64,000 bases of DNA from a bacterium 1XD8-76. GTDB taxonomy: Bacteria > Bacillota > Clostridia > Lachnospirales > Lachnospiraceae. Location: contig RAZE01000007.1 of the NCBI GenBank assembly GCA_003611955.1, positions 90,048 through 154,047 of the forward strand. The letters are read 5' to 3'. The notes under the pieces were generated by a model, which did no database searches, was not told the origin of the DNA, and saw only the letters and a list, made by a program, of their open reading frames with translations. The number at the start of each line of letters is the position of its first letter. Position 1 is the first letter of the stretch. The translations under genes and the position numbers were made by a program. Shown here one piece after another: positions 1-64,000 of the stretch.

Positions 1-218
1 AGATAGTGCTCGGTCACAGGAAGGTCTCCCGATTCACCGCTCTCGATCCGCAGGTATGCCTTCTTGATCTCCTCATAGGCGATGGCTTTTATCCGGATAA
101 AATAGCGGTAAAACAGGAACTGTTCCCCCAGCCGGGCTTCCGCCGCTTTTTTCCCCCTCCGAAACTCTTCCCTGAGCGCTTCCTCATCAGCGCTCCCGGC
201 AAGCAGCTTTATTTTCAT
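1..218 (-). CDS. Hypothetical protein, 3' end outside the window
   Basis: The gene runs off the left edge; only the first 72 codons are visible. The start is an ATG at 218 behind a GAGGGAAA-like ribosome binding site. The visible product begins MKIKLLAGSADEEALREEFR and is rich in charged residues, with a helical region ending in a YEEIKKAYLRIESG stretch. There is no signal peptide or membrane segment. It lies downstream of aspS on the same strand, with an imperfect hairpin between them, so it could be read through from the hisS-aspS unit. I do not recognise the family. The reading frame looks real (good RBS, no stops), but the function is unknown. Confidence 0.6.
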   Translation of the reverse strand, partial: MKIKLLAGSADEEALREEFRRGKKAAEARLGEQFLFYRYFIRIKAIAYEEIKKAYLRIESGESGDLPVTEHY

Positions 219-291
219 ACAAAGTTTCCCTCTTTCCCTCTGTTCTATATCCGCGGCAGATATACCAGATCATTCATAAAGGCTGTATTAT

Positions 292-325
292 GGGGTTCCG
301 CCAGGCACCCGCTCCGCGAAACCCC
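292..325 (-). terminator. Hairpin downstream of aspS, weak terminator candidate
   Basis: Arms GGGGTTCCGC (292-301) and GCGAAACCCC (316-325) pair with one mismatch, about 10 bases beyond the aspS stop. There is no following U-run on the minus strand, so efficient intrinsic termination is doubtful and read-through into the gene at 218 is possible. Confidence 0.3.
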
Positions 326-335
326 ACCGGCCATT

Positions 336-2123
336 CTATTCCTGTGCCTTCACCGCGATCCCCAGCTCTTCCAGCTGTGCCTCGTCCACCACGTTTGGCG
401 TCTCGCACATCAGATCCGAGGCATCCTTCACCTTCGGGAAAGCAATCACCTCCCGGATGCTGTCCGCATGCGTAAGCAGCATCACAAAACGGTCCACGCC
501 GTAGGCAAGCCCCGCGTGAGGCGGCACGCCGTACTGGAAAGCGGAGAGCAGGTAACCGAACTTCTCCCATGCTTTCTCCTGTCCGATGCCCAGCACCTCA
601 AACATCTTCTCCTGAATATCGTTCTGGTGGATCCTGACGGAACCGCCTCCCAACTCCACACCGTTTAACACGATATCGTAAGCTTTCGCCCGCACCCTGC
701 CCGGATCGGAATCGATGTACTGCCAGTCCTCCTCCATGGGCATCGTGAAGGGATGGTGCATCGCCATAAAGCGATTCTCCTCATCAGACCACTCCAGGAG
801 CGGGAACTCCGTCACCCAGAGGAAGTTGAACTGATTCGGATCATACAGATTAAGCTGTTTTCCCAGCTCCAGACGAAGCTGTCCGAGGACGCCCCAGACG
901 ATCGTATTTTTATCCGCAGCAAACAACAGAAGGTCTCCGTTTTCACCTCCCATGGCTTTGATCAGCGCCGCCGTCTGCTCCTCGGTCAGGAATTTCGTGA
1001 AGGAAGACTTCACTGTGCCGTCCTCCCCGATGCAGAGGTAAGCCAGCCCTTTCGCGCCGCTGCCTTTTGCCATATCCACCAGCGCGTCGATCTTCTTTCT
1101 GGGCATTGCCCCCTGTCCCCTGACATTGATGCCCCGCACGGAACCGCCGTTTTCCAGAGCGGAAGTGAATACGCCGAATCCACAGTCCTTCACTACTTCT
1201 GACACATCTGTCAGTTCCATGCCGAAACGGGTATCCGGTTTGTCGGAGCCATACCGGTCCATCGCCTCCTGCCATTTGATCCTGGGCAGAGGGAGCTGCA
1301 CGTCAAGTCCGATGCTCTCTTTGCAGACATATTGAATCAGTCTCTCGTTCACATCCAGCACGTCCTCCACATCCACGAAGGAGAGCTCCATGTCCGCCTG
1401 GGTAAACTCCGGCTGCCTGTCCGCCCGCAGGTCCTCATCCCGGAAGCACCTTGCGATCTGGAAGTACCGGTCGTAACCGGAACACATCAGAAGCTGCTTG
1501 TAGAGCTGAGGCGACTGGGGCAGGGCATAGAAATTCCCCGGATGCACTCTGCTGGGCACCAGATAGTCCCTCGCCCCCTCCGGCGTGGAACGGCACAGGA
1601 TCGGCGTCTCGATCTCCAAAAAACCTTCCTTTGCCATAAATTCCCGCATAGCCGTCACCATTTTGCTGCGCAGCATCAGTTTCTTTTGGATGTCAGGCCT
1701 TCTCAGATCGAGGTATCTGTATTTTAAACGGATCTCTTCTTTCGTCCTGCTCTCCGCTTCGATGGGGAACGGCGGCGTCTCCGCTTCCGCCAAAATACGC
1801 ACCTGCTTTGCCCGCACCTCGATCTTGCCGGTGGCAAGGTTTTCATTTACCGCGCCGCCGCGCTTTTCCACAACGCCCGTCACTGCGATCACAAACTCGC
1901 TGCGCATCTTCTCAGCCCTGGCAAATGCCTCCCCGCCGCAGTCCGCCTCCTCAAAAATGATCTGCAAAATACCGGAACGATCCCGCAGGTCCACAAATAT
2001 GATGCCGCCTTTGTTCCTCTGTTTCTGCACCCATCCCATCACGGTAACGGTCTCTCCTGCGTTCTGCGCCGAGAGCTCCGCGCAGCGGTGGCTCCTTTTT
2101 AATCCCTGTATTGATTCCGCCAT
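336..2123 (-). CDS. aspS: Aspartyl-tRNA synthetase
   Basis: Charges tRNA-Asp (or tRNA-Asp/Asn) with aspartate in the cytoplasm. The 595-residue length fits the bacterial type, which carries a GAD insertion in the class II catalytic core. An N-terminal OB-fold anticodon-binding domain (GWVQKQRNKGGIIFVDLRDR) is followed by class II motif 2 (FRDEDLRADRQPEFTQ) and a C-terminal motif 3 region (YGVDRFVMLLT). It starts 16 bases after the hisS stop, so hisS-aspS form one transcription unit, a common Bacillota pairing. No T-box is visible ahead of the pair. The assignment is very secure; discriminating versus non-discriminating specificity cannot be read from sequence alone. Confidence 0.97.
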   Translation of the reverse strand: MAESIQGLKRSHRCAELSAQNAGETVTVMGWVQKQRNKGGIIFVDLRDRSGILQIIFEEADCGGEAFARAEKMRSEFVIAVTGVVEKRGGAVNENLATGKIEVRAKQVRILAEAETPPFPIEAESRTKEEIRLKYRYLDLRRPDIQKKLMLRSKMVTAMREFMAKEGFLEIETPILCRSTPEGARDYLVPSRVHPGNFYALPQSPQLYKQLLMCSGYDRYFQIARCFRDEDLRADRQPEFTQADMELSFVDVEDVLDVNERLIQYVCKESIGLDVQLPLPRIKWQEAMDRYGSDKPDTRFGMELTDVSEVVKDCGFGVFTSALENGGSVRGINVRGQGAMPRKKIDALVDMAKGSGAKGLAYLCIGEDGTVKSSFTKFLTEEQTAALIKAMGGENGDLLLFAADKNTIVWGVLGQLRLELGKQLNLYDPNQFNFLWVTEFPLLEWSDEENRFMAMHHPFTMPMEEDWQYIDSDPGRVRAKAYDIVLNGVELGGGSVRIHQNDIQEKMFEVLGIGQEKAWEKFGYLLSAFQYGVPPHAGLAYGVDRFVMLLTHADSIREVIAFPKVKDASDLMCETPNVVDEAQLEELGIAVKAQE

Positions 2124-2139
2124 GTATCTTCCCTTCTTT

Positions 2140-3402
2140 CTAAAATTTAAGCTCTTCCCTGTAAAACTCCTGGAAATCCGTATATCCCTGCTCTTTAAGC
2201 TGTTCCTTCTGGAATTTCTTATTCTTGTTCATCCGGGTGACAAGCACTTTCTTTCCGCCTTCCCGCTCTTTCTGCGCCTGCCGCATGACCTTCGTCATCA
2301 CCTCCGCGGAGACACCTTTCTCGATCAGATAGGCCGTCTTTTCCGCGGCTCCCGGCACCTCAAAACCGCTCTCCAACAAAAGCAATATGATCCGCTCAAA
2401 GCCGATGGAGAACCCGCAGGCGGGCACATCCTTTCCGGTGAATTTCCCCACCATCTTATCATAGCGCCCGCCGCCCCCGCAGCTTCCGCCAAACTCCGGC
2501 ATGGCGATCTCAAAGATCGTCCCCGTATAGTAGGACATGCCGCGCACCAGCGTGGGATCAAATACCAGCTCAAAAAAGTCTCCCTTCGAGGCATTCACGC
2601 TCTCCAGGATCTCCTGAAAACCTGCGCTCACATCAGCCGGCAGATATCCTTCCAGCTTTCCTGTTATAAACGCCGCCTTATCCTCCGCCTCTTCCATCTC
2701 CGCAAACAGTCCAAGATACTTTTCCACCACCGCGTCTTCATATCCGGAGGAAAGCAGCTCCGCTTTCACACCGTCCGCTCCGATCTTGTCCATCTTATCC
2801 AGTATAATAAAGACTTCATCGTAACTTTCTTCCGCAAAACCGCTGTACGCTGCCATCGCTTTCAATATCTGCCTGTCATTGATGCGGATCTGGAAGTTTT
2901 GAAACCCCAGCTTTCCAAGGGTTGTAGTCGTTGCCAGGATCAGTTCGATCTCCGCCAGGTTCGTCGCCTCCCCCAGAATATCGATATCGCACTGCATAAA
3001 CTGACGGTACCGCCCTCTCTGCGGTCTGTCCGCCCGCCATACATTCCCCATCTGCAATGCCTTGAAAGGAGAAGGCAGCTCTCCGCTGTGCGCCGCAAAA
3101 TAGCGGACAAGGGGCACCGTCAGATCGTAGCGCAGCCCGCCGTCTGTGAGATCCTCTTCCCTCAGATCCCCCTCCAGCCTCAGCTTTTCGCCCCGCTTCA
3201 ATATCTTAAAGATCAGCTTCTCGTTTTCGCCTCCTGCCTTACAGTTCAGATTCGCAAGATGCTCCACCGCAGGAGTCTCCATGGAAGTAAAGCCGAAGCT
3301 CCCATAAGTCTCCTTGATCACGCCGATCACATAATCCCGAATCTCCATCTCCTTCGGCAGAATATCCTTCATCCCGGTCACCGGTTTTTTGCTCAATGCC
3401 AT
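2140..3402 (-). CDS. hisS: Histidyl-tRNA synthetase
   Basis: Class II aminoacyl-tRNA synthetase that attaches histidine to tRNA-His. At 420 residues it has the normal bacterial length. Motif 2 is seen as FRADRPQRGRYRQFMQCDID and the histidine-specific region as GGRYDKMVGKF; the C-terminal anticodon-binding domain follows (KKVLVTRMNKNKKFQKEQLK). The ATG at 3402 follows a GGGAGAAAA ribosome binding site. It is the first gene of the hisS-aspS unit. A good sigma-A promoter sits about 35-60 bases upstream. Paralogous HisZ is unlikely because the catalytic motifs are intact. Confidence 0.97.
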   Translation of the reverse strand: MALSKKPVTGMKDILPKEMEIRDYVIGVIKETYGSFGFTSMETPAVEHLANLNCKAGGENEKLIFKILKRGEKLRLEGDLREEDLTDGGLRYDLTVPLVRYFAAHSGELPSPFKALQMGNVWRADRPQRGRYRQFMQCDIDILGEATNLAEIELILATTTTLGKLGFQNFQIRINDRQILKAMAAYSGFAEESYDEVFIILDKMDKIGADGVKAELLSSGYEDAVVEKYLGLFAEMEEAEDKAAFITGKLEGYLPADVSAGFQEILESVNASKGDFFELVFDPTLVRGMSYYTGTIFEIAMPEFGGSCGGGGRYDKMVGKFTGKDVPACGFSIGFERIILLLLESGFEVPGAAEKTAYLIEKGVSAEVMTKVMRQAQKEREGGKKVLVTRMNKNKKFQKEQLKEQGYTDFQEFYREELKF

Positions 3403-3433
3403 ACTTTTTCTCCCTGTATTTTATTTCTGCTCT

Positions 3434-3462
3434 ATCTTACAATGAATTCCTATATTTTTCAA
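3434..3462 (-). promoter_or_regulatory. Promoter of hisS-aspS
   Basis: Reading the minus strand, a -35 box TTGAAA (3462-3457), a 17-base spacer and a -10 box TAAGAT (3439-3434) lie in the 80-base gap upstream of hisS. No attenuator or T-box fits in the short leader. Confidence 0.55.
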
Positions 3463-3482
3463 CTCTTCTCACAGGAAAAAAG

Positions 3483-4658
3483 TTAAAGCATTAGCCGATA
3501 GATCGCTTTCAGATCTTCCTCGTCCAGAGAAACGAAACCACCGATATGTCCCTCTCTGCCGTTTCCGTAGCAGGCGGTGTGCGCCATCCTCTCGATATCT
3601 TCTTCCTTTGCTCCGAGCTCTTCAAAATTTCCCGGCATACCGATAGATTTCAGGAACCGGCGCAGAGCCTCTATGCCGGCTTTCGCCGTCACTTCCGGAT
3701 GAGCAAAATCCATGGAACATCCCCACACCCGGACAGCCAGCTGCGCGAAACGCTTCACATCGTGCTGCATCGTATAGGTCATCCATGCGGGGAACACCAC
3801 CGCCAGACCGGCGCCGTGAGCACAGTCGTATATCGCGGAAAGTTCATGCTCCATATCATGACTCGCCCAGTCCTGTCCGCGCCCCACACCGCAGCAGTTA
3901 TTGTGGGCCAGCATACCCGCCCACATAATATTTGCTCTCGCCTGATAGTCGTCCGGATTTTCCATCACCTTCGGCGCCTCGTGGATCATCGTGCACAATA
4001 GCCCTTCGATCATGCGGTCCGTCACTTCCACATCCTCCGTGTTCGTAAAGTACCGCTCAAACAGGTGCGCCATAATGTCCGTAACACCGCAGGCCGTCTG
4101 CCAGGCAGGCAATGTCTGTGTCAGAGCGGGGTTCAAAATGGAGAAGGACGGACGAAGGGCCTCCCCGTGGCCGCCTCTCTTGAGCATCCCCTCCTCCTTT
4201 GTGATAACGGAATCCGGACTGCCTTCGCTGCCCGCCGCCGCAATGGTCAGCACCGTCCCGATCGGAAGCGCTTTCTCCACATCTTTCCCCTGGTAAAAAT
4301 CCCAGAAATCCCCGTCGTACAGCGTGCCCGCCGCAATCGCCTTGGAGGAATCAATCGTGCTTCCGCCACCCACTGCCAGAACAAAATCCACCTTCTCTTT
4401 TCTGCTGAGCTCAATGCCCTCATACACCAGTCCGCTCCTCGGATTCGGTCTCACGCCGCCCAGCTCCACATAGGAGATGCCTTCCGCTTCCAGAGACGCT
4501 TTCACACGGTCGAGAAGCCCTGAGCGCACCACACTCCCGCCGCCGTAGTGGATCAGCACTCTGCTGCCGCCGAAACGTTTCACGTATTTCCCCGTATTGT
4601 TCTCCTCCTCTTTTCCAAACACAAAATAGGTGGGACTATAAAAAGTAAAGTTTTCCAT
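3483..4658 (-). CDS. Iron-containing alcohol dehydrogenase (butanol dehydrogenase/YqhD type)
   Basis: Predicted cytoplasmic NAD(P)H-dependent reductase of aldehydes to alcohols, group III alcohol dehydrogenase family. The start was set at the ATG at 4658 because AGAGAGG lies just upstream; this gives 391 residues, the usual length for BdhA/YqhD proteins, rather than the longer upstream extension. The nucleotide-binding GGGS motif is present (AVGGGSTIDSSKAIAAG). Metal-ligand regions are VTDIMAHLFERYF (Asp and His) and the His-rich WASHDMEHELSAIYDCAHG. It follows the oxidoreductase gene on the same strand with a 63-base gap. The substrate cannot be told; fermentative ethanol/butanol formation or aldehyde detoxification are both plausible. 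Confidence 0.9.
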   Translation of the reverse strand: MENFTFYSPTYFVFGKEEENNTGKYVKRFGGSRVLIHYGGGSVVRSGLLDRVKASLEAEGISYVELGGVRPNPRSGLVYEGIELSRKEKVDFVLAVGGGSTIDSSKAIAAGTLYDGDFWDFYQGKDVEKALPIGTVLTIAAAGSEGSPDSVITKEEGMLKRGGHGEALRPSFSILNPALTQTLPAWQTACGVTDIMAHLFERYFTNTEDVEVTDRMIEGLLCTMIHEAPKVMENPDDYQARANIMWAGMLAHNNCCGVGRGQDWASHDMEHELSAIYDCAHGAGLAVVFPAWMTYTMQHDVKRFAQLAVRVWGCSMDFAHPEVTAKAGIEALRRFLKSIGMPGNFEELGAKEEDIERMAHTACYGNGREGHIGGFVSLDEEDLKAIYRLML

Positions 4659-4698
4659 CTCATTTCCTCTCTTTCCTCTTTTTTTGACTATTCTACTT

Positions 4699-4727
4699 AT
4701 CCTAACATATACCACAGTCTCCTACAA
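4699..4727 (-). promoter_or_regulatory. Possible promoter of the alcohol dehydrogenase gene
   Basis: Minus-strand TTGTAG (4727-4722), a 17-base spacer and TAGGAT (4704-4699). The -35 box overlaps the last codons of the upstream oxidoreductase gene. The match is moderate, so the gene may instead be read from the upstream promoter. Confidence 0.35.
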
Positions 4728-5711
4728 GGCATCGGGGAAAATAATCCCTGCCTCCCGCCGCATTTCCTCCATCACTCCGATCACATTCCGCGTGACTTCC
4801 AGCCCTTTCCGGATCGTCCCGCAGTCCTCCCGAAGCAGCAGCTCCGTCATATTTTTCACTTCGCAGAGCCATCTGTCCGAATAATCCTGCAGGTTAAAGG
4901 AGCTCTCACCCTCCCTTGTACAGAGCCGGATATTCGTCATCCCGTTCGCCCCGCCTTCGATGTAGAGATACCCCTTCTCCCCCTGGATCTGGACGCAGTT
5001 CTCTCCCCAGGTATCCTTTGCTCCCGCACATTCACTGACAAAATCGGGATACTGCAAAATGGCGATACCGGAAGTATCCACGCCGGTCCGGCACATATTG
5101 GGATAGTAAACGGCTCTCTGCGGCTTTCCAAACAGTGTCACATTCAGATACACATTGTAATAATTAATGTCCTGCAGGCACCCGCCTGCAAAATCGGGGC
5201 TGAACACATTGGAGACTTCCCCCGCAAGGAGCTTATCATAGCGGCTGGAATACTGACTGTAGGAGGACATGACAAGGCGGATCCTGCCGATCTCCGGGAG
5301 CTTCTCTCTGACAATGCCCAGGTTCGGAAAGAATGCTGTGGGCGTCGCATCCACCAGCATGAGCCGCTTCTCCTGTGCCAGCGCCATCAATTCCTCCACC
5401 TGTTCCATGCGCGGACACATGGGTTTCTCACAGATCACGTTTTTTCCGTGCAGAAGCGCCGCCTTCGCCTGTCCATAGTGCAGGTTATTGGGCGACGCCA
5501 CATAGACAAAGTTTATCTCCTCATCGGACAACATTTCCTCCAGCTGTGTATACACTTTTTGAACCCCGTATTTATCCGCCAGCTCCCGTCCTTTCTCTTC
5601 CGTTCTGGAATAGACCGCCTCCAAAGAAATACCTTCCGTAATCTGTACCCCGTCCAGAATGGACTGCACAATAACACCGGAACCTATTGTTCCAAGCCTG
5701 ATCTCATTCAT
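4722..5711 (-). CDS. Gfo/Idh/MocA family oxidoreductase
   Basis: NAD(P)-dependent sugar or sugar-derivative dehydrogenase family. The ATG at 5711 follows AGAAGGAGG and gives 329 residues, standard for the family. The N-terminal Rossmann fold opens with IRLGTIGSGVIVQSIL. The typical EKP motif appears as HGKNVICEKPMCPRM, where the lysine is the usual catalytic residue. The C-terminal alpha/beta domain contains the GGCLQDINYYNVY region (family version usually GGG.L.D.G.H). It sits next to the decayed sugar ABC/ROK/AraC locus, which suggests an original role in uptake and oxidation of a sugar or polyol. The substrate is unknown. Confidence 0.88.
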   Translation of the reverse strand: MNEIRLGTIGSGVIVQSILDGVQITEGISLEAVYSRTEEKGRELADKYGVQKVYTQLEEMLSDEEINFVYVASPNNLHYGQAKAALLHGKNVICEKPMCPRMEQVEELMALAQEKRLMLVDATPTAFFPNLGIVREKLPEIGRIRLVMSSYSQYSSRYDKLLAGEVSNVFSPDFAGGCLQDINYYNVYLNVTLFGKPQRAVYYPNMCRTGVDTSGIAILQYPDFVSECAGAKDTWGENCVQIQGEKGYLYIEGGANGMTNIRLCTREGESSFNLQDYSDRWLCEVKNMTELLLREDCGTIRKGLEVTRNVIGVMEEMRREAGIIFPDAL

Positions 5712-5748
5712 ACAATTCCTCCTTCTGTTCAACTCCTTATATAACATG

Positions 5749-5778
5749 ATTATAACACACGCTGCCCTGAGATGTCAC
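5749..5778 (-). promoter_or_regulatory. Promoter of the Gfo/Idh/MocA gene
   Basis: Minus-strand -35 GTGACA (5778-5773), an 18-base spacer and a perfect -10 TATAAT (5754-5749), about 38 bases upstream of the start codon. Confidence 0.55.
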
Positions 5779-5786
5779 TTATCTAT

Positions 5787-5816
5787 CTGGAAATAGAAAG
5801 GACTATCTGTTTCCAG
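5787..5816. repeat. Inverted repeat upstream of the oxidoreductase promoter
   Basis: CTGGAAATAG (5787-5796) faces a right arm CTATCTGTTTCCAG (5803-5816); CTGGAAA/TTTCCAG and TAG/CTA pair. It lies just upstream of the -35 box, so it could be an operator for a sugar regulator, or the terminator hairpin of the ABC/ROK remnant with no U-run. Confidence 0.35.
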
Positions 5817-5866
5817 ACAGCCCCAAATATTCCAGTATATAAACTATTCATAAATCTTCCGATCAT

Positions 5867-6862
5867 CTAAAACAGCAACTCCACCGCTCCCGTAAGCCCG
5901 GAGTCTGCCCCCAGCTCTGTCTGATAAAACTGAACGTCAAATTCTGTAGTCTGATAGCGTCTGAATTGCTCTTCCACTTTTTTGATCAGCTTATCCCCCA
6001 TCGCCAGAAGCCCGCCGCTCAGCACAATACAGTCTATATTTAAGAGCATATAGACGTCGAACAGCCAGATAGACATATATTTCACCATATTCAAAAAGCC
6101 AAACTTTGTCAGCCTATCGAAAGCCGCCATCGTTAGATTCCGTTCCACGGAAAAACGCAGCACAAGCCCCTGCTGCTTTCTGTCCTCCGGCACCAAGCCC
6201 ATTCCATGCTTTTTCGCATCCTTCGGAGAATGTATCACAACCTTTTCCCCATTGAGATATACCTCTTTGCTTTTCACTCTGTCCGCCCCGTACAGCGCTC
6301 TGATGATCTCTGTCCTGCCCGCTCCCACCAGACCGACCAGCCCCAGGATCTCCCCTTTATGTAACGTAAGATCAATATCATGCAGTTTATTGGTATTCAG
6401 ATTCTTCACTTCCAGAAGAACATCTCCCACGCTGTCAGGCAGCGGAGGGTACTCGCTCTCCATATCTCTTCCCACCATTTTAGCGATCATTTCCGACCGG
6501 GTAAGTTCCTCGATCTTCTTTGTATCGATCACTTTCCCGTCTCTCATGATCGTCACAATATCGCAATACTCAAAAATCTCATCCAGTTTATGGCTGATAT
6601 AGATGATGGATATCCCTTTCGCTCTCAGATCCTTTATCAGGATGCCCAGCTTTTTCAGTTCCTCGGATGTGAGACTGCTGCTCGGCTCATCCATGATGAT
6701 CAGTTTTGATTGAAAAGACAGCGCTTTTGCGATCTCTATCATCTGCATCTCGGAGGCGCTCAGATCACCCACCATACAGTAAGTGTCGATCTCACATGAA
6801 ATATTTTTTATAAAACTAACGATATCATGCATTTTCCTCTTCAATAATCCATAAAAAGCCAC
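5867..6862 (-). pseudogene. Chimeric remnant: sugar ABC transporter ATPase (RbsA/MglA type) fused to ROK-family tail
   Basis: The 331-residue frame begins inside the first ABC module: it lacks the Walker A region (about 105 residues relative to RbsA) but keeps the signature-like GDLSASEMQMIEIAKALS, Walker B (LIIMDEPSSSLTSEEL) and the switch His (IIYISHKLDEIFEYCD). The second ABC module starts normally, with its Walker A region degenerate as LVGLVGAGRTEIIRALYG as in RbsA, and runs to VERNLTMAAFDRL. From about residue 260 the sequence switches to the C-terminal part of a ROK kinase or repressor (NIDCIVLSGGLLAMGDKLIKK, then ELGADSGLTGAVELLF). Two deletions explain this: one removed the 5' end, another joined ABC to ROK in frame. 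The protein is almost certainly non-functional. Confidence 0.8.
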
Positions 6863-6899
6863 AAAAAGTGCACGATATAATTCACATGCCCCAATCCGA

Positions 6900-6928
6900 T
6901 TGACGCGGCATATTTTATTGGATAAAGT
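6900..6928 (+). promoter_or_regulatory. Promoter of the AraC-type gene
   Basis: TTGACG (6900-6905), a 17-base spacer and TAAAGT (6923-6928), 45 bases upstream of the start codon in the divergent gap between the ABC remnant and the AraC gene. Confidence 0.45.
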
Positions 6929-6972
6929 AAATAATAATATTGTTGCACGGCAAAAACAGAAGGAGGCCTGTT

Positions 6973-7744
6973 ATGCAGACAACTGACGAAAAGCTGATAA
7001 AAGCCATTTATCAATCTTCTCCGGTTATCCATTTTTGCAACCGCTTCAGCGGCAGCTCTCCCCTGTGGGATTATACAAGACACAAACATCCCTATTTCGA
7101 ATTTATTTATCATTTACGTGGAAATGTCCGCAGAAAAACGGACGATCTGACTGTTCAAAACGCCAATATATTTGATACGATCCTGTACCCTGCAGGCTGC
7201 TGGCATCAGGACACCGCTACCGACTCCAAAAAAGAAGACTGCCATCACCTGCGGGAGGTTATCTGCATCTGGGCGGCCTTCCCCGGTATCCACCTCGACA
7301 AGCCTGTCAAAGTACAGGATCAGAATGGAATGCTCGAGCATCTGTTTTCCGCGCTCTATACAGAATCGCAGAAAATATCCCCTTCGCCGGAGCTTCTCTC
7401 TCTACAGATCCGCACGCTCTTTTTGCAGATCCTTATACTGTCCAATGAAAGTTCGAATACCCTCGTCAACCATGTGATGCAATATTTAAATTTGTATAGT
7501 AAAGAAAATATATCTATCGAAATACTCGCCGAACAGGTGCATGTCAGTAAATCCTATCTGGTAAAACAGTTCAAGGAAAAGACTTCTTGTCACAACAACA
7601 AAAAGCGTGGAAGAGATCGCTCTTGAAACCGGGTTTGACTCCCCGAAATACCTGTACCGGCTTTTCAAAGCGCAGGAAGGACTTTCCCCCAACGCCTACA
7701 GACGCCTGTATCTGACGGAGCATGATGACTCTATCATTACCTGA
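6973..7744 (+). pseudogene. AraC-family transcriptional regulator broken by an internal deletion
   Basis: The ATG at 6973 follows AGGAGG. The first frame encodes an N-terminal cupin-like sensing domain (WDYTRHKHPYFEFIYHLRG) and the first helix-turn-helix of an AraC DNA-binding domain (ISIEILAEQVHVSKSYLVKQ), and then stops at 7626. The second half of the AraC domain continues in another frame from about 7591: TKSVEEIALETGFDSPKYLY, then LFKAQEGLSPNAYRRLYL to a stop at 7744. About 20-25 residues between the two helix-turn-helix units, normally containing the NRIRIEKAKELL-like helix, are missing, so a deletion of roughly 60-80 bases that is not a multiple of three is inferred. It would have regulated the divergent sugar transporter, which is also broken. 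Confidence 0.8.
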
Positions 7745-7778
7745 TACTGCCCGGCACTGTACATAACGATCGCAAGAT

Positions 7779-9377
7779 TTAACTATCTGTCCGCATTTTT
7801 TCAAATTTTTCTATTATACATTCATGCCTTTTACTTTTCTTATTATAATTGATTCCTACCAAAAGTATCCTGCCCGTATATTCCTCTAATACCTGTGTAT
7901 ATTTTCGATTTTTAATCTGTTGTATTGCTGTCTCCGCTGACTGATTCCACTTAAGTTCCACAAGTAAAGCAGGCATTTCCGGATACTCTTTTTTGGGAAA
8001 AAATATCAAATCAGCAAATCCTCTGCCTGTCGGCAGCTCCCTTACCGGCTTGAAATAATACCGCATGGCTCCCAGATATGCTATGCTCAATATACTGCTC
8101 AATGCGTTTTCATCATGATAAGCTATGACTGACGCATATTCAGAATGCATGAATTCTACTGTCTGAGCTACCGTTTCACAATCCATATCCAGCGTCGCTT
8201 TGACAAGTTCTTCCGATTTTATCTGAAGTTCCATAAACTCGTTCCATCTCTCGCTTTCAACAGCATCCGTCAATTCGCTTCGGATTTCTTCGTTAGGAAT
8301 AAAAGCCGTTCGGTTCACCGAGTCATAAGCAAGATATCCAAGATGTATCAACAGTGTCAACACATCATCCTTGCTTTTAAACGTAATCATATCATTTTGA
8401 TAGGTTGTGGTTTTAACCTTTACATGTTCTCCGGCGGTCATTCTTATGATCGCGGTTTTTAAGCCGTCAAAATCCATACTGATTAACGGCATAATGGATT
8501 CGTATGTTCCTGTCTGGGACCAATAGCTCTGAAAATTCCCCCAGGTCATAACACTGACAACCGCTTTCGGATTATATACCTGACAGCCGGAAAGAAGATA
8601 CCCGTCATACCATTGCTTCACTTCGTCGAAATTCTTCTGGTACTTTTCACACAGTAATTTTACTTCGTCCTCTGTAAATCCGATATATGGGGCAAATATT
8701 TTCGCATCCAGCATCGTAAATTCGTCAAAGTTATTGAGCGCCGACTGCGTTCTCACCTTTTTAATCGGCAAAATTCCCGTCATATATACAAGACTGATAT
8801 ACTTTGTAGGTTCTGTTCCTTTAAATATACCACGGAGAAAATCGATATAGCTCTCCAGTATAATCTGGTTTGCCGCTTCATCCCGTATCAGCACATCCCA
8901 CTCATCTATGATAACAATAAACTTCCTGCCTGTAGCTGCATTGATACTTGACATAACTCCCGGCAGTGAATTTATTGTCGGAGAAACCTCTTTCGGATAC
9001 ACCTGCCGCAATTCGTCAATGGCATTTTGCTGAATATAAGAAACAACATGTTCCGCGCCACCAGCCGGATTAATACACCATTGCACATCAAAATGAATAA
9101 CATCATATTGATTCAAATATTTTGCAAAAGATTCGCTCTTACTGATTGCCAGGCCTTCAAACATTTTTTTTGAATCACAGCCTTTGCTGTAGTAAGCGGC
9201 AAGCATATTAGCGGTAATAGATTTGCCAAACCGCCGGGGACGACTATTACAAATCATTGCCTGGTTTGTATTCATTACCCGGTTTGTATACTCAAGCAGA
9301 CCTGTTTTATCAACATATATTTCCGAATTCAATGCAACCTGAAATGCACTGTTATCAGGATTTACAAATCGCCCCAT
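7779..9377 (-). CDS. AAA-ATPase-like protein with C-terminal PD-(D/E)XK nuclease domain
   Basis: Belongs to the AAA-ATPase_like plus PDDEXK_9 family, abundant in gut anaerobes; its cellular role is not established. The ATG at 9377 was chosen because AGAAGGGGG lies directly upstream, giving 532 residues. N-terminal features are the conserved NPDNSAFQ.ALNSEIYVDKTGLL entry, a P-loop variant NSRPRRFGKSITANML (about residues 45-60) and a Walker B-like FIVIIDEWDVLI. Near the C-terminus LLVELKWNQSAETAIQQI matches the PD-(D/E)XK core (E-x-K). It has its own transcription unit between decayed loci. A link to mobile or defence functions is often assumed for the family but is not shown here. Confidence 0.88.
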   Translation of the reverse strand: MGRFVNPDNSAFQVALNSEIYVDKTGLLEYTNRVMNTNQAMICNSRPRRFGKSITANMLAAYYSKGCDSKKMFEGLAISKSESFAKYLNQYDVIHFDVQWCINPAGGAEHVVSYIQQNAIDELRQVYPKEVSPTINSLPGVMSSINAATGRKFIVIIDEWDVLIRDEAANQIILESYIDFLRGIFKGTEPTKYISLVYMTGILPIKKVRTQSALNNFDEFTMLDAKIFAPYIGFTEDEVKLLCEKYQKNFDEVKQWYDGYLLSGCQVYNPKAVVSVMTWGNFQSYWSQTGTYESIMPLISMDFDGLKTAIIRMTAGEHVKVKTTTYQNDMITFKSKDDVLTLLIHLGYLAYDSVNRTAFIPNEEIRSELTDAVESERWNEFMELQIKSEELVKATLDMDCETVAQTVEFMHSEYASVIAYHDENALSSILSIAYLGAMRYYFKPVRELPTGRGFADLIFFPKKEYPEMPALLVELKWNQSAETAIQQIKNRKYTQVLEEYTGRILLVGINYNKKSKRHECIIEKFEKMRTDS

Positions 9378-9558
9378 ATTACGTGCCCCCTTCTGATCTT
9401 TTCTCATAAGCCAGCTTGTACTCGTAGCTAAGTTACATTATACTACACTTATTATAATGTGCAAAGTCTTCCACAATCAGCATAAAGAAAATTCGCAGCT
9501 TTTTCAAACGACTTTTTGCGACTATATTCAACTTTCTTCCCAATGCATGACTGCACAT

Positions 9559-9595
9559 AAAAAGACAGCAGCCATCTCCAAGACAAACTGCTGTC
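9559..9595 (-). terminator. Intrinsic terminator after the SPFH gene
   Basis: On the minus strand GACAGCAG (9595-9588) pairs perfectly with CTGCTGTC (9571-9564) and is followed by TTTTTAT. It lies just beyond the stop of the SPFH reading frame at 9603. Confidence 0.75.
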
Positions 9596-9602
9596 AAAAA
9601 TA

Positions 9603-10262
9603 TTATGCCTGCCTCCCCGTCCCCATCATCTTCCCGAGCTGCTCCACGATCCCGGCGCTGCCGTTCACGGAGATCTCGCCCACCTTCTCGCAGATCCTCT
9701 CCAGGTACTCCAACTCTTTTAACCTGTAGAGCGTCTGGTTCTCATCCATGAGTTTCGCCGTATTTAACAGGGATCTGGTGGATGCCACCTCCTCCCTTCT
9801 GGAGATGACGTTCGCCTGCGCCGTCTTCTCCGCCACAAGGACGCTGTTCATGATCTCCCTGATCTCTCCGGGCAGTATGATGTCCTTGATGCCGGCGGTG
9901 AGGAAATTCACGCAGAACATGTTCTCCCTCTCCTTTAGCGCCCCGTAGATCTCTTTGGAAATCTGCTCCTTCGCCTCCAGTATCTCATCCAGTTTGTAGT
10001 TGCCCGTGATCTCCCTTATGGCGAGCTGTACCGCAGGGTAGAGCTGCGTCTTCAGATCGGAGATTGTCGCCACGAACTCCACCGCGTCGCGCACTTTGTA
10101 CATGCAGGCTACGTTCATGCGGATACCGATCTTATCTTTCGTCAGGATCTCCTGTCCCACGATATCCAGCTCTTTCTGTTTCATGTCGATGACGGAGTAC
10201 GAGATGACATGGTTGTAGTTCCAGAAGCGGTATACTCCCTTCGAGAGGGGCTCCTGCATCAC
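9603..10262 (-). CDS. SPFH/band-7 (slipin-like) protein, N-terminally truncated, probable pseudogene
   Basis: The 219-residue frame matches the SPFH core and C-terminus of rtcB-linked-type slipins: VYRFWNYNHVISYSVIDM, GQEILTKDKIGIRMN, GIKDIILPGEIREIMN, and the conserved tail TRSLLNTAKLMDENQTLYRL. Full-length relatives carry about 130-150 more N-terminal residues. Here homology starts at codons for KRYFDNVMQEPL, and the frame is closed by TGA at 10283-10281, exactly beside a tRNA-like arm. The only start available is GTG at 10262 or the adjacent ATG, without a clear RBS. It lies downstream of rtcB on the same strand and has its own terminator. The product could still be made as a short protein, but loss of the 5' half by deletion or recombination is more likely. 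Confidence 0.7.
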   Translation of the reverse strand: MMQEPLSKGVYRFWNYNHVISYSVIDMKQKELDIVGQEILTKDKIGIRMNVACMYKVRDAVEFVATISDLKTQLYPAVQLAIREITGNYKLDEILEAKEQISKEIYGALKERENMFCVNFLTAGIKDIILPGEIREIMNSVLVAEKTAQANVISRREEVASTRSLLNTAKLMDENQTLYRLKELEYLERICEKVGEISVNGSAGIVEQLGKMMGTGRQA

Positions 10263-10266
10263 ATTG

Positions 10267-10311
10267 TCAAAGTACCGTTTTCACGGGAGGGATTTGAACC
10301 CTCGACAACAT
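10267..10311 (-). CDS. Possible 14-residue leader ORF with strong RBS
   Basis: An ATG at 10311 is preceded by AAGGAGGT with a 10-base gap and opens a frame encoding MLSRVQIPPVKTVL, then TGA. The frame reads through the tRNA-like T-arm and ends just before the SPFH frame, overlapping its first codons. It may be the surviving 5' end and RBS of the broken SPFH gene, or chance. No function is proposed. Confidence 0.3.
   Translation of the reverse strand: MLSRVQIPPVKTVL
10280..10303 (-). ncRNA. tRNA-like T-arm plus 3' acceptor strand
   Basis: On the minus strand GAGGG (10303-10299), loop TTCAAAT (10298-10292) and CCCTC (10291-10287) form a canonical 5-bp T-stem with a TTCRANY loop, followed by CCGTGAA (10286-10280) in the place of a 3' acceptor strand. 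No D-arm, anticodon arm or 5' acceptor partner (TTCACGG) is visible upstream. It could be a tRNA gene fragment left by recombination, or part of a tRNA-mimicking RNA of the kind known in RNA-repair operons. Confidence 0.4.
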
Positions 10312-10447
10312 AATCAATAATACCTCCTTAACCTTTCGTTTAGTTATATGAAATATTTATGGTATACCAGACGGCACGCCGCCGGCACCGCCGGGCAGGA
10401 GGTAACCTCCGATACCCGAGCGCTATAAATTATTTCCACAAAAATTG

Positions 10448-11680
10448 TTACCCTTTTACAACGCCCACCGTCTTCAACTTCCTCACGGACGTGACCATAT
10501 CCTGCTGCTGCGCCATAACCTGATCGATATCCTTGTAGGCGAACCGGCACTCCTCCGCCACGTCGTTCTTCTTCCGTTTGCCCAGCACGATATCCTGTTC
10601 CTTCAGATCCACCATGACCTGCTCGATACTGAACGCTTTCATGGCGCCCGATCTGGAATAACATCTGCCCGCGCCGTGGGAGGAAGTGCAGAAGGATTCC
10701 CTGTTTCCTTTTCCCTCCACCACATAGCTGTAGGAACCCATGGCGCCGGGTATCACCGCCATCTCCCCCTCCCGCACCCGGGTAGCGCCTTTTCTGTGCA
10801 CCCACACATTCTCGTCATAGTGGTTTTCAAGCGACGCATAATTGTGATGGCAGTTGATCTCCTGTCCAAATTCCACGGTATGTCCCGTGTGCTTTTCGAT
10901 CAGTTCCTTTACCGCCGCGCAGGTTTTCTCCAACATGCGCGCCCGGTTCTCGAAAGCGTAATCCATGGCAAGGTTCATCCAGTTGATGTACTGTTTTCCC
11001 TCCTCAGCTTCCACGGGCAGAAATGCCAGATGATACTCATCCTTCACATCGCTGTACCATCTCCTGTTGAGCTCCCTCGCCATCCCGTGAAAATGATCGC
11101 AGACCGCCTTTCCGAGATGACGGCTCCCGGAGTGGATCATGATACACAAAAAACCGTCCTGATCCTCCTGCAGCTCGATAAAGTGATTGCCGCCCCCCAG
11201 ACTGCCCACCTGGAAATATCCGTCGTCGATCAGCGGCAGAAGCTCCGGATTCTGTTCATACTTTTCCATCTCCTGCTTCGCGCGATCCAGTACCACAGAT
11301 TCCTGGGGCGTCTTATACCTCTCCGTATTCAGAGGGATGGACCGCATGATGTTTCCGATGATCGACTGGATCAGTGTGCCGTTCCCGGTCTGAATCCCCC
11401 GGATATCCTCCACTTTGATGTTCGTTGGCACAAAATCCATGCCGCATCCGATATCGACGCCCACCGCGTTCGGAATGACCACATCTTTCGCGGCGATCAC
11501 GCCGCCGATCGGCATACCCTTGCCCGTGTGGGTGTCCGGCATCAGGCATATCCATTTATGTAGAAAGGGAAGCTGCGACAGATGATACGCCTGTTCCAGA
11601 CAGCTGTCCTCCAGCTGACTGATATCCTTAAGCCATATCTTGATCGGAAATCTTGTCTTTTCATTGTATAATACGAACAT
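10448..11680 (-). CDS. rtcB: RtcB-family RNA ligase
   Basis: GTP- and Mn-dependent RNA ligase that joins 2',3'-cyclic-phosphate or 3'-phosphate ends to 5'-OH ends, as in repair of cleaved tRNA and other RNA. The 410-residue protein starts at 11680 behind AAAGGAGG. Family signatures are clear: MPDTHTGKGMPIGGVIA, the metal-binding Cys in GVDIGCGMDF, GGGNHFIEL, HSGSRHLGKAV, and the nucleotide-binding SSHGAGRCYSRSGA region with its His. It is divergent from two tandem WYL-domain genes and upstream of a truncated SPFH gene, a context expected for stress-induced RNA repair rather than constitutive processing. No rtcA or archease gene is adjacent. Confidence 0.93.
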   Translation of the reverse strand: MFVLYNEKTRFPIKIWLKDISQLEDSCLEQAYHLSQLPFLHKWICLMPDTHTGKGMPIGGVIAAKDVVIPNAVGVDIGCGMDFVPTNIKVEDIRGIQTGNGTLIQSIIGNIMRSIPLNTERYKTPQESVVLDRAKQEMEKYEQNPELLPLIDDGYFQVGSLGGGNHFIELQEDQDGFLCIMIHSGSRHLGKAVCDHFHGMARELNRRWYSDVKDEYHLAFLPVEAEEGKQYINWMNLAMDYAFENRARMLEKTCAAVKELIEKHTGHTVEFGQEINCHHNYASLENHYDENVWVHRKGATRVREGEMAVIPGAMGSYSYVVEGKGNRESFCTSSHGAGRCYSRSGAMKAFSIEQVMVDLKEQDIVLGKRKKNDVAEECRFAYKDIDQVMAQQQDMVTSVRKLKTVGVVKG

Positions 11681-11730
11681 ATCTGTACCTCCTTTTCTTA
11701 TATTCCATTCTGCACGTCTGAACTGTACTC

Positions 11731-11748
11731 ATTATAGGAAACATTTCC
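11731..11748 (-). promoter_or_regulatory. rtcB -10 region with overlapping inverted repeat
   Basis: Minus-strand TATAAT (11736-11731) lies 50 bases ahead of the rtcB start. Directly upstream is GGAAA-TG-TTTCC (11748-11737), a short inverted repeat placed in the promoter spacer where a repressor or activator could bind. The -35 box is weak, which fits a promoter needing activation, possibly by the divergent WYL proteins. Confidence 0.45.
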
Positions 11749-11847
11749 CACAAAATCATTTCAAAAAAGTTGCGAACTGTAGTAAAATATACGCAAAGGC
11801 AGTTTCCCGGGACTCTGCCCGTAACATTCAACGATCAGGAGAAATAT

Positions 11848-13089
11848 ATGTCCGACTTTCAGGAGCTGATCAAAAGCTTTCCAAAGACAAGAGAATACGT
11901 CCGGGACTTTTTCGTCTACGGCTTTAAGACAAGGGACGAGTTCAGGGAAAAGAGCCCCAGGACCTACGACAACGAGCGGCGGCGTCTGGAGAGCTGGCTC
12001 GGGTACTACGTACGGAAAGACCATGTCTCTAACGGCGCAAACATCTCCCTCGCCATCGACAGCAACCTCCTCGACACCAATCCGCTTTTTCAGGTCTGGA
12101 AGACGAAGAGCTTCACCGACAACGACATCGTTCTGCACTTTCTGATACTGGATCTTCTGCAGGGCGGCGGGGCGCTGACTGCCGAGGAGATCACGGAGCA
12201 CCTGCTCACCGGATATGAAGCGCTGTTCGACGTCCAGACCGTCAGAAGAAAATGCAACGCCTACGCGAAGGAAGGACTGCTGCAAAAAACAAAAGCCGGA
12301 AAGTCCGTCGTCTTTTCCCTCGACCACGCCCTCTCCGACTGGATCGGCTCCAACGACAGCATGCTGGACGCGCTATCCTTCTACCAGATGGCAGAATGCT
12401 TCGGCGTCGTCGGAAATTATCTGACGGACCAGCTTAATCACCGCAACGAAAGCTTCCGGGTGAAACACAGTTTCTGCGTACATACCCTGGAGGAGGAGAT
12501 CCTCATGAGCCTCTTAGACGCCATGAACCGGAAGACAAACGTGCATCTGGAGATGAAAAGCTCCAAAAACGGCATGACGAACACCGCGGACTGCACCCCG
12601 CTGCAAATATTCACCAGCACCCGGAGCGGCAGGCGTTTTCTGTGCAGCTATATACCCGCCAGCAAACGTTTTACCTGCCATCGCCTGGACACGGTCAGGA
12701 CTGTCACACCCCTGGAGCCTTCCCCGGAGTACGACGAACTGCTCTCCATGCTTGACCGGAACCGAAAACACCTCTGGGGTGTATCCTTCCAGGGAAACGG
12801 GAGCCGCCATCTGGACAGACTTGTTATGAAAATACAGGTTCTCGAGCCCTCCGAGCAATATATCGTCAACCGCCTGATGCAGGAAGGACGGGGCGGCACA
12901 CTCACCAGGATAGAGCAGAACGTCTATCAGTACGAGATCGAGGTTTTCGACGCCAACGAGATGCTGCCCTGGATCCGCACCTTCACCGGCAGGATCCTGT
13001 CGCTTGAATGCAGCGACAAATTGGTGGAACAGCGCTTCTATCAGGATCTGCAGGCGATGTACCGAATGTATGAGATTGATGAAGTATAA
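11848..13089 (+). CDS. WYL-domain protein, first of a tandem pair
   Basis: Predicted ligand-sensing transcription regulator. The ATG at 11848 follows AGGAG and gives 413 residues. An N-terminal helical region (KTREYVRDFFVYGFKTRDEF, then KSPRTYDNERRRLESWL) is followed by a winged-helix segment around AEEITEHLLTGYEALFDVQT. A WYL-type Sm-like domain follows (TPLQIFTSTRSGRRFLCSY, with RFTCHRLDTVRTVTPLEP), and then a C-terminal extension. It is divergent from rtcB and 27 bases upstream of a second WYL gene. WYL domains are thought to bind nucleic-acid-like or nucleotide ligands; sensing of RNA damage to control rtcB is my inference. Confidence 0.8.
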   Translation: MSDFQELIKSFPKTREYVRDFFVYGFKTRDEFREKSPRTYDNERRRLESWLGYYVRKDHVSNGANISLAIDSNLLDTNPLFQVWKTKSFTDNDIVLHFLILDLLQGGGALTAEEITEHLLTGYEALFDVQTVRRKCNAYAKEGLLQKTKAGKSVVFSLDHALSDWIGSNDSMLDALSFYQMAECFGVVGNYLTDQLNHRNESFRVKHSFCVHTLEEEILMSLLDAMNRKTNVHLEMKSSKNGMTNTADCTPLQIFTSTRSGRRFLCSYIPASKRFTCHRLDTVRTVTPLEPSPEYDELLSMLDRNRKHLWGVSFQGNGSRHLDRLVMKIQVLEPSEQYIVNRLMQEGRGGTLTRIEQNVYQYEIEVFDANEMLPWIRTFTGRILSLECSDKLVEQRFYQDLQAMYRMYEIDEV

Positions 13090-13116
13090 AAAATATACAA
13101 TGACGGGGAACAGGGA

Positions 13117-14100
13117 ATGGAACTATTTTCAGAAATATACAGCTGTTACTATCAGGTGCTGAGACACATCCTCTGCAGTCAGAGCGCTCTGGCCATGCAG
13201 GATATCCGCGCGCAGATCTGCGGCAAAGGGTTCGGGGAAAGCCTGCTCTCCATCATCCCCAAACTGGAGGACGGCACATGGAACCTTTTTAAAAAGGACG
13301 GGAATCTGTACCGCTCAAAGATCTCGTCCTCCTTCACCGTCCCCGTCTCGAACCTCGAGAGATCCTACCTCAAAGCGCTGCTCGCAGATCCCCGCATCGG
13401 ACTGTTTCTGAGCGAAGAACAGATGACATATTTGCAGAACGCTCTTGCCTCCGTCTCCCCGCTCTGGAGACCGGAGCAGTTTTACTATTTTGACCGGTTT
13501 TCGGACGGCGATCCCTACGGGGATGAAAACTACCGGTCGTGCTTCCGCACCCTGTTACAGGCGCAGAAACAGAACCGCTATGTGGATATCGACTACACCT
13601 CCCCGAAGGGTACGCGCCTGCACCACCACTATATCCCCAGCCGCTTGGAGTACTCGGTGAAAAATGACAAATTCCGGCTCCTCGCCCTGAGGCCCACTTC
13701 GTCGCTCACCGATCCGCGTTTTAAGCTGGAGATCCTCAATGTCTCCCGCATTCGGAGCGTCGAGGCGCTTAAAAAAACGCTCTCCTTCCCCGTGGACTTA
13801 AACGCCATGATCCGCCGCTCCTACTACAGAGAGCCCCTGAAACTCCGCATCGTGAACCACCGCAATGCCCTCGAGCGCGCCATGCTGCACTTCGCAAACT
13901 ATGAGAAAAATACCACAAAAATAGATGAGAACACCTACGAATGCCTCATCTACTATAATCAGGGCATGGAGACGGAACTGTTGATCGAAGTCATGTCTTT
14001 TGGTCCCATGCTCACCGTGGTCGGAAACGACAGGTTTTTAAACCTTTTGAAGGACAGACTGTACAGGCAGCGCAGCATCACGCCGCCCGTGCATCCTTAG
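13117..14100 (+). CDS. WYL-domain protein, second of a tandem pair
   Basis: Predicted regulator of 327 residues, starting at 13117 behind a GGGGAACAGGGA ribosome binding site. The N-terminal part (residues 1-70) is a small helical region suited to DNA binding. The central WYL domain is visible as NRYVDIDYTSPKGTRLHHHY, then SRLEYSVKNDKFRLLALR, then KLEILNVSRIRSVEAL; a C-terminal WCX-like extension ends with EVMSFGPMLTVVGNDRFLNL. It is in an operon with the first WYL gene, so the two may work as a heteromer. Its last 23 bases overlap the convergent DUF1801 gene. The family is fairly sure; the target is inferred from its position beside rtcB. Confidence 0.8.
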   Translation: MELFSEIYSCYYQVLRHILCSQSALAMQDIRAQICGKGFGESLLSIIPKLEDGTWNLFKKDGNLYRSKISSSFTVPVSNLERSYLKALLADPRIGLFLSEEQMTYLQNALASVSPLWRPEQFYYFDRFSDGDPYGDENYRSCFRTLLQAQKQNRYVDIDYTSPKGTRLHHHYIPSRLEYSVKNDKFRLLALRPTSSLTDPRFKLEILNVSRIRSVEALKKTLSFPVDLNAMIRRSYYREPLKLRIVNHRNALERAMLHFANYEKNTTKIDENTYECLIYYNQGMETELLIEVMSFGPMLTVVGNDRFLNLLKDRLYRQRSITPPVHP

Positions 14101-14503
14101 CATCTAATTGGCGGTACACATCTTTGCCTGTATTGATACATTTAAAAACGAGCAATGCTTTTTCATATGGAAAATAAACAGCATTTTTCCTGGTGCCAAA
14201 TCCGTTTAACTCACAGGAAAACTCCTCTATGGCTTCCATCCCCGCATAAAAGCTGACATGCTCTTTGCAGGCGGAAAAAGAGATAGTTTTTCCTTCCTTT
14301 TCATAAACAGGCATACTCCACGATATCCGTTCATTTACTCCCGGAACACTATTTCGTATTATCGTCCTCATTTCCGTCAAATGAGGACGTGCTTTTGACG
14401 GTTGCGACTCAATATATTCCAACACTGTCTCAGGAGCTTTTCCGCAATAATGCCCCTGATTTGTCCTTTTAAATTCTCTCCCGCATTTCGGACATATCCA
14501 CAT
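14078..14503 (-). CDS. Zinc-ribbon plus DUF1801 protein
   Basis: A 141-residue protein with an N-terminal zinc-ribbon-like motif (MWICPKCGREFKRTNQGHYCG, ligands Cys-x2-Cys and a later His/Cys) followed by a DUF1801 (YdhG/frataxin-like fold) domain: ISWSMPVYEKEGKTISFSAC and HVSFYAGMEAIEEF. DUF1801 relatives have been called iron chaperones, but the function is weakly supported. The start at 14503 has a GGGAGAAAAGAT upstream region. It overlaps the end of the second WYL gene by 23 bases in convergent orientation. A close paralogue with an extra N-terminal domain lies at 30810-31490. Confidence 0.8.
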   Translation of the reverse strand: MWICPKCGREFKRTNQGHYCGKAPETVLEYIESQPSKARPHLTEMRTIIRNSVPGVNERISWSMPVYEKEGKTISFSACKEHVSFYAGMEAIEEFSCELNGFGTRKNAVYFPYEKALLVFKCINTGKDVYRQLDAKDARAA

Positions 14504-14563
14504 ATCTTTTCTCCCTTCGAGTTCCCAAATACAGATTTAATCCAGACAAAGATTTCACATAAA

Positions 14564-14949
14564 TCATCCATAATATGTCCTTTCCAGAAAATCATCCACA
14601 ACCCGTCCAATGGATTTTTGCAGCAATTCCTCCAAAATCTGCCCTGCCTCCTCCCGAGCCTCAAGCTGGGCGGTCTTGCACTGGCACGGTCGGTTCGCCC
14701 ATGCGTTGCCGAACTGCATAAAGGAGGTAACCTTCGTCACAGTCTTCGCGCGATGGATAACCGCATTATAAATAATATGATCGATCTCTTTGGAAAGCCG
14801 CACATACTCATCCCAGGTCACCACCTGTGTCGCAGCCTCCAGGCCGGGGGGGCAGGCGGGATAATTCGCGTTCCAACTGCACTTTGTATTCTCCCGCTTC
14901 ATCCACCAGCAAAACAGCTATTTTGTCAAAATGGATTATCGCTGGCTCC
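14564..14949 (-). pseudogene. Frameshifted hypothetical gene
   Basis: Two overlapping minus-strand frames look like parts of one protein. The upstream frame encodes FDKIAVLLVDEAGEYKVQLE then RELSRLP; the downstream frame continues GLEAATQVVTWDEYVRLSKE and runs to a stop at 14564 through a conserved-looking tail with CQCKTAQLEAREEAGQILEE. They cross at a run of seven C on the minus strand (14852-14846), a typical slippage site. The downstream frame alone could use an ATG at 14902 for 112 residues, but its first codons would be the out-of-frame shadow. I do not recognise the family. A sequencing error or a recent mutation at the C7 run would explain it. Confidence 0.5.
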
Positions 14950-15495
14950 GTAGCCAAAGTTGACGACCGTGCTCTCTCCGTAAGCCTCCCAGACCTCCAG
15001 ATAATCCTTCTCCGCGACATTCTCCTTCATGCCGTTCTCCCCTGTGCGCATATAGGAAGCGTTTCCGTCCGCGTCAAAGGTTTCCTCGTACTGCGAGGAT
15101 CGCCACCGCAGATTTTTGCGGTCAAACTCATAGACCGCAACGCAGTGCTCTCCGGCCGTATAAATACATTTATCCCCATAGCTGACCGGATAGGCCGTCC
15201 CCAGACTCTCTATCTGCTCCAGCGTATAGATCGTCCTGTCCACACAATAATATACTCTGCAATATAGCGCCGCGTCATGTCCGTTGCCGTCGTCATAGGT
15301 CATATCCGTAGTAAACAAAACATCGTTTTTTTCATCGATATCCTGCAGAGAAAACTGCTCCTCATCCCCGAGTCCTGCAATGATATCTCCGTACATTTCT
15401 TCATTATTCTCCGCTCCGCTGTTTCCGCATCCCGACAACAAAAACATAACCATCACCAATATCAGCAACAGATGTCCGTAATTATATTTTTTCAT
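14926..15495 (-). CDS. Lipoprotein of unknown function
   Basis: 189 residues starting at 15495 with a lipoprotein signal peptide: MKKYNYGHLLLILVMVMFLL followed by the lipobox LLSGC, so Cys22 or nearby would be lipidated. The mature part is acidic with a DEEQFSLQDIDEKNDVLFTT region and no recognised domain. It is 29 bases downstream of the membrane XRE regulator gene and probably co-transcribed with it, so the regulator may control or respond to this surface protein. The product should sit on the outer face of the cytoplasmic membrane. Confidence 0.75.
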   Translation of the reverse strand: MKKYNYGHLLLILVMVMFLLSGCGNSGAENNEEMYGDIIAGLGDEEQFSLQDIDEKNDVLFTTDMTYDDGNGHDAALYCRVYYCVDRTIYTLEQIESLGTAYPVSYGDKCIYTAGEHCVAVYEFDRKNLRWRSSQYEETFDADGNASYMRTGENGMKENVAEKDYLEVWEAYGESTVVNFGYGASDNPF

Positions 15496-15524
15496 CCTTC
15501 TTTATCCTTCCGGCATACCGCCCG

Positions 15525-16046
15525 TCATCTCTTCCTGCTTCCCCAAATATAACACAGGCACAGTACAACTCCCACCGCTCCCGCCAGAATGGCCGGAATC
15601 AACAGTCCTCCATAATTCATCGGCGCCGCCTCATAGTTTCCGGTCACCATGTACCGGTACAAAATATACTCCAGGCTTACCGCAGCGCTCTCCAGCATCC
15701 TCTCAAATCCCGTCAGAAGAATGCCGATCGCCAGAAACAAAAACCCGCTGCACAACAACAGGTTCATCCTTCTGTTGTGGACGTTGATCCGCACCATATC
15801 CTCCAGTGTGATCTGTGTACCTTTCTTTTCCACAAAGTCCGCCTCCTCTCCTTTTTCCAACAGCAATTCTTCCAAAGAAGTCTGAAACAGAACGGAAAGC
15901 CTGACCACGCTCTCCACATCCGGCATCCCGGTGCCATTCTCCCACTTTGACAGTGTCTGCCTGGAAATATTCAGCTTTTCCGACAACTGTTCCTGCGTCA
16001 TGCCGGAAAGCTTCCGCAGCTGATAGATCTTTTTTCCCAATTCCAT
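15525..16046 (-). CDS. XRE-family regulator with C-terminal membrane segments
   Basis: 173 residues. An N-terminal Cro/CI helix-turn-helix (IYQLRKLSGMTQEQLSEKLN, then ISRQTLSKWENGTGMPDVES) is followed by a linker and two hydrophobic segments: LLLCSGFLFLAIGILLTG, and LLIPAILAGAVGVVLCLCYI near the C-terminus. Membrane-tethered XRE proteins like this are common in Lachnospiraceae. The start at 16046 follows a GGAGCGTGCAG region, a fair RBS. It is the first gene of a two-gene unit with the lipoprotein. It probably binds near its own promoter; the signal is unknown. Confidence 0.85.
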   Translation of the reverse strand: MELGKKIYQLRKLSGMTQEQLSEKLNISRQTLSKWENGTGMPDVESVVRLSVLFQTSLEELLLEKGEEADFVEKKGTQITLEDMVRINVHNRRMNLLLCSGFLFLAIGILLTGFERMLESAAVSLEYILYRYMVTGNYEAAPMNYGGLLIPAILAGAVGVVLCLCYIWGSRKR

Positions 16047-16197
16047 TCTGCACGCTCCTTTTCTTCCTCCGTTTGGATCGACCCGCGCATGCCCGGCTCT
16101 CTCCCTGCTGACATCATTTTATCCCGATACAGGCAAAAAAGTAAAGCAACAGACGCTTACATTCTCGCCCCACATCTTTACAGAACAGGCTTTCGGC

Positions 16198-16224
16198 AAA
16201 AAACAGCCTGACACTGCCAGACTG
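16198..16224 (-). terminator. Terminator after the cohesin-like gene
   Basis: Minus-strand CAGTCTG (16224-16218) pairs with CAGGCTG (16210-16204) including one G-T pair, followed by TTTTTT. It lies 24 bases beyond the stop of the cohesin-like gene. Confidence 0.65.
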
Positions 16225-16247
16225 CTCTCCATTCTTTACCTCCTCCG

Positions 16248-17459
16248 CTAACGGGAAACTTCCCTCTCCCGCCTCTGTCCGGAGGCTTTCTTTTTCGCGC
16301 TCTTTTTCTTTCGCCTTTTTCTCTTTTTATTCTTTTTCTTTTTTCTGCCTGAAGATTTATCGTACCGTCCTCTCTCTACGACGGAAAAGAAGATGCAGAC
16401 GCCCAGAACTATCGCTGCGGCTATGCCGATGACGATGATAAGGGACCTGTGCTCCTTAATCCGGTCTCCCAGACTGCGCACTGCGCCGCCCTTCTCCTGA
16501 TCCAGCCTGATCTCCCCGGAACCGCCGCTCTCTCCGCCCGTGGTCAGGCTCTCGCCGCTCCCGCCGGAGGACTCCCCGCCTATCACTATGGCAGAGGGAC
16601 CGTCCTTTGGATCGATCACCGACACCTTGCCGCCCCCCGTGAAATCTGTCCGGTCCGTTTTTTTGCCTCCCGGTCTCAAAGCTCCCGCGGTTCCACCCGC
16701 TGCGCCTGCCGCTGTCCCTGTTATCTTTCCCTTTCCTGAGATCACGCCCGCCAGAATAGCCTCGGCATTCAGCGGATCGTTCACAAACCGGGTTGTCTCA
16801 TCATACAGCCCCTGGTTCATGTTGTTCTTTTCAGAGCTGCCGCTCCCCTTTTTGTCGCTTCCGCCGCCTGCGCCGGATCCCCCATTTCCTTTATCCGCCC
16901 CGGCGTTTTCGCCGCTCCCGCCGGAGGCATTTCCGATTTCCACCCGGATGGGCGCTGACACATTTTCTATGAGCGGATCTTTGCTCCCGTAGGAGGCGTT
17001 CGCCGTGTGGAATGATCCCTCGCGGTAGCCGATCTCCACCGCCATGGGCCCTGTCTTACCGGCGCTGATATGCACCTTCCCCAGATTCAGATTTTCTCCT
17101 GTAAACAGACTCCCTGCCGAAGCGACATAGACATCCAGCAACTTTGTCTCCTCATTGTAGATATAGCCGCATTCCGTGCCGGCAAGAGAGGGAGAAAACT
17201 GAAATTCCACCGTCGCCGCATCCTCCGGTTCCACCGTGAGGGATACACTGACCGCCGTGATCTTCTCCTGGTCCGCTCTGCCCATCGTCAGAGATACATC
17301 CGCGCCTCCTTCGGACTGCGTGATCGTCACGGCATCCTCCCCCGCCGCCAAAACCTGCAGCGGGAAAAACGCCAGACATAAAAGCGTGCCGAGAAGTAAT
17401 CCATATTTTATTTTTTTTGATCTGCGCCTCCTGCCCCTGCAGGACATACTGTTCAACAT
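16248..17459 (-). CDS. Membrane-anchored cohesin-like surface protein
   Basis: 403 residues. A signal segment with arginine/lysine-rich start (MSCRGRRRRSKKIKYGLLLG, then LCLAFFPLQVLAAG) precedes a beta-rich domain of about 140 residues that resembles a cohesin module (ADVSLTMGRADQEKITAVSV, then VEFQFSPSLAGTECGY, LNLGKVHISAGKTGPMAV). A long Gly/Ser-rich linker follows, then a single transmembrane helix (LIIVIGIAAAIVLGVCIFFS) and a very basic cytoplasmic tail of Lys/Arg repeats. It starts 3 bases after the stop of the dockerin/M60 peptidase gene, behind AAGGAAGAG, so the two are translationally linked. The natural reading is a surface anchor that holds the peptidase through cohesin-dockerin binding. 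The cohesin call is by pattern and context, not by alignment. Confidence 0.65.
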   Translation of the reverse strand: MLNSMSCRGRRRRSKKIKYGLLLGTLLCLAFFPLQVLAAGEDAVTITQSEGGADVSLTMGRADQEKITAVSVSLTVEPEDAATVEFQFSPSLAGTECGYIYNEETKLLDVYVASAGSLFTGENLNLGKVHISAGKTGPMAVEIGYREGSFHTANASYGSKDPLIENVSAPIRVEIGNASGGSGENAGADKGNGGSGAGGGSDKKGSGSSEKNNMNQGLYDETTRFVNDPLNAEAILAGVISGKGKITGTAAGAAGGTAGALRPGGKKTDRTDFTGGGKVSVIDPKDGPSAIVIGGESSGGSGESLTTGGESGGSGEIRLDQEKGGAVRSLGDRIKEHRSLIIVIGIAAAIVLGVCIFFSVVERGRYDKSSGRKKKKNKKRKRRKKKSAKKKASGQRREREVSR

Positions 17460-17462
17460 ATG

Positions 17463-20400
17463 CTACTCTTCCTTATCGTTCCTGAGTGAAATGCGCGGCA
17501 ATTCCTCCGGTATCACCAGGGCCGCAGTATCGCTCACCACTCTCTGCCCTTCGTTGGTCAGAGCATTGTCCACACGGTAGAGCTGTGCGCGCACTTTCTT
17601 TCCGCCCAGATCCGCCTGCAGTCCTTCCTCTATCCAGTAGATCCATATCCCGTCGCTGACTTCGCCCATCATGCCATCGTTGTCGGGAAGCTTTGCCAGG
17701 ATGATCTGCTCTGCTTCCAGCTCCCCGTCATTATTCAGACCGCCGACAATGCCGCCCTCCTCATCGTAGAGCACTACCATGTTGTAGGCGGGATTTCCCT
17801 TGTAACTTCCGGTAAAGATCAGGGATCCCCGCGGAATCACTTTGCCCTCCTCATAGGTATAATCTTCCTGAAGAATGCCGACTGCTCCCTCCGTACTGTT
17901 CTCTTTTGCTCCGAAGGTGATATTATCTCCCGCAGGCCCTAACAGATCGATCTCAGAAACGGCCATTGTGCTTTGTCCTGCCGCCCGCAGCCGCACATAC
18001 GCCGCATCGTAGGTACAGATCCAGGGATCTTTATCCGCATTCTCAAAATAGACTGTCTGGCTTCCGACCTCATTTTTAAACCTTCCCTTTTTCACATTGG
18101 TCCAGTTGCTGCCGTCCGCACTCACATCAATCTCATATTTCCCCACCGGGGTTCCCGCATCCAGCGTATATTTCAATCCACATACCGCGCGTTCCCGTCC
18201 GAGTCCGATCACGATCTGCGCATCGCCCTCCGCCGTCTTTCCGGTATAGGTATTTTTATAATCATTATCCGCCACCCGGCTGACGGTCAAAACAGGTTCC
18301 GGCTCGCAGGGATCTTCCTCCACTCCTTCCCCTGCCGCATCCTCCTCGGAGGTCATATTGGTCGTCACTTCCCACATCGACTTATCCAGGCTGCCGTCGT
18401 GGGATATCTTCACTTCGCCGATCTTTTCCGTGTTGGAGCGGAAGCCGAACTGATCCACCGCCGTCGCCTCATAGGTCAGCACTCTGTTGTTGATGGAGGA
18501 CACATGATCCACATATGTGGTATCCGTCGTAAAGCCTGCCACCTGCCTGTTCTGCCTTCCGTTTTCATAGTAGACTCTGGTGATCTCGTAGCCTAACACC
18601 GACGCCGGATCAGCCGTGCACCGGATCGATACCTTCACCTCGTTCGACGCACCGGTACCCGTCTTCACACTGCTGTCAGAGCTTATCACATTCTCCCCTT
18701 TGACGGAGCCCGTAATCCCCTTCTCCATCTCGTACACTCTGGCATCGTCGGTCAGATAGTACAGCGCCCGTTCCTCCTTCTCAAACTGCGACGCGTAGCG
18801 GACCGTCTCCTCATCCGGCACAAGTCCCCAGCGCACAAAGAAATCCGTCAGATCCTTCTTCGCCGCCGCACAGGCCAATCGCATAAAATTCTGATCGCTG
18901 CCGCCGTCCAACTTTAATCCGCCCTCCGCCGCCGCCGGATTTCTGCTGTAGGAATCCACCCTGGCATAGAACAGATTCTCCAGCTGTTCTTCATAACTGT
19001 CATAAGTCTTATAATTGTAATCTCTGTCGTAGGCGAGATGGAGCTGCCAGTACATCGCAAGATGCGTGAATACATTCGTTGGATGCCCCACCGTTCCGGA
19101 GGTCACTTTCTCATATACTTTATTGTAGTCAAAACGCACCGTATCGTTGCTGTCCTTCGATTTGGTGAGCTGCGCAAAATAGTTGTTGGTCACTTCGGCT
19201 ATGGCATAATTACCCTGGTTGATATTGTGGCCTATCTCATGGCTGATCCCCCAGCCGAAATAATTGCCGTCCACATATCTGCCTTTTTCATCGGCCGTCA
19301 CCGGCTTTCCGGAAGAAAGCCCGCTCACAGACCCCCACTCTATACCGATATGGTTTCCGGAAGCGTACATGAAAGCTCCCGCAAACATTCTCATATATCG
19401 GATATTTAAATGGCGCGCAGGCAGCCTGTCCGTAGACGGCACGCCCTCCCCGGCTCCCAGCCCCTTGTGCTGATAGAACAGTTCCATCATCCCGTCCATA
19501 GCAAGCAATGACTGGTTCAGCTTCTCGGCGCGCTCCTCCGTGGTGCCCCCTCCTAGCCCCGCCAGAATCTGTTTCGCGGAGACGGACAGCATCATCTGAT
19601 CCAGCACGATATCCGTGGCGCCCAGAACACAGTTCTTCTCATCGTAGGTCCTGTTCACCTTATTTCCCTCCGGCGCCGTCTCGTGAATCTCCCTGTGGGC
19701 GTTCTCCAGATTTGCCACATGCTCCTCCAGCTCTTTGACATAGGCGCCAATCAGTCTCTTTCTCGTCTCTTCATCCGTCACACCGTGGAGATCCAGCACC
19801 GGTTCCTTTGCGCCGCCGCTCACCCGCACCGCATATCTGTCCTCATCGCTGTCCCCCGTGTACTCAACATAGAGCGCTCCGCCGCCCTCGGCGGCGATAG
19901 TCTGAAGCTCCGGTATGGTGATCTCGTTTCGTCCCACTCTCAGGGTTGCCACCTTCGACGCGAAGGAAGCTGCCTCCGCATGATACTGGGTCGCGATCAG
20001 ATTGAGCCTGGATTCCGTTCCCGTCTTCAGTTCGTCATGCCCCACATAGATCACAAGCTGTTCTCCCTCGTAGGCTGTGACACCCAGAGGCTGCCATCCA
20101 TTCAGTCCGCTGAATCCGAGATGTCCGTCTTTTTTGCTGTTGATCTTTGGATCCACCATCACAATATCATCAAACTCTTCCGTCAAAAGTCCTCTGGCGT
20201 TATCCAACTCCCGCTGAAGCATCTCCCGCTCGGGGTGATATTCTCCGCTGGCCTCATCCTTCGTATCAAGACGCTTTTGCAGATCGTCTATCTTCTCTTT
20301 TGTCACATCCGCCTGCAGTTTTGTGTGCAGATCATCGGCGTAAAGCGCCATAATATCGTCTTCCAGACTGTCGTAGTGGTAAAAATTCACTTCCGCCACA

Positions 20401-22739
20401 GTGATATTGCGCAGGGCATAAGCTCTGGCAAAGCCAAGCCTTATTTTGTTGGCCTCCACTGCCTGATTTAACTTGATCAGATAATATTTCCGTCCGTTTT
20501 TGTCCATCCTCTGCATGACGGAAACATTTTTCGCGTAGGTTCCGTCCGGATGTTCCTTATCATAATAGTACACGGACACCTTCCCGTACGATGCAATATC
20601 CTCCGGTTCCGCGAAAGTGATATAGTTCATCTTATAATAATCATCCAATGTAAACAAGAGCCCTTTGCTCCCGGATACATATTCCGCGCCGTCATCCCAG
20701 TCCGAAACCTGATAGTAGGAAGCAGCGTCTTTGTCCGCAACGCCGGATGCGCTCCGATCATCCTGATCCAAAACGCTTCCCACCATGGTGCCCCTCATAT
20801 GGGATACGCTGACGATATGGGCGCTGAGTTTCCCCTTTCCATTGGAAGTGTTCAGAAGTTTATAATTCGGCATCTCCGCCGGTTTTATCGTTGTCGTCCT
20901 CACTTCCGAGGTGAGGGAGGGTGCGCTCTCGCCTATATCGTTGACACCCGTCACATAAATCTCGTATGTGGTCAGTTCCTTCAGCCCGTAGATCACATAC
21001 CGGTTTTCCTTCACGCCGGCGATCTTGGCATAGGAGGTCTTCCCGTTCTCCCTGTAATATATGTTGTAACTGTCCGTATCCTCCATCAACTTCCAGGACA
21101 GGCTGATGCGGGAGGCTCCCACCGACGCCTTCAGATTGTCCGGCGCGTCAGGCTTCTTCGTCACCACCGGCACCGCGTCAGTCTCATCGCTCCAGGGACT
21201 GGTCCAGGTGCCGTTGACAGAGCGCACCTTCACTTTGTAGACGACCCCGTTTTGCAGTTTGTCATTCTGAAAGGATTTGACCTGCAGGCCGTTGGAGGCA
21301 GCACGCTTTCTCTCCGATACGCCGTCTCTGCTGATCTCCACCTCATAACCTGTCACATTCCGCCCAGGATCCCAGCTCACCTGAAATCCCTTGTTCTCCA
21401 AAGTCACCCGGACGTTCTCCGGTCTGTCCAGATCCGGTTCCGGAATACGGTTTTCCGTATCGTTGAGGAACTCCACCCGAGTGATCTCCGCCAGATTGCC
21501 CCCAAATGTGCCGGTGATCTTTATCGTAATCCTTTTCACCGCCGTCCGTCCTCCCAGATCGATCCGCAGAGGCGCTCCTTCCGCCTCTTCCTGCAGGGAC
21601 GCCGTTCGGACCGCCGACTGCACTTTTCCGTCCGCGATCACAAATTTCACCGGCTCTGTCTCCGTCTCCACGGTGATCTCACCCTGTTTGATTCCGTTTT
21701 CTCCGACAGATATCTCCACCTCTTCCATCTGCACGGGCTCAGACGCACTTCCCCCCTCCAGATTAAAACCGATCTCCACCGGATTTTCTTCTGAAATATC
21801 TCCGCCGTTTTTGTTTTTCAGCTGAACCGGTGCACCGTCTCCTGTTAAGAGCAAGTCCACATCCCCGGTGAGCGCCGTGCTCTCCTCATTGATGTTTACC
21901 TGTACCGCGCCGGCGGGAACCGCACCCGTCACCGATGCGCTGACATCCGCCTTCTGATCCAGGAGACTTTTGCTGTTTGTGTAATACTGCAGATCCACCA
22001 GATCCGTCTTCCCATCCTTGTCCAGATCCGCAGCACCGACGCTTCCTTCGCTGATGGCTTTCAGTATCTCGTTCTTATCAGCCCCGTCTATTTTTCCATC
22101 TCTGTTGACGTCCCCGAGCAACATCACTCCGGGATGGGGAGCCCCCGCCTCATATGCCACGCCGGGCAGCTCCACCGCTCCCGTGTAGACTTCAAGCGTC
22201 CGCACATCGCTCCCCACCAGAATATCCTGTTCAAAAGGAAGAAAACCGTAACTGTCATCGCTCACCGCTGCGCGCAGGCGATATGTACCGGGCTCTAACT
22301 CCTCAAAAAAGGCCTCTTTTTTCTCCGGTTCCGCATCCGAATTTTTCGGCAGAACCACGGCCTTTGTCGCCCCCGATACCTGACCCGAGGCATCCTCCAG
22401 TGAAATGTTAAGTGCGATATCCTCATAGACCGGCAGGGCGTTCATCAGATAAACCCTCACGCCGCCCTTCGCCCCGGCAGGCGTTTTATCATTCCAGTCC
22501 TTGTCTTCCTGCGCCGGAGAAATCGTCTCCTTCACATCGTTCCCGGACACCGCATCCTCATCCTGATCTGCCGTCTTCTGCGTCTTATCCGCTTCCTGAT
22601 CTGCCGTACTCTGCGTCCTATCCGCTTCCTGATCTGTCGTCTTCTGCGTCTTTGTCCCCTCAGCTTCTTTTGCTCCCGCCGGAAGGACACATCCCGCGAT
22701 CAGGCAAAACACCAGCAGCCATGCCATCGTCTTTTTCAT
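17463..22739 (-). CDS. Secreted dockerin-containing M60-family metallopeptidase
   Basis: 1758 residues using the ATG at 22739, which has GAGGAG upstream; a longer start at 22760 lacks an RBS. A signal peptide (MKKTMAWLLVFCLIAGCVLP) is followed by a Thr/Gln/Asp-rich region with 11-residue repeats. A type I-like dockerin pair of EF-hand repeats lies at about residues 205-259 (DVNRDGKIDGADKNEIL and DLDKDGKTDLVDLQYY). Two fibronectin type III domains come at about 430-620. The M60 (enhancin-like) zinc site is H1167-E-I-G-H1171 with a Glu ten residues later. A C-terminal F5/8-type-C-like carbohydrate-binding domain follows (VGKYEIDVSADGSNWTNVKK). M60 enzymes cut mucin-type glycoproteins. Its gene sits between a TetR regulator and the cohesin-like anchor. 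Confidence 0.88.
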   Translation of the reverse strand: MKKTMAWLLVFCLIAGCVLPAGAKEAEGTKTQKTTDQEADRTQSTADQEADKTQKTADQDEDAVSGNDVKETISPAQEDKDWNDKTPAGAKGGVRVYLMNALPVYEDIALNISLEDASGQVSGATKAVVLPKNSDAEPEKKEAFFEELEPGTYRLRAAVSDDSYGFLPFEQDILVGSDVRTLEVYTGAVELPGVAYEAGAPHPGVMLLGDVNRDGKIDGADKNEILKAISEGSVGAADLDKDGKTDLVDLQYYTNSKSLLDQKADVSASVTGAVPAGAVQVNINEESTALTGDVDLLLTGDGAPVQLKNKNGGDISEENPVEIGFNLEGGSASEPVQMEEVEISVGENGIKQGEITVETETEPVKFVIADGKVQSAVRTASLQEEAEGAPLRIDLGGRTAVKRITIKITGTFGGNLAEITRVEFLNDTENRIPEPDLDRPENVRVTLENKGFQVSWDPGRNVTGYEVEISRDGVSERKRAASNGLQVKSFQNDKLQNGVVYKVKVRSVNGTWTSPWSDETDAVPVVTKKPDAPDNLKASVGASRISLSWKLMEDTDSYNIYYRENGKTSYAKIAGVKENRYVIYGLKELTTYEIYVTGVNDIGESAPSLTSEVRTTTIKPAEMPNYKLLNTSNGKGKLSAHIVSVSHMRGTMVGSVLDQDDRSASGVADKDAASYYQVSDWDDGAEYVSGSKGLLFTLDDYYKMNYITFAEPEDIASYGKVSVYYYDKEHPDGTYAKNVSVMQRMDKNGRKYYLIKLNQAVEANKIRLGFARAYALRNITVAEVNFYHYDSLEDDIMALYADDLHTKLQADVTKEKIDDLQKRLDTKDEASGEYHPEREMLQRELDNARGLLTEEFDDIVMVDPKINSKKDGHLGFSGLNGWQPLGVTAYEGEQLVIYVGHDELKTGTESRLNLIATQYHAEAASFASKVATLRVGRNEITIPELQTIAAEGGGALYVEYTGDSDEDRYAVRVSGGAKEPVLDLHGVTDEETRKRLIGAYVKELEEHVANLENAHREIHETAPEGNKVNRTYDEKNCVLGATDIVLDQMMLSVSAKQILAGLGGGTTEERAEKLNQSLLAMDGMMELFYQHKGLGAGEGVPSTDRLPARHLNIRYMRMFAGAFMYASGNHIGIEWGSVSGLSSGKPVTADEKGRYVDGNYFGWGISHEIGHNINQGNYAIAEVTNNYFAQLTKSKDSNDTVRFDYNKVYEKVTSGTVGHPTNVFTHLAMYWQLHLAYDRDYNYKTYDSYEEQLENLFYARVDSYSRNPAAAEGGLKLDGGSDQNFMRLACAAAKKDLTDFFVRWGLVPDEETVRYASQFEKEERALYYLTDDARVYEMEKGITGSVKGENVISSDSSVKTGTGASNEVKVSIRCTADPASVLGYEITRVYYENGRQNRQVAGFTTDTTYVDHVSSINNRVLTYEATAVDQFGFRSNTEKIGEVKISHDGSLDKSMWEVTTNMTSEEDAAGEGVEEDPCEPEPVLTVSRVADNDYKNTYTGKTAEGDAQIVIGLGRERAVCGLKYTLDAGTPVGKYEIDVSADGSNWTNVKKGRFKNEVGSQTVYFENADKDPWICTYDAAYVRLRAAGQSTMAVSEIDLLGPAGDNITFGAKENSTEGAVGILQEDYTYEEGKVIPRGSLIFTGSYKGNPAYNMVVLYDEEGGIVGGLNNDGELEAEQIILAKLPDNDGMMGEVSDGIWIYWIEEGLQADLGGKKVRAQLYRVDNALTNEGQRVVSDTAALVIPEELPRISLRNDKEE
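22561..22655. repeat. Three 33-bp tandem repeats in the M60 peptidase gene
   Basis: Copies begin at 22561, 22594 and 22627, each opening TCCTGATCTG; the third is partial. They encode Asp/Gln/Lys/Thr-rich 11-residue units (like ADQEADKTQKT) between the signal peptide and the folded domains, a likely cell-wall spacer that can vary in copy number. Confidence 0.8.
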
Positions 22740-22756
22740 GCTCTTCTCCTCTTTTT

Positions 22757-23338
22757 TCATCGTTTATCTGTTAACAGTTTTTCTTTGATAGACTTCAGCT
22801 CTCTCTTGAAACTCTCCTGTCCGATATCCGCCCCCACAACTCCGAACACTGCAAACACCGTGGATGCCGCCTGCGCCTTGGGATCCCGCAGGGACAGCTC
22901 CCCGCTTCTCACCCCTTCCTCCAAAAGCGCCGTGAGCTCCCTCGTCTGCACATAAAAATTTTTAAGCCGCATCTGATCCGTCAAAAATCTGACTCTCTCC
23001 CGGTCCTTCGCATACGCTTCCGCCTCCCTGCGGTCACCGGAAAAGTAAGTTTCACACAGCGCAAATATCCTGTCGATGCGTTCTCTGACAGGTATTTCAT
23101 GTCTTGACAAAAAAGAATCCAACAAAAGCTCCATCTTCCTGCCATCCTCCTCCAGCACCGCCTCCACCAGGCAGGCCTTACTCTTATAGTGGTACAGAAT
23201 CGTCCCGCGGACGACCCCCTCCTCCTTCGCGATATCATCCACAGTGGCCTCTTCAAACCCTTTTTCCATAAAAACTTTTCTGGCAGATCTCAGGATCTGC
23301 TGTTTCCGCAGTTCAGTGTCATTGATTCTTTTGGACAT
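22757..23338 (-). CDS. TetR-family transcriptional regulator
   Basis: 193 residues. The N-terminal TetR helix-turn-helix is clear (KQQILRSARKVFMEKGFEEA, then VDDIAKEEGVVRGTILYHYK); the C-terminal ligand domain is helical and variable. The ATG at 23338 follows GGAAGGGGAAATT. Its stop is 17 bases before the M60 peptidase start, so the peptidase and cohesin genes are likely in the same operon and under its control. A promoter with an inverted repeat over the -35 box lies upstream, consistent with autorepression. The inducer is unknown. Confidence 0.9.
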   Translation of the reverse strand: MSKRINDTELRKQQILRSARKVFMEKGFEEATVDDIAKEEGVVRGTILYHYKSKACLVEAVLEEDGRKMELLLDSFLSRHEIPVRERIDRIFALCETYFSGDRREAEAYAKDRERVRFLTDQMRLKNFYVQTRELTALLEEGVRSGELSLRDPKAQAASTVFAVFGVVGADIGQESFKRELKSIKEKLLTDKR

Positions 23339-23371
23339 AATTTCCCCTTCCGCGGCTTTTCACCTGATATT

Positions 23372-23399
23372 ATTATATTCCTTACTGACTTTTTGTCAA
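23372..23399 (-). promoter_or_regulatory. Promoter of the TetR-M60-cohesin unit with operator
   Basis: Minus-strand TTGACA (23399-23394), a 16-base spacer and TATAAT (23377-23372). The inverted repeat TGAC-TTTTT-GTCA (23386-23398) overlaps the -35 box and is a candidate TetR operator. Confidence 0.65.
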
Positions 23400-23410
23400 T
23401 AAGGGGCGCT

Positions 23411-23440
23411 AAAAAAGCGGAGATGCCAAAACACCTCCGC
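23411..23440 (-). terminator. Terminator of the pantothenate operon
   Basis: Minus-strand GCGGAG (23440-23435) pairs with CTCCGC (23422-23417), followed by TTTTTT, 10 bases beyond the stop of the BASS transporter gene. Confidence 0.75.
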
Positions 23441-23449
23441 ACGCCTTTC

Positions 23450-24418
23450 TCACATCGCCGGCCGAACTTTTCCCCTCTCCGTAGCATCCGTTCTCTTCCG
23501 GTTCCTGATTCCTGCGTAGACAATCCCCGATATATTATGCCACACGGAAAAGACCGCACCTGGAAGTGTGGCAAGCGGATTCGCCGCAAAATTTGCCGTT
23601 GCGAGGGAGATGGCAAGCCCGCTGTTCTGCATCCCCACCTCGATCCCGATCGCCGTCACCTTCTTCTCCTCCAGCTTTAAAAGCTGCGCCGCCGCAGTTC
23701 CAAGCGCCAGCCCGACAGTGTTGTGGATCGCCACAACGATCATCACCAACGCGCCGCAGGCCATGATCTTCTCCGCATTGCTGCCGACAATCCCGGAAAT
23801 AATCATAACGATCGCCGCGACGGATATAAGCGGCAAAAGATCTCTGACCGCCTCCACCTGCCGGGGAAAAATACGGTAGATCAGAATACCCGCCAGCACA
23901 GGGATCAACACTACTTTCACGACCGATATCATCATCGTGACCAGAGATACCTCCACCCAGGAACCCGCCAGAAAATAGACGAGGACCGGCGTACAAAATG
24001 GGGCCAGAATGGTTGAAACGATTGTCATTCCCACCGACAGGGGCACGTCCCCCTTCGCCACATAGGTGATCACATTGCTCGCCGTTCCACCGGGGCAGCA
24101 TCCCACAAGAATCACCCCCAGCGCCAGATCCGCTGAGAGATGGAACGCCTTCGCCAAAACAAACGCCACCAGGGGCATCACCGTATACTGCAGAAGAAAG
24201 CCGATGCACAGATCCTTCGGCCTCGTAAATACGACTCTGAAATCCTCTGCCCGGATCGTCAGTCCCATCCCAAACATCGCCGTCCCCAAAAACAGAGACG
24301 TATAATTCGTTGCCCAGGAAAATCCCTGAGGCCAAAAAAATGCGACGACAGAAAAGAAAATGATCAGCACCGCAATATTCGACGAGAGAAATTCACTTAA
24401 CTTTTTTATCCGATTCAT
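23450..24418 (-). CDS. Bile acid:sodium symporter (BASS) family transporter, possible PanS-like pantoate/ketopantoate carrier
   Basis: 322 residues from an ATG at 24418 behind GGAGGGAATT; the longer upstream start has no RBS. About ten hydrophobic segments are visible, with the family-typical helix-breaking motifs GCCPGGTASNVITYVAKGDV and IEVGMQNSGLAISLATANFA. BASS proteins move bile acids, pyruvate and other organic acids; the family includes PanS, which carries ketopantoate/pantoate. It is the third gene behind panC and panD (16-base gap), and no panB is present, so import of a pantothenate precursor is the best guess. The family call is secure; the substrate is inference. Confidence 0.85.
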   Translation of the reverse strand: MNRIKKLSEFLSSNIAVLIIFFSVVAFFWPQGFSWATNYTSLFLGTAMFGMGLTIRAEDFRVVFTRPKDLCIGFLLQYTVMPLVAFVLAKAFHLSADLALGVILVGCCPGGTASNVITYVAKGDVPLSVGMTIVSTILAPFCTPVLVYFLAGSWVEVSLVTMMISVVKVVLIPVLAGILIYRIFPRQVEAVRDLLPLISVAAIVMIISGIVGSNAEKIMACGALVMIVVAIHNTVGLALGTAAAQLLKLEEKKVTAIGIEVGMQNSGLAISLATANFAANPLATLPGAVFSVWHNISGIVYAGIRNRKRTDATERGKVRPAM

Positions 24419-24434
24419 ATAATTCCCTCCAGCT

Positions 24435-24833
24435 TCACGATTTTTGCATTTCAACCAGCGCCCCGTGCCTTTCATAGCGCGACACGGACGTGATCCGATT
24501 TTTTTCGTCTACAAACACCACCTTCGGCGGATTTTCCCCCGCCTCCTCGGGCGTCATCCGCGCATAACACATAATGATCACTTTATCACCTGTAGAGACC
24601 ATACGCGCCGCCGCCCCGTTCAAACAGATCGTTCCTCCGCCCCTATCTCCGGCGATCACATAGGTCTCGAAGCGGGCTCCGTTATCCACATCCGCGATCT
24701 GTACCTTTTCATACTCGCGGATCCCGGCTGCCTCCATCAACTCCTCATCGATCGTAATACTTCCCACATAGTTCAGCTCCGCCTGCGTCACTGTCGCCCG
24801 GTGGATCTTGCTCTTCAACATTTCAAGCGTCAT
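24435..24833 (-). CDS. panD: Aspartate 1-decarboxylase
   Basis: Pyruvoyl-dependent enzyme that makes beta-alanine from L-aspartate for pantothenate synthesis. From the ATG at 24833 (AAAGGGTGACGG upstream) the protein has 132 residues. The self-cleavage site Gly24-Ser25 is intact ([13 protein letters not shown]), so the chain can form its pyruvoyl group. Further conserved blocks are [35 protein letters not shown] and [11 protein letters not shown]. It lies between panC (18-base gap) and the BASS transporter gene in one operon. Confidence 0.96.
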
Positions 24834-24851
24834 ATCCGTCACCCTTTCCAC

Positions 24852-25700
24852 TTAACAGTTCTCCACAATAAAATTATCGATCAGACGGGTTTTCCCGATA
24901 AAGACCGCCATCGCCGCAAGCACTCTTCCCTGCACCTTTGTCACAGGCTCGATGCTGTCCGCATCCACCATCTCCACATAGTCGATCCTTGCCAACGGCT
25001 CGCTCTCTATGATATCACGCATCGCCGAGAGCACAGTCTCCGCGTTCTGCTCCCCGTTCTCTACCATCTCTCTGCCGTGAAAAATCGCCCTGGAGAGCGC
25101 CAGCGCCGCCTTCCGCTCTTCCTTATTCAGATAAGTATTTCTTGAACTCTTCGCCAACCCATCCGCCTCTCTGATGATCGGACAGCCGACGATCTCGATA
25201 TCCATATTCAGATCCCGCACCATCCTGCGCACCACTGCGAGCTGCTGGGCATCCTTCTCTCCGAAATACGCCCGATCCGGCATAACGATATGGAACAGCT
25301 TACTTACAACCGTGCACACGCCCCTGAAATGCGTGGGGCGGCTCTTTCCGCACAATCCCTCGCTGACTTTCTGTGTCTCCACAAAGGTGAAAAAATCCGC
25401 TGCATACATTTCCTCCGGCGTCGGATGAAAAATAAGGTCCGCCCCTGCCGCTTCACAGAGTCTTTTGTCCGCCTCGATATCCCTCGGATAAGTAGACAGA
25501 TCCTCGTTTACTCCAAACTGGATGGGATTGACAAAATCACTCACCACCACCCTGTCATTCTCCATGACCGCCCTGTCGATGAGACTTTTGTGTCCCTCAT
25601 GGAGATAGCCCATGGTCGGCACCAGTCCCACCGTAAGCCCCTGTCTTCTCCACTCTTTTACCTGTGCTCTGACTTCTTTGATCGATCCTGTTATATTCAT
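24852..25700 (-). CDS. panC: Pantothenate synthetase (pantoate-beta-alanine ligase)
   Basis: Joins pantoate and beta-alanine using ATP to give pantothenate. The start was set at ATG 25700 (AAAGAGGAG just upstream; 282 residues, family length); the longer open frame upstream reads through the leader hairpins. Motifs: VPTMGYLHEGHKSLIDRA with the HxGH ATP-binding signature, FVNPIQFG, RPTHFRGVCTVVSKLF, YFGEKDAQQLAVVRRM and SSRNTYL. It is the first gene of panC-panD-BASS. No panB or panE gene is present in the window. A leader with two terminator-like hairpins precedes it. Confidence 0.96.
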   Translation of the reverse strand: MNITGSIKEVRAQVKEWRRQGLTVGLVPTMGYLHEGHKSLIDRAVMENDRVVVSDFVNPIQFGVNEDLSTYPRDIEADKRLCEAAGADLIFHPTPEEMYAADFFTFVETQKVSEGLCGKSRPTHFRGVCTVVSKLFHIVMPDRAYFGEKDAQQLAVVRRMVRDLNMDIEIVGCPIIREADGLAKSSRNTYLNKEERKAALALSRAIFHGREMVENGEQNAETVLSAMRDIIESEPLARIDYVEMVDADSIEPVTKVQGRVLAAMAVFIGKTRLIDNFIVENC

Positions 25701-25732
25701 AATCTCCTCTTTCCTTTCCGGCTTTTTTGCAC

Positions 25733-25763
25733 AAAAAAAGCCTGGATACATTACTGTCCAGAC
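25733..25763 (-). terminator. Leader terminator hairpin 2 ahead of panC
   Basis: Minus-strand GTCTGGA (25763-25757) pairs with TCCAGGC (25746-25740), followed by seven T. It ends about 20 bases before the panC ribosome binding site, so it must be bypassed for expression: a transcription attenuator rather than an ordinary terminator of an upstream gene. Confidence 0.65.
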
Positions 25764-25770
25764 ACACAAC

Positions 25771-25829
25771 AAAAAAATTCTTATCTGAAACGTGCCGCCT
25801 TTGACAGTGCAGCCATCTGTCGTAAGAAT
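25771..25829 (-). terminator. Leader terminator-like hairpin 1 ahead of panC
   Basis: Minus-strand ATTCTTA (25829-25823) pairs perfectly with TAAGAAT (25783-25777), followed by a T-run to 25771. An inner hairpin GACAG/CTGTC (25821-25803) is enclosed. Together with hairpin 2 it suggests a regulated leader RNA. Confidence 0.5.
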
Positions 25830-25941
25830 CCCGATCATTCGATCTATTCGCAGGCAAGGAGAAAACAGCCATGCCCGTATAAGTATTTCACTTATTATGT
25901 ATGCCGTGGTACAGTTCGTTTAGATACTGTCCGTGAAATAT

Positions 25942-25970
25942 CGTAGCACACGCGCCCCAAAAATGCAAGC
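25942..25970 (-). promoter_or_regulatory. Promoter of the panC operon
   Basis: Minus-strand TTGCAT followed by a 17-base spacer and TACGAT, placing the transcript start near 25936, about 235 bases ahead of the panC start codon. Confidence 0.5.
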
Positions 25971-25982
25971 GGCAAAATTCCT

Positions 25983-26012
25983 ATGACATTCGGCGGCGAC
26001 CTGTGTTATACT
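25983..26012 (+). promoter_or_regulatory. Promoter of the small alarmone synthetase gene
   Basis: ATGACA (25983-25988), an 18-base spacer and TATACT (26007-26012). A GGCGG/CCGCC hairpin lies in the short leader. Confidence 0.45.
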
Positions 26013-26060
26013 ATCAGACAAGGCGGCACACACCGCCCGACAGGAAAGGAAACAGATACC

Positions 26061-26750
26061 ATGATACAGACAGAACATCCGCAGTCATTCCGCAATATAT
26101 TGACAGACATTTTCGACGACGAATCCATCGACGCCTTCCAGAAGTTTATGGCAACTACCAAAGATTTGATGTCCTGCTACCGCTGCGCCATCATGGAGAT
26201 CGAGACGAAGTTCCGCGTTCTGGATGAGCGATTTTCCCTCGCCCACGACCGCAATCCGATCGACGATATCCAGAGCAGGCTAAAATCTCCGGAGAGCATC
26301 CGGGACAAACTGCTGCGCAAAAATCTTCCCTTCACTCCCGAGTCGATCGAAAAAAATATTTTTGATGTCGCAGGTGTGCGTATCGTCTGCTCCTTTGTGG
26401 ACGATATTTATATGCTCGCCGACTGTCTGCTGAAGCAGGACGACATTATCCTGATCAAAAGAAAAGACTATATTCAAAATCCGAAAGAAAACGGTTACCG
26501 CAGTCTGCACCTCATCGTGGAAGTGCCTATCTTTCTGCAGGATCAGAAAAAGCTTGTGAAAGTGGAAGTGCAGTTTCGGACGATCGCCATGGAATTCTGG
26601 GCGAATCTGGAACACCAGCTGCGCTATAAGAAAAATCTTTCCTCCGATATCGTTGAAAAGACGGCGGAACGCCTCAGCAGCTGTGCTCAACTGAGCGCCC
26701 ACCTGGATATGCAGATGCAGGAGATAAAAGATATGATAGAAAAAGAATGA
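26061..26750 (+). CDS. Small alarmone synthetase, GTP pyrophosphokinase RelQ/YjbM type
   Basis: Transfers pyrophosphate from ATP to GDP/GTP to make (p)ppGpp. From ATG 26061 (AGGAAAGGAAAC upstream) the protein has 229 residues: a synthetase domain only, with no HD hydrolase, TGS or ACT domain. Conserved pieces are RNPIDDIQSRLKSPESI, DVAGVRIVCSFVDDIYMLAD, the substrate-binding NPKENGYRSLHLIVEVP and VEVQFRTIAMEFWANLEHQL. It is alone on its strand between the pan operon and a convergent kinase-like gene. With the long Rel protein at 33.9-36.2 kb, the cell has at least two alarmone synthetases. Confidence 0.93.
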   Translation: MIQTEHPQSFRNILTDIFDDESIDAFQKFMATTKDLMSCYRCAIMEIETKFRVLDERFSLAHDRNPIDDIQSRLKSPESIRDKLLRKNLPFTPESIEKNIFDVAGVRIVCSFVDDIYMLADCLLKQDDIILIKRKDYIQNPKENGYRSLHLIVEVPIFLQDQKKLVKVEVQFRTIAMEFWANLEHQLRYKKNLSSDIVEKTAERLSSCAQLSAHLDMQMQEIKDMIEKE

Positions 26751-26772
26751 GGCGATTTCTCGCCTCTCTTTT
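26749..26772 (+). terminator. Terminator of the alarmone synthetase gene
   Basis: GAGGCGA (26749-26755) pairs with TCGCCTC (26760-26766) around a TTTC loop, followed by TCTTTTT. The stem begins at the stop codon. Confidence 0.8.
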
Positions 26773-26790
26773 TATGTAGCTCTCTGTATT

Positions 26791-27390
26791 TTAGCCCTTC
26801 ACCGCCGCCATCAGCAGCCTGATGCACAGCTCCATCCCCAGCTTCCCGCTGTCCATATAGAGCTCATAGTACTTTGGATTTCCCCACTCCCAGTCTGTCA
26901 CGGACTGATAGAAACCGCTTCTTCTCTTATCGTTCTTTTTCAGGGCGTTCTTCGCCTCCGCCTCGTTGAACCCCTCCTTCTCCATCGCCCTCCTCAGCCT
27001 TTTCTCGTTATCGGAGTGGATGAACACCCCCAGGTGATTTTCTTTTTCCCTGAGAATATAGCCTGCTGCACGCCCGACGATCACGCAGTTTCCTTTGTCT
27101 GCCGCCTCTTCAATGATGCGTTTTTCCTCCAGAAACAGTTTATCCGCCATGGAGAGATTTTTCTCGCCGGAATTTCCCCCCAGAGAAGTCTTGGAGAGAT
27201 TAAACAGCCAGCCGCCCGGGCTTCTCTCATCGAGCCCTGATATCTGGAAATGTGGAATCTGCAGATTCTTCGCGGCTTCCATCAGGATATTTCTGTCGTA
27301 CAGTTTATAGCCCAGTGCCTCCGCCAGTTTTTTCCCTATCTCATTTCCTCCGCTGGCGTATTTTCGTTCAATTGTCACAATATTATACAT
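26791..27390 (-). CDS. Cytidylate kinase-like family protein
   Basis: 199 residues related to the cytidylate-kinase-like P-loop family common in Clostridia. The N-terminal nucleotide-binding region is ERKYASGGNEIGKKLAEALG, a P-loop variant (family version GR.fGSGG.eIgk.lA). Other conserved stretches are YDRNILMEAAK, the NCVIVGRAAGYILREKENHL block and FIHSDNEKRLRRAMEKEGF. It is not the housekeeping Cmk, which has a different layout. The start at 27390 follows GGGGGAGAAAATATGTAT with ATG. The true substrate is not established for the family. Confidence 0.85.
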   Translation of the reverse strand: MYNIVTIERKYASGGNEIGKKLAEALGYKLYDRNILMEAAKNLQIPHFQISGLDERSPGGWLFNLSKTSLGGNSGEKNLSMADKLFLEEKRIIEEAADKGNCVIVGRAAGYILREKENHLGVFIHSDNEKRLRRAMEKEGFNEAEAKNALKKNDKRRSGFYQSVTDWEWGNPKYYELYMDSGKLGMELCIRLLMAAVKG

Positions 27391-27452
27391 ATTTTCTCCC
27401 CCTTTCCGGTCATTATGCTTATAACTTCATTATACTACGCTTTTCAAATTTC

Positions 27453-28366
27453 TCAAACAGTTTTTTCCTGTCTTTCTATCTGCACAGCCTCATATATCTG
27501 TTTCACATCATAATTCCCCACCTGACGCTGGATCCTTATAACATTTTCCACCGCTTCAAGTTCTTCCTCCAGTTCTTCCGCGATGACCTCCGCAGGTTTG
27601 TTCTTCAGAAGTTTCTTACATACGGTCTCTATCAGATGTGACGCCCTTTCTTTTTCTATTCCTTTTTCTATTCCTTTTTCTATTCCTTCCTCTATACCTT
27701 CCAGCTTCATATCCATAAAGGCCTTACACATATCGTATCTCCTCTCTCCGTTCTCCACGATCTCATACTCCTCTCCGACCCGGACTTTCGCTATGACCTC
27801 GATCAATTCCCGCGTATCGTCATCTAACCGACTGTAAGCCTCCCGATTCTCCTGAAGAATTCTTCCCAGTTCCTCCTCCACCTCCAACAGATCATGCAGG
27901 CACCTCGCCCCGTCCCAGGGATGCTCCATGCCGCAGTACACCACAAGCGTAATGACCGGCATGAACTTCTCATCTTTCTCCATGCCTGAAAGAAATCCAT
28001 CCGTCCCCGCTCTCAGGTCCTTTTTTCTGTCATGCTCTCTTTTCTTCTGTCTCCATTGCTTCTGATAGTTCAGACTCTCCGACAGCATATTCCGCACTAC
28101 CATATGGTAATCCACATAGTTCTGGTTCTCCACCGCCAGTATATGGATCAGCCTGCCCCGCCACATCCGGACCTTATCCACAACTGTCCTGAAATCTTTC
28201 CGGACGCTGGCCTCCTTTCCCAGATAGACCGCCTGCGCATCCGCAGGCTCCAGTTCCCCTGGCTTTATCACCTGCCTGCCCCGAAAGAGCGCGCCGTTCA
28301 CCTGATCGGCAAACCGCTCATTGTCATCCAGATAAAATCAAACTGGTATTCATCCGATTTTCCCAT
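27453..28366 (-). pseudogene. Rpn-family PD-(D/E)XK nuclease (putative transposase-like), frameshifted near its 5' end
   Basis: The intended start is ATG 28366 behind AGGGAGG, encoding MGKSDEYQFD; this frame soon stops, and the rest continues in another frame as ERFADQVNGALFRGRQVIKP to the stop at 27453. The break lies near 28335-28345, where GATTTTATCTGG would read DYLDD if two T were absent. The body has the family features: a nuclease core with LIHILAVENQ (E-x-Q), VITLVVYCGMEHPWDG, and C-terminal GIEKGIEKGIEK repeats. The 282 residues after the break are otherwise intact, so the damage is recent or a base-call problem. Rpn proteins promote recombination in E. coli; the role here is unknown. 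Confidence 0.75.
27650..27697. repeat. 12-bp tandem repeats in the Rpn-like gene
   Basis: Three copies of CTTTTTCTATTC plus a diverged fourth encode the repeated GIEK tetrapeptides near the C-terminus, a region known to vary in length in this family. Confidence 0.8.
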
Positions 28367-28555
28367 TTGTTTTCCTCCCTTATTCTGTTTTATCATATAA
28401 GGGACTCGTGCAAGAAACAGATGATTTGTCACAGACATGAGATCAGAACTTCAGATTCCCAGATATGTTTGTATGGAAAATGATAGCACATTCAGTATAC
28501 TTTGTAAAGTAATTTTATGGTAAGCTATCCCCCGTGTTATTTTAATGGTAAATCA

Positions 28556-28605
28556 GACAGTCATAACAGATAATACTCATCAAAAGACTATCTGTTATGA
28601 CTGTC
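28556..28605. repeat. Perfect 17-bp inverted repeat in an intergenic region
   Basis: GACAGTCATAACAGATA (28556-28572) faces its exact complement TATCTGTTATGACTGTC (28589-28605) across a 16-base loop, followed on the plus strand by TTTCTTCC. The gap from 28367 to 28696 holds no gene that I can support. The hairpin may be a terminator, a small mobile inverted-repeat element or a small RNA. Confidence 0.6.
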
Positions 28606-28696
28606 TTTCTTCCTGAAAACAAAAAAATCAGCGAATTAGTTTCCTACGGCAATTCTTATTTTAATCACTTCTTTATTGAGTAAGCAGAACATGTCA

Positions 28697-29041
28697 TCAT
28701 CTGTCATTTCTTCTCAAGGTAATCACCGCATGGCATATCAAACCAAATACAAAAGAAAAACAGCCGCCGCCAAATAATGACGCCCCCAGTCTCTCCTTTT
28801 TTTCATATGTTTCCATTTTTGTTATTACCTCCTTCGCAAAATCGTCCATATGGACTCCAAAGAGAAAGCAAATTTTTTTCAATGTATTTAAATCGGGTTC
28901 ATTGGCATCTCTCTCCCAATTCGATAACGCCTGCCGGGTAACATGCAATTCCCCGGCTAATTCTTCCTGTGTCATTCCTGATTGCGTTCGCAGATGACGT
29001 ATTTGCTTTCCTGTCGTGATATCTGTCTGTTCCTGGTTCAA
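28697..29041 (-). CDS. XRE-family regulator with C-terminal membrane segment
   Basis: 114 residues. A Cro/CI helix-turn-helix (KQIRHLRTQSGMTQEELAGE, then LHVTRQALSNWERDANEPDL) is followed by LKKICFLFGVHMDDFAKEVI and a C-terminal hydrophobic stretch (GASLFGGGCFSFVFGLICHA) that may be a membrane anchor. The start is a TTG codon at 29041, placed by a strong AAAGGAGG ribosome binding site; no in-frame ATG fits. It is similar in layout to the regulator at 15525-16046. Targets are unknown. Confidence 0.8.
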   Translation of the reverse strand: MNQEQTDITTGKQIRHLRTQSGMTQEELAGELHVTRQALSNWERDANEPDLNTLKKICFLFGVHMDDFAKEVITKMETYEKKERLGASLFGGGCFSFVFGLICHAVITLRRNDR

Positions 29042-29127
29042 AAGAGTTCCTCCTTTCCGATACTGATTCTATCAATGATATCTCGCAATAGCCAGCAAGG
29101 AACGCTTGCATTTCGCAAGATGTTGCA

Positions 29128-29265
29128 TTATCTTCTGAAACTTCTTCCATTTGCATGGAAATTCAGATCGTTCTTGTATTCCCCAATCTGACGAGACGAT
29201 ATTTCTCCGGTTAAGGCCGCCTCAATATTTTTCAACAAAGTTGTTTCAATCCCCAAAAAAGGCAT
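29128..29265 (-). CDS. Small ORF, 45 residues, unknown
   Basis: An ATG at 29265 opens a frame encoding MPFLGIETTLLKNIEAALTG then EISSRQIGEYKNDLNFHANG, ending at 29128. Composition looks protein-like, but the RBS (GGGGAT) is weak and the ATG sits in the tail of a terminator-like hairpin. It may be the 3' end of a larger lost gene rather than a functional small protein. Confidence 0.3.
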   Translation of the reverse strand: MPFLGIETTLLKNIEAALTGEISSRQIGEYKNDLNFHANGRSFRR

Positions 29266-29304
29266 AAAAATCCCCGGCAGTAAAATACTTTTACCACCGG
29301 GATT
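29266..29304 (-). terminator. Terminator of a short transcription unit
   Basis: Minus-strand AATCCCGG...GGTAAAA folds onto TTTTACTGCC...GGGGATT with a small bulge and is followed by TTTTTAT. It closes the short unit starting from the promoter at 29396-29401. Confidence 0.55.
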
Positions 29305-29319
29305 TATTCCGATATAGTT

Positions 29320-29343
29320 TTATTTAAGAATACCCTGCCGCAT
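29320..29343 (-). CDS. Seven-codon ORF MRQGILK in a short transcription unit
   Basis: ATG at 29343 has GAGGAG ten bases upstream and encodes MRQGILK before TAA. It lies between a consensus promoter and a terminator, so a transcript of about 100 bases is expected. It could be a tiny leader peptide, a regulatory RNA with incidental ORF, or the surviving start of a deleted gene. Confidence 0.3.
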   Translation of the reverse strand: MRQGILK

Positions 29344-29372
29344 ATCTTTTAACTCCTCGTATATACGGCGTT

Positions 29373-29401
29373 ATCGTATCAAAATGCCGGTTAAATGTCA
29401 A
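29373..29401 (-). promoter_or_regulatory. Consensus promoter of a short transcript
   Basis: Minus-strand TTGACA (29401-29396), a 17-base spacer and TACGAT (29378-29373). No full-length gene follows; only a seven-codon ORF and a terminator. Confidence 0.55.
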
Positions 29402-29547
29402 GGATCCCCCTGCACCTGAACCATCCCCGGCAGCATAATGCCCTTGTTCACTGTATCGAGAACCTTGTCAGGACCATCCGAAAGATGCCCACTGACAAAG
29501 TTGAATTCAACCTCGCTTAAGATACCTGTGCACCAATTTATCCGCAT
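29398..29547 (-). CDS. Small ORF, 49 residues, probable gene remnant
   Basis: ATG at 29547 opens a frame encoding MRINWCTGILSEVEFNFVSG then HLSDGPDKVLDTVNKGIMLP, ending at 29398. No RBS is visible, and the stop overlaps the TTGACA of the downstream promoter. The composition resembles a protein C-terminus, so it is probably the tail of a deleted gene. Confidence 0.25.
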   Translation of the reverse strand: MRINWCTGILSEVEFNFVSGHLSDGPDKVLDTVNKGIMLPGMVQVQGDP

Positions 29548-29570
29548 AGCGGGGTGGGACTTAAGCCCCT

Positions 29571-29606
29571 ATAAAAAGAGCGCATAAATTGTTTTCTATA
29601 CGCTCT
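29571..29606 (-). terminator. Terminator after the DUF5714 gene
   Basis: Minus-strand AGAGCGTATA (29606-29597) pairs with TATGCGCTCT (29586-29577), followed by TTTTTAT, about 40 bases past the stop of the DUF5714 gene. Confidence 0.75.
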
Positions 29607-29647
29607 GACACCGTGTTGTTTACTGTTATTAACTGATAAACAAAAAT

Positions 29648-30340
29648 CTAAAGATTTGCTTTTGCAAAGGGACAACGCTTCCCAATACATTGATTATTTT
29701 GTGCGGAATGTTTGCAGATGATTTCTGATTTCTCCATTCCCACGTTAAAATTATCTGCCGTAAAATCGATTGCCGAGAGTATAGATAAATAAGAATCCCT
29801 TTTACAGCACCGCGGTCCGCCAATCTGCCCTATTTTGTCAAGCGATTTTGCCGTCATCCGGTGTGAAAGACCGAATGGTTCCTCCGTCAGGGGCGTAGAT
29901 TCGGAAATGATTGAAACAAACATTCCTGTGCTGATACCTGCTCCGCAGGCTCCCCAAAAACCGCAGGCACCTCCGGGAACACTCTTGCCGCGATTCAACA
30001 TTTCCGCCAACGATGTTTCCAAATTTATATTTCCGCCGGCGTTTTTATAAGCTGTAAGAAGCGCCGCTCCGACCATAACATGATGCTCCGGCCCATGCAT
30101 ATGACAGAAAGGCAATGCCATCATTTTTTCGATAATTTCCACCGGATTTTTCGATGTCTCAGCCAGACACAAACCTGTCACTGTATCCATGCCCGCAGTA
30201 TGACATTCATTGCAGACATAATGACCATGAATACATCTGGTCTTGCTGTGTTCTTTCTTATGGCATACCGCACACTCCATAAATTCATCTTTCTCAAGAT
30301 ATTCAAGCGGTGCGCTGCAGATTAAACATTCTTCTTTCAT
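29648..30340 (-). CDS. DUF5714-type cysteine-rich protein
   Basis: 230 residues starting at ATG 30340 behind GGAGATAATT. The N-terminus has paired cysteines (MKEECLICSAPLEYLEKDEF, MECAVCHKKEH, HYVCNECH) suited to zinc or iron-sulfur binding. The body carries His/Cys motifs (MMALPFCHMHGPEHHVMVGA) and a Gly-rich stretch PGGACGFWGACGAGISTGMF. The C-terminus ends in more cysteines (CKHSAQNNQCIGKRCPF). The family accompanies radical-SAM or corrinoid genes in some methanogens and Clostridia, but no such gene is adjacent here. The gene downstream of it on the transcript side ends at a clear terminator; the upstream neighbour is another Cys-rich small protein 21 bases away, so the two are one operon. 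Confidence 0.75.
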   Translation of the reverse strand: MKEECLICSAPLEYLEKDEFMECAVCHKKEHSKTRCIHGHYVCNECHTAGMDTVTGLCLAETSKNPVEIIEKMMALPFCHMHGPEHHVMVGAALLTAYKNAGGNINLETSLAEMLNRGKSVPGGACGFWGACGAGISTGMFVSIISESTPLTEEPFGLSHRMTAKSLDKIGQIGGPRCCKRDSYLSILSAIDFTADNFNVGMEKSEIICKHSAQNNQCIGKRCPFAKANL

Positions 30341-30361
30341 AATTATCTCCAAAGCTTTCCA

Positions 30362-30700
30362 TTACTGATGCTCTTTCCTCAATATTTCATGCGGAGCCTC
30401 AATTTCATTCGCAATCGTATGTTCTGTTAATTCAGACAGTAGTTTTATTTTCGCATTGATGACAGGCCGCATACAGTTCGGAACATGTTCCTGATGAGCC
30501 CTGTGAATAGCCACACATTCTTTGCAGTTGCCATGATATCGGCAGGCTTTCTTGCATGGACAATGGTCTTTATCTTTAAACTCCTCTCTAAAAGCAGAAG
30601 CAAACTCTTCCTGCAAGCGCAATCCCTCCTGCCTGTTTCCTTTGTGGAATTGCTCCATCGCATCCAATTCTTTTTGATTGCCCTCAATAATCATCCTCAT
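30362..30700 (-). CDS. Small cysteine-rich protein of unknown function
   Basis: 112 residues from ATG 30700 behind AAAGGAG. The N-terminal half is helical and acidic (MEQFHKGNRQEGLRLQEEFA). The central part has a cluster of five cysteines (HCPCKKACRYHGNCKECVAI) that looks like a metal- or cluster-binding site, followed by HRAHQEHVPNC. It precedes the DUF5714 gene by 21 bases in the same direction and probably acts with it. The pair may handle a metal cofactor or methyl group; that is speculation from composition only. Confidence 0.65.
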   Translation of the reverse strand: MRMIIEGNQKELDAMEQFHKGNRQEGLRLQEEFASAFREEFKDKDHCPCKKACRYHGNCKECVAIHRAHQEHVPNCMRPVINAKIKLLSELTEHTIANEIEAPHEILRKEHQ

Positions 30701-30809
30701 ATACTCCTTTGATTTCGTTAAACAGATCATCTGCAAATCTTCATATTCCGCTGTTCTTTTCAGAAATAAAAATTACTATTTCCAAAGCATCTCTCGCCAA
30801 TAACCATGG

Positions 30810-31490
30810 CTATGCATGGTTGCCAGTTTCCCAGCACCACTTTGCAATCTTTTCAATCAAAGCGGCATCAACCTTGCCATAAGGTATACGGATAGTTCCC
30901 TTGTCGGTTTTGTAGCCCCGGAGCTCTTCCGCAAAGTGTATTACCGCCTCAGGCCCCGGATAAAAGCCGATATGCTCCTTTGAAGCAGCAAAGTGCAGAA
31001 TATTATGCTTTTTCCAGTAAGTCGGCATACTCCACGAGATACGTTCCTCCGCTTCTGGCAGTGCACTGCGAAGAATTTGACGGATATACTGCAGTTCCTT
31101 CTGCTTATCCGCTTCCTGACTCAAAATATATTCCTCGATCGTCTTTGGCTTTTCACCACAGTAATGGCTCTGCCCTTTTTTCTTAAATTCCCTTCCACAT
31201 TTGGGACATTTCCACATGGATATTTCCCCTCTTTCTCTCTCCTGAATGACCACTTCAACAATATCGCCGAAACTTTTACCAATCTGCCTGCGTATCTGCC
31301 TGGTAATGCCGATAATATAGCTGGTGGTGCCCATTTTTACAACCTGTCCCTGGTATGGAATGCCATCAAAAGCGGCGTTTACCGGCAAGCGGCCTTTGCC
31401 AAATAGTTCTTTGATATCATAAGGCACTTCTACATAGGCGGCATCCATATTTTCATTTTGAAGTATCGTTGCGCTAAATTTTAATTCCAC
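30810..31490 (-). CDS. DUF1905 + zinc ribbon + DUF1801 fusion protein
   Basis: 226 residues with three parts: an N-terminal DUF1905 beta-barrel (MELKFSATILQNENMDAAYV, VNAAFDGIPYQGQVVKMG), a central zinc ribbon (MWKCPKCGREFKKKGQSHYC, about residues 93-112) and a C-terminal DUF1801 domain (ERISWSMPTYWKKHNILHFA, HIGFYPGPEAVIHF). The second and third parts match the stand-alone protein at 14078-14503, with which it shares the start-like MW.CPKCGREFK. The start is GTG at 31490 behind GGAGGAGGG. The function is unknown; the fusion supports a joint role of DUF1905 and DUF1801. Confidence 0.85.
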   Translation of the reverse strand: MELKFSATILQNENMDAAYVEVPYDIKELFGKGRLPVNAAFDGIPYQGQVVKMGTTSYIIGITRQIRRQIGKSFGDIVEVVIQERERGEISMWKCPKCGREFKKKGQSHYCGEKPKTIEEYILSQEADKQKELQYIRQILRSALPEAEERISWSMPTYWKKHNILHFAASKEHIGFYPGPEAVIHFAEELRGYKTDKGTIRIPYGKVDAALIEKIAKWCWETGNHA

Positions 31491-31549
31491 ATTACCCTCC
31501 TCCAGCGGTTATCACCGTGCTGATATTAAAATCCTTTTCACTGCAGGTA

Positions 31550-31724
31550 CTATTTTCTCAATATTTCATCCATCTTTTTACCCTTTGCCAGTTCATCCAC
31601 CAGCTTATCCCAATATCTGATTTCCTGCATCAAAGGATCCTGAATATTTTCCACACGCTCGCCGCCTATCGTTCCCTGGATAAACCTTTGCAAAATTCAT
31701 TCCAAATACTTTCTCATTTTTCAT
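31550..31724 (-). pseudogene. DUF2200 family gene remnant with internal deletion
   Basis: ATG at 31724 starts [17 protein letters not shown], the usual beginning of DUF2200 proteins. After that the frame breaks, and the conserved C-terminus appears in another frame as [20 protein letters not shown] then [18 protein letters not shown] with a stop at 31550. The middle (about 60 residues, normally with a KKGRTKEEVDEII-like segment) is missing. It is a clear deletion derivative in the gap between the DUF1905/1801 gene and hemZ. Confidence 0.7.
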
Positions 31725-31774
31725 TACGCAATCCCCAATAATCTCACATCTTTACAGACAACAATTTCGAATTG

Positions 31775-33202
31775 TTAATCTCCTAATAACACACGTTTTC
31801 TTTCTATCATTTCATCGATCCTCTCGATATACTGGGCCACATCCTTGACGTTTTCCCGTCTTTCAATGCGTCCGTCGGGATACACACGCTTGCTGATCGT
31901 CCCGGCACCAAGCGCCACAATCGTCTGTTTCTCCTCCATAATTAATATATTATATATACCAAAACACCCTTCCCTGGCGTACCCCACATTCTCGAAATTC
32001 CCCGCCATATTCTTCTGTCTGTAGAGATAATAGGGCTTCATTCCCATCGCTTCTGCGCCATCTGCGGCGATCCGCATCGTCTCCTCCGTGTTGAGCAGCA
32101 TGGAGATGCCGTGTTCTTCGATCCAGTCCCGAAGACGGCTCGCCCGCTTCACGGCGAGGGAATGAACGGTCAAAGAATCCGGTGCGAGCTCCCCTATCGC
32201 CTCCATCGTCGCCGCCACATCCGCTTCCTGCTCTCCCGGCAGTCCCAGTATCATATCCATATTGATGTTGGCGAAACCCGCCCGTCTCGCCAGATGGAAG
32301 GCCTCCCGAACCTGGGCCACCGTGTGCTGTCTGCCGATCAGCCGCAGAGTCTCATCCTTCATCGTTTGGGGGTTTACGGAAATCCTCGTCACGCCATGGG
32401 CCTTCAGGACAGCCAGCTTTTCCGCCGTGATGCTGTCGGCGCGCCCCGCCTCCACGGTAAATTCCTTCAGGCCTGTCAAATCGAAGGCTTCCTTCAGCCT
32501 GCCCAGCAGCCTCTCCAGCTCCTCCGGCTCCAGCGTCGTCGGCGTCCCTCCGCCGATATAGATCGTATCGATCTTCTTATCCCGGTAAACTTCCGCCGTG
32601 AAATCGATCTCCCGCTCCAGCGCCGCCAGGTAGTCCCCCACCCGCTCTCTCCAGCTCACGATCGGAAAGGAGGTGAAGGAACAGTACAGGCAGGTCGTCG
32701 GGCAGAAGGGAATTCCAATATATAAACTATACCCGTTCTCGTAATCGATGGGCGCCAGTATCGCCCTCTCCCGCCTTGCGATATCCAGGCCCAGCAGCGC
32801 CTTCTCCTCGGACACAAAGTGCCTCTCCCGCAAAAAGCGCAGGATCTCCTGCCCGCTCTTTCCCTCCTCCAGCATGGTCATGGCGATCTTCGTCGGCCTG
32901 ATCCCGGTCAGATTGCCCCAGGGAAGCTTCCGCCCGGTCAGGTCGGAGAAATACTGATACAAAGCCGCCCCAAACTCTTCTTTTCTCTCCGACAAGACCT
33001 CCCTCTTCCCGGTCTCGCCCCTGATCTCCACGTGATCGTCTCCATAGAATATCTCCAGCCTCGGCGTCGTCTCCCGGACGGCTCTGTCCTTCACCACAGA
33101 CTCCGGTGAGAGCACCTTCACATCCTCCTCCGGATAGAATGCCTTCACCAGAGCATGGATCTCATACTCGTATTTTGCCCTGCTTATCTTTACAACGTAC
33201 AT
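31775..33202 (-). CDS. hemZ: Radical SAM coproporphyrinogen III oxidase-like protein HemZ
   Basis: 475 residues from ATG 33202 (GGGAGAAAAAA upstream). An N-terminal domain of about 150 residues special to HemZ precedes the radical SAM core with the cluster motif CPTTCLYC (Cys-x3-Cys-x2-Cys) and the SAM-binding YIGGGTPTTLEPEELERLL. Further core segments are FTVEAGRADSITAEKLAVLK and MDMILGLPGEQEADV. Relatives are named oxygen-independent coproporphyrinogen dehydrogenase, but some HemN-like proteins are heme chaperones (HemW), so true heme synthesis is uncertain; no other heme gene is nearby. It follows the MBL gene after a terminator, so it may use its own promoter. Confidence 0.9.
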   Translation of the reverse strand: MYVVKISRAKYEYEIHALVKAFYPEEDVKVLSPESVVKDRAVRETTPRLEIFYGDDHVEIRGETGKREVLSERKEEFGAALYQYFSDLTGRKLPWGNLTGIRPTKIAMTMLEEGKSGQEILRFLRERHFVSEEKALLGLDIARRERAILAPIDYENGYSLYIGIPFCPTTCLYCSFTSFPIVSWRERVGDYLAALEREIDFTAEVYRDKKIDTIYIGGGTPTTLEPEELERLLGRLKEAFDLTGLKEFTVEAGRADSITAEKLAVLKAHGVTRISVNPQTMKDETLRLIGRQHTVAQVREAFHLARRAGFANINMDMILGLPGEQEADVAATMEAIGELAPDSLTVHSLAVKRASRLRDWIEEHGISMLLNTEETMRIAADGAEAMGMKPYYLYRQKNMAGNFENVGYAREGCFGIYNILIMEEKQTIVALGAGTISKRVYPDGRIERRENVKDVAQYIERIDEMIERKRVLLGD

Positions 33203-33255
33203 ATATTTTTTTTCTCCCTGCCTCCACTGTCTCCAACTCAGCCACACTGTGCATC

Positions 33256-33279
33256 AAAAACCGCCCGGAATCCGGGCGG
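33256..33279 (-). terminator. Terminator between the MBL hydrolase gene and hemZ
   Basis: Minus-strand CCGCCCGG-ATT-CCGGGCGG (33279-33261) is a perfect 8-bp stem followed by TTTTTG, 16 bases beyond the hydrolase stop. Confidence 0.8.
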
Positions 33280-33294
33280 CGTCGTCAACACCTC

Positions 33295-33927
33295 TCACAC
33301 ACAGAACGGATTATGAATCTTCTCATACCCGACAGTGGTCGTCTCGCCGTGCCCCGGGTAGACCTTCACCTCATCCGGCAGCACAAACAGCTTTTCTTTG
33401 ATGGAGCGCACGATCTCCGAGAAAGATCCGGTCGGAAAGTCCGTCCTCCCCACCGACTCCTGAAACAACGTGTCCCCGCTGACTAAAATGCCATCCTCCT
33501 CAAAATAGTAACAGCAGCTTCCCGCCGTATGCCCCGGCGTCAGAATCACACGAAATGTCATCCCCTCTATCGTCATCTCCTGCCCGTCCGCGAAAAACTC
33601 GTTCGCCTTCACCGTGCAGGCTCTTCCCGCCATCTCCGATACATTCCTGTCGGCGTCCAGAAGCAGCGCCTCCTCCTCCCTGCAGGCATAGATCTTCGCG
33701 CCGGACAGCGCGCGCAGTTTCTGCGCCCCCCAGATATGGTCGAAATGCCCGTGTGTCAGAAGGATCGCCGCGATCTCAAACCCTTTTTTCGTCAGCGCCT
33801 CATACAGATACTCTCCCTGGTCCGCCGGATCAAAAAACAGTACCTTTTTCTCTCCCTCCCGGTACACAAAATAGCAGTTGGTCGCACAGGAACCCATTGT
33901 AATTCTTCCGATCTTCAAATTTGCCAT
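33295..33927 (-). CDS. MBL-fold metallo-hydrolase, glyoxalase II-like
   Basis: 210 residues of the metallo-beta-lactamase fold. The metal ligands are clear: HGHFDHIWG (HxHxDH), GHTAGSCCYYF, SGDTLFQESVGRTDFP (Asp) and YPGHGETT (His). Such proteins hydrolyse thioesters or sulfur-containing small molecules; the exact substrate is unknown. The ATG at 33927 overlaps the rel stop codon by one base (TAATG), so it is translationally coupled to rel, an arrangement common in Clostridia. A terminator follows the gene. Confidence 0.9.
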   Translation of the reverse strand: MANLKIGRITMGSCATNCYFVYREGEKKVLFFDPADQGEYLYEALTKKGFEIAAILLTHGHFDHIWGAQKLRALSGAKIYACREEEALLLDADRNVSEMAGRACTVKANEFFADGQEMTIEGMTFRVILTPGHTAGSCCYYFEEDGILVSGDTLFQESVGRTDFPTGSFSEIVRSIKEKLFVLPDEVKVYPGHGETTTVGYEKIHNPFCV

Positions 33928-36245
33928 TATCCCGTCGTCCTTTCCACATCCAGCACGCTCTCTATCATTCGGATCTTCTCGATGATACGATTCAATTCCT
34001 CGCGCCCGGAAATATAAAATGTCGTCACTAAAGTGGCGATACCCTGCTTGCTCACCCTCGTATTCATGGAACAGATATCGATGCCCTTCTCGGTCAGCGC
34101 CCTCGAGATATCCGCCAGCAGACCGCTTCGGTTATTTCCGTAGATCGTGATCTCCGTAAAATACTTCTGCTCCCCGGCATCCTCGCCTTCCGTCACCTGC
34201 CACTCCGCTTCGATCAGGCGCTCCCTGTCCTCCTCCTCCAGATTGATCACATTGACGCAGTCCGTGCGGTGGATGGAGATTCCCCGGCCTCTCGTGATAA
34301 AACCTATAATCTCGTCACCCGGCACAGGGGAACAGCATTTGCTGAAATGCACGGAGACATCGTGCACACCTCTGACAACGATCCCTCCCCTGCCGGTCTG
34401 CTGGCACCGCTCTCTGCCGTTCTCCTCGATGGCAGCCATCGCCTCCTCGTCAGTCATCTTCTTTTTGTGATCGCGCTCATAGAACTCCACCATCCGATTG
34501 ATGATCTGACCTTCTTTCAACCCGCCGTGCCCCACCGCCGCCAGAACGGAATCCCAATCGTGGAAACCGTACTTGCGCATGACGCCGTCCATATACTCCG
34601 ATGTCATGATATCTGCCTGACAGATCGCCTTCGCCTTACAGTAGGCCGCTATCATTTCCTTGCCTTTTTCTATGTTATCTTCTTTTAACTCGTTCTTAAA
34701 CCACTGGTTGATCTTGTTTCTCGCCTGCGTGCTCTTGACCAGTTTCAGCCAGTCGCGGCTCGGTCCCCTGGAGTTCTGGGAAGTCAGGATCTCGATCCTG
34801 TCGCCGTTCTGGATCTGATATTCTATCGTCACTAACTTTCCGTTGACCCTGGCGCCGATCATCCGGTTCCCCACCGCGCTGTGCACCGCATAGGCGAAAT
34901 CGATCGGTGTGGAACCCGACGGCAGATTCTTCACCTCGCCGTTCGGTGTAAAGCAGTAGACCTGATCCGAGAACAGATCCAGATCATTCTTGATCAGATT
35001 CATAAACTCCCTGTTGTTGGAATTATCCTGCTGCCACTCCAGAATCTGGCGCAGCCACGCCATCTTTTCCGCCTCGGACTGATCCCCGCCGGATTTTATG
35101 CCGTTGGAGACCTCCTTGTATTTCCAGTGAGCCGCAATACCGTACTCGGCCGCCTTGTGCATCTCCTCGGTCCGGATCTGCACCTCAAAAGGTTTTCCTC
35201 CGGTGCCGATCAACGTCGTGTGGAGAGACTGGTACATATTCGCCTTCGGCATGGCGATATAATCTTTAAAACGTCCCGGGATCGGCGTGTACATCTCATG
35301 AATCACGCCCAAGGCCGCATAACAGTCCTTGATGGAGTCCACAATGATCCTTATGGCAAACAGATCATAAATCTGGTCAAGCGTCTTGTTCTGGTTGACC
35401 ATCTTTCGATAGATGCTGAAAAAGTGCTTGATCCGCCCGTCTACCGTCGCCTGGATGCCGGCTTCCACGATATGCGCTTTCACTTCATCCACAATAGACT
35501 GAATATAAGCTTCCCGCACACTCTTCCTTGTATCAATCTTTTCCACCAGATCATAGTAAGCTTCCGGCTCCAGGTATTTGAGGGACAGATCGTCCAGCTC
35601 CACCTTGATCTTGCTGATGCCAAGCCTGTCGGCGATGGGCGAATAGATATCGAGCGTCTCCCGCGCGATGCGCTGCTGCTTTTCCGGCGGCATAAATTTC
35701 AGCGTCCGCATATTGTGCAGTCTGTCCGCCAGCTTGATGATAATGACCCGTATGTCTTTCGCCATCGCCAAGAACATCTTCCGCAGATTCTCCGCCTGGA
35801 TGTCCACCTTGTCCGTGGCCTTCCTCACACTGCCGTTTCCTTCCCCCTCCATCGAGAAATGCTGCAGCTTTGTCACCCCGTCCACGAGAAGCGTCACATC
35901 CGCCCCGAACATCTCCGTCAGTTCCGCCTCCGTGTACAGCGTATCCTCCACCACATCGTGCAGCAGCCCCGCCGCGATGGTCTCTTTGTCCATCTCCAGA
36001 TCTGCCAGTATGATACCCACATACAGCGGATGAATGATATAGGGCTCTCCGGACTTTCTAACCTGCCCCTGGTGCGCATTGTAGGCAAGGTTATAAGCCT
36101 TTTCAATCAGTCTGATATCATCGGAAGGATGGTATTTTCTGACACGGAAAATCAGATCCTGATACAAATCCTCAGGACCGCCGTATTCTCTGACCGGTTC
36201 CATCTTTCCATCTTCTATGACAATTTTGTTGTTTTCTTCCAGCAT
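33927..36245 (-). CDS. rel: Bifunctional (p)ppGpp synthetase/hydrolase
   Basis: 772 residues, typical long RelA/SpoT homologue. Domains in order: HD hydrolase (HPLYVGIILADLEMDKETIA, with LLHDVVEDT), synthetase (RFKDYIAMPKANMYQSLHTT, with the RxKD loop that marks bifunctional Rel), TGS (PSGSTPIDFAYAVHSAVGNR), a zinc-finger-like region (VHFSKCCSPVPGDEIIGFI) and a C-terminal ACT domain (YGNNRSGLLADISRALTEKG). The start at 36245 follows GGAGAGGATAT. It is 51 bases after apt and is coupled to the MBL hydrolase gene. It sets alarmone levels in starvation together with the small synthetase at 26.1 kb. Confidence 0.97.
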   Translation of the reverse strand: MLEENNKIVIEDGKMEPVREYGGPEDLYQDLIFRVRKYHPSDDIRLIEKAYNLAYNAHQGQVRKSGEPYIIHPLYVGIILADLEMDKETIAAGLLHDVVEDTLYTEAELTEMFGADVTLLVDGVTKLQHFSMEGEGNGSVRKATDKVDIQAENLRKMFLAMAKDIRVIIIKLADRLHNMRTLKFMPPEKQQRIARETLDIYSPIADRLGISKIKVELDDLSLKYLEPEAYYDLVEKIDTRKSVREAYIQSIVDEVKAHIVEAGIQATVDGRIKHFFSIYRKMVNQNKTLDQIYDLFAIRIIVDSIKDCYAALGVIHEMYTPIPGRFKDYIAMPKANMYQSLHTTLIGTGGKPFEVQIRTEEMHKAAEYGIAAHWKYKEVSNGIKSGGDQSEAEKMAWLRQILEWQQDNSNNREFMNLIKNDLDLFSDQVYCFTPNGEVKNLPSGSTPIDFAYAVHSAVGNRMIGARVNGKLVTIEYQIQNGDRIEILTSQNSRGPSRDWLKLVKSTQARNKINQWFKNELKEDNIEKGKEMIAAYCKAKAICQADIMTSEYMDGVMRKYGFHDWDSVLAAVGHGGLKEGQIINRMVEFYERDHKKKMTDEEAMAAIEENGRERCQQTGRGGIVVRGVHDVSVHFSKCCSPVPGDEIIGFITRGRGISIHRTDCVNVINLEEEDRERLIEAEWQVTEGEDAGEQKYFTEITIYGNNRSGLLADISRALTEKGIDICSMNTRVSKQGIATLVTTFYISGREELNRIIEKIRMIESVLDVERTTG

Positions 36246-36296
36246 ATATCCTCTCCGCTTTGCAGCCGCACTCTGAAATCAACCGGGAACATTTTT

Positions 36297-36821
36297 CTAA
36301 TTTCCCGGATAGACAATGGCGGAATCCAGCCGATAGCCCTCGATTTTCTTTCTGCCCTCCAGGCCCGCCAGTTCCATCAGTACCACGATGCCGACCACTT
36401 TGCCGCCCAATGACTCCACCAGATCGATCATCGCCTTTGTGGTACCGCCCGTCGCGATCAGATCATCCACAATCAGCACCCTCTGGCCCGGTTTGATCGA
36501 GTCTTTATGCATTTCGATCGTCGCCGTGCCGTACTCCAGCGCATAGTCGATGGACACGGTCTCACAGGGCAGTTTTCCCTTTTTGCGAATCAGCACGAAC
36601 GGTTTATGCATATTGTAGGCGATCGGCGTGCCGAAGATAAAGCCTCTCGACTCAGGACCTGCGATCACATCAACGTCCAGATCCTTCACCAGATCCTGCA
36701 TGGTATCGATAGCCAGGTGCAATCCGTCGGCATCCTGCAGTACGCTGGTCACATCTCTGAAAATAATGCCCTCCTCAGGAAAATCGGGTATGCTTCTTAC
36801 ATATTCTTCCAATTTTTTCAT
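36297..36821 (-). CDS. apt: Adenine phosphoribosyltransferase
   Basis: Salvages adenine to AMP using PRPP. The start was set at ATG 36821 behind AAAGGAGCT, giving 174 residues, the usual length; the longer open frame upstream covers the promoter. Conserved blocks are DFPEEGIIFRDVTSVLQDAD, AGPESRGFIFGTPIAY and the PRPP-binding RVLIVDDLIATGGTTKAMID. It is upstream of rel in the same direction, the common apt-rel order of Bacillota, and is transcribed divergently from csoR. Confidence 0.96.
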   Translation of the reverse strand: MKKLEEYVRSIPDFPEEGIIFRDVTSVLQDADGLHLAIDTMQDLVKDLDVDVIAGPESRGFIFGTPIAYNMHKPFVLIRKKGKLPCETVSIDYALEYGTATIEMHKDSIKPGQRVLIVDDLIATGGTTKAMIDLVESLGGKVVGIVVLMELAGLEGRKKIEGYRLDSAIVYPGN

Positions 36822-36873
36822 AGTATATTCAGCTCCTTTGCAGATGTGTGCATAAATTCGCACTATGTGTATC

Positions 36874-36902
36874 ATTATATTCTTTTTCGCCGCTTTCGTC
36901 AA
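36874..36902 (-). promoter_or_regulatory. Promoter of the apt-rel operon
   Basis: Minus-strand TTGACG (36902-36897), a 17-base spacer and TATAAT (36879-36874). It is back to back with the csoR promoter, only six bases apart. Confidence 0.7.
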
Positions 36903-36908
36903 AGAGAA

Positions 36909-36937
36909 TTGACATTTTTTCTTTTTTGCGGTACAAT
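36909..36937 (+). promoter_or_regulatory. Promoter of csoR-copA
   Basis: TTGACA (36909-36914), a 17-base spacer and TACAAT (36932-36937). The -10 box touches the CsoR-type palindrome. Confidence 0.75.
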
Positions 36938-36956
36938 ATACCCCTATAGGGTATAT
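36936..36956 (+). promoter_or_regulatory. CsoR-type copper operator
   Basis: Perfect 8-base arms ATATACCC (36936-36943) and GGGTATAT (36949-36956) around CTATA. This matches the TACCC...GGGTA form of copper-sensing CsoR operators and sits at the transcription start of csoR-copA, where binding would block transcription in low copper. Confidence 0.75.
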
Positions 36957-36977
36957 GAAGACAGGAGGAAGCATCCC

Positions 36978-37307
36978 ATGAGCCGGGAACAAGACCAGAT
37001 AAAAGACTGCTGCAGCGGTGACTGCTGTCTAAAACACAAACACCGGGAAGACAAGGAATACCGGGATCTGATCCACCGCCTGAACCGCATCGAGGGACAG
37101 GTGCGCGGCATCCGTTCCATGGTGGAAGATGAGCGCTACTGCATAGATATCATCACCCAGGTGACCGCCGTCTCCTCCGCGCTGAACGCTTTCAACAAAG
37201 CGCTGCTCTCCCAGCATATTAAGACCTGTGTTGCAGATAATATCCGTAACGGAAATGAGGAAGTGGTGGATGAACTCTGCGAGACGTTGAAAAAGCTGAT
37301 GAAATAA
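36978..37307 (+). CDS. csoR: Copper-sensing repressor of the CsoR family
   Basis: 109 residues from ATG 36978 behind AGGAGGAAG. The helical DUF156 fold is visible: LIHRLNRIEGQVRGIRSMVE, then DERYCIDIITQVTAVSSALN, then SQHIKTCVADNIRNG. The copper ligands of CsoR (Cys, His, Cys) match C in ERYCIDI, H in SQHIKTC and C in HIKTC. The N-terminus has an extra Cys-rich segment (CCSGDCCLKHKH) not typical of CsoR that may add metal-binding capacity. It represses its own operon through the palindrome overlapping the promoter and is released by Cu(I). copA follows after 24 bases. Confidence 0.9.
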   Translation: MSREQDQIKDCCSGDCCLKHKHREDKEYRDLIHRLNRIEGQVRGIRSMVEDERYCIDIITQVTAVSSALNAFNKALLSQHIKTCVADNIRNGNEEVVDELCETLKKLMK

Positions 37308-37331
37308 ACTATGGAAAGGAGTTTTTCCGTT

Positions 37332-39968
37332 ATGACAAAAAAAGAAAAATTCGCCGTCACCGGCATGACCTGTTCCGCCTGCTCGTCCCGGGTGGAAAAA
37401 TGTGTCTCCGCCCTGGAAGGCATAAATACCTGTGAAGTCAATCTGCTGACCGGCAGTATGCAGACTTCCTTTGACGAATCCCTGCTGAAAACGGAAGATA
37501 TCATCGCCGCCGTAGAAAAAGCGGGCTATGGCGCTTCCTCCCTCTCCCCCTCACCGGGCGGCGAGGCGCAGAGGCCATCCGGCGGAAATTCCCTGCAGGA
37601 AGCCATGCAGAAGGCACGAAAAGAGATGAAAGCCCGCCTGATCTGCTCCTTTCTGTTCTGGATTCCGCTGATGTATGTGTCCATGTACCATATGTTCTAC
37701 GAATGGTTTTCCCTGCCGGTGCCCGATTTTGTCATGCGCGCTTTTCACGGGCCGGAAAACACCGTGACTTTTGCCTTTACCCAGTTTCTGCTGCTTCTGC
37801 CGATCCTGTACTGCAACCGAAACTATTTTATTCACGGCTTTCAGAACCTTTTTCGCAAAAGCCCGAACATGGATTCCCTCGTGGCCGTGGGGTCGGCTGC
37901 TGCCGTGTTCTACGGTGTGTTTGCCATCTACCGTTTAAGTTACGGGCTGAGGTATCAGGATATGGAACTGGTGAACCGATACGGCATGGAGATCTATTTT
38001 GAGTCCGCCGGCACAATTCTGACCCTGATCACCCTCGGCAAATATCTGGAGAGCCGCTCCAAGGCGCAAACGGGCAAAGCCATCGAAAAACTGGTGAACC
38101 TTGCGCCGAAAACTGCCCTCCTGCTGATGCCCGACGGTTCCGAACAGGAAGTGCCCGCCGAGCAGGTGAAGGAGGGGGATATCGTTATCATCAAACCGGG
38201 CTCCTATGTCCCGGTGGACGGCGTCATCACCTCCGGTTCTTCTTCCCTGGACGAATCCGCCATCACGGGGGAAAGCATTCCGGTGGAGAAGGGAATCGAC
38301 GATACGGTGATCTCCGCCTCCCTCAACAAGAACGGCTATTTTCAGATGAAGGCGGTGAAAACCGGGGAGAACACCACCATCAACCAGATCATCCGCCTGG
38401 TGGAGGAAGCCAGCGCTTCCAAGGCGCCCATCGCCAAACTGGCGGATAAGATAGCGGGGATATTTGTTCCCGCCGTGATGTGCATCGCCCTGCTCGCCTT
38501 CTTGATCTGGATGTTCACGGGGGCAGGCTTTGAGTTCTCTCTGTCCATCGGTATCTCTGTGTTAGTCATCTCCTGTCCCTGCGCGTTGGGACTTGCCACT
38601 CCCGTGGCCATCATGGTCGGAACCGGCAAAGGGGCGGAAAACGGCATTTTGATCAAATCCGGGGAGGCGTTGGAGACCGCCCATTCCATCGACACGGTGG
38701 TTTTGGATAAGACCGGCACGATCACTCAGGGAAAACCCCAGGTCACGGATGTACTGCCGGTGGGTATCTCCGAAAGGGAACTGCTGCACACCGCCGCCAT
38801 GCTGGAAAAACAGAGTGAACATCCGCTGGCGGAAGCTGTTTTGCAGTACGCCGAAACAAGGCTTCCCGAAGAAAACACCCCCATGCAGGCAACTGATTTC
38901 GAGGCGCTCTTCGGCAGAGGAGTCCGCTGCAGCTATCAGGGAAATACCTTTTTTGCCGGAAACAGGAGACTGCTGCAGGAGGAAGGTTTTGACCTGTCTC
39001 CCATCGAGGCGGATTTTACAAGACTCTCGGAGGAGGGAAAGACCGTCCTGCTCTTCGCCGAAACGACCCCCGGCGAGCGTCGAATCCTCGGCATGATCGC
39101 CGTCGCCGATGTGGAGAAACCCTCCAGCCTGGAGGCCATCCGGCAGTTTGAAAAACTGGGCATCGATGTGGTCATGTTGACCGGCGACAACGAAAAGACT
39201 GCCGCCGCCATCGGAAAGCGACTTCATATCAGCCATGTGATCGCCCAGGTTCTGCCCCACCAGAAGGAGGAAAAGATCCGGGAACTGATGCAGCAGGGGC
39301 ACAAAGTCGCCATGATCGGGGACGGCATCAACGATGCACCGGCCCTCGCCAGAGCGGATGTGGGCATCGCCATCGGCGCCGGGACAGACGTAGCCATCGA
39401 GAGCGCGGACGCCGTGCTGATACGAAATGACCTGATGGACGCGGTCAACGCCATCCGGCTCAGCAAATCGGTGATCCGCAATATCCGGGAAAACCTGTTC
39501 TGGGCATTCTTCTACAACAGCATCGGCATCCCCCTGGCGGCAGGCCTGCTCTATCCGGCCTTCGGCCTGAAGTTAAATCCCATGTTCGGTGCCGCGGCCA
39601 TGAGCCTCAGCAGTGTCTGCGTTGTCTTCAACGCGCTCAGGCTCCGCCTCTTCAAGCCCCTGCGGGCACAATGTGACACTAACGTCACAGAACTTTCTGC
39701 CGCGACGACACAGGCAGAATCCAATTTATCGGAAAAAGGAGAAGAACAAACTATGAAAGAACTGACATTGACAATCGAAGGTATGATGTGCATGCACTGC
39801 CAGAAACACGCTGCTGACGCGTTAAACGCGATCGAGGGCGTCACCGCGGAGGTGAACCTGGAAGAAAAGAAAGCCTTCGTCAAAGCGGACAGAGACATCT
39901 CTGACGAAGTTTTCACGAAGGCTGTCGCCGACGCCGGCTATGAAGTCACCAGGATCGTCCGCGCCTGA
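37332..39968 (+). CDS. copA: Copper-exporting P1B-type ATPase with fused C-terminal CopZ-like domain
   Basis: 878 residues from ATG 37332 (GGAAAGGAG upstream). An N-terminal heavy-metal domain holds GMTCSAC (Cys14, Cys17). The ATPase core shows the transport motif Cys415-Pro-Cys417 (VISCPCALGLATP), the phosphorylated Asp459 in VLDKTGTITQGKP, SEHPLAEAV and GDGINDAPALARADVGIAIG. After the last membrane helices a linker (residues about 775-807) leads to a second heavy-metal domain with MMCMHC. That domain is a whole CopZ-type metallochaperone, normally a separate gene. An internal RBS and ATG suggest it may also be made alone. Exports Cu(I) across the membrane under CsoR control. Confidence 0.95.
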   Translation: MTKKEKFAVTGMTCSACSSRVEKCVSALEGINTCEVNLLTGSMQTSFDESLLKTEDIIAAVEKAGYGASSLSPSPGGEAQRPSGGNSLQEAMQKARKEMKARLICSFLFWIPLMYVSMYHMFYEWFSLPVPDFVMRAFHGPENTVTFAFTQFLLLLPILYCNRNYFIHGFQNLFRKSPNMDSLVAVGSAAAVFYGVFAIYRLSYGLRYQDMELVNRYGMEIYFESAGTILTLITLGKYLESRSKAQTGKAIEKLVNLAPKTALLLMPDGSEQEVPAEQVKEGDIVIIKPGSYVPVDGVITSGSSSLDESAITGESIPVEKGIDDTVISASLNKNGYFQMKAVKTGENTTINQIIRLVEEASASKAPIAKLADKIAGIFVPAVMCIALLAFLIWMFTGAGFEFSLSIGISVLVISCPCALGLATPVAIMVGTGKGAENGILIKSGEALETAHSIDTVVLDKTGTITQGKPQVTDVLPVGISERELLHTAAMLEKQSEHPLAEAVLQYAETRLPEENTPMQATDFEALFGRGVRCSYQGNTFFAGNRRLLQEEGFDLSPIEADFTRLSEEGKTVLLFAETTPGERRILGMIAVADVEKPSSLEAIRQFEKLGIDVVMLTGDNEKTAAAIGKRLHISHVIAQVLPHQKEEKIRELMQQGHKVAMIGDGINDAPALARADVGIAIGAGTDVAIESADAVLIRNDLMDAVNAIRLSKSVIRNIRENLFWAFFYNSIGIPLAAGLLYPAFGLKLNPMFGAAAMSLSSVCVVFNALRLRLFKPLRAQCDTNVTELSAATTQAESNLSEKGEEQTMKELTLTIEGMMCMHCQKHAADALNAIEGVTAEVNLEEKKAFVKADRDISDEVFTKAVADAGYEVTRIVRA
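39753..39968 (+). CDS. copZ: Possible internal translation product: CopZ-like copper chaperone
   Basis: Inside copA, in the same frame, AAAGGAGAAG is followed eight bases later by ATG 39753, from which a 71-residue heavy-metal-binding protein would be made: MKELTLTIEGMMCMHCQKHA with the copper site MxCxxC, then the usual ferredoxin-like fold to the shared stop. It is identical to the C-terminal domain of the CopA fusion. Both products from one gene would resemble, in outcome, E. coli copA, where frameshifting makes a free chaperone. Its translation is inferred. Confidence 0.5.
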   Translation: MKELTLTIEGMMCMHCQKHAADALNAIEGVTAEVNLEEKKAFVKADRDISDEVFTKAVADAGYEVTRIVRA

Positions 39969-39998
39969 TTTCGGTCATCGCACAGATCGCTTTACCGG

Positions 39999-40030
39999 CC
40001 CGCGGGGAGACATATCTCCGCGGGTCTTTT
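39999..40030 (+). terminator. Terminator of csoR-copA
   Basis: CCCGC-GG-GGAGA pairs with TCTCC-GCGGG around a CATA loop, with a two-base bulge, followed by TCTTTT. It lies about 30 bases after the copA stop. Confidence 0.7.
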
Positions 40031-40098
40031 CGCACTTTTTTTGTCCCCACCGCATATAATAAATAGAATAATACCACCCCCAAAGGATTGGATTTCCC

Positions 40099-40773
40099 AT
40101 GAAAAAAGTTGCCATCATCGGTTCCCCCGCATTGCACAAAAACTACAGGACCGCCCTGGAAAAAGCGCCCTGCAAAGCGGTCGTCTTTCCGGACACATCC
40201 TATATAAAAAAACATCCGGAAGCCTTTGACGGACTGCTCCTGCCCGGCGGCGGCGACGTGCTCTCCTCCCTCTCCGGCTACGCGCCCTTCCTTGACGATC
40301 CTCCGCCTGAAAAAAAGGACGGTTCCGCCGCATCTGTCCCGGAGCTGCAGCTCACCCTGGAACAGCTCCATGCCCTGCATCTGTTCCACCAAATGAACAA
40401 ACCGATCTTCGGTATCTGCAAAGGAATGCAGCTGATCAACCTCTATTTCCGCGGAACGATCCGGGAAGTATCCCACCCGCATCTGCATCAGATACCGGAA
40501 AAAGATGCCTGCCATCCCGCCGACAACGAACCCGGCACCCTTCTCCATGCGCTTTTCGGCCCCCACATGCTCGTCAACAGCAATCACCATCAATGCATCC
40601 GCACCCCCGGTCAAAACCTGCAGATCATCCAGTATGCCCCGGATAAAACGCCGGAGGCGGTATCTCATCTCTCCGCCCCCGTCTTCGGAACACAATGGCA
40701 CCCCGAACGGCTGCCGATAACCGGCCGTCAGGATGCCATGCTGCTGTTTCAATATTTTGTTTCGCTGCTCTGA
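40099..40773 (+). CDS. Gamma-glutamyl-gamma-aminobutyrate hydrolase-like class I glutamine amidotransferase
   Basis: 224 residues from ATG 40099 (AAAGGATTGG upstream). The peptidase C26/PuuD-type fold is seen from the nucleophile elbow PIFGICKGMQLINLYFRG (catalytic Cys) and GTQWHPE (catalytic His and Glu). DGLLLPGGGDVLSSLSGY forms the oxyanion-side loop. PuuD hydrolyses gamma-Glu-GABA in putrescine breakdown, but no other Puu gene is near, and Clostridial relatives have varied substrates. It is convergent with the DUF4234 gene, six bases apart, without a visible terminator. Confidence 0.87.
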   Translation: MKKVAIIGSPALHKNYRTALEKAPCKAVVFPDTSYIKKHPEAFDGLLLPGGGDVLSSLSGYAPFLDDPPPEKKDGSAASVPELQLTLEQLHALHLFHQMNKPIFGICKGMQLINLYFRGTIREVSHPHLHQIPEKDACHPADNEPGTLLHALFGPHMLVNSNHHQCIRTPGQNLQIIQYAPDKTPEAVSHLSAPVFGTQWHPERLPITGRQDAMLLFQYFVSLL

Positions 40774-40779
40774 AAATTC

Positions 40780-41985
40780 TTACATCAAACCGTTATACTG
40801 GTTGTAAACCACACAGAGTTTGTTGGTATTTTTGATGACAAAGTTCAGGGCGATGAAGGGTCCGATAAAGCAGAGCAGAGAACCGAACAATACCCACATC
40901 AAATAGGTCGTCCCGTTTTCCTGGATCGGGACATTGTAGCGATGTCCGTTCGCCTGCAGACGGTTCGCCAGCTTATACCACCAGATGATCCTGTAAATAC
41001 CGCAGGTGATAAAACCGAGGAAGATGAACGCGAGAATACCGCTTGTGCTCTCCCCGTCGCCCTCGCAGAGATCGTTCACATCATTTGCCAGGCTATGTAT
41101 AAAGAAATACGGATAGATGCCGCAGGTGATAAAGGAGAGCAGAATGTATATCCAGATACTTCTGTCCGTCTTCTTTGCCACTCTTCCCTGAGGCGGGGTC
41201 GTGGGCATCCCATAGCCCATTCCTCCCATCGGCGGCACGCCGTATCCCGGCGCTGTTCCACCAACAGGCGGCGCCTGATAGCCCGTCTGGCCTCCTGCGG
41301 GCGGCGCCTGATAACCCGCCGCTGCCTGCTTCTGTTTCGCCGCGCTTTTTTCCGCCTGCTTCGCCTGCAGATCCTTCGCCGCGCCTGAGAGATCAGAGAA
41401 TCCTTCCGACATGCTTGCCATAATGGAATCCTTCGTCTCTCCCACCACCGGAGCGCTTCCCATAGCATACATAAGACCAAAAAGCACAGCCGTCACAAAC
41501 ACATAGCCAAGCCAGTAGGCAAAGGCGGCTCCGCCGACAAACGCGCCAAACATGATCCGGCCTGCGATCAGCTGAACGATCGCCGAGATCAGCTTCAGCG
41601 CCACACTCAAAACCGCTCCGCCAAAAACCAGGTTTCTCAGCCTGGCGCTCCACTTCCACGCCGCGGCCCCCGTGCTGAGCGCCATGATAAGCGCCGCCAG
41701 AAAACCAAACACTGACGAGATCAGATAACCGAACATAACGCCAAACAGAGACCTGAAGATGCCCGGGATTCTGGCGAACGCCGAGAGCAGAAAGATCACT
41801 GCAAACACACCGCACACCGCCCGCATCACTGTATCCAGACTGCCGTTTTTCGCACCATCTCCGGCACTTCCCATCCCCTGTCCGGCACTGCCCGTCCCCT
41901 CTCCGGCACTTTCAACGGGGGTGCCGCATTTGGGGCAGAATTTCTGGTCATCGTTCAAAAAATTTCCACATTCGGGACAAAACAT
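40780..41985 (-). CDS. Zinc-ribbon membrane protein with DUF4234 domain
   Basis: 401 residues. An N-terminal zinc ribbon (MFCPECGNFLNDDQKFCPKC, two Cys-x2-Cys pairs) is followed by a Gly/Ala/Ser-rich linker and a membrane region of about four helices (GVFAVIFLLSAFARI, GYLISSVFGFLAALIMALST and so on). A Gln/Pro/Gly-rich linker (GYQAPPAGGQTGYQAPPVGG) leads to the C-terminal DUF4234 membrane domain (YILLSFITCGIYPYFFIHSL). The start at 41985 follows GAGGAGAAAAA. It is the first of three zinc-ribbon membrane proteins in this region. Function is unknown; a scaffold or sensor role is a guess. Confidence 0.82.
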   Translation of the reverse strand: MFCPECGNFLNDDQKFCPKCGTPVESAGEGTGSAGQGMGSAGDGAKNGSLDTVMRAVCGVFAVIFLLSAFARIPGIFRSLFGVMFGYLISSVFGFLAALIMALSTGAAAWKWSARLRNLVFGGAVLSVALKLISAIVQLIAGRIMFGAFVGGAAFAYWLGYVFVTAVLFGLMYAMGSAPVVGETKDSIMASMSEGFSDLSGAAKDLQAKQAEKSAAKQKQAAAGYQAPPAGGQTGYQAPPVGGTAPGYGVPPMGGMGYGMPTTPPQGRVAKKTDRSIWIYILLSFITCGIYPYFFIHSLANDVNDLCEGDGESTSGILAFIFLGFITCGIYRIIWWYKLANRLQANGHRYNVPIQENGTTYLMWVLFGSLLCFIGPFIALNFVIKNTNKLCVVYNQYNGLM

Positions 41986-42179
41986 TTTTTCTCCTCCTCG
42001 TAATTTGTCAATAATTTTTCACTTTTCATGAATTTTATTGTACGATATATTAACTGTTTCTGTCAAGGAACTTATTTTTTATTGCATGTATACACATTTT
42101 ATCCGCGCTCTGATTGAATAAATATACCGTTTCAACACATATTTTGCATAAATTATCAGCGCCCCCGATGCCGCTTTTA

Positions 42180-42208
42180 TTGACAAACTCCGCGTTTTTT
42201 TGTATAAT
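42180..42208 (+). promoter_or_regulatory. Perfect sigma-A promoter of the zinc-ribbon gene cluster
   Basis: TTGACA (42180-42185), a 17-base spacer and TATAAT (42203-42208), both boxes exact. It drives the plus-strand genes from 42250 to 47550. The remaining 264-base gap from 41986 is AT-rich and otherwise empty. Confidence 0.8.
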
Positions 42209-42249
42209 GGTGGGCAGTATTTTATAATTTACGGGAGGAGATAATTATT

Positions 42250-44319
42250 ATGATAACATGTCCAAAATGCCATGCCCAGCTGGAGGATGGTTCCAGATTC
42301 TGTGACTCATGCGGCGCGCCGATTCCGGAAACGCCTGCAGATCCGGTCCAGACCCCGGAGCCCGCTGTACAGCAGCCGGAAGCGGAAACGCCTTCTGCAG
42401 CCGTATACTGTCCTTACTGTGGTCAGCCCACTGCCGACGCCAGTCCCTTTTGTCCCAACTGCGGGAAACCGTTAAACGGGACCGATCAGCACGCAGACCA
42501 TGATCAGCACGGGCCTCAGCCTCAGGAAGATAAGGAAGATAAGAAACAAAAAAAATCGAAAAAAGGTTTTATTTTTGCCGGAATCGGTGTCGTGCTTGTC
42601 GCGGCGCTCGTCCTTGTGTTTATCCTGATCGGAGGAAATTCGGGCAGTTCCTCCAGGAACTATGCCATGTATGTAAAGGACAAAGAGATCTACTATACCG
42701 GCTTTTCCAGGAACGATCCCCTGCAGGTCACTTCCAGACTTGCGGATTCCGGTGATATCGACAATTACGATTTTGTCTCCGGCTCCGGTGAACTAAGCGC
42801 TATGTGCCATCTCAGCGAAGACGGTTCCCTGCTGTTTTTCCCGGACAGACTCAGCTATTCGGATGACGGTTATTCTCTCTACTGGCGCAAGATCAACACC
42901 CCCAAAGAGGAGGCCGTTAAGATCGACTCCGACGTCCTCACTTATTCTGTGAGCGACGATTCTTCCTATATCACATACCGGAAGAACGATACGCTCTATC
43001 AGTACGACAGAAAAAAGGAAGACAAACAGAAAATTGCCAGCGATGTCGGCATGTACCGCGTGTCCGCCGACGGGAAGATCATTCTGTACATGAATACGGA
43101 AAATGTTCTTTATCGCGCGGAAAAGGGAGCAGACCGCGAAAAAATAGACAGCGATGTATCCAATCTGTCCTATGTCTCAGACGATCTCTCCACCATCCTC
43201 TACATCAAAGACGGCACTCTGTACCAGAAAGAAGGGGACGGCGATAAAGAGAAAATCTCCTCGGATGTGGACAATGTGCTCGCCTCCTATGAGTCGGGAG
43301 AGATCTACTACATAAAGGCCGACACCGCGGAAGTTCCTCTGAGCGATTATGTGTACGATGATAAAAAGGAATCGGATGCTTCCCTCAAGGAGCCGGAATA
43401 TCCCGGCTGGAACGCCACCGACGCAGAATACGAAGCGTACGAGAGCGCATACGACGAATATAATACCAAATTACAGCGCGACAACTTCCGCCAGTATCTG
43501 GAGCAGGAAAAAATGGAACTGACGACCTACACGCTCTGCTATTACGACGGGGAAGAGGAGACCACATTAAGCGATTCCTTCTCCTACAACAGCTATTCCC
43601 GCGCAGTGGATAACGCAGTTATCTCATACACCGCCTATGACGCGGACGACGATATCGGCGTAAAACTGTCCGAACTGGAAGATATCTATAATGTCAGCAA
43701 TTTGGTCACAGAAGCCCTCTACTCCGCCTCCGAGGTCTATGTTGCGGTGGGCGGCACTGTCGCACCTCTCGACCGGGAGACCGCCGGAAACCTGATCCTT
43801 TCCCACGACGGCAGCGAGCTCTACTATTTTGACGAAATTTCGGAGAACGGCGACTACGGCGAACTGTATAAAGTGGATATCTCATCCTCCGGAGAACTGG
43901 AAAATATCGAATTGTACGAGAGCGATGTCTATCCCGGCATCATCTACTTTATCAACGATGACAGCTTATTATTCTTTAAAGACTATAAAGAAAACAAAGG
44001 CGAGCTGTACATAGACCAGGAAAAAGTGGATTATGATGTATATGCCTATGTGATCCGCTACGATGAAGATACCGACAAGGTTACTTACTTTACGGACTGG
44101 AACAGTGAAAAAGGTTATGGTACTTTAAAAATCTATTCCAAAAAAGAGGGAAAGAAGATCGCGGACGATGTGAGAGACTTTTCTACTCTGCCCAACGGCG
44201 ATGTCCTCTATCTTTACGACTACAGCCAGAAATATTACCACGGTGATCTGTACCTGTGGGACGGTAAAGACGCGGAAAAGATCGATGACAGTGTAATCTG
44301 CATTCTTCCCGTCTATTAA
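42250..44319 (+). CDS. Membrane protein with two zinc ribbons and a large propeller-like extracellular domain
   Basis: 689 residues. Two N-terminal zinc ribbons (MITCPKCHAQLEDGSRFCDS, and CPYCGQPTADASPFCPNC) are followed by a Lys-rich stretch and one transmembrane helix (GFIFAGIGVVLVAALVLVFI, about residues 108-128). The outside part of about 560 residues contains repeated short motifs (LFFPDRLSYSDDGYSLYWRK, ITYRKNDTLYQYDRKK, LYRAEKGADREKIDSD) like blades of a beta-propeller. It contains an inserted helical segment with YEAYESAYDEYNTKL. The same outside domain, without ribbons and helix, is found at 48784-50385. RBS GGGAGGAG. The cytoplasmic ribbons suggest signalling across the membrane; the ligand is unknown. 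Confidence 0.72.
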   Translation: MITCPKCHAQLEDGSRFCDSCGAPIPETPADPVQTPEPAVQQPEAETPSAAVYCPYCGQPTADASPFCPNCGKPLNGTDQHADHDQHGPQPQEDKEDKKQKKSKKGFIFAGIGVVLVAALVLVFILIGGNSGSSSRNYAMYVKDKEIYYTGFSRNDPLQVTSRLADSGDIDNYDFVSGSGELSAMCHLSEDGSLLFFPDRLSYSDDGYSLYWRKINTPKEEAVKIDSDVLTYSVSDDSSYITYRKNDTLYQYDRKKEDKQKIASDVGMYRVSADGKIILYMNTENVLYRAEKGADREKIDSDVSNLSYVSDDLSTILYIKDGTLYQKEGDGDKEKISSDVDNVLASYESGEIYYIKADTAEVPLSDYVYDDKKESDASLKEPEYPGWNATDAEYEAYESAYDEYNTKLQRDNFRQYLEQEKMELTTYTLCYYDGEEETTLSDSFSYNSYSRAVDNAVISYTAYDADDDIGVKLSELEDIYNVSNLVTEALYSASEVYVAVGGTVAPLDRETAGNLILSHDGSELYYFDEISENGDYGELYKVDISSSGELENIELYESDVYPGIIYFINDDSLLFFKDYKENKGELYIDQEKVDYDVYAYVIRYDEDTDKVTYFTDWNSEKGYGTLKIYSKKEGKKIADDVRDFSTLPNGDVLYLYDYSQKYYHGDLYLWDGKDAEKIDDSVICILPVY

Positions 44320-44362
44320 ACTGCTCATAAACTATGAATTTATCTAAAGGGAGTATATAGCC

Positions 44363-46345
44363 ATGAAATGTCCTAATTGTCAATTTGAAAATCGAGACGG
44401 TGCCAAATTTTGTAAATCCTGCGGATTTAATCTGGCAGCTTTGTCACAGGAAGCTGCTCCGGCACCCGCTTCTGCCGCTCCTTTAGTCTGCGCGAGCTGC
44501 GGAGCCGCACTGAAACCGGGGGCTAAATTCTGCACCAAATGCGGCACCCCCGTTGCCGCTCCTGCTACTGCTCCGCAGCCGGAGCCCATTCCCGAACCGG
44601 AACCGATACCGGTGGAGGAATCCACTCCTGTTCCGGAAGCGGTGCCGGAACCGGAGCCCATTCCCGAACCTATTGTGGAACCGACCCCTGTGCCGGAACC
44701 GGAGCCCATTCCTGAACCTGCTGTCTGCCCAAATTGCGGGGCAGTTTTAAAGCCGAATGCCAGATTCTGCTCCAAATGCGGTACTTCACTGGAAGCCCCC
44801 TCGCGTCCTGTCGCTCCACAACCTGACAGGATCGTCGAGCCTGCGCCGAATCCGGTTCCTACGCCTGTACCGGAGCCGATTCCGGCACCCATTCCCGAAC
44901 CAAAGCCGGCACCTGTTCCCGAACCAAAGCCGGCACCTGTTCCCGAACCAAAGCCGGCACCTGTTCCTGAACCGATTCCCGAACCGGTTCCTGTACCCGC
45001 TCCTGAGCCAGGCCCCAAATCATTTTGTAAAAGCTGTGGCACACAATTAAAACCCGGGGCCAAATTCTGTCCGATCTGCGGGACATCCACCGACCCGAAT
45101 AATTCCGGCGCGGCAAAAGATTATCCGATCGACGACCTGTTTGACGGAATCGATGATCCCCCGAAAAAGAAGAAAAAACCTCTTCTGATCGTTCTCCTGA
45201 TCCTGATAATTCTTCTGTTGCTGGGCGGCGGCGTCTTTGCGCTCGATAAGATGGGCATTATCGATCTTCCCTTTGGGGATCAGGAGTATACTATCAGCAA
45301 GCCCACCGAGGAGACAGAGGAAAATCCTGAGCAGGAAGAGAACGGTGAGACGGAAGAGACAGCGGAAACGGAGGAGGAAGATATCTCCGCCGAACTGGAG
45401 GAAAAGCTTGCTCCTATCGCCGATCAGGTGGCTGCCGGCGAGGAAAAATTAAACAGCGAAGACTACGGCGGTGCCAGCACCGATCTGTCTGAGGCATTGA
45501 CCGCATACGCTGATCTTGTAAAAGAATATGACTCAAAAACTGCTGCGGATACCGTCAATCCTCTCGCAGATGACGCTTTTGCGCTCTATACGAAAGCTGT
45601 GCTGGCGCAGGTGGAAAGCTGGGAGAGCCAGCCTGTCACCGCTCCTCTCTATCAGCAGATAGACTCGACTCTGGGAGACACTGTAAATTTAGCCGCGCAG
45701 TTAAAGGAGAGCAACCTGGAGATTAACTCCGAGGAGATCGAGGAAAATTATGCCGGTTTCCCTGACAGGTACAAAGAAAAATATATTCTGACGTTCAACG
45801 ATCTCCGTACGGGAGACGAATGGTCCCGCACTACCGCATGGCAGTATATGCAGGATGCCGCTTCTGTCGGCCTTGTCGATAAAGAGAATTGTGATGATCC
45901 GCTTACCCTGCGCTATGCCTATGCGCTCGCATGGATCACACAGAGAGACATCAGTGAGGGCATGAACGACGGAAGCCTGACAACGGAAGCCGCTATCGAT
46001 TCCATTCTCTCTCTCGCAGACAGTATTGATTATAACCCTGTTCTCATGAGAGATCTGGCGGTATATTATCAGACAACCGGCAATGCAGACGCTTCCATGA
46101 CCATACAGAACGCCTGTGTCGATGTCTACAACTATCTGGCAAATGAGGAGAATATTTATCTGAACGGCGCGGATCTCTTTGTTCCGGGCAGAAGCAGCTC
46201 CAACGCTTCCAGCACGATAGCGCTCAACGATTTCTGGTATTTTAACGATTTCGTCAACTATTCACCTTCCAGCACCAACGGTGTCAGTCTGGAAGGCAGA
46301 CAATATATTCGCAATACTTTTAAAGAAGCGATCGACTCACTATGA
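44363..46345 (+). CDS. Membrane protein with four zinc ribbons and Pro/Glu-rich repeats
   Basis: 660 residues. Four zinc-ribbon units (CPNC...CKSC, CASC...CTKC, CPNC...CSKC, CKSC...CPIC) are separated by Pro/Glu/Val-rich linkers ([19 protein letters not shown]). A transmembrane helix follows ([20 protein letters not shown]), then an acidic stretch of Glu/Thr and a helical outside domain ([20 protein letters not shown] onwards) of about 320 residues with no family known to me. It starts 43 bases after the previous gene behind AAAGGGAG and its stop overlaps the next start. The three genes are one operon, so the products probably form a membrane complex. Confidence 0.72.
44894..44965. repeat. 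Three 24-bp tandem repeats in the four-ribbon gene
   Basis: Exact copies start at 44894, 44918 and 44942 (each opening CCCGAACCAAAGCC) and encode PEPKPAPV units between zinc ribbons 3 and 4. Such perfect repeats can change copy number and so the linker length. Confidence 0.85.
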
Positions 46346-47550
46346 AAAACAGCGGAAATTTTACAAGGCGATTTAGACACAGCCTACGGCGGAAAAAAAA
46401 TATCATGCTGCTCGCCTGTATTGCGGCAGCGCTCCTTTGTATGATATCCGTTGTGATCTTTGTTATTGTTCTAAAACATAACAGCGACAGCAATATTACA
46501 ATATCTGAAATTCCGGAGGCGGAAGAAATTCCTCCTCCGGAGACAGAGGAACCGACTGCGGAAGAACCGGAAGCTCCCGTCGTATATCCTGAACCGGATT
46601 ACAATCTCACTCTGGAGGAGATCTACGTTCCCCTCGAGGGATTACAGAGAGAATACAGAGTGGCCTGGGTCAGCGATCTGCACTTGATAACCGATCATGA
46701 GCCCGGAGGTGTCTCGGAGGGCTCTATCATCAAGCTAAACAGCCGCTACGAAACGCTGGCCGTCACCGAGGACGGCGTACATGCGGAAGAATTATGGCCC
46801 GACATCATAAAATGTCTCAATGTGGGCGACTATGATGCTCTGATCTTCGGCGGCGACATGATGGACTACTGCAGCCCTTCCAATATGGATGCGCTGAAAA
46901 AAGGATACGATGAATTGCGCTACGACAAGGAACAGATCCTCTATATACGCGCCGACCATGACTACGGCGCCTGGTATGTGGGCGACAATATTACGCAGCA
47001 GGACATCTACAAATACCATGAAAGGCTGGACGGAGATGATCCCGAAAAAAAATATCTGGATATGGGTGAATTCATGCTGATCGGCATCAACGATTCCACA
47101 AAGAATATCACGGATGAAAACTTTTCCATCGTGGAGAAGCTCTATGAAGAGGCGGCCGGGGAAGACAAACCCGTCATTGCCGTCACCCATGTTCCCTACG
47201 GGTCCAACGTGGACGACTCGCTGAGCAAACTGTCCAAAAAAGTCAGAAACAAACCCTACTACTGGGTCGGTCCCGACTATCAGCCCAATGACACGATGTG
47301 GTCTTACCTCGATTTCATTTTCAGAGAAGACACTCAGGTGAAGCAGGTTCTCGCCGGTCACCTGCACGCCCCCTGGGACGGCATGATCACCGACCAGCTC
47401 AGAGAACACATCTTCTCTCCCGCTTTCAGCGGAACCATCGGCGTGATACACTTTGTGCCGGAGGATGAGGATGTGGATACTTCCACTTATTTTTCAAGAA
47501 AATATTATGAGGACACAGATACAGATACTGTATCAGGAAATGAAAAATAG
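46342..47550 (+). CDS. Membrane-anchored calcineurin-like metallophosphoesterase
   Basis: 402 residues. The ATG at 46342 overlaps the previous stop (ATGA). A basic N-terminus and one transmembrane helix ([20 protein letters not shown], about residues 22-41) are followed by a Glu/Pro-rich linker and an outside phosphoesterase domain. Metal-ligand motifs are [15 protein letters not shown] (DxH), IFGGDMMDY (GD), YIRADHDYG (in the place of GNHD, with Arg-Ala-Asp-His), [10 protein letters not shown] (H) and [10 protein letters not shown] (GHxH). The GNHD Asn is replaced, so activity may be altered. It shares the operon with two zinc-ribbon proteins and would act on the cell surface. Confidence 0.85.
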
Positions 47551-47570
47551 CCGCAGATACGGCTATTTTT
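47543..47570. terminator. Bidirectional terminator
   Basis: AAAAATAGCCG (47543-47553) and CGGCTATTTTT (47560-47570) are perfect complements around CAGATA. It serves the phosphoesterase operon on the plus strand and the convergent secreted protein gene on the minus strand. Confidence 0.85.
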
Positions 47571-47585
47571 CATTTTCATTCCCAG

Positions 47586-48551
47586 CTAATACGTCAGCTC
47601 CTCCATATTGCAGAGCTCATCATTCACCACGTCAAATTTATATCCGCAGGCTCTTCCTGTCGTTCTGATGACCACCGTGAAATAGGAGCCGTCCGCACTG
47701 GAGATATAGTAAGGCGCTCCGTCGCCCCCAAATTTCTTATTCACACTCTCATAGTTTCCTGTACCGAAGTCCGCCAGCGTCCTCGCTCTGACAATATTGG
47801 CTCCTTTCGGATCAAAATGGATATCCGTGGAAACCGTCAGATAATAGTAATTCTGGATTCTGGTGAGCTGCACCATCCCCGCAATGTTTTCCGGCACCGG
47901 ATATATATTCTTGACCTTAAAGGTATTCTTGTCAACTTCCACGATCGAACTGCTATGCACACAGGGGAAATAGATCGTCCCGCCCTCGATCGTGAAGGAG
48001 CGCACATACTTTCCGTACAGTTCCGGCACTCTCATAATATTTTCCAGATACACCTCCGCTGAGTCAGGCTTTCTTCTGAACAGATACATCTCACCCGTCA
48101 TGGAGCTCCACGCATAGAACAGTCCGGTAGGCTCATCGTATACAATATAGTGGGGCCGCACACCGATGCCGTTAAATATCTGCTGTTCGGTAAAGCCCTC
48201 CTGCTCTTTCGTATAACTGACCACTCTCCCATTCTCCGTATCGGTAACCAGATACACGACACCGTCCCCGGCAATCGAATGAGGCTGCAGAAAGTTTTTT
48301 GACATCACTTTCCAGCTGCTCGACAAAACGCCGTACTGCGTGCTGAAAAGCACCTGGTTGTGGTAACTGTCCACCAGGTAAAAAGTATCGCCTATCTTGG
48401 TGAGCTGCGTCGGCACCAGCAACCCGTAGTAACTGTTGCGTTCCACCGGATAAAACGTGCCCGCCTTTGCCTCGAGCAGAGACGATCCCTGCAGCATAAT
48501 GCAAAAACATAGTATCAGTGCAGCCATGCTTTTCAAAATCTTTTTTTTCAT
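47586..48551 (-). CDS. Secreted protein, probable beta-propeller (NHL/SMP-30-like)
   Basis: 321 residues from ATG 48551 (weak RBS GGGATGTGAG). A signal peptide (MKKKILKSMAALILCFCIML, then QGSSLLEAKAG) is followed by repeating blade-like units: LTKIGDTFYLVDSYHNQVLF, HSIAGDGVVYLVTDTENGRV, and PTGLFYAWSSMTGEMYLFRR. No catalytic motif is visible. It lies in convergent orientation to the zinc-ribbon operon and back to back with the secreted paralogue gene at 48784, so it belongs to the same surface-protein cluster. Ligand binding is the likely role. Confidence 0.7.
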   Translation of the reverse strand: MKKKILKSMAALILCFCIMLQGSSLLEAKAGTFYPVERNSYYGLLVPTQLTKIGDTFYLVDSYHNQVLFSTQYGVLSSSWKVMSKNFLQPHSIAGDGVVYLVTDTENGRVVSYTKEQEGFTEQQIFNGIGVRPHYIVYDEPTGLFYAWSSMTGEMYLFRRKPDSAEVYLENIMRVPELYGKYVRSFTIEGGTIYFPCVHSSSIVEVDKNTFKVKNIYPVPENIAGMVQLTRIQNYYYLTVSTDIHFDPKGANIVRARTLADFGTGNYESVNKKFGGDGAPYYISSADGSYFTVVIRTTGRACGYKFDVVNDELCNMEELTY

Positions 48552-48700
48552 CTCACATCCCGCTTTCCATATCCTGTTCACTGCTCTTTTGACAATTCAT
48601 CTTTTTATATTGTACTGCAAAGTAAACAATTATTCAATGCCCGTTTCGCCAATACATCTCCATCTTTTTTATTGCTGTTCCTTTTCTTTCTCCGCTTTTG

Positions 48701-48728
48701 TTGACAAGTCCGACACACTTCTTATAAA
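48701..48728 (+). promoter_or_regulatory. Promoter of the secreted propeller gene
   Basis: TTGACA (48701-48706), a 16-base spacer and TATAAA (48723-48728), 55 bases upstream of the start codon. Confidence 0.65.
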
Positions 48729-48783
48729 ATTAAAATAATATGATTTCTCAACCATATAATTTTACCCAAAGGAAAATAATTTT

Positions 48784-50385
48784 ATGTCAATACATCACCG
48801 TCCAGAAAAATTTTTCATCTCCATCGGTATCGCTGCCGCTTCTCTCCTCTTACCCGCTTTTGTCTCTTATGGAAAAAATGAGAACAATCCTTCTCTGAAT
48901 TATACCATATACACAAAAGAAAACGACAGAGAGCTTCACTGCCTCTATTTCCCTGAAAGCAACTCCGACCAGATTTTCTCCGGTTTTCTGGATGAGATCC
49001 ACTATGATTCTGATCCCTCTGAAATTTCTAACACCAGAATAGCAAATACCTATCAACTCAGCCGAGATGGCGGGCTGCTTTTTTTCCCGGATGCACTCGA
49101 CTACTCCTATTATTCTCTTTATAGCAAAAATATAGATGATCCAAACGAAAAAGCTGTCAAGATCGATTCCGGTGTATACAGCTATCTGATAAGCAGGGAC
49201 GCCTCTGTCATCACTTACCGGAAAGATAACAAACTCTGCCAATACAACAGAAAAACCGGGAAACATAAGACAATAGCAGATAATATTTGGTACTATTATG
49301 TATCCGAGGATAACAATACCATTCTGTACAGCAACAATGAAGGCATCTTTTACTGCACACTGTCGGATGGCAGTTTGGAGGAAGTGGATATCCATCCTTA
49401 CGATATGAATTGTCTTTCCAATGGACTCTCCACAATATATTATATAAGTTACGATGGCGCCATCTATACTCTCTGCAAAAAAGAACGGGGAAAAGAAGAT
49501 GTTAAAATCGACTTCGATATATGGAAAGTAATAAAAGCTTATGATTCCGGAGAACTCTACTATGTTACAGTGGACAGCGTGGACTTTCCTCTGATGAGTT
49601 ATGTATATGATGAGAAAAAAGATGCCGACGCCGCTCTCAGAAAGCCTGTGCTTCCTGACCGGGATGCGCCGGACTACGATGCGGCGTACAGGGCATATAA
49701 ACGTGCCTCCAGGGAATACCGCGCCAAATCAAAGCGCGACGAGATCCGCAAATACCTTGCGGAAGCCAAAAAAATCAGATATTCCTTTACCCATTATGCA
49801 CTTTACTATTATGATGGCAAAGAATCAACTCTGATCAGCAACTCTTTCACGGATTCCTCTTCCTCTTATTCTTTTGCCGCAGATAAGCCTGTCATCACAT
49901 ATACACAGTACAACATGCGCGACGATGCCGGTGTAGATCTGTCTGAAATAGGAGATGCCAATAAGATCGTCAGCACAGTGTCGGAAAGTATTTGTTCTGT
50001 CGACAGATATATTGCTTTCGGAGCTTCTGTAGTTCCGCTTGATCAGATGAGCGGAAAGGGCACTGAATGCCACCTTTCAACCGACGGAAAAACTCTTTAT
50101 TATCTGGAAGAAACACCGAAAAATAATGATTATGGCAATCTGTATCAGATGGATATTTCTTTTCCTGAAAGGCCAGGTGCACCAAAACTTTATGATACGG
50201 ACGTTTTCTGCAATAATCTCTATTACTCTGACAACCTCTTTTACGTTGGAGAGGATAATCTCTTATATTTCAAAAACTACAAAGAGGATAGGGGAGAACT
50301 GTATGTCAATCGCCGGAAACTGGACAATGATGTGAACCGCATCATACCGGATCACTCTCTCTATTCCTCCTTCTTATCGCGATAG
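48784..50385 (+). CDS. Secreted propeller-like protein, paralogue of the 42250 ectodomain
   Basis: 533 residues with a signal peptide (KFFISIGIAAASLLLPAFVS). The mature part aligns by eye along its whole length with the outside domain of the zinc-ribbon protein at 42250-44319: LFFPDALDYSYYSLYSKNID, VITYRKDNKLCQYNRKTGKH, PLMSYVYDEKKDADAALRKP and the helical insertion YDAAYRAYKRASREYRAKSK. It lacks the ribbons and the transmembrane helix, so it would be free outside the cell. Duplication with loss of the anchor is likely. Its last 12 bases overlap the convergent tcdA gene. RBS is weak (AAAGGAAAAT). Confidence 0.7.
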   Translation: MSIHHRPEKFFISIGIAAASLLLPAFVSYGKNENNPSLNYTIYTKENDRELHCLYFPESNSDQIFSGFLDEIHYDSDPSEISNTRIANTYQLSRDGGLLFFPDALDYSYYSLYSKNIDDPNEKAVKIDSGVYSYLISRDASVITYRKDNKLCQYNRKTGKHKTIADNIWYYYVSEDNNTILYSNNEGIFYCTLSDGSLEEVDIHPYDMNCLSNGLSTIYYISYDGAIYTLCKKERGKEDVKIDFDIWKVIKAYDSGELYYVTVDSVDFPLMSYVYDEKKDADAALRKPVLPDRDAPDYDAAYRAYKRASREYRAKSKRDEIRKYLAEAKKIRYSFTHYALYYYDGKESTLISNSFTDSSSSYSFAADKPVITYTQYNMRDDAGVDLSEIGDANKIVSTVSESICSVDRYIAFGASVVPLDQMSGKGTECHLSTDGKTLYYLEETPKNNDYGNLYQMDISFPERPGAPKLYDTDVFCNNLYYSDNLFYVGEDNLLYFKNYKEDRGELYVNRRKLDNDVNRIIPDHSLYSSFLSR

Positions 50386-51099
50386 GCCGCCTCCCTCTAT
50401 CAGGTCCTTCACCACCTCCGATGCGATCAGAAGTCCTGCGGCCGCCGGCACAAAGGCTGTGCTGCCGGGAATGGCTCCGAAACTGTCCTGTTCGGCGTCT
50501 GCTCCGACAGGTTTGAGCGGTTCCTCTTTCGAATAAACCACTTTCAGTTCTTTTACGCCCCGTTTTTTTAACTCCCTCCGCATGACTCTGGCGAGGGGAC
50601 AGACGGATGTTTGATAGATGTCCGCCACTTCAAGCATAGCAGGATTTAACTTGTTGCCGGTGCCCATGCTGCTGATGATCGGCACGCCCGCCTCTCTTGC
50701 GCGCAAAACCAGTTCGATCTTTGCCGTCACGGTGTCCACGGCATCCACCACATAATCGTATTTCTTAAATTCAAAATCCGCCGCATTCTCAGGCAGAAAA
50801 AAACAAGGATGTATCGTGATTTCTGTAGCGGGATTGATATCCAGCATGCGTTCTCTCATGACCTCAGCCTTGTCTCTTCCGATGGTCTTATGAGTGGCGA
50901 TGATCTGGCGGTTCAAGTTGGTGATATCTATCTTGTCATGATCGATCAGATCAAATTTTCCGATACCACTGCGAACCAAAGCCTCGGCGACGTAGCCCCC
51001 CACGCCGCCGAGACCGAAGATGGCGATGTGTTTATCGGAGAGAATCTTTATCGTGTTTTCGCCGAGGATGCGGGCCGTGCGGGAGAATTGTGAAGTCAT
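50374..51099 (-). CDS. tcdA: tRNA threonylcarbamoyladenosine dehydratase (ThiF/E1-like)
   Basis: 241 residues. Uses ATP to dehydrate t6A37 in ANN-decoding tRNAs to cyclic t6A. The E1-like nucleotide-binding motif is GLGGVGGYVAEALVRSGIGK followed by DLIDHDKIDITNLNRQI. Further family blocks are KYDYVVDAVDTVTAKIELVL, ISSMGTGNKLNPAMLEVADI and SVCPLARVMRRELKKRGV. The start at 51099 follows GAAAGGACG. It overlaps the end of the convergent secreted gene by 12 bases. YgdL/CsdL is the equivalent name in E. coli; no cysteine desulfurase gene accompanies it here. Confidence 0.92.
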   Translation of the reverse strand: MTSQFSRTARILGENTIKILSDKHIAIFGLGGVGGYVAEALVRSGIGKFDLIDHDKIDITNLNRQIIATHKTIGRDKAEVMRERMLDINPATEITIHPCFFLPENAADFEFKKYDYVVDAVDTVTAKIELVLRAREAGVPIISSMGTGNKLNPAMLEVADIYQTSVCPLARVMRRELKKRGVKELKVVYSKEEPLKPVGADAEQDSFGAIPGSTAFVPAAAGLLIASEVVKDLIEGGGLSR

Positions 51100-51208
51100 G
51101 GGATCGTCCTTTCTGTAAAAAATAATGTAATGGAATCCTATAGCAGTATCTTATAGAACATTATAGCACAAAACATATGGAAAATAGCGAATGGAATAAA
51201 ATGCTTTC

Positions 51209-51244
51209 AAAAAACCCCGGCCGCAAGCAAACTTGCGGCCGGGG
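51209..51244 (-). terminator. Terminator of groES-groEL
   Basis: Minus-strand CCCCGGCCGCAAG (51244-51232) pairs perfectly with CTTGCGGCCGGGG (51227-51215), loop of four, then TTTTTT. It lies 36 bases after the groEL stop. Confidence 0.9.
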
Positions 51245-51279
51245 CCTTTCTGTTTTTATCGATGCATGGCTCAGGGTAA

Positions 51280-52905
<1,626 letters not shown>

Positions 52906-52917
52906 TTACGCCTCCTC

Positions 52918-53190
52918 TTATTTGATCACTGCTAAAATGTCTTCCTGCTTTACAATAATATACTTCTCTTCTTCCAGCTTCACTTCTGTTCCGGAATATT
53001 TAGAATAAATGATCTGATCGCCCACTGCGACTTCCATCTTTACGTCTTCCGTGCCGGGCCCCACCGCGATCACTTCCGCCTGCTGCGGCTTCTCTTTCTC
53101 CTGACCGGGCAGTACGATACCGGATTTTGTGGTCTCTTCTGCTGCTAACTGTTTTAATACAACTCTGTCACCCAATGGAACTAACTTCAT
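52918..53190 (-). CDS. groES: Co-chaperonin GroES (Hsp10)
   Basis: 90 residues, slightly short of the usual 94. Typical segments: [40 protein letters not shown] with the mobile loop for GroEL contact, and [37 protein letters not shown] lies just before the ATG at 53190. It is the first gene of groES-groEL, with a CIRCE element and sigma-A promoter upstream, so HrcA repression and heat induction are expected. Confidence 0.98.
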
Positions 53191-53237
53191 GTCAAAACCT
53201 CCTTAATGTTCCGCTATTTTTGCGGTTATGCCTATTG

Positions 53238-53264
53238 TTAGCACTCATTTAAAACGAGTGCTAA
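53238..53264 (-). promoter_or_regulatory. CIRCE element (HrcA operator)
   Basis: TTAGCACTC (53238-53246), nine spacer bases and GAGTGCTAA (53256-53264): an exact CIRCE. It lies between the -10 box and the groES RBS, the normal place for HrcA repression. Confidence 0.97.
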
Positions 53265-53276
53265 GAACTAAAACAT

Positions 53277-53305
53277 ATATTAGTTTTATCTGTTTTTCTT
53301 TGCAA
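53277..53305 (-). promoter_or_regulatory. Promoter of groES-groEL
   Basis: Minus-strand TTGCAA (53305-53300), a 17-base spacer and TAATAT (53282-53277), just upstream of CIRCE. Confidence 0.75.
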
Positions 53306-53466
53306 GCCTGTATATATATCTTTTTCTCTTTTTTTATCTTATTTTCTCATGTTTTCTCTTATTTTCTTTTGTTTTTGAGAAATTTCTGATTTTATAATTA
53401 TTTTAGAAAAAAACACCGCATATATTTAACAGAGTTATCTGTCCGCACAATCAGGAGAATTCCTTT

Positions 53467-54900
53467 ATGAAACCATACTTTTCCTTCTCTACCCTTTCCC
53501 ATAGGATCCGGAACAGCCGTATCTTAAGCGGTGCTCTTTTGCTCACTACCGCAGGCATGATCAGCCGCGTCATCGGCTTTTTTTACCGCATTTTTCTCTC
53601 CCGCAGTTTCGGTGCGGAAAACATCGGTATCTACCAACTGATCAGCCCTGTTATAGCCCTCTCCTATTCCCTCTCCGTGGCAGGCTTCCAGACGGCCATC
53701 TCCCGCATTACCGCAACCACCAGTGCCACCGAGAGACGTCTGGAGCGATCCGGAGCCAGTGGAAAAAGCGCGGCATCCGCGGAGAGTTTTCGCAGTTACA
53801 CCGTCCTCGCGGCCGGCATGCTGCTCTCACTCTTCCTCTCCGTCTGTATCTCCTGTTTTGTCTATCTCCACAGCGAGGAGATCGCAGTCCGTTTTCTGTT
53901 GGAAAAGCGCTGTGCTCCTCTTCTCAGAATCCTGGCTCTCACATTCCCTGCATCCAGTATTCACAGCTGTGTGAACGGTTATTTCTATGGAAAAAAGTCC
54001 GCCGGTTTCCCAGCCTTCAGCCAGCTCTTTGAACAGCTGATCCGGGTGGGGACCGTCCTGTTTCTGTGCAGCGCTTTTTTCGCTGAAAATGCAGGCGGTA
54101 CACCGGATATTTCTCTCGCTGTCACCGGCATGGTCACGGGGGAGATCTTCTCCTCCGTTCTCTCTCTTCTATATATATGGCATAGTTTTAAAAAGGAGCT
54201 TGGCCGTCCCTCAGGAGATGCCTTCCCCGCATCCGGAAAGGCTTTTTCCATAGCTGCCCTCTTCCCGGAACTTTTCGCGATGGCAGTTCCGCTCTCCGCA
54301 GGGCGGGTCATCCAGAATTTCCTGCAGAGTGTGGAATCCATAGCCATCCCGGACAGACTGCGCATATTCGGTCTGGACACGGCGGCCGCGCTCAGCGAGT
54401 ACGGTATCCTGAACGGTATGTCGCTCCCGTTTATCCTCTTTCCCACAGCGCTCACCGGCTCCATCGCCGTCATGCTGCTGCCCGCCGTCTCGGAGGCTCA
54501 GGCTCTGCGCCAGGACCACACCATCGCCCGCGCTGTCCATCGCTCCGTGCGCTATTGCCTGCTTCTCGGCTTTTTCTGTCTCGGTTTCTTTCTGTTCTTC
54601 GGCCCTGCCTTCGGCAAATTCGTATTTCACCAGGAAAAAGCCGGCAGCTACCTGCAGATTCTGGGGTTTATGTGCCCGTTCCTCTATATGAACTCCACCC
54701 TCTCCAGCATCCTGCACGGTCTCGGAAAGACGCCCCAGTCTTTCTTTTACAGTGTGGCAAGCCTTCTTGTCAGACTCGCTTTCGTATTTCTTTGCATTCC
54801 CGTTTTCGGCATGAAGGGCTATCTCTGGGCTCTTCTGGCGAGTCAGCTTTTATTGTCTGCTCTGCATCTTTTTTCTCTGCGTCGCTATCTAAGGATGTGA
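53467..54900 (+). CDS. Polysaccharide/lipid II-type flippase of the MOP superfamily (SpoVB-like)
   Basis: 477 residues, about 12-14 hydrophobic segments, from ATG 53467 behind CAGGAG. The N-terminus has the family-typical LLLTTAGMISRVIGFFYRIF and GAENIGIYQLISPVIALSYS; later segments include ESIAIPDRLRIFGLDTAAAL and YGILNGMSLPFILFPTALTG. It matches the stage V sporulation protein B branch of oligosaccharide flippases, which moves peptidoglycan or polysaccharide precursors across the membrane. It is monocistronic, with aroF-type DAHP synthase downstream under its own promoter. SpoVB itself versus a vegetative paralogue cannot be decided. Confidence 0.87.
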   Translation: MKPYFSFSTLSHRIRNSRILSGALLLTTAGMISRVIGFFYRIFLSRSFGAENIGIYQLISPVIALSYSLSVAGFQTAISRITATTSATERRLERSGASGKSAASAESFRSYTVLAAGMLLSLFLSVCISCFVYLHSEEIAVRFLLEKRCAPLLRILALTFPASSIHSCVNGYFYGKKSAGFPAFSQLFEQLIRVGTVLFLCSAFFAENAGGTPDISLAVTGMVTGEIFSSVLSLLYIWHSFKKELGRPSGDAFPASGKAFSIAALFPELFAMAVPLSAGRVIQNFLQSVESIAIPDRLRIFGLDTAAALSEYGILNGMSLPFILFPTALTGSIAVMLLPAVSEAQALRQDHTIARAVHRSVRYCLLLGFFCLGFFLFFGPAFGKFVFHQEKAGSYLQILGFMCPFLYMNSTLSSILHGLGKTPQSFFYSVASLLVRLAFVFLCIPVFGMKGYLWALLASQLLLSALHLFSLRRYLRM

Positions 54901-54910
54901 ATCGAACCAC

Positions 54911-54939
54911 TTGCCCATTTGCATAAAAAAGTGTATAAT
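54911..54939 (+). promoter_or_regulatory. Promoter of the DAHP synthase gene
   Basis: TTGCCC (54911-54916), a 17-base spacer and a perfect TATAAT (54934-54939), 31 bases ahead of the start codon. The leader is too short for attenuation. Confidence 0.7.
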
Positions 54940-54969
54940 GACTAAGATTTCCATACAAAGGAGTAAACC

Positions 54970-55998
54970 ATGTCATTTGAATTTATAAAATTACTTCCAA
55001 CGCCGGACGAGATCAGGGAACAGTACCCCCTCCCCGCCAGATTGATAGAGCTGAAGCGCATACGGGATTCCGAGATCCGTGCCGTCATCACCGGCGACAG
55101 CGATAAACTGTTAGTTATCATAGGTCCATGCTCCGCCGACAACGAAGATTCCGTCTGTGAGTACGTGGAGCGCCTCTCCAAAATCAACGATAGAGTAAAG
55201 GACAGGCTGATCCTTATCCCGAGGATCTACACGAACAAACCCCGCACCACAGGGGACGGCTACAAGGGCATCATCCACCAGCCGGATCCAAGCAAACGCG
55301 AGGATTTCCTTGCCGGCATCATCGCCATGCGCAAAATGCACATCCGCGCTATCAACGAGTCCGGCCTTACCTGTGCGGACGAAATGCTCTACCCGGAAAA
55401 CTGGGGGTATGTCTCCGATATTCTCTCCTACGTGGCGATCGGCGCCCGCTCCGTGGAGGACCAGCAGCATCGTCTCACCGTCAGCGGCTTTGACGTTCCC
55501 GCAGGCATGAAAAATCCTACCAGCGGCGACTTTGCGATTATGCTGAACTCCGTCTACGCGGCACAGCATCCCCACTCTTTTATTTACAGAGGCTGGGAGG
55601 TTAAAACAAACGGCAACGAGCTGGCCCACACGGTTCTCCGGGGCTCCGTCAACAAGCACGGACGGAGTCTGCCGAACTATCACTACGAGGATCTGAATAA
55701 CCTGATGGAATTATACAGCGAACGGGATCTGATGAATCCCGCCTGCATCATCGACTCCAACCACAATAATTCCAATAAACAGTATAAACAGCAGATCCGC
55801 ATCGTAAAGGAAGTACTGCACAGCAGAAAACTGAATCCGGATATCCATAAACTCGTAAAGGGCGTCATGGTGGAAAGCTACCTGGAGGAAGGCTGCCAGA
55901 AGATCGGCGGAGGCGTCTACGGCAAATCCATCACGGACCCCTGCCTCGGCTGGGAGGATACGGAAAGACTGATCTACGATATCGCGGAGTATGAGTGA
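54970..55998 (+). CDS. aroF: 3-deoxy-7-phosphoheptulonate (DAHP) synthase, class I
   Basis: First step of the shikimate pathway: phosphoenolpyruvate plus erythrose 4-phosphate gives DAHP. The 342 residues match the AroF/G/H type. Blocks: LLVIIGPCSADNEDSVCEYV, RIYTNKPRTTGDGYKGIIHQ, SYVAIGARSVEDQQHRLTVS, the substrate-binding KNPTSGDFAIMLNSVYAAQH and CIIDSNHNNSNKQYKQQIRI. RBS AAAGGAG. The N-terminal extension implies feedback control by an aromatic amino acid, but which one cannot be read here. No other shikimate gene is in the window. Confidence 0.94.
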   Translation: MSFEFIKLLPTPDEIREQYPLPARLIELKRIRDSEIRAVITGDSDKLLVIIGPCSADNEDSVCEYVERLSKINDRVKDRLILIPRIYTNKPRTTGDGYKGIIHQPDPSKREDFLAGIIAMRKMHIRAINESGLTCADEMLYPENWGYVSDILSYVAIGARSVEDQQHRLTVSGFDVPAGMKNPTSGDFAIMLNSVYAAQHPHSFIYRGWEVKTNGNELAHTVLRGSVNKHGRSLPNYHYEDLNNLMELYSERDLMNPACIIDSNHNNSNKQYKQQIRIVKEVLHSRKLNPDIHKLVKGVMVESYLEEGCQKIGGGVYGKSITDPCLGWEDTERLIYDIAEYE

Positions 55999-56047
55999 CA
56001 TTGCGGCAGAACTGTTGCGATGTTGAATGAAAATTGATATATCTCTG

Positions 56048-56076
56048 TTGACCTCCTTGCTCTAATGTGTTAGACT
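56048..56076 (+). promoter_or_regulatory. Promoter of the blaI-blaR1-type operon
   Basis: TTGACC (56048-56053), a 17-base spacer and TAGACT (56071-56076). An imperfect operator (CTCTAATGTGTTAGAC, 56060-56075) covers the spacer and -10 box. Confidence 0.65.
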
Positions 56077-56085
56077 GATTATATT

Positions 56086-56101
56086 CTCTAATGCATTAGA
56101 G
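56086..56101 (+). promoter_or_regulatory. Operator of the BlaI-type repressor
   Basis: CTCTAATGCATTAGAG is a perfect 16-base palindrome just downstream of the start site. A second, imperfect copy lies 26 bases upstream over the promoter. Two such sites are usual for BlaI/MecI dimers. Confidence 0.75.
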
Positions 56102-56116
56102 TAAGGAGGTATTTTT

Positions 56117-56476
56117 ATGGAGACACCAAAAATCTTTGAGAGCGAATATCGGTTCTGCCTGATCCTCTGGGAGCACGAACCGATAAAGAGCAAGGATCTC
56201 GTCGCCCTCTGTCAGGAACAGCTGGGCTGGAAATCCACCACGACCTACACGGTCATCAAACGCCTCTCCGAGCGCGGCATTCTCAAAAACGAGCATACCA
56301 TAGTCACTTCCCTTATCTCCAAAGATAAAATACAGGAAGCCGAGATGGATGAACTGATCGAGAAAAAATTTGAGGGATCTCTTCCCGCCTTTATCGCCGC
56401 ATTCGGCAGGCATAAAAAGCTATCCGACGAGAAGATGGAAGAACTCCGGAGATTGATAGAGGAGGACACTTTATGA
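56117..56476 (+). CDS. BlaI/MecI/CopY family transcriptional repressor
   Basis: 119 residues from ATG 56117 behind AAGGAGGT. The winged helix is clear: RFCLILWEHEPIKSKDLVAL, then WKSTTTYTVIKRLSERGILK, followed by the dimerisation helices (FEGSLPAFIAAFGRHKKLSD). The site normally cut by the sensor (Asn-Phe in BlaI) is not obvious; a region near KKFEGSLP is the candidate. Its stop overlaps the start of the M56 sensor gene by four bases. It represses the operon via the TCTAATG...CATTAGA palindromes. Confidence 0.92.
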   Translation: METPKIFESEYRFCLILWEHEPIKSKDLVALCQEQLGWKSTTTYTVIKRLSERGILKNEHTIVTSLISKDKIQEAEMDELIEKKFEGSLPAFIAAFGRHKKLSDEKMEELRRLIEEDTL

Positions 56477-58362
56477 CCGCCCTGTTTTTAAAGATTTTAA
56501 ATATGAGTATCACCGCAGGCTGGATCACCGTCGCAGTGATGTTTTTCAGGATTCTCCTGAAGAAAATGCCAAAACATTTTACCTGTATGCTCTGGGCTCT
56601 GGTGGGGCTCAGGCTTGTGATCCCCTTCTCCCCGGAGAGCGTCTTCAGTCTGATCCCCAGCGCCGAGACGATACCGGAAACTCTTCCTCACGGGGCGATC
56701 CCGGAAATCCACAGCGGAATCTCCACCATAGACCGGATGGTAAACCCCGCCGCCAAGATATCTTTCTCCCAGCTTTCCGCGGGGAGATCCGGCGCGGAAG
56801 CGCTCGACATTCTGGCCGACGGCGCTGTCATCCTCTGGCTTGCCGGCGTTCTTCTGATGCTCTGTCATATGATTCTCAGCTATCTGCGCCTGCGCAGAAA
56901 AATGCGCACTGCCGTACTGCTCCGGGATAATATCTGGCAGAGTGAATTTGCGGCTTCCCCCTTCCTTCTCGGTCTGGCTTCCCCCAGAATCTACGTTCCT
57001 TTTCATATGGACCGGGAGACGCTCTCCCATGTGATCGCACATGAAAACGCCCATCTCGCCCGAAAGGACCACCTGGTAAAAGCTTTTGCGTTCTGCCTCC
57101 TCTCCGTCTACTGGTTCCATCCGCTTCTGTGGGCGGCCTATGCTCTGCTGTGCCGGGATATCGAACTGGCCTGCGACGAGAGAGTCATCCGAAATATGGA
57201 GGAAAAGGAGAGAAAAAACTATCTGCTCGCCCTGATCGGTTATAATAACGAAGAACACAAAAAAAATCCGACTCTCACCTGTCCTCTGTCTTTCGGGGAA
57301 GTGGACATCAAAGAGCGCATCCTTCGCGCAAAAACCTGGAAAAAACCGGGGGCTGCCCTCTTAGCTCTGTCTCTGCTCCTTTGCGCTGCCGCTGCCCTCT
57401 GCTTCCTGACTGACCCGAAAGAGAAACTTTTGACTGCCCCGGAGCCCTTCGGCCGCCCCTATCAGGTGGAATCCATCGCTTATGCGGCACTGCAATATAA
57501 TTTTTCCTTCACCCCGCAGACCGCTCCTCTCTACGTTCTCACCTCGGACTATCAGCTGATGGAATCCACGGACACCCCGGTCGGTCTTGATAAAAGCGAC
57601 GGTTATTGGGCACTCTGCGGGAAAGCGGAGGAAGTCAGGCTCACGGAAAAGGACCTGAAAAATTATATAACCGAATATCCGGATCCTGCAGCGGAAGAAA
57701 CTTTCGTCCATGAACTGATAAAAGAAAATAAAAAGACGTGGGTCGTAGACAGCTCCTCCCCTGACAATCCGATTTTTTATTATATTATGCAACAAAAAAC
57801 CGGGGAGACCTATCTGTCATACGGATACCAGGCACAGGAAAACCCGCATATCCGATGGATTTTCAAACTGTCCCCCATAAAGGAGGAAAGCCTCTCCGCA
57901 GAAACTCTGCACTCTCACCGCACGAAATACATCGGAGACAACTCCGCCGTGGGAAACATTATCTACAACCTGACTTTCCCGGAGGATATGGCATACCGGC
58001 AGTTCGCCCTCCAGACGGACGATGAAGAGCCCTATGCGGTAACCATAACTTTTGCCCTCTCCGAGGAGAACAAGGAGGAATACGCCCTCGATGCCCCAAA
58101 CCGTTTGGAGGAGGTCGCTCTGCTGCGGCAAAACGCCTGCATCCTGTTCTCTCTGATTGAAAACGCGGAAATAGTCAACTTTAAGCTGGTGGATGAAGCC
58201 GATGACACGATCCGCCCGCTGACACTTGTCTACACAAAGCAGTGGGCGGAAACGGAAACAAACTGTGATCTGTGGAAAGAAAGTGAAACCAAAGAACAGT
58301 TTGAGGTACTGTTGATAAAGCTGAGGGAATTATTTTCTCCCTATGTACATTACTCTTTTTAA
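56473..58362 (+). CDS. BlaR1-like M56-family metallopeptidase sensor
   Basis: 629 residues. The N-terminal half has four to five membrane helices and the cytoplasmic zinc protease site H190-E-N-A-H194 (HVIAHENAHLARKDH), followed by CRDIELACDERVI, typical of M56/BlaR1. After a helix at about residues 295-312 (GAALLALSLLLCAAAALCFL) comes an outside domain of about 310 residues that does not look like the penicillin-binding domain of BlaR1: no SxxK or KTG triad is visible. It may sense another envelope signal. It would cut the BlaI-type repressor encoded just upstream. No beta-lactamase gene is present. Confidence 0.87.
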   Translation: MTALFLKILNMSITAGWITVAVMFFRILLKKMPKHFTCMLWALVGLRLVIPFSPESVFSLIPSAETIPETLPHGAIPEIHSGISTIDRMVNPAAKISFSQLSAGRSGAEALDILADGAVILWLAGVLLMLCHMILSYLRLRRKMRTAVLLRDNIWQSEFAASPFLLGLASPRIYVPFHMDRETLSHVIAHENAHLARKDHLVKAFAFCLLSVYWFHPLLWAAYALLCRDIELACDERVIRNMEEKERKNYLLALIGYNNEEHKKNPTLTCPLSFGEVDIKERILRAKTWKKPGAALLALSLLLCAAAALCFLTDPKEKLLTAPEPFGRPYQVESIAYAALQYNFSFTPQTAPLYVLTSDYQLMESTDTPVGLDKSDGYWALCGKAEEVRLTEKDLKNYITEYPDPAAEETFVHELIKENKKTWVVDSSSPDNPIFYYIMQQKTGETYLSYGYQAQENPHIRWIFKLSPIKEESLSAETLHSHRTKYIGDNSAVGNIIYNLTFPEDMAYRQFALQTDDEEPYAVTITFALSEENKEEYALDAPNRLEEVALLRQNACILFSLIENAEIVNFKLVDEADDTIRPLTLVYTKQWAETETNCDLWKESETKEQFEVLLIKLRELFSPYVHYSF

Positions 58363-58392
58363 GGCAATGCCGGACTTCCTGCTCCGACAAAA

Positions 58393-59067
58393 TCACACAT
58401 TCTCGATCTGCCAGTCGATCGGCGCAAGCCCGTTTGCCTCCAGGTACTCATTCGTCCTGCTGAAAGGTTTACTGCCGAAGAATCCTCTGTATGCCGACAG
58501 AGGACTTGGGTGCGGTGCCTCCAGGATCAGATGTTTCGGATTATGCAGCATGGACTTTTTCATCTGGGCAGGTCTGCCCCAGAGAATAAACACGATGGGT
58601 CTGTCCTGTTCGCTGCAGATCCGGATACAGGCATCCGTAAACTCCTCCCACCCGATTCCCCGGTGGGAGTTTGCGGCATGAGCCCGCACCGTCAGCACCG
58701 TATTGAGCATCAGCACCCCCTGCTTTGCCCATTTGACAAGATAGCCGTTGTTCGGAATATCGCAGCCCAGATCATCGTGAAGTTCCTGATAAATATTCAC
58801 TAACGACGGCGGGATATCCACCTCCGGTTTTACCGAAAAGCAAAGACCGTGGGCCTGTCCGTCGTTGTGATAGGGATCCTGCCCCAGAATAACCACTTTC
58901 ACATCCGCGAGAGGCGTCAGATGAAAAGCGTTAAAAATATCATCCGCCGCCGGAAATACTTTTCTCGTACTATATTCCTCACTCACTTTCTGAAACAGTT
59001 TTCTGTAATACGGTTTCTGAAATTCCGGTTTTAAAGGCTCCAGCCAGTCATTCTCGATCGCAGCCAT
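58393..59067 (-). CDS. ung: Uracil-DNA glycosylase, family 1
   Basis: 224 residues. Removes uracil from DNA. The active-site motif is VVILGQDPYHNDGQAHGLCF with the water-activating Asp; the DNA-intercalation motif is HPSPLSAYRGFFGSKPFS. Also present is VFILWGRPAQMKKSMLH. The start at 59067 follows GAAGGGAGGAAC. It is convergent with the M56 sensor gene, with 30 bases between, and lies downstream of hisF on the same strand (19-base gap), so it may be read from the his unit. Confidence 0.97.
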   Translation of the reverse strand: MAAIENDWLEPLKPEFQKPYYRKLFQKVSEEYSTRKVFPAADDIFNAFHLTPLADVKVVILGQDPYHNDGQAHGLCFSVKPEVDIPPSLVNIYQELHDDLGCDIPNNGYLVKWAKQGVLMLNTVLTVRAHAANSHRGIGWEEFTDACIRICSEQDRPIVFILWGRPAQMKKSMLHNPKHLILEAPHPSPLSAYRGFFGSKPFSRTNEYLEANGLAPIDWQIENV

Positions 59068-59086
59068 CTTTTGTTCCTCCCTTCCA

Positions 59087-59848
59087 TCATAAGCGCACAG
59101 CCACGCCCTTTCCCGTCAGATATTCCTTCACCTGACGTATCTCCAACTCTTTATAGTGAAACAGGGATGCCGCCAGAGCCGCCTCCGCTTTCCCCTCCGT
59201 CAGCGCATCATAAAAATGCTCCAGATTTCCCGCGCCTCCGGAAGCGATCACAGGAACGGACACCGCCTCCGCCACCTGCCTTGTCAGCTCTATATCATAG
59301 CCGGCTTTCGTCCCGTCACAGTCCATACTCGTCAATAATATCTCACCTGCGCCGAGCCTTTCCGCCCTTGTCACCCACTCTATCACATCGATTCCCATAT
59401 CAATGCGGCCGCCATGCTTATAGATATTCCACCCGCTGCCGTCCGCGCGTCGTTTGGCATCCACCGCCAGCACCACGCATTGACTGCCAAACTTATCCGC
59501 CGCCTCGCCGATCAGTTCCGGCCTGTCGATCGCCGCGGAGTTGACGGATATCTTATCCGCCCCCTCCCGGAGAAGTTCCCGAAAATCTTCCACCGTGCGG
59601 ATACCACCGCCCACCGTAAACGGAATAAACACTCTCTCCGCCACTCTGCGCACCATATCCACAACGGTTTTTCTGGCGTCCGACGAGGCCGTGATATCCA
59701 AAAAAACCACCTCGTCCGCTCCCGCCCTGTCGTAGGCGGCGGCAATCTCCACCGGATCACCGGCATCTCTCAGATTTACAAAATTAACACCCTTCACCAC
59801 TCTGCCGTTATTTACATCCAGGCAGGGAATAATTCTTTTCGTATGCAT
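59087..59848 (-). CDS. hisF: Imidazole glycerol phosphate synthase, cyclase subunit
   Basis: 253 residues, TIM barrel. Together with HisH it converts PRFAR and glutamine-derived ammonia to imidazole glycerol phosphate and AICAR. The catalytic aspartates are in [19 protein letters not shown] and [17 protein letters not shown]. The phosphate-binding segments [13 protein letters not shown] and [13 protein letters not shown] are intact. It lies 20 bases after hisH; the rest of the his operon is not in the window. Confidence 0.97.
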
Positions 59849-59868
59849 ATGTCCTCACTTATCGCATC

Positions 59869-60474
59869 TCAAACAGCTATAAAGTTCTTCAGAATCTGTA
59901 TGCCCACATCCGAGCTTTTTTCCGGATGGAACTGACAGGCATAGATATTTCCCCGCTCCACCGAGGCCTCCACCGTGACGCCGTACTCTGTCGTCGCCTT
60001 CACGATATCCTTATCCTTCGCCTGCAAATAATAGGAATGTACAAAATAGACATACGAACCGGCGGGCACATTCCGAAAAAGCTTCCCCTCAGCGGGATAT
60101 TTCAGCGCATTCCATCCGATATGCGGAATCTTCAGTCCCCCCTCCTTCGGAATGCGGACGATCCTGCCTGGCAAAAGCCCAAGCCCACGCACACCGGGAC
60201 TCTCCTCGCTCTCCTGAAACAATAGCTGTAATCCAAGGCAGATACCCAAAAAGGGAATTCCCCTCTCAGCCACCTCCCTGATCACCGGGACAAGGCCATA
60301 GCTCTCCAGTTTTTCCATAGCGTCGCCAAAACTGCCTACCCCCGGTAAAACTACTCTATCCGCCGTCAGAATTTCCACGGGATCTCTTGTGATAAGAACC
60401 TGTTGTCCCAGAAATTCCAGGGCCTTCTGCACACTTTTTATATTGCCCGCGTCATAATCAATTATTGCTATCAT
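59869..60474 (-). CDS. hisH: Imidazole glycerol phosphate synthase, glutaminase subunit
   Basis: 201 residues, class I glutamine amidotransferase. The nucleophile Cys lies in PFLGICLGLQLLFQESEE and the His-x-Glu pair in YACQFHPEKSSDVG. MIAIIDYDAGNIKSVQKALE is the typical N-terminus. Its start (60474) overlaps the last 17 bases of the acidic membrane protein gene, so the two are translationally linked. It supplies ammonia to HisF encoded downstream. Confidence 0.97.
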   Translation of the reverse strand: MIAIIDYDAGNIKSVQKALEFLGQQVLITRDPVEILTADRVVLPGVGSFGDAMEKLESYGLVPVIREVAERGIPFLGICLGLQLLFQESEESPGVRGLGLLPGRIVRIPKEGGLKIPHIGWNALKYPAEGKLFRNVPAGSYVYFVHSYYLQAKDKDIVKATTEYGVTVEASVERGNIYACQFHPEKSSDVGIQILKNFIAV

Positions 60475-62005
60475 TCAAATATTCCTCTTCCTCCGGAAGA
60501 ATGTCCTCCAGATCGGCATATTTATCCATCTCTTCCTCCTGCTGCTGTTCCATCTCCTCCTCGCTCTGGTAAGCCTCTCCGTTTACCAGCGCTTCCAGCT
60601 GCAGACTGAACTCATAGTCGCTCTCCAGCGCATTGATCTCCATAGCCCCCGCCTCTGACAGACCGTAATTCTCCTGCAGTATTCCCAGAATATTCTGATA
60701 TTCCGTCGTCAGTTCCGGTGTGATCAGATTCGTGCTGTTCTGTGAGAGATTCTGGTACTTTGCGACACCCTTCAGCAGATCCTCCAGAGCCATCACCGGC
60801 TTTTCCAGCTTCAGGTGATTTTCGTAAGCCTCCTTCGCATGCCGCAGATGCAAAATCGCCGAGGACTGTCTGAATATTATCTGATCTTCCTCCTCCAAAA
60901 TCCTGCCGTTCATCAGCTGATAGGCCGTCACAAAATCTTTATCGTTAAATGCATTTCTGGCTTCCGTCAGATGCAGTGTATCCATTCCCACACTGTTCAT
61001 CAACAAAACGCCGGCTCCGATCGAAGCGCAGAGCAGACTCCACACAAAGACTTTTTTCTTGGGAAGCTTCCTCTGAGCTCTTCTCTCCTTTTCGGCCTTC
61101 TCCGCCTTTTCCGCTTTTTTCTTTGCTTTTTCCGCATTTTTTTCTTTTTTTTGCTTTTCTTTTGCCGCCTTTTTGGGATCCTCCCCCTTCTTTTTATCAG
61201 GCTCTTTCTTTTTCTCTTTTTTCTTCTTTCCCTCTTTTGATTTCTTTGCCGCCTTCCCTTTTTCTTTCTTCTGTTCTCCGTCTCCCTCACCGGCCGTATC
61301 GCCATCGCTTCCCGTCCCGGTCAAAGCATCCGCATTCTCTTCCTCCTCATCCGCACCGAAGAAAAACGCCCCAAGCTTTTTCCCAAAACCGTCCTTCTTT
61401 TTTTCTTTTTTCTTTTTCTCTCTCCTGGGGGCTTTTTCCTTTTCTTTCTTGGGTTTCTCGGAATTGGTTTCCTGCTCCTGAGTTCCCTCATCAGCCAGAC
61501 TCTCTGTATCTTCCAGAGGCACATCTGCGCTCTCATCCTCCGCCGGTATGTCAAATAATCCCTGCATATCGGAGAGTCCTTCCACTTCATCCAACACCTC
61601 AGGAAATTCCACATCTGACGATTCTTGAGGCGCCGGAATCTCTTCGCCTGCAACGCCCTCCCTCTCCAGAATATGATCTATCTCATCCTCCGACATGTCG
61701 AGCAGCGCCAACGGATCCACCATCATTTCCTTCTCCGATGATGCTTCCGGCAGCTCATCCAGGAATCCGGTGTCCGGCAGCTCATCTGAAAATCCGCTAT
61801 CCGGCAGCTCATCTGAAAATCCACTATCCGGCAGCTCATCCGAAAATCCGCTATCCGACAGCTCATCTGCCATTTCCGGAATATCCGGGATCGGTATATC
61901 CCCCGGATCTCCCATATCCCATTCATCCGGATCGGAACCGACAGTTTCCTCCGCCTCCATGACGGCTCTCAACATTTCTTCCAAACGCTCTTCATCAGAA
62001 CTCAT
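60458..62005 (-). CDS. Acidic, repeat-containing and Lys-rich membrane protein of unknown function
   Basis: 515 residues from ATG 62005 behind GGAGGAATAG. The N-terminal 90 residues are acidic with four 9-residue repeats (DELPDSGFS type). A second acidic part is followed by about 130 residues of dense Lys/Glu (KKEKKKDGFGKKLG, EKAKKKAEKAEKAEK), likely coiled or disordered. One transmembrane helix (VFVWSLLCASIGAGVLLMNS, near residue 330) and an outside helical domain of about 160 residues come last (AYQLMNGRILEEEDQIIFRQ). It lies in a row with the Sir2-like gene upstream and hisH downstream, which it overlaps. I do not recognise a family; an envelope or division-linked scaffold is possible. Confidence 0.65.
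   Translation of the reverse strand: MSSDEERLEEMLRAVMEAEETVGSDPDEWDMGDPGDIPIPDIPEMADELSDSGFSDELPDSGFSDELPDSGFSDELPDTGFLDELPEASSEKEMMVDPLALLDMSEDEIDHILEREGVAGEEIPAPQESSDVEFPEVLDEVEGLSDMQGLFDIPAEDESADVPLEDTESLADEGTQEQETNSEKPKKEKEKAPRREKKKKEKKKDGFGKKLGAFFFGADEEEENADALTGTGSDGDTAGEGDGEQKKEKGKAAKKSKEGKKKKEKKKEPDKKKGEDPKKAAKEKQKKEKNAEKAKKKAEKAEKAEKERRAQRKLPKKKVFVWSLLCASIGAGVLLMNSVGMDTLHLTEARNAFNDKDFVTAYQLMNGRILEEEDQIIFRQSSAILHLRHAKEAYENHLKLEKPVMALEDLLKGVAKYQNLSQNSTNLITPELTTEYQNILGILQENYGLSEAGAMEINALESDYEFSLQLEALVNGEAYQSEEEMEQQQEEEMDKYADLEDILPEEEEYLNDSNN
61747..61854. repeat. Four 27-bp tandem repeats in the acidic membrane protein gene
   Basis: Copies begin at 61747, 61774, 61801 and 61828, each opening CCGGCAGCTCATC. 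They encode the ELPDSGFSD repeats; a partial fifth copy follows. Copy-number change would keep the frame. Confidence 0.85.
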
Positions 62006-62035
62006 CTCTCTATTCCTCCGATATCCATTAAATAT

Positions 62036-62806
62036 TTATTGCTCTCCTAAAAACGTAAGCGGATCACTTTTTACAGATTTTCCCCGCATTTTTATTTCTT
62101 CCGACAACTGAAACAGACTGCTGTGTACTCTCCAGAAAACAGACTTTTGATTGTAAAAACATACCTTCTCAAAAGGCCATCTGACTATAGAGGGAAATTC
62201 CATTCCTGCACCGAGCTCCAAAATACACAGCTTTTTGTTTACGGTTCCCTGCAGCCACTTTGTATACTTTCCCCAGCTCTTCAGATAACCGCCCTCATTA
62301 TACTTCGGCTGTCCGTACTGGTTCATCACAAGCGGCGCTCCACAATCCGGACATTTCGGCTCCTCCAGCTCCTCCAAAGAGACATCACCCTCTATCCAGC
62401 CGGAAACCCGCCCCCAGAAGTTCTCCTCGATCTGAAACAACTTTCCGCCACAATCCTCCGCACACTGCAGAAGATGGTAAGTCCCGCAGGGCAGCGTGAT
62501 CCTTTCCTCCCTAAAGCCCATTCCTCTTATCAGGTCATCCGTACTCAGGGATACGATAAAATAATTTTTTCCTTCCAACATCCCCAGTAATTTTTCATAT
62601 GCTTTTGTAATTTTCGGATGAAATTCCCTTTTTAAATAATATCGAATCAAAAAAGGAATCAGCCATTCTCTGTCCTGTTCTCCTTCCAGCACAGAAAGTT
62701 TCTCTTCAAAACCAGGCATATCTTTTAAGGTCTGCAATTTTACCTGCATCTCACTTCCAATACCGACCAGTACAAGTTCCGCTTCCGTTATATCCTGAAT
62801 CAGCAT
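62036..62806 (-). CDS. Sir2-like protein (NAD-dependent deacylase fold, divergent)
   Basis: 256 residues. The layout follows Sir2-like Clostridial proteins: an N-terminal nucleotide-binding start (EAELVLVGIGSEM, compare GAGxS), NYFIVSLSTDDLIRGMGF (in the place of the usual TQNID region), a zinc-type CPDCGAPLVMN and a late Rossmann-like LCILELGAGMEFPSIVRWPF. The catalytic His of sirtuins is not obvious, and only one Cys pair (CPDC) is clear, so enzyme activity is doubtful. RBS AGAGGAGAAG before ATG 62806. It is 30 bases upstream of the acidic membrane protein gene, probably in one operon. Confidence 0.6.
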   Translation of the reverse strand: MLIQDITEAELVLVGIGSEMQVKLQTLKDMPGFEEKLSVLEGEQDREWLIPFLIRYYLKREFHPKITKAYEKLLGMLEGKNYFIVSLSTDDLIRGMGFREERITLPCGTYHLLQCAEDCGGKLFQIEENFWGRVSGWIEGDVSLEELEEPKCPDCGAPLVMNQYGQPKYNEGGYLKSWGKYTKWLQGTVNKKLCILELGAGMEFPSIVRWPFEKVCFYNQKSVFWRVHSSLFQLSEEIKMRGKSVKSDPLTFLGEQ

Positions 62807-62824
62807 ATCTTCTCCTCTAAACCG

Positions 62825-62860
62825 AAAAAGAAGAGTATACCCAAAACCGGTACACTCTTC
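62825..62860 (-). terminator. Terminator of cheV
   Basis: Minus-strand GAAGAGTGTACC (62860-62849) pairs with GGTATACTCTTC (62841-62830) with one G-T pair, then TTTTTC. It lies about 18 bases past the cheV stop. Confidence 0.8.
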
Positions 62861-62877
62861 CTGGATTTCTATAACAT

Positions 62878-63771
62878 TTATCTGGTCAGTTCATCTATAA
62901 TTCTTACCAGATTACCGATTTCCGGTTTTGACAGCTGAGCATTCGCCCCAAGTGCCTCGCCTTTTCTCTTCATTTCATCATTTACCAGTGAGGAGAAAAT
63001 AATAATCGGAATATCCGCTGTCTCCGGGTCATCTTTTACAAGTTTTGTCAGGCGGTGACCATCCATCAAAGGCATCTCAATATCCGTGATTATACATTGT
63101 ACATGATCTTTCAGCGTGCCTTCTTTTTTACAGGTTTCAATGACATCATATGCTTCCTGGCCATTTTTTGTATGGATCAGATTCTGGTAACCCGCTTTTT
63201 TCAAGGAGTCCACGATCAGCTTATTCAAGAGCACAGAATCCTCCGCAATCAGAACCGGAACATCACTTCTCTCCCTCTCTCCCAGCTCATCGATATCCGT
63301 AATCTTCAATCCCGTCTCCGGATTGATATCGGAGACGATCTTTTCGAAATCCAGAATGATGATCAGCTTATCATTGTACTTGATAATGCCGGTCGATATC
63401 CCCTCCTCCGTCGTGCTGACCGTAGCATCCGGTTTAATGATATCTCTCCAGGAAACTCTATGTATTCCAACCACATTATCCACGTGAAAGGCAATATCCA
63501 GTTTATTAAAGTTTGTGATAATAAACAATCCGGATGGAGTGCACTCGCCCCTCTGAAGACAATTCTTCAGATCGATCGCTGTGATCATTGTCTCACGCGG
63601 CATAAAAATTCCCTCTATACTTGGATGAGCATTGGGCACTGGCGTTACCGGCTGATAAGTAATGATTTCTTTTACCTTCGCAACATTGATTCCGTAAGAA
63701 TTTCCGTCTAAAATAAACTCCAGAACCTCCAGCTCGTTTGTTCCGTTTTCTAATAAAATTTTTGTATCCAT
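62878..63771 (-). CDS. cheV: Chemotaxis protein CheV (CheW-response regulator fusion)
   Basis: 297 residues. The N-terminal CheW domain (residues about 10-160: LEFILDGNSYGINVAKVKEI, then HPSIEGIFMPRETMITAIDL, IIILDFEKIVSDI) couples receptors to CheA. The C-terminal receiver domain (about 170-297: VPVLIAEDSVLLNKLIVDSL, CIITDIEMPLMDGHRLTKLV with the phospho-acceptor Asp, IIIFSSLVNDEMKRKGEALG with the switch Ser) tunes signalling by phosphorylation. RBS AGGTGGAG before ATG 63771. It is a lone chemotaxis gene here, so the organism is probably motile and the rest of the system lies elsewhere. Confidence 0.95.
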   Translation of the reverse strand: MDTKILLENGTNELEVLEFILDGNSYGINVAKVKEIITYQPVTPVPNAHPSIEGIFMPRETMITAIDLKNCLQRGECTPSGLFIITNFNKLDIAFHVDNVVGIHRVSWRDIIKPDATVSTTEEGISTGIIKYNDKLIIILDFEKIVSDINPETGLKITDIDELGERERSDVPVLIAEDSVLLNKLIVDSLKKAGYQNLIHTKNGQEAYDVIETCKKEGTLKDHVQCIITDIEMPLMDGHRLTKLVKDDPETADIPIIIFSSLVNDEMKRKGEALGANAQLSKPEIGNLVRIIDELTR

Positions 63772-63870
63772 ACTCCACCTCGCATTAATATCAGTACCAT
63801 AGGGTTATCCCGCAAGTCATAACACAATTATATCACAGCATTTCAAAATTGCATACTAAAAAATTAAAAA

Positions 63871-63894
63871 GAAGCGTTAAAACGCTTCTTTTTT
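63871..63894. terminator. Intrinsic terminator upstream of cheV
   Basis: GAAGCGTT (63871-63878) and AACGCTTC (63881-63888) are perfect complements, flanked by A-rich sequence and TTTTTT, so it can work in both directions. It probably ends the unit beyond the right edge of the window. The last 100 bases (63901-64000) hold no gene that I can support. Confidence 0.7.
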
Positions 63895-64000
63895 ATCTTT
63901 TGTATGTCGATAAACCCTCTTTCGTATATCCTGAGGAACTGTCCCCTCAAAACCGAACACTGAAATCCTTTCTCCATCCTCTTTGAAACCTCAACCTTCT

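Follow-up and report, generated by a model that had tools for sequence, protein, structure and literature searches.

A tandem pair of predicted WYL-fold proteins and a conserved promoter box linked to RtcB RNA repair in Clostridia

The control of RtcB-dependent RNA repair outside bacteria with RtcR is largely open. In the Lachnospiraceae bacterium 1XD8-76 an rtcB gene lies back to back with two putative regulator genes, which raises the question of whether these genes control it and, if so, through which DNA site. The locus was analysed within a stretch of 64,000 nucleotides (contig RAZE01000007.1), hereafter the window. The rtcB gene (10448–11680, minus strand) encodes an RNA ligase of 410 residues, designated class A in this analysis, which matches Pfam RtcB with an E-value of 3.2e-107 and, over residues 6–410, RtcB of P. 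horikoshii (PDB 1uc2, E 1e-40). The signature motifs DIGCG, GGGNHF, MIHSGSRH and SSHGAGR are conserved in the latter alignment, in agreement with an earlier note on this DNA that had listed an rtcB of this length with all motifs; their residues have metal and guanylate-accepting roles. RtcA was absent among the six window proteins scanned with Pfam.

Pointing away from rtcB are two tandem genes, W1 (11848–13089, plus strand, 413 residues) and W2 (13117–14100, plus strand, 327 residues). The sequence makes 11848, where the orthologues begin, the most likely start of W1, rather than the TTG at 11770. The arrangement and the predicted fold agree with the earlier description of the two as WYL-domain genes, but WYL sequence models did not detect them: neither protein matched the Pfam models, even at E 10, or the NCBIfam models up to E 1, and a profile of W2 gave only weak matches against PDB sequences. 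The WYL label thus rests on the predicted fold, since the sequence models find nothing. AlphaFold (AF2) predictions, made for W1 and W2 as single chains, had mean pLDDT values of 70.5 and 83.6, respectively. In Foldseek, the W1 model matched DriD (8tp8, E 1.1e-11) and PafBC (9fnd, E 8.7e-9) and the W2 model matched the same proteins (E 1.9e-10 and 3.3e-10, respectively); BrxR and CapW were also found with both. Each model yielded 32 matches below E 0.001, made up of DriD, PafBC, CapW, BrxR and one CRISPR-related entry (6oaw), which points to the WYL-protein fold of wHTH, Sm-like WYL and WCX domains. Full-length TM-scores against DriD and PafBC were low (0.27–0.51 by query); those for the DriD C-domain alone were 0.57–0.66 by target. 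The RtcR-type architecture of CARF plus sigma-54 AAA+ domains was seen in neither protein, whether by fold matches or by Pfam scan.

Conservation of the pair beside rtcB, on which the earlier note had staked its proposal, is found in relatives: of 74 examined, 69 carry W1 at this locus. Over all 75 loci (the relatives and the window), W1 and W2 are spaced by at most 600 nt in 61, as in a PafBC-type tandem, and by more in four (L011, L044, L053 and L070); W2 was not found in five (L012, L019, L029, L050 and L059) and W1 was not found in five. An independent sample of 145 genomes contained RtcB in 49 and W1 in 19. All 11 genomes with a class-A rtcB had W1, which was adjacent and divergent in 10 of them. 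A gene for RtcB, slipin, DUF2828 or RlaP was present within about 5 kb of W1 in 16 of the 19 genomes, and the other three (G010, G021 and G034) had none within 5 kb of the pair. Such an RNA-repair gene was also present at 11 of 11 strong W1 loci in a 291-genome sample of the class, these being the evaluable ones with the window's locus excluded; among six weak W1 matches in that sample, G321 alone lay near rtcB and slipin.

The conserved element of the rtcB promoter is, as judged from the sequences, a 22-bp box that the earlier note had missed. In the window this predicted operator of the WYL pair (TTCGCAACTTTTTTGAAATGAT, 11755–11776, minus strand) is non-palindromic, overlaps the −35 region and ends 18 nt upstream of the −10-like TATAAT of rtcB (11731–11736, minus strand). 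The box precedes rtcB in all 58 divergent rtcB–W1 intergenic regions examined, which are those of the 75 loci with W1 divergent and at most 700 nt from rtcB; mismatches numbered 0–2 in 53 regions, 3–4 in four and 6 in one, compared with 6–11 mismatches in 290 shuffles. Searched as a 21-bp pattern with up to three mismatches, the window's box is the sole site in the whole genome. A TATAAT-like −10 (5 or 6 of 6 positions) was situated 17–19 nt from the box at 71 of 82 sites, other distances giving 0–9; spacing ties were resolved towards 18 nt, a bias of which the 17–19 nt count is free. The inverted repeat named previously (GGAAATGTTTCC, 11737–11748, minus strand) is present and lies beside the box, but it is not a conserved element: two of the 58 promoters (the window and L015) have a perfect GGAAANNTTTCC in this position, and it was rejected as an operator. 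In this genome rtcB, the box and both regulator genes seem undamaged.

The exact box was found in 10 of the 19 genomes with W1 and in none of the 126 without it (Fisher 1e-10), counts to be read with the knowledge that some of the genomes counted had already served to define the motif and that many sites stem from close relatives. It was likewise absent from all 272 genomes without W1 in the class sample. With one mismatch it was also seen in five of the 126 genomes without W1, and a two-mismatch box was dropped as a discriminator (59 of 145 genomes, with about 45 of 145 in a reversed control). Allowing up to three mismatches, a box stood ahead of an RNA-repair gene in 18 of the 19 W1 genomes; in G034 there was no box in the stretch examined. 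The same 11 strong W1 loci of the 291-genome sample all had one with at most two mismatches ahead of the RNA-repair gene, and none of the six weak matches did. Predicted targets in relatives comprise genes for slipin, DUF2828, a second RtcB class and RlaP. Three boxes are on contigs other than that of the pair, ahead of slipin (G027) and DUF2828 (G055 and G096), and in G021 it accompanies rtcB at a distance of 82 kb from W1, with none at W1–W2. A DUF2828 protein had no match among PDB sequences; in a scan at E 10, one of three DUF2828/DUF7788 proteins matched the Ro60 vWA domain weakly (E 0.0042, below the cut-off). As a box of this kind lies ahead of RNA-repair genes in almost every sampled relative that has a close copy of the pair, the pair is predicted to switch these genes on.

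We consider it probable that W1–W2 is a PafBC/DriD-like activator of RNA-repair genes, operating through the 22-bp −35 box and likely upon RNA breakage. The two proteins would act together and would bind the box over the −35 region; because the box is not palindromic, a heterodimer is expected. A heteromeric sensor, as proposed in the earlier note, is reasonable by analogy, because PafBC, which the models support as the closest kind of pair, forms a heterodimer (PMC11804915). The pair would turn the box genes on, not off, by analogy with DriD promoters, in which the site covers −35 at one distance from −10 (PMC12340889). The trigger would be broken RNA; by analogy with RtcR, a fragment of RNA or a damaged end would be the most likely ligand. 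The suggestion that the pair is the counterpart of RtcR is sustained in part: a promoter box that is conserved and that rtcB shares with other RNA-repair genes speaks for the regulatory link, but the sensing of RNA ends stays conjectural.

A different ligand has been considered, namely that the pair senses DNA damage through ssDNA, like DriD and PafBC, so that RNA repair would be among the outputs of a response to damaged DNA. This reading concerns the ligand and is compatible with the activator part of our explanation. The closest solved folds sense ssDNA, and the tRNA fragments that accompany rtc operon activation in Salmonella depend on RecA/LexA (PMC7790460). It counts against RNA sensing that ssDNA, but not ssRNA, activated PafBC (PMC11804915). 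However, the exact boxes that were looked up in two samples, themselves predicted sites, precede RNA-repair genes, as bears on any DNA-damage regulon. Moreover, PafB requires a pair of arginines for ssDNA; W1 keeps the first as R279 (26 of 26 rows), but none of the 26 has an arginine at the second position. In W2, judged by eye, Asn208 is present in 26 of 26 rows and Arg211 in 23 of 26. These counts refer to alignments A2 and A3, of 26 rows each, with many relatives in neither; the W1 alignment A3 omitted L027 and L065 (stop codon inside the chosen range) and L064 (by choice). We regard ssDNA as a rather unlikely ligand.

BrxR and CapW, which are also among the fold matches of W1 and W2, are repressors, and the pair might in their manner repress RNA-repair genes and leave the box on binding a nucleic-acid or nucleotide ligand. 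A box over −35 could block the polymerase, and the hexamer at the −35 position retains 3 or 4 of the 6 positions of TTGACA in 70 of 71 sites (2 in the remaining one). This mediocre, yet present, hexamer does not settle the choice between activator and repressor. Against repression, the top DriD and PafBC matches outrank the top BrxR and CapW matches for both models, and a −35 site at one distance from −10 is the DriD promoter pattern (PMC12340889); we judge repression unlikely. It is more doubtful still that another factor reads the box as a promoter or UP-like element, with the WYL pair a neighbour that co-occurs by descent. The T-run and the constant spacing are what one would expect of an element of the sigma-factor or UP type. 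Against this, the exact box is missing from the genomes without W1 in both samples, although 49 of 145 genomes have RtcB and only 19 have W1, and it is retained at predicted targets distant from the pair.

On the other side of rtcB, a leader (10304–10447, minus strand), kept in relatives (GCCCGGCGGTGCCGGCGGCGTGCCG...GGTATACC; blastn pieces and sequences), is followed by the stump of a permuted tRNA-like RNA (10275–10316, minus strand). The R1 model matched 10259–10316 with 45.4 bits (E 1.9e-15). The stump contains one degenerate strand of the closing (anticodon-type) stem, an acceptor mini-hairpin (10275–10286, minus strand) and a T-arm (10287–10303, minus strand), the canonical arm noticed previously; the D-arm, the second T-arm and the remainder of the RNA are missing. 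The slipin-like gene reported beside rtcB does carry an SPFH/Band_7 match (E 1.5e-24), but it is a fragment (9603–10262, minus strand) of 219 residues, which aligns to residues 147–368 of the 368-residue orthologue in L008, about 146 N-terminal residues being lost. At the inferred deletion junction (10262–10275, minus strand) the RNA stump meets slipin codon ~147, and the window's sequence aligns to relatives as two matches with a gap between them, such as 8239–8397 and 9370–9464 in L008. RNA and slipin gene were apparently cut to stumps by one deletion of about 1 kb; in this truncated state they probably do not function in the window's copy. In most relatives both follow rtcB, and the RNA is whole in those retaining slipin.

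ARAGORN found no tRNA in the window, Rfam gave no match there at gathering scores, and tRNA was the sole Rfam family matched in nine relatives. The relatives' RNA has a permuted tRNA core of T-arm, capped acceptor, D-arm and closing stem. In alignment A1 (45 units from 43 of 48 loci), 95.4% of cells were paired, compared with 85.1% when shuffled and 26–58% in slid controls, and double changes numbered 61 against 9.0 shuffled; the window (a stump), L066 and L080 (expanded acceptor hairpin), L076 (N runs), L079 (different layout) and the third unit of L071 were omitted. Some loci carry tRNA-like units in chains. R1 was of little use as a census tool, 143 of 145 genomes giving a match; in our reading, loci that resemble tandem tRNA genes reach up to ~54 bits by combining the T-arm of one gene with the D-arm of the next, and the matches used had more than 57 bits or supporting context. 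Isolated T-arms are common as att remnants, and three other places in the genome have a similar arm, two of which look by sequence like tRNA-type genes, but an integration scar is very improbable and was rejected, the same T-arm being inside a whole permuted RNA at the same place in relatives and the window aligning with them on either side of the gap.

The observation made earlier on this locus holds in its main part, and its extent is larger than described, with the box and further RNA-repair targets. A wider proposal is quite possible, if short of probable: W1–W2 may be the first known of a class of heterodimeric WYL proteins that sense broken RNA rather than ssDNA and, through the 22-bp −35 box, drive a Clostridia-wide RNA-repair regulon. 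The regulon would include the circularly permuted tRNA mimic, which, having its ends at the anticodon loop, would imitate anticodon-cleaved tRNA and could itself be the substrate of RtcB or the signal. If the control proposed here is true, RNA damage would join DNA damage as a condition to which WYL activators respond, and slipin and DUF2828 proteins would be tied, along with the tRNA-like RNAs that accompany them, to one stress response. The regulators, the sequence of their box and the target genes in Clostridia would then be at hand for simple binding and reporter assays. Among the literature matches listed, with subscription journals mostly outside the coverage, there was no published WYL–rtcB link or WYL pair with this box, and a search on DUF2828 likewise listed no WYL–rtcB link.

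Systems of RtcB, SPFH/Band-7 protein and tRNA-like RNA were reportedly already published by Burroughs and Aravind in 2016 and hold the same trio as the window's relatives. YrlA, a bacterial Y RNA, has the permuted order T-arm, capped acceptor, D-arm, closing stem. YrlA mimics the D, T and acceptor arms (PMC8394870) and is linked to an RNA-repair operon; the partner of the tRNA-like RNA here is slipin or DUF2828 in the loci seen, with chains of units in some. The RtcR-controlled rtcBA and rsr-yrlBA-rtcBA operons of Salmonella and E. coli likewise have a dedicated sensor gene divergent from rtcB, and some members have a tRNA-like RNA (PMC7790460); RtcR, however, is a CARF-domain activator of the sigma-54 type, whereas a TATAAT-type −10 and WYL-fold proteins are found here. 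TrcR of Anabaena is, like W1–W2, a non-RtcR regulator of rtcB, and its mutant had a slipin gene among those raised more than 8-fold (PMC10272220), but it is a ribbon-helix-helix repressor. With PafBC, the actinobacterial heterodimeric WYL activator, W1–W2 share the predicted fold and the tandem pair, one of the two PafB ssDNA-binding arginines being replaced in W1. With DriD, a WYL activator of Caulobacter, they share the predicted fold and a −35 site at a fixed distance from −10 (PMC12340889). From both they differ in their box and in their linkage to RNA-repair rather than DNA-damage genes.

The window holds a full-length RNA ligase gene, rtcB (10448-11680, minus strand), as the earlier note had stated, and two tandem plus-strand genes transcribed away from it, W1 (11848-13089) and W2 (13117-14100). 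W1 most likely starts at the ATG at 11848, because its orthologues begin there. The description of both as WYL genes agrees with their predicted fold, but the WYL models of Pfam and NCBIfam detect neither protein. AlphaFold models (mean pLDDT 83.6 for W2 and 70.5 for W1) gave DriD and PafBC as the best solved structures for both, followed by CapW and BrxR. Full-length TM-scores to DriD and PafBC were low (0.27–0.51 by query); the C-domain of DriD alone gave 0.57–0.66 (by target). The W1 profile showed a weak alignment with a PafBC subunit across the WYL core (E 0.044). The pair of ssDNA-binding arginines of PafB is named in PMC11804915, and was placed on W1 by eye from the printed alignment; one aligns with R279, kept in 26/26 rows, and the other with a position that is Arg in 0/26. 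On these models, a WYL fold is predicted for W1 and W2.

The earlier note expected the pair to be kept beside rtcB in relatives, and this was borne out. W1 was present in the fetched locus of 69 of 74 relatives, all collected via rtcB; three loci lacking it lie on contigs that begin <100 bases from rtcB (L020, L041, L063), one has 1.3 kb of upstream sequence (L025) and one belongs to a Thiotrichaceae rtcB that is 38% identical (L079). W1 and W2 lie <600 nt apart in 61 of 75 loci (window counted). Among 145 related genomes, RtcB occurred in 49 and W1 in 19. All 11 genomes with an rtcB of the window's own class (class A, >350 bits) had W1, adjacent and divergent in 10 and 82 kb off in G021. The pair also lies near a second RtcB class (27–29% identical), with DUF2828/DUF7788 in G059 and G078 (by resemblance only in G110) and with slipin in G096; near a tRNA-like RNA and slipin, without rtcB, in G076; and adjoining two RlaP genes in G055. 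An RNA-repair-type gene was found within ∼5 kb of W1 in 16 of these 19 loci, and was absent within about that distance in G010, G021 and G034. In a sample of 291 genomes of the class Clostridia, W1 matched in 19: the window's own, 12 further genomes with a strong match (>350 bits) and 6 with a weak one. Of the strong loci, G223 sits at the end of its contig and was left out; the 11 evaluable ones all had DUF2828, second-class rtcB, slipin or RlaP nearby (tblastn), four of these genes being confirmed by Pfam. Only one weak match (G321) adjoins slipin and rtcB.

Some loci differ in detail. The Thiotrichaceae locus (L079, 6960-7900) has the order rtcB, near-complete tRNAs, slipin, and neither W1 nor W2 was matched in it. 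A genus member gave an rtcB profile match with one in-frame TAA (G001:C47:18226-19368). The window's genome has a second RtcB, 29% identical (G000:C23:25771-26745), beside a gene labelled release-factor-H-like from its GGQ motif, read by eye (locus L129, 5754-6863 and 5149-5739, both minus strand); no box (the promoter element described below) with ≤2 mismatches was among the matches listed for that contig.

A match to TTCGCAACTTTTTTGAAATGAT, the 22-bp box, was oriented towards rtcB in 58/58 divergent rtcB-W1 intergenic regions (window counted), with 0 mismatches in 18, 1 in 24, 2 in 11, 3 in 3, 4 in 1 and 6 in 1. The last (L073) is within the shuffled range (6–11 mismatches in 290 shuffled regions). 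The rtcB box is the single site in the window's genome with ≤3 mismatches to the 21-bp search pattern. Over 82 sites, with ties resolved towards 18, a box to −10 spacing of 18 nt was best in 54/61 class-A rtcB sites and 17/21 others; TATAAT was matched at 5 or 6 positions at 17–19 nt in 71/82 sites, versus 0–9/82 at five other distances. The −35 hexamer matched TTGACA at 3 or 4 of 6 positions in 70/71 sites and is thus mediocre, not absent, which makes an activator slightly less and a repressor slightly more probable. The box is not palindromic, as would fit two different DNA-binding domains.

Its distribution indicates that the box marks predicted target genes rather than the regulator. The G021 genome has it beside rtcB (L122) but not at W1-W2 (L121), and in G076 it stands ahead of the RNA and slipin genes. 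Exact TTCGCAACTTTTTTNNNNTGAT occurred in 10 of the 145 genomes, all with W1 (10/19 versus 0/126, Fisher 1e-10), and with one mismatch in 14/19 W1 genomes versus 5/126 others; at two mismatches the count (59/145) is near that of a reversed control (about 45, own count) and is uninformative alone. A site with ≤3 mismatches preceded an RNA-repair gene in 18/19 W1 genomes, the exception being G034. Three sites on contigs other than the pair's were found by pattern only, ahead of slipin in G027 and of DUF2828 in G055 and G096 (one mismatch), and six one-mismatch control sites in five W1-free genomes had no RNA-repair gene among the ORFs read by eye. Since the motif was partly learned on the 145-genome set, the independent part is these other-contig sites and the class sample, where the exact box occurred in 3/291 genomes, each of which has W1, and where 11/11 evaluable strong loci had a box of ≤2 mismatches ahead of the target. 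At the G110 locus (L116, 5693-8933), stop codons break W1 and the reading frame resembling DUF2828 seems to be split; an exact box and rtcB remain nonetheless.

The rtcB-slipin gap in relatives (∼0.5–1 kb) holds a conserved RNA with a T-arm, a short loop-capped acceptor stem and a D-arm, a closing stem where a tRNA has its anticodon stem, and then a hairpin and second T-arm. In 45 units 95.4% of cells pair (85.1% shuffled), with 61 double changes versus 9.0 shuffled (0/500 shuffles); slid controls were 26–58% paired, and RNAalifold predicted 17/18 of the same pairs from the alignment alone. The layout corresponds to a tRNA that is circularly permuted so that its ends lie at the anticodon loop. 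RtcB, Band-7 and a tRNA-like RNA were reportedly brought together by Burroughs and Aravind in 2016. Among 69 rtcB loci with ≥1.5 kb available after rtcB (window counted), 42 combine at least two T-arms with slipin (including a slipin fragment in L065 and the different layout of L079) and 22 have neither; slipin occurs without two T-arms in four (window, L059, L074, L076), and T-arms resembling ordinary tRNAs without slipin in one (L081). In rtcB loci, the RNA accompanies slipin. Like units scoring 49–61 bits lie ahead of slipin genes or genes of the DUF2828 type, or follow an rtcB of the second class (L112, L120, L123, L157), so the RNA has partners besides slipin; tandem tRNA genes can score about 54 bits, and context therefore decides the identity of a unit.

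Variants were also seen. Clostridium sp. KNHs205 (L071, 8497-8832) has a chain of three T-arm/acceptor/D-arm units between rtcB and slipin, ending in a class-II-like tRNA half, and in L066 (8390-8430) and L080 (8406-8440) the capped acceptor stem is lengthened into a longer hairpin. Repeated stems with an ACAGC motif, perhaps Y-RNA-like binding stems, occur in DUF2828-type leaders (L120 4700-5160, L123 10680-12560, L113 7580-7700) and flank tRNA-like units in L120 and L123.

In the window, the T-arm with acceptor mini-hairpin (10275-10303), downstream of rtcB as is the leader, is indeed followed by a slipin-like gene (9603-10262), but the RNA stops just past the acceptor hairpin and slipin starts at residue 147 of 368. 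The window aligns to relatives as two separated pieces (e.g. L008 8239-8397 and 9370-9464), with two or more pieces in 26 loci (L022 for another reason). An assembly error is a possible source of this break; a single deletion of ∼1 kb would explain both truncations. In L059 this module was lost separately. RNA and slipin are kept in the other four members of the genus that have class-A rtcB (G001, G003, G005, G007; in two of them the locus stops within slipin). An AAA-ATPase_like/PDDEXK_9 gene (7779-9407, minus strand) lies downstream of the slipin fragment, with homologues near the locus in L011 and L044.

The match in fold, the pairing of the two genes, their linkage, the box and its spacing were established by computation; DNA binding, activation and a W1-W2 heterodimer are inferred. 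Most likely the two would form a PafBC-like unit which, after taking up a ligand that arises from RNA damage, would engage the housekeeping polymerase at this box to initiate rtcB transcription. Titles and abstract openings among the literature matches listed held none on WYL control of rtcB. YrlA, to which the RNA may be likened, has its arms in this order. In YrlA too the D, T and acceptor arms are mimicked, according to PMC8394870. The consulted portion of Makarova 2014 connects CARF (RtcR) with rtc, and WYL with defence; a WYL-rtcB link was not found in it. By analogy with RtcR (PMC7790460), RNA ends are a candidate ligand of the W1-W2 unit; ssDNA is another candidate, as for DriD, PafBC and SiwR (PMC12340889, PMC11804915, PMC10693628).
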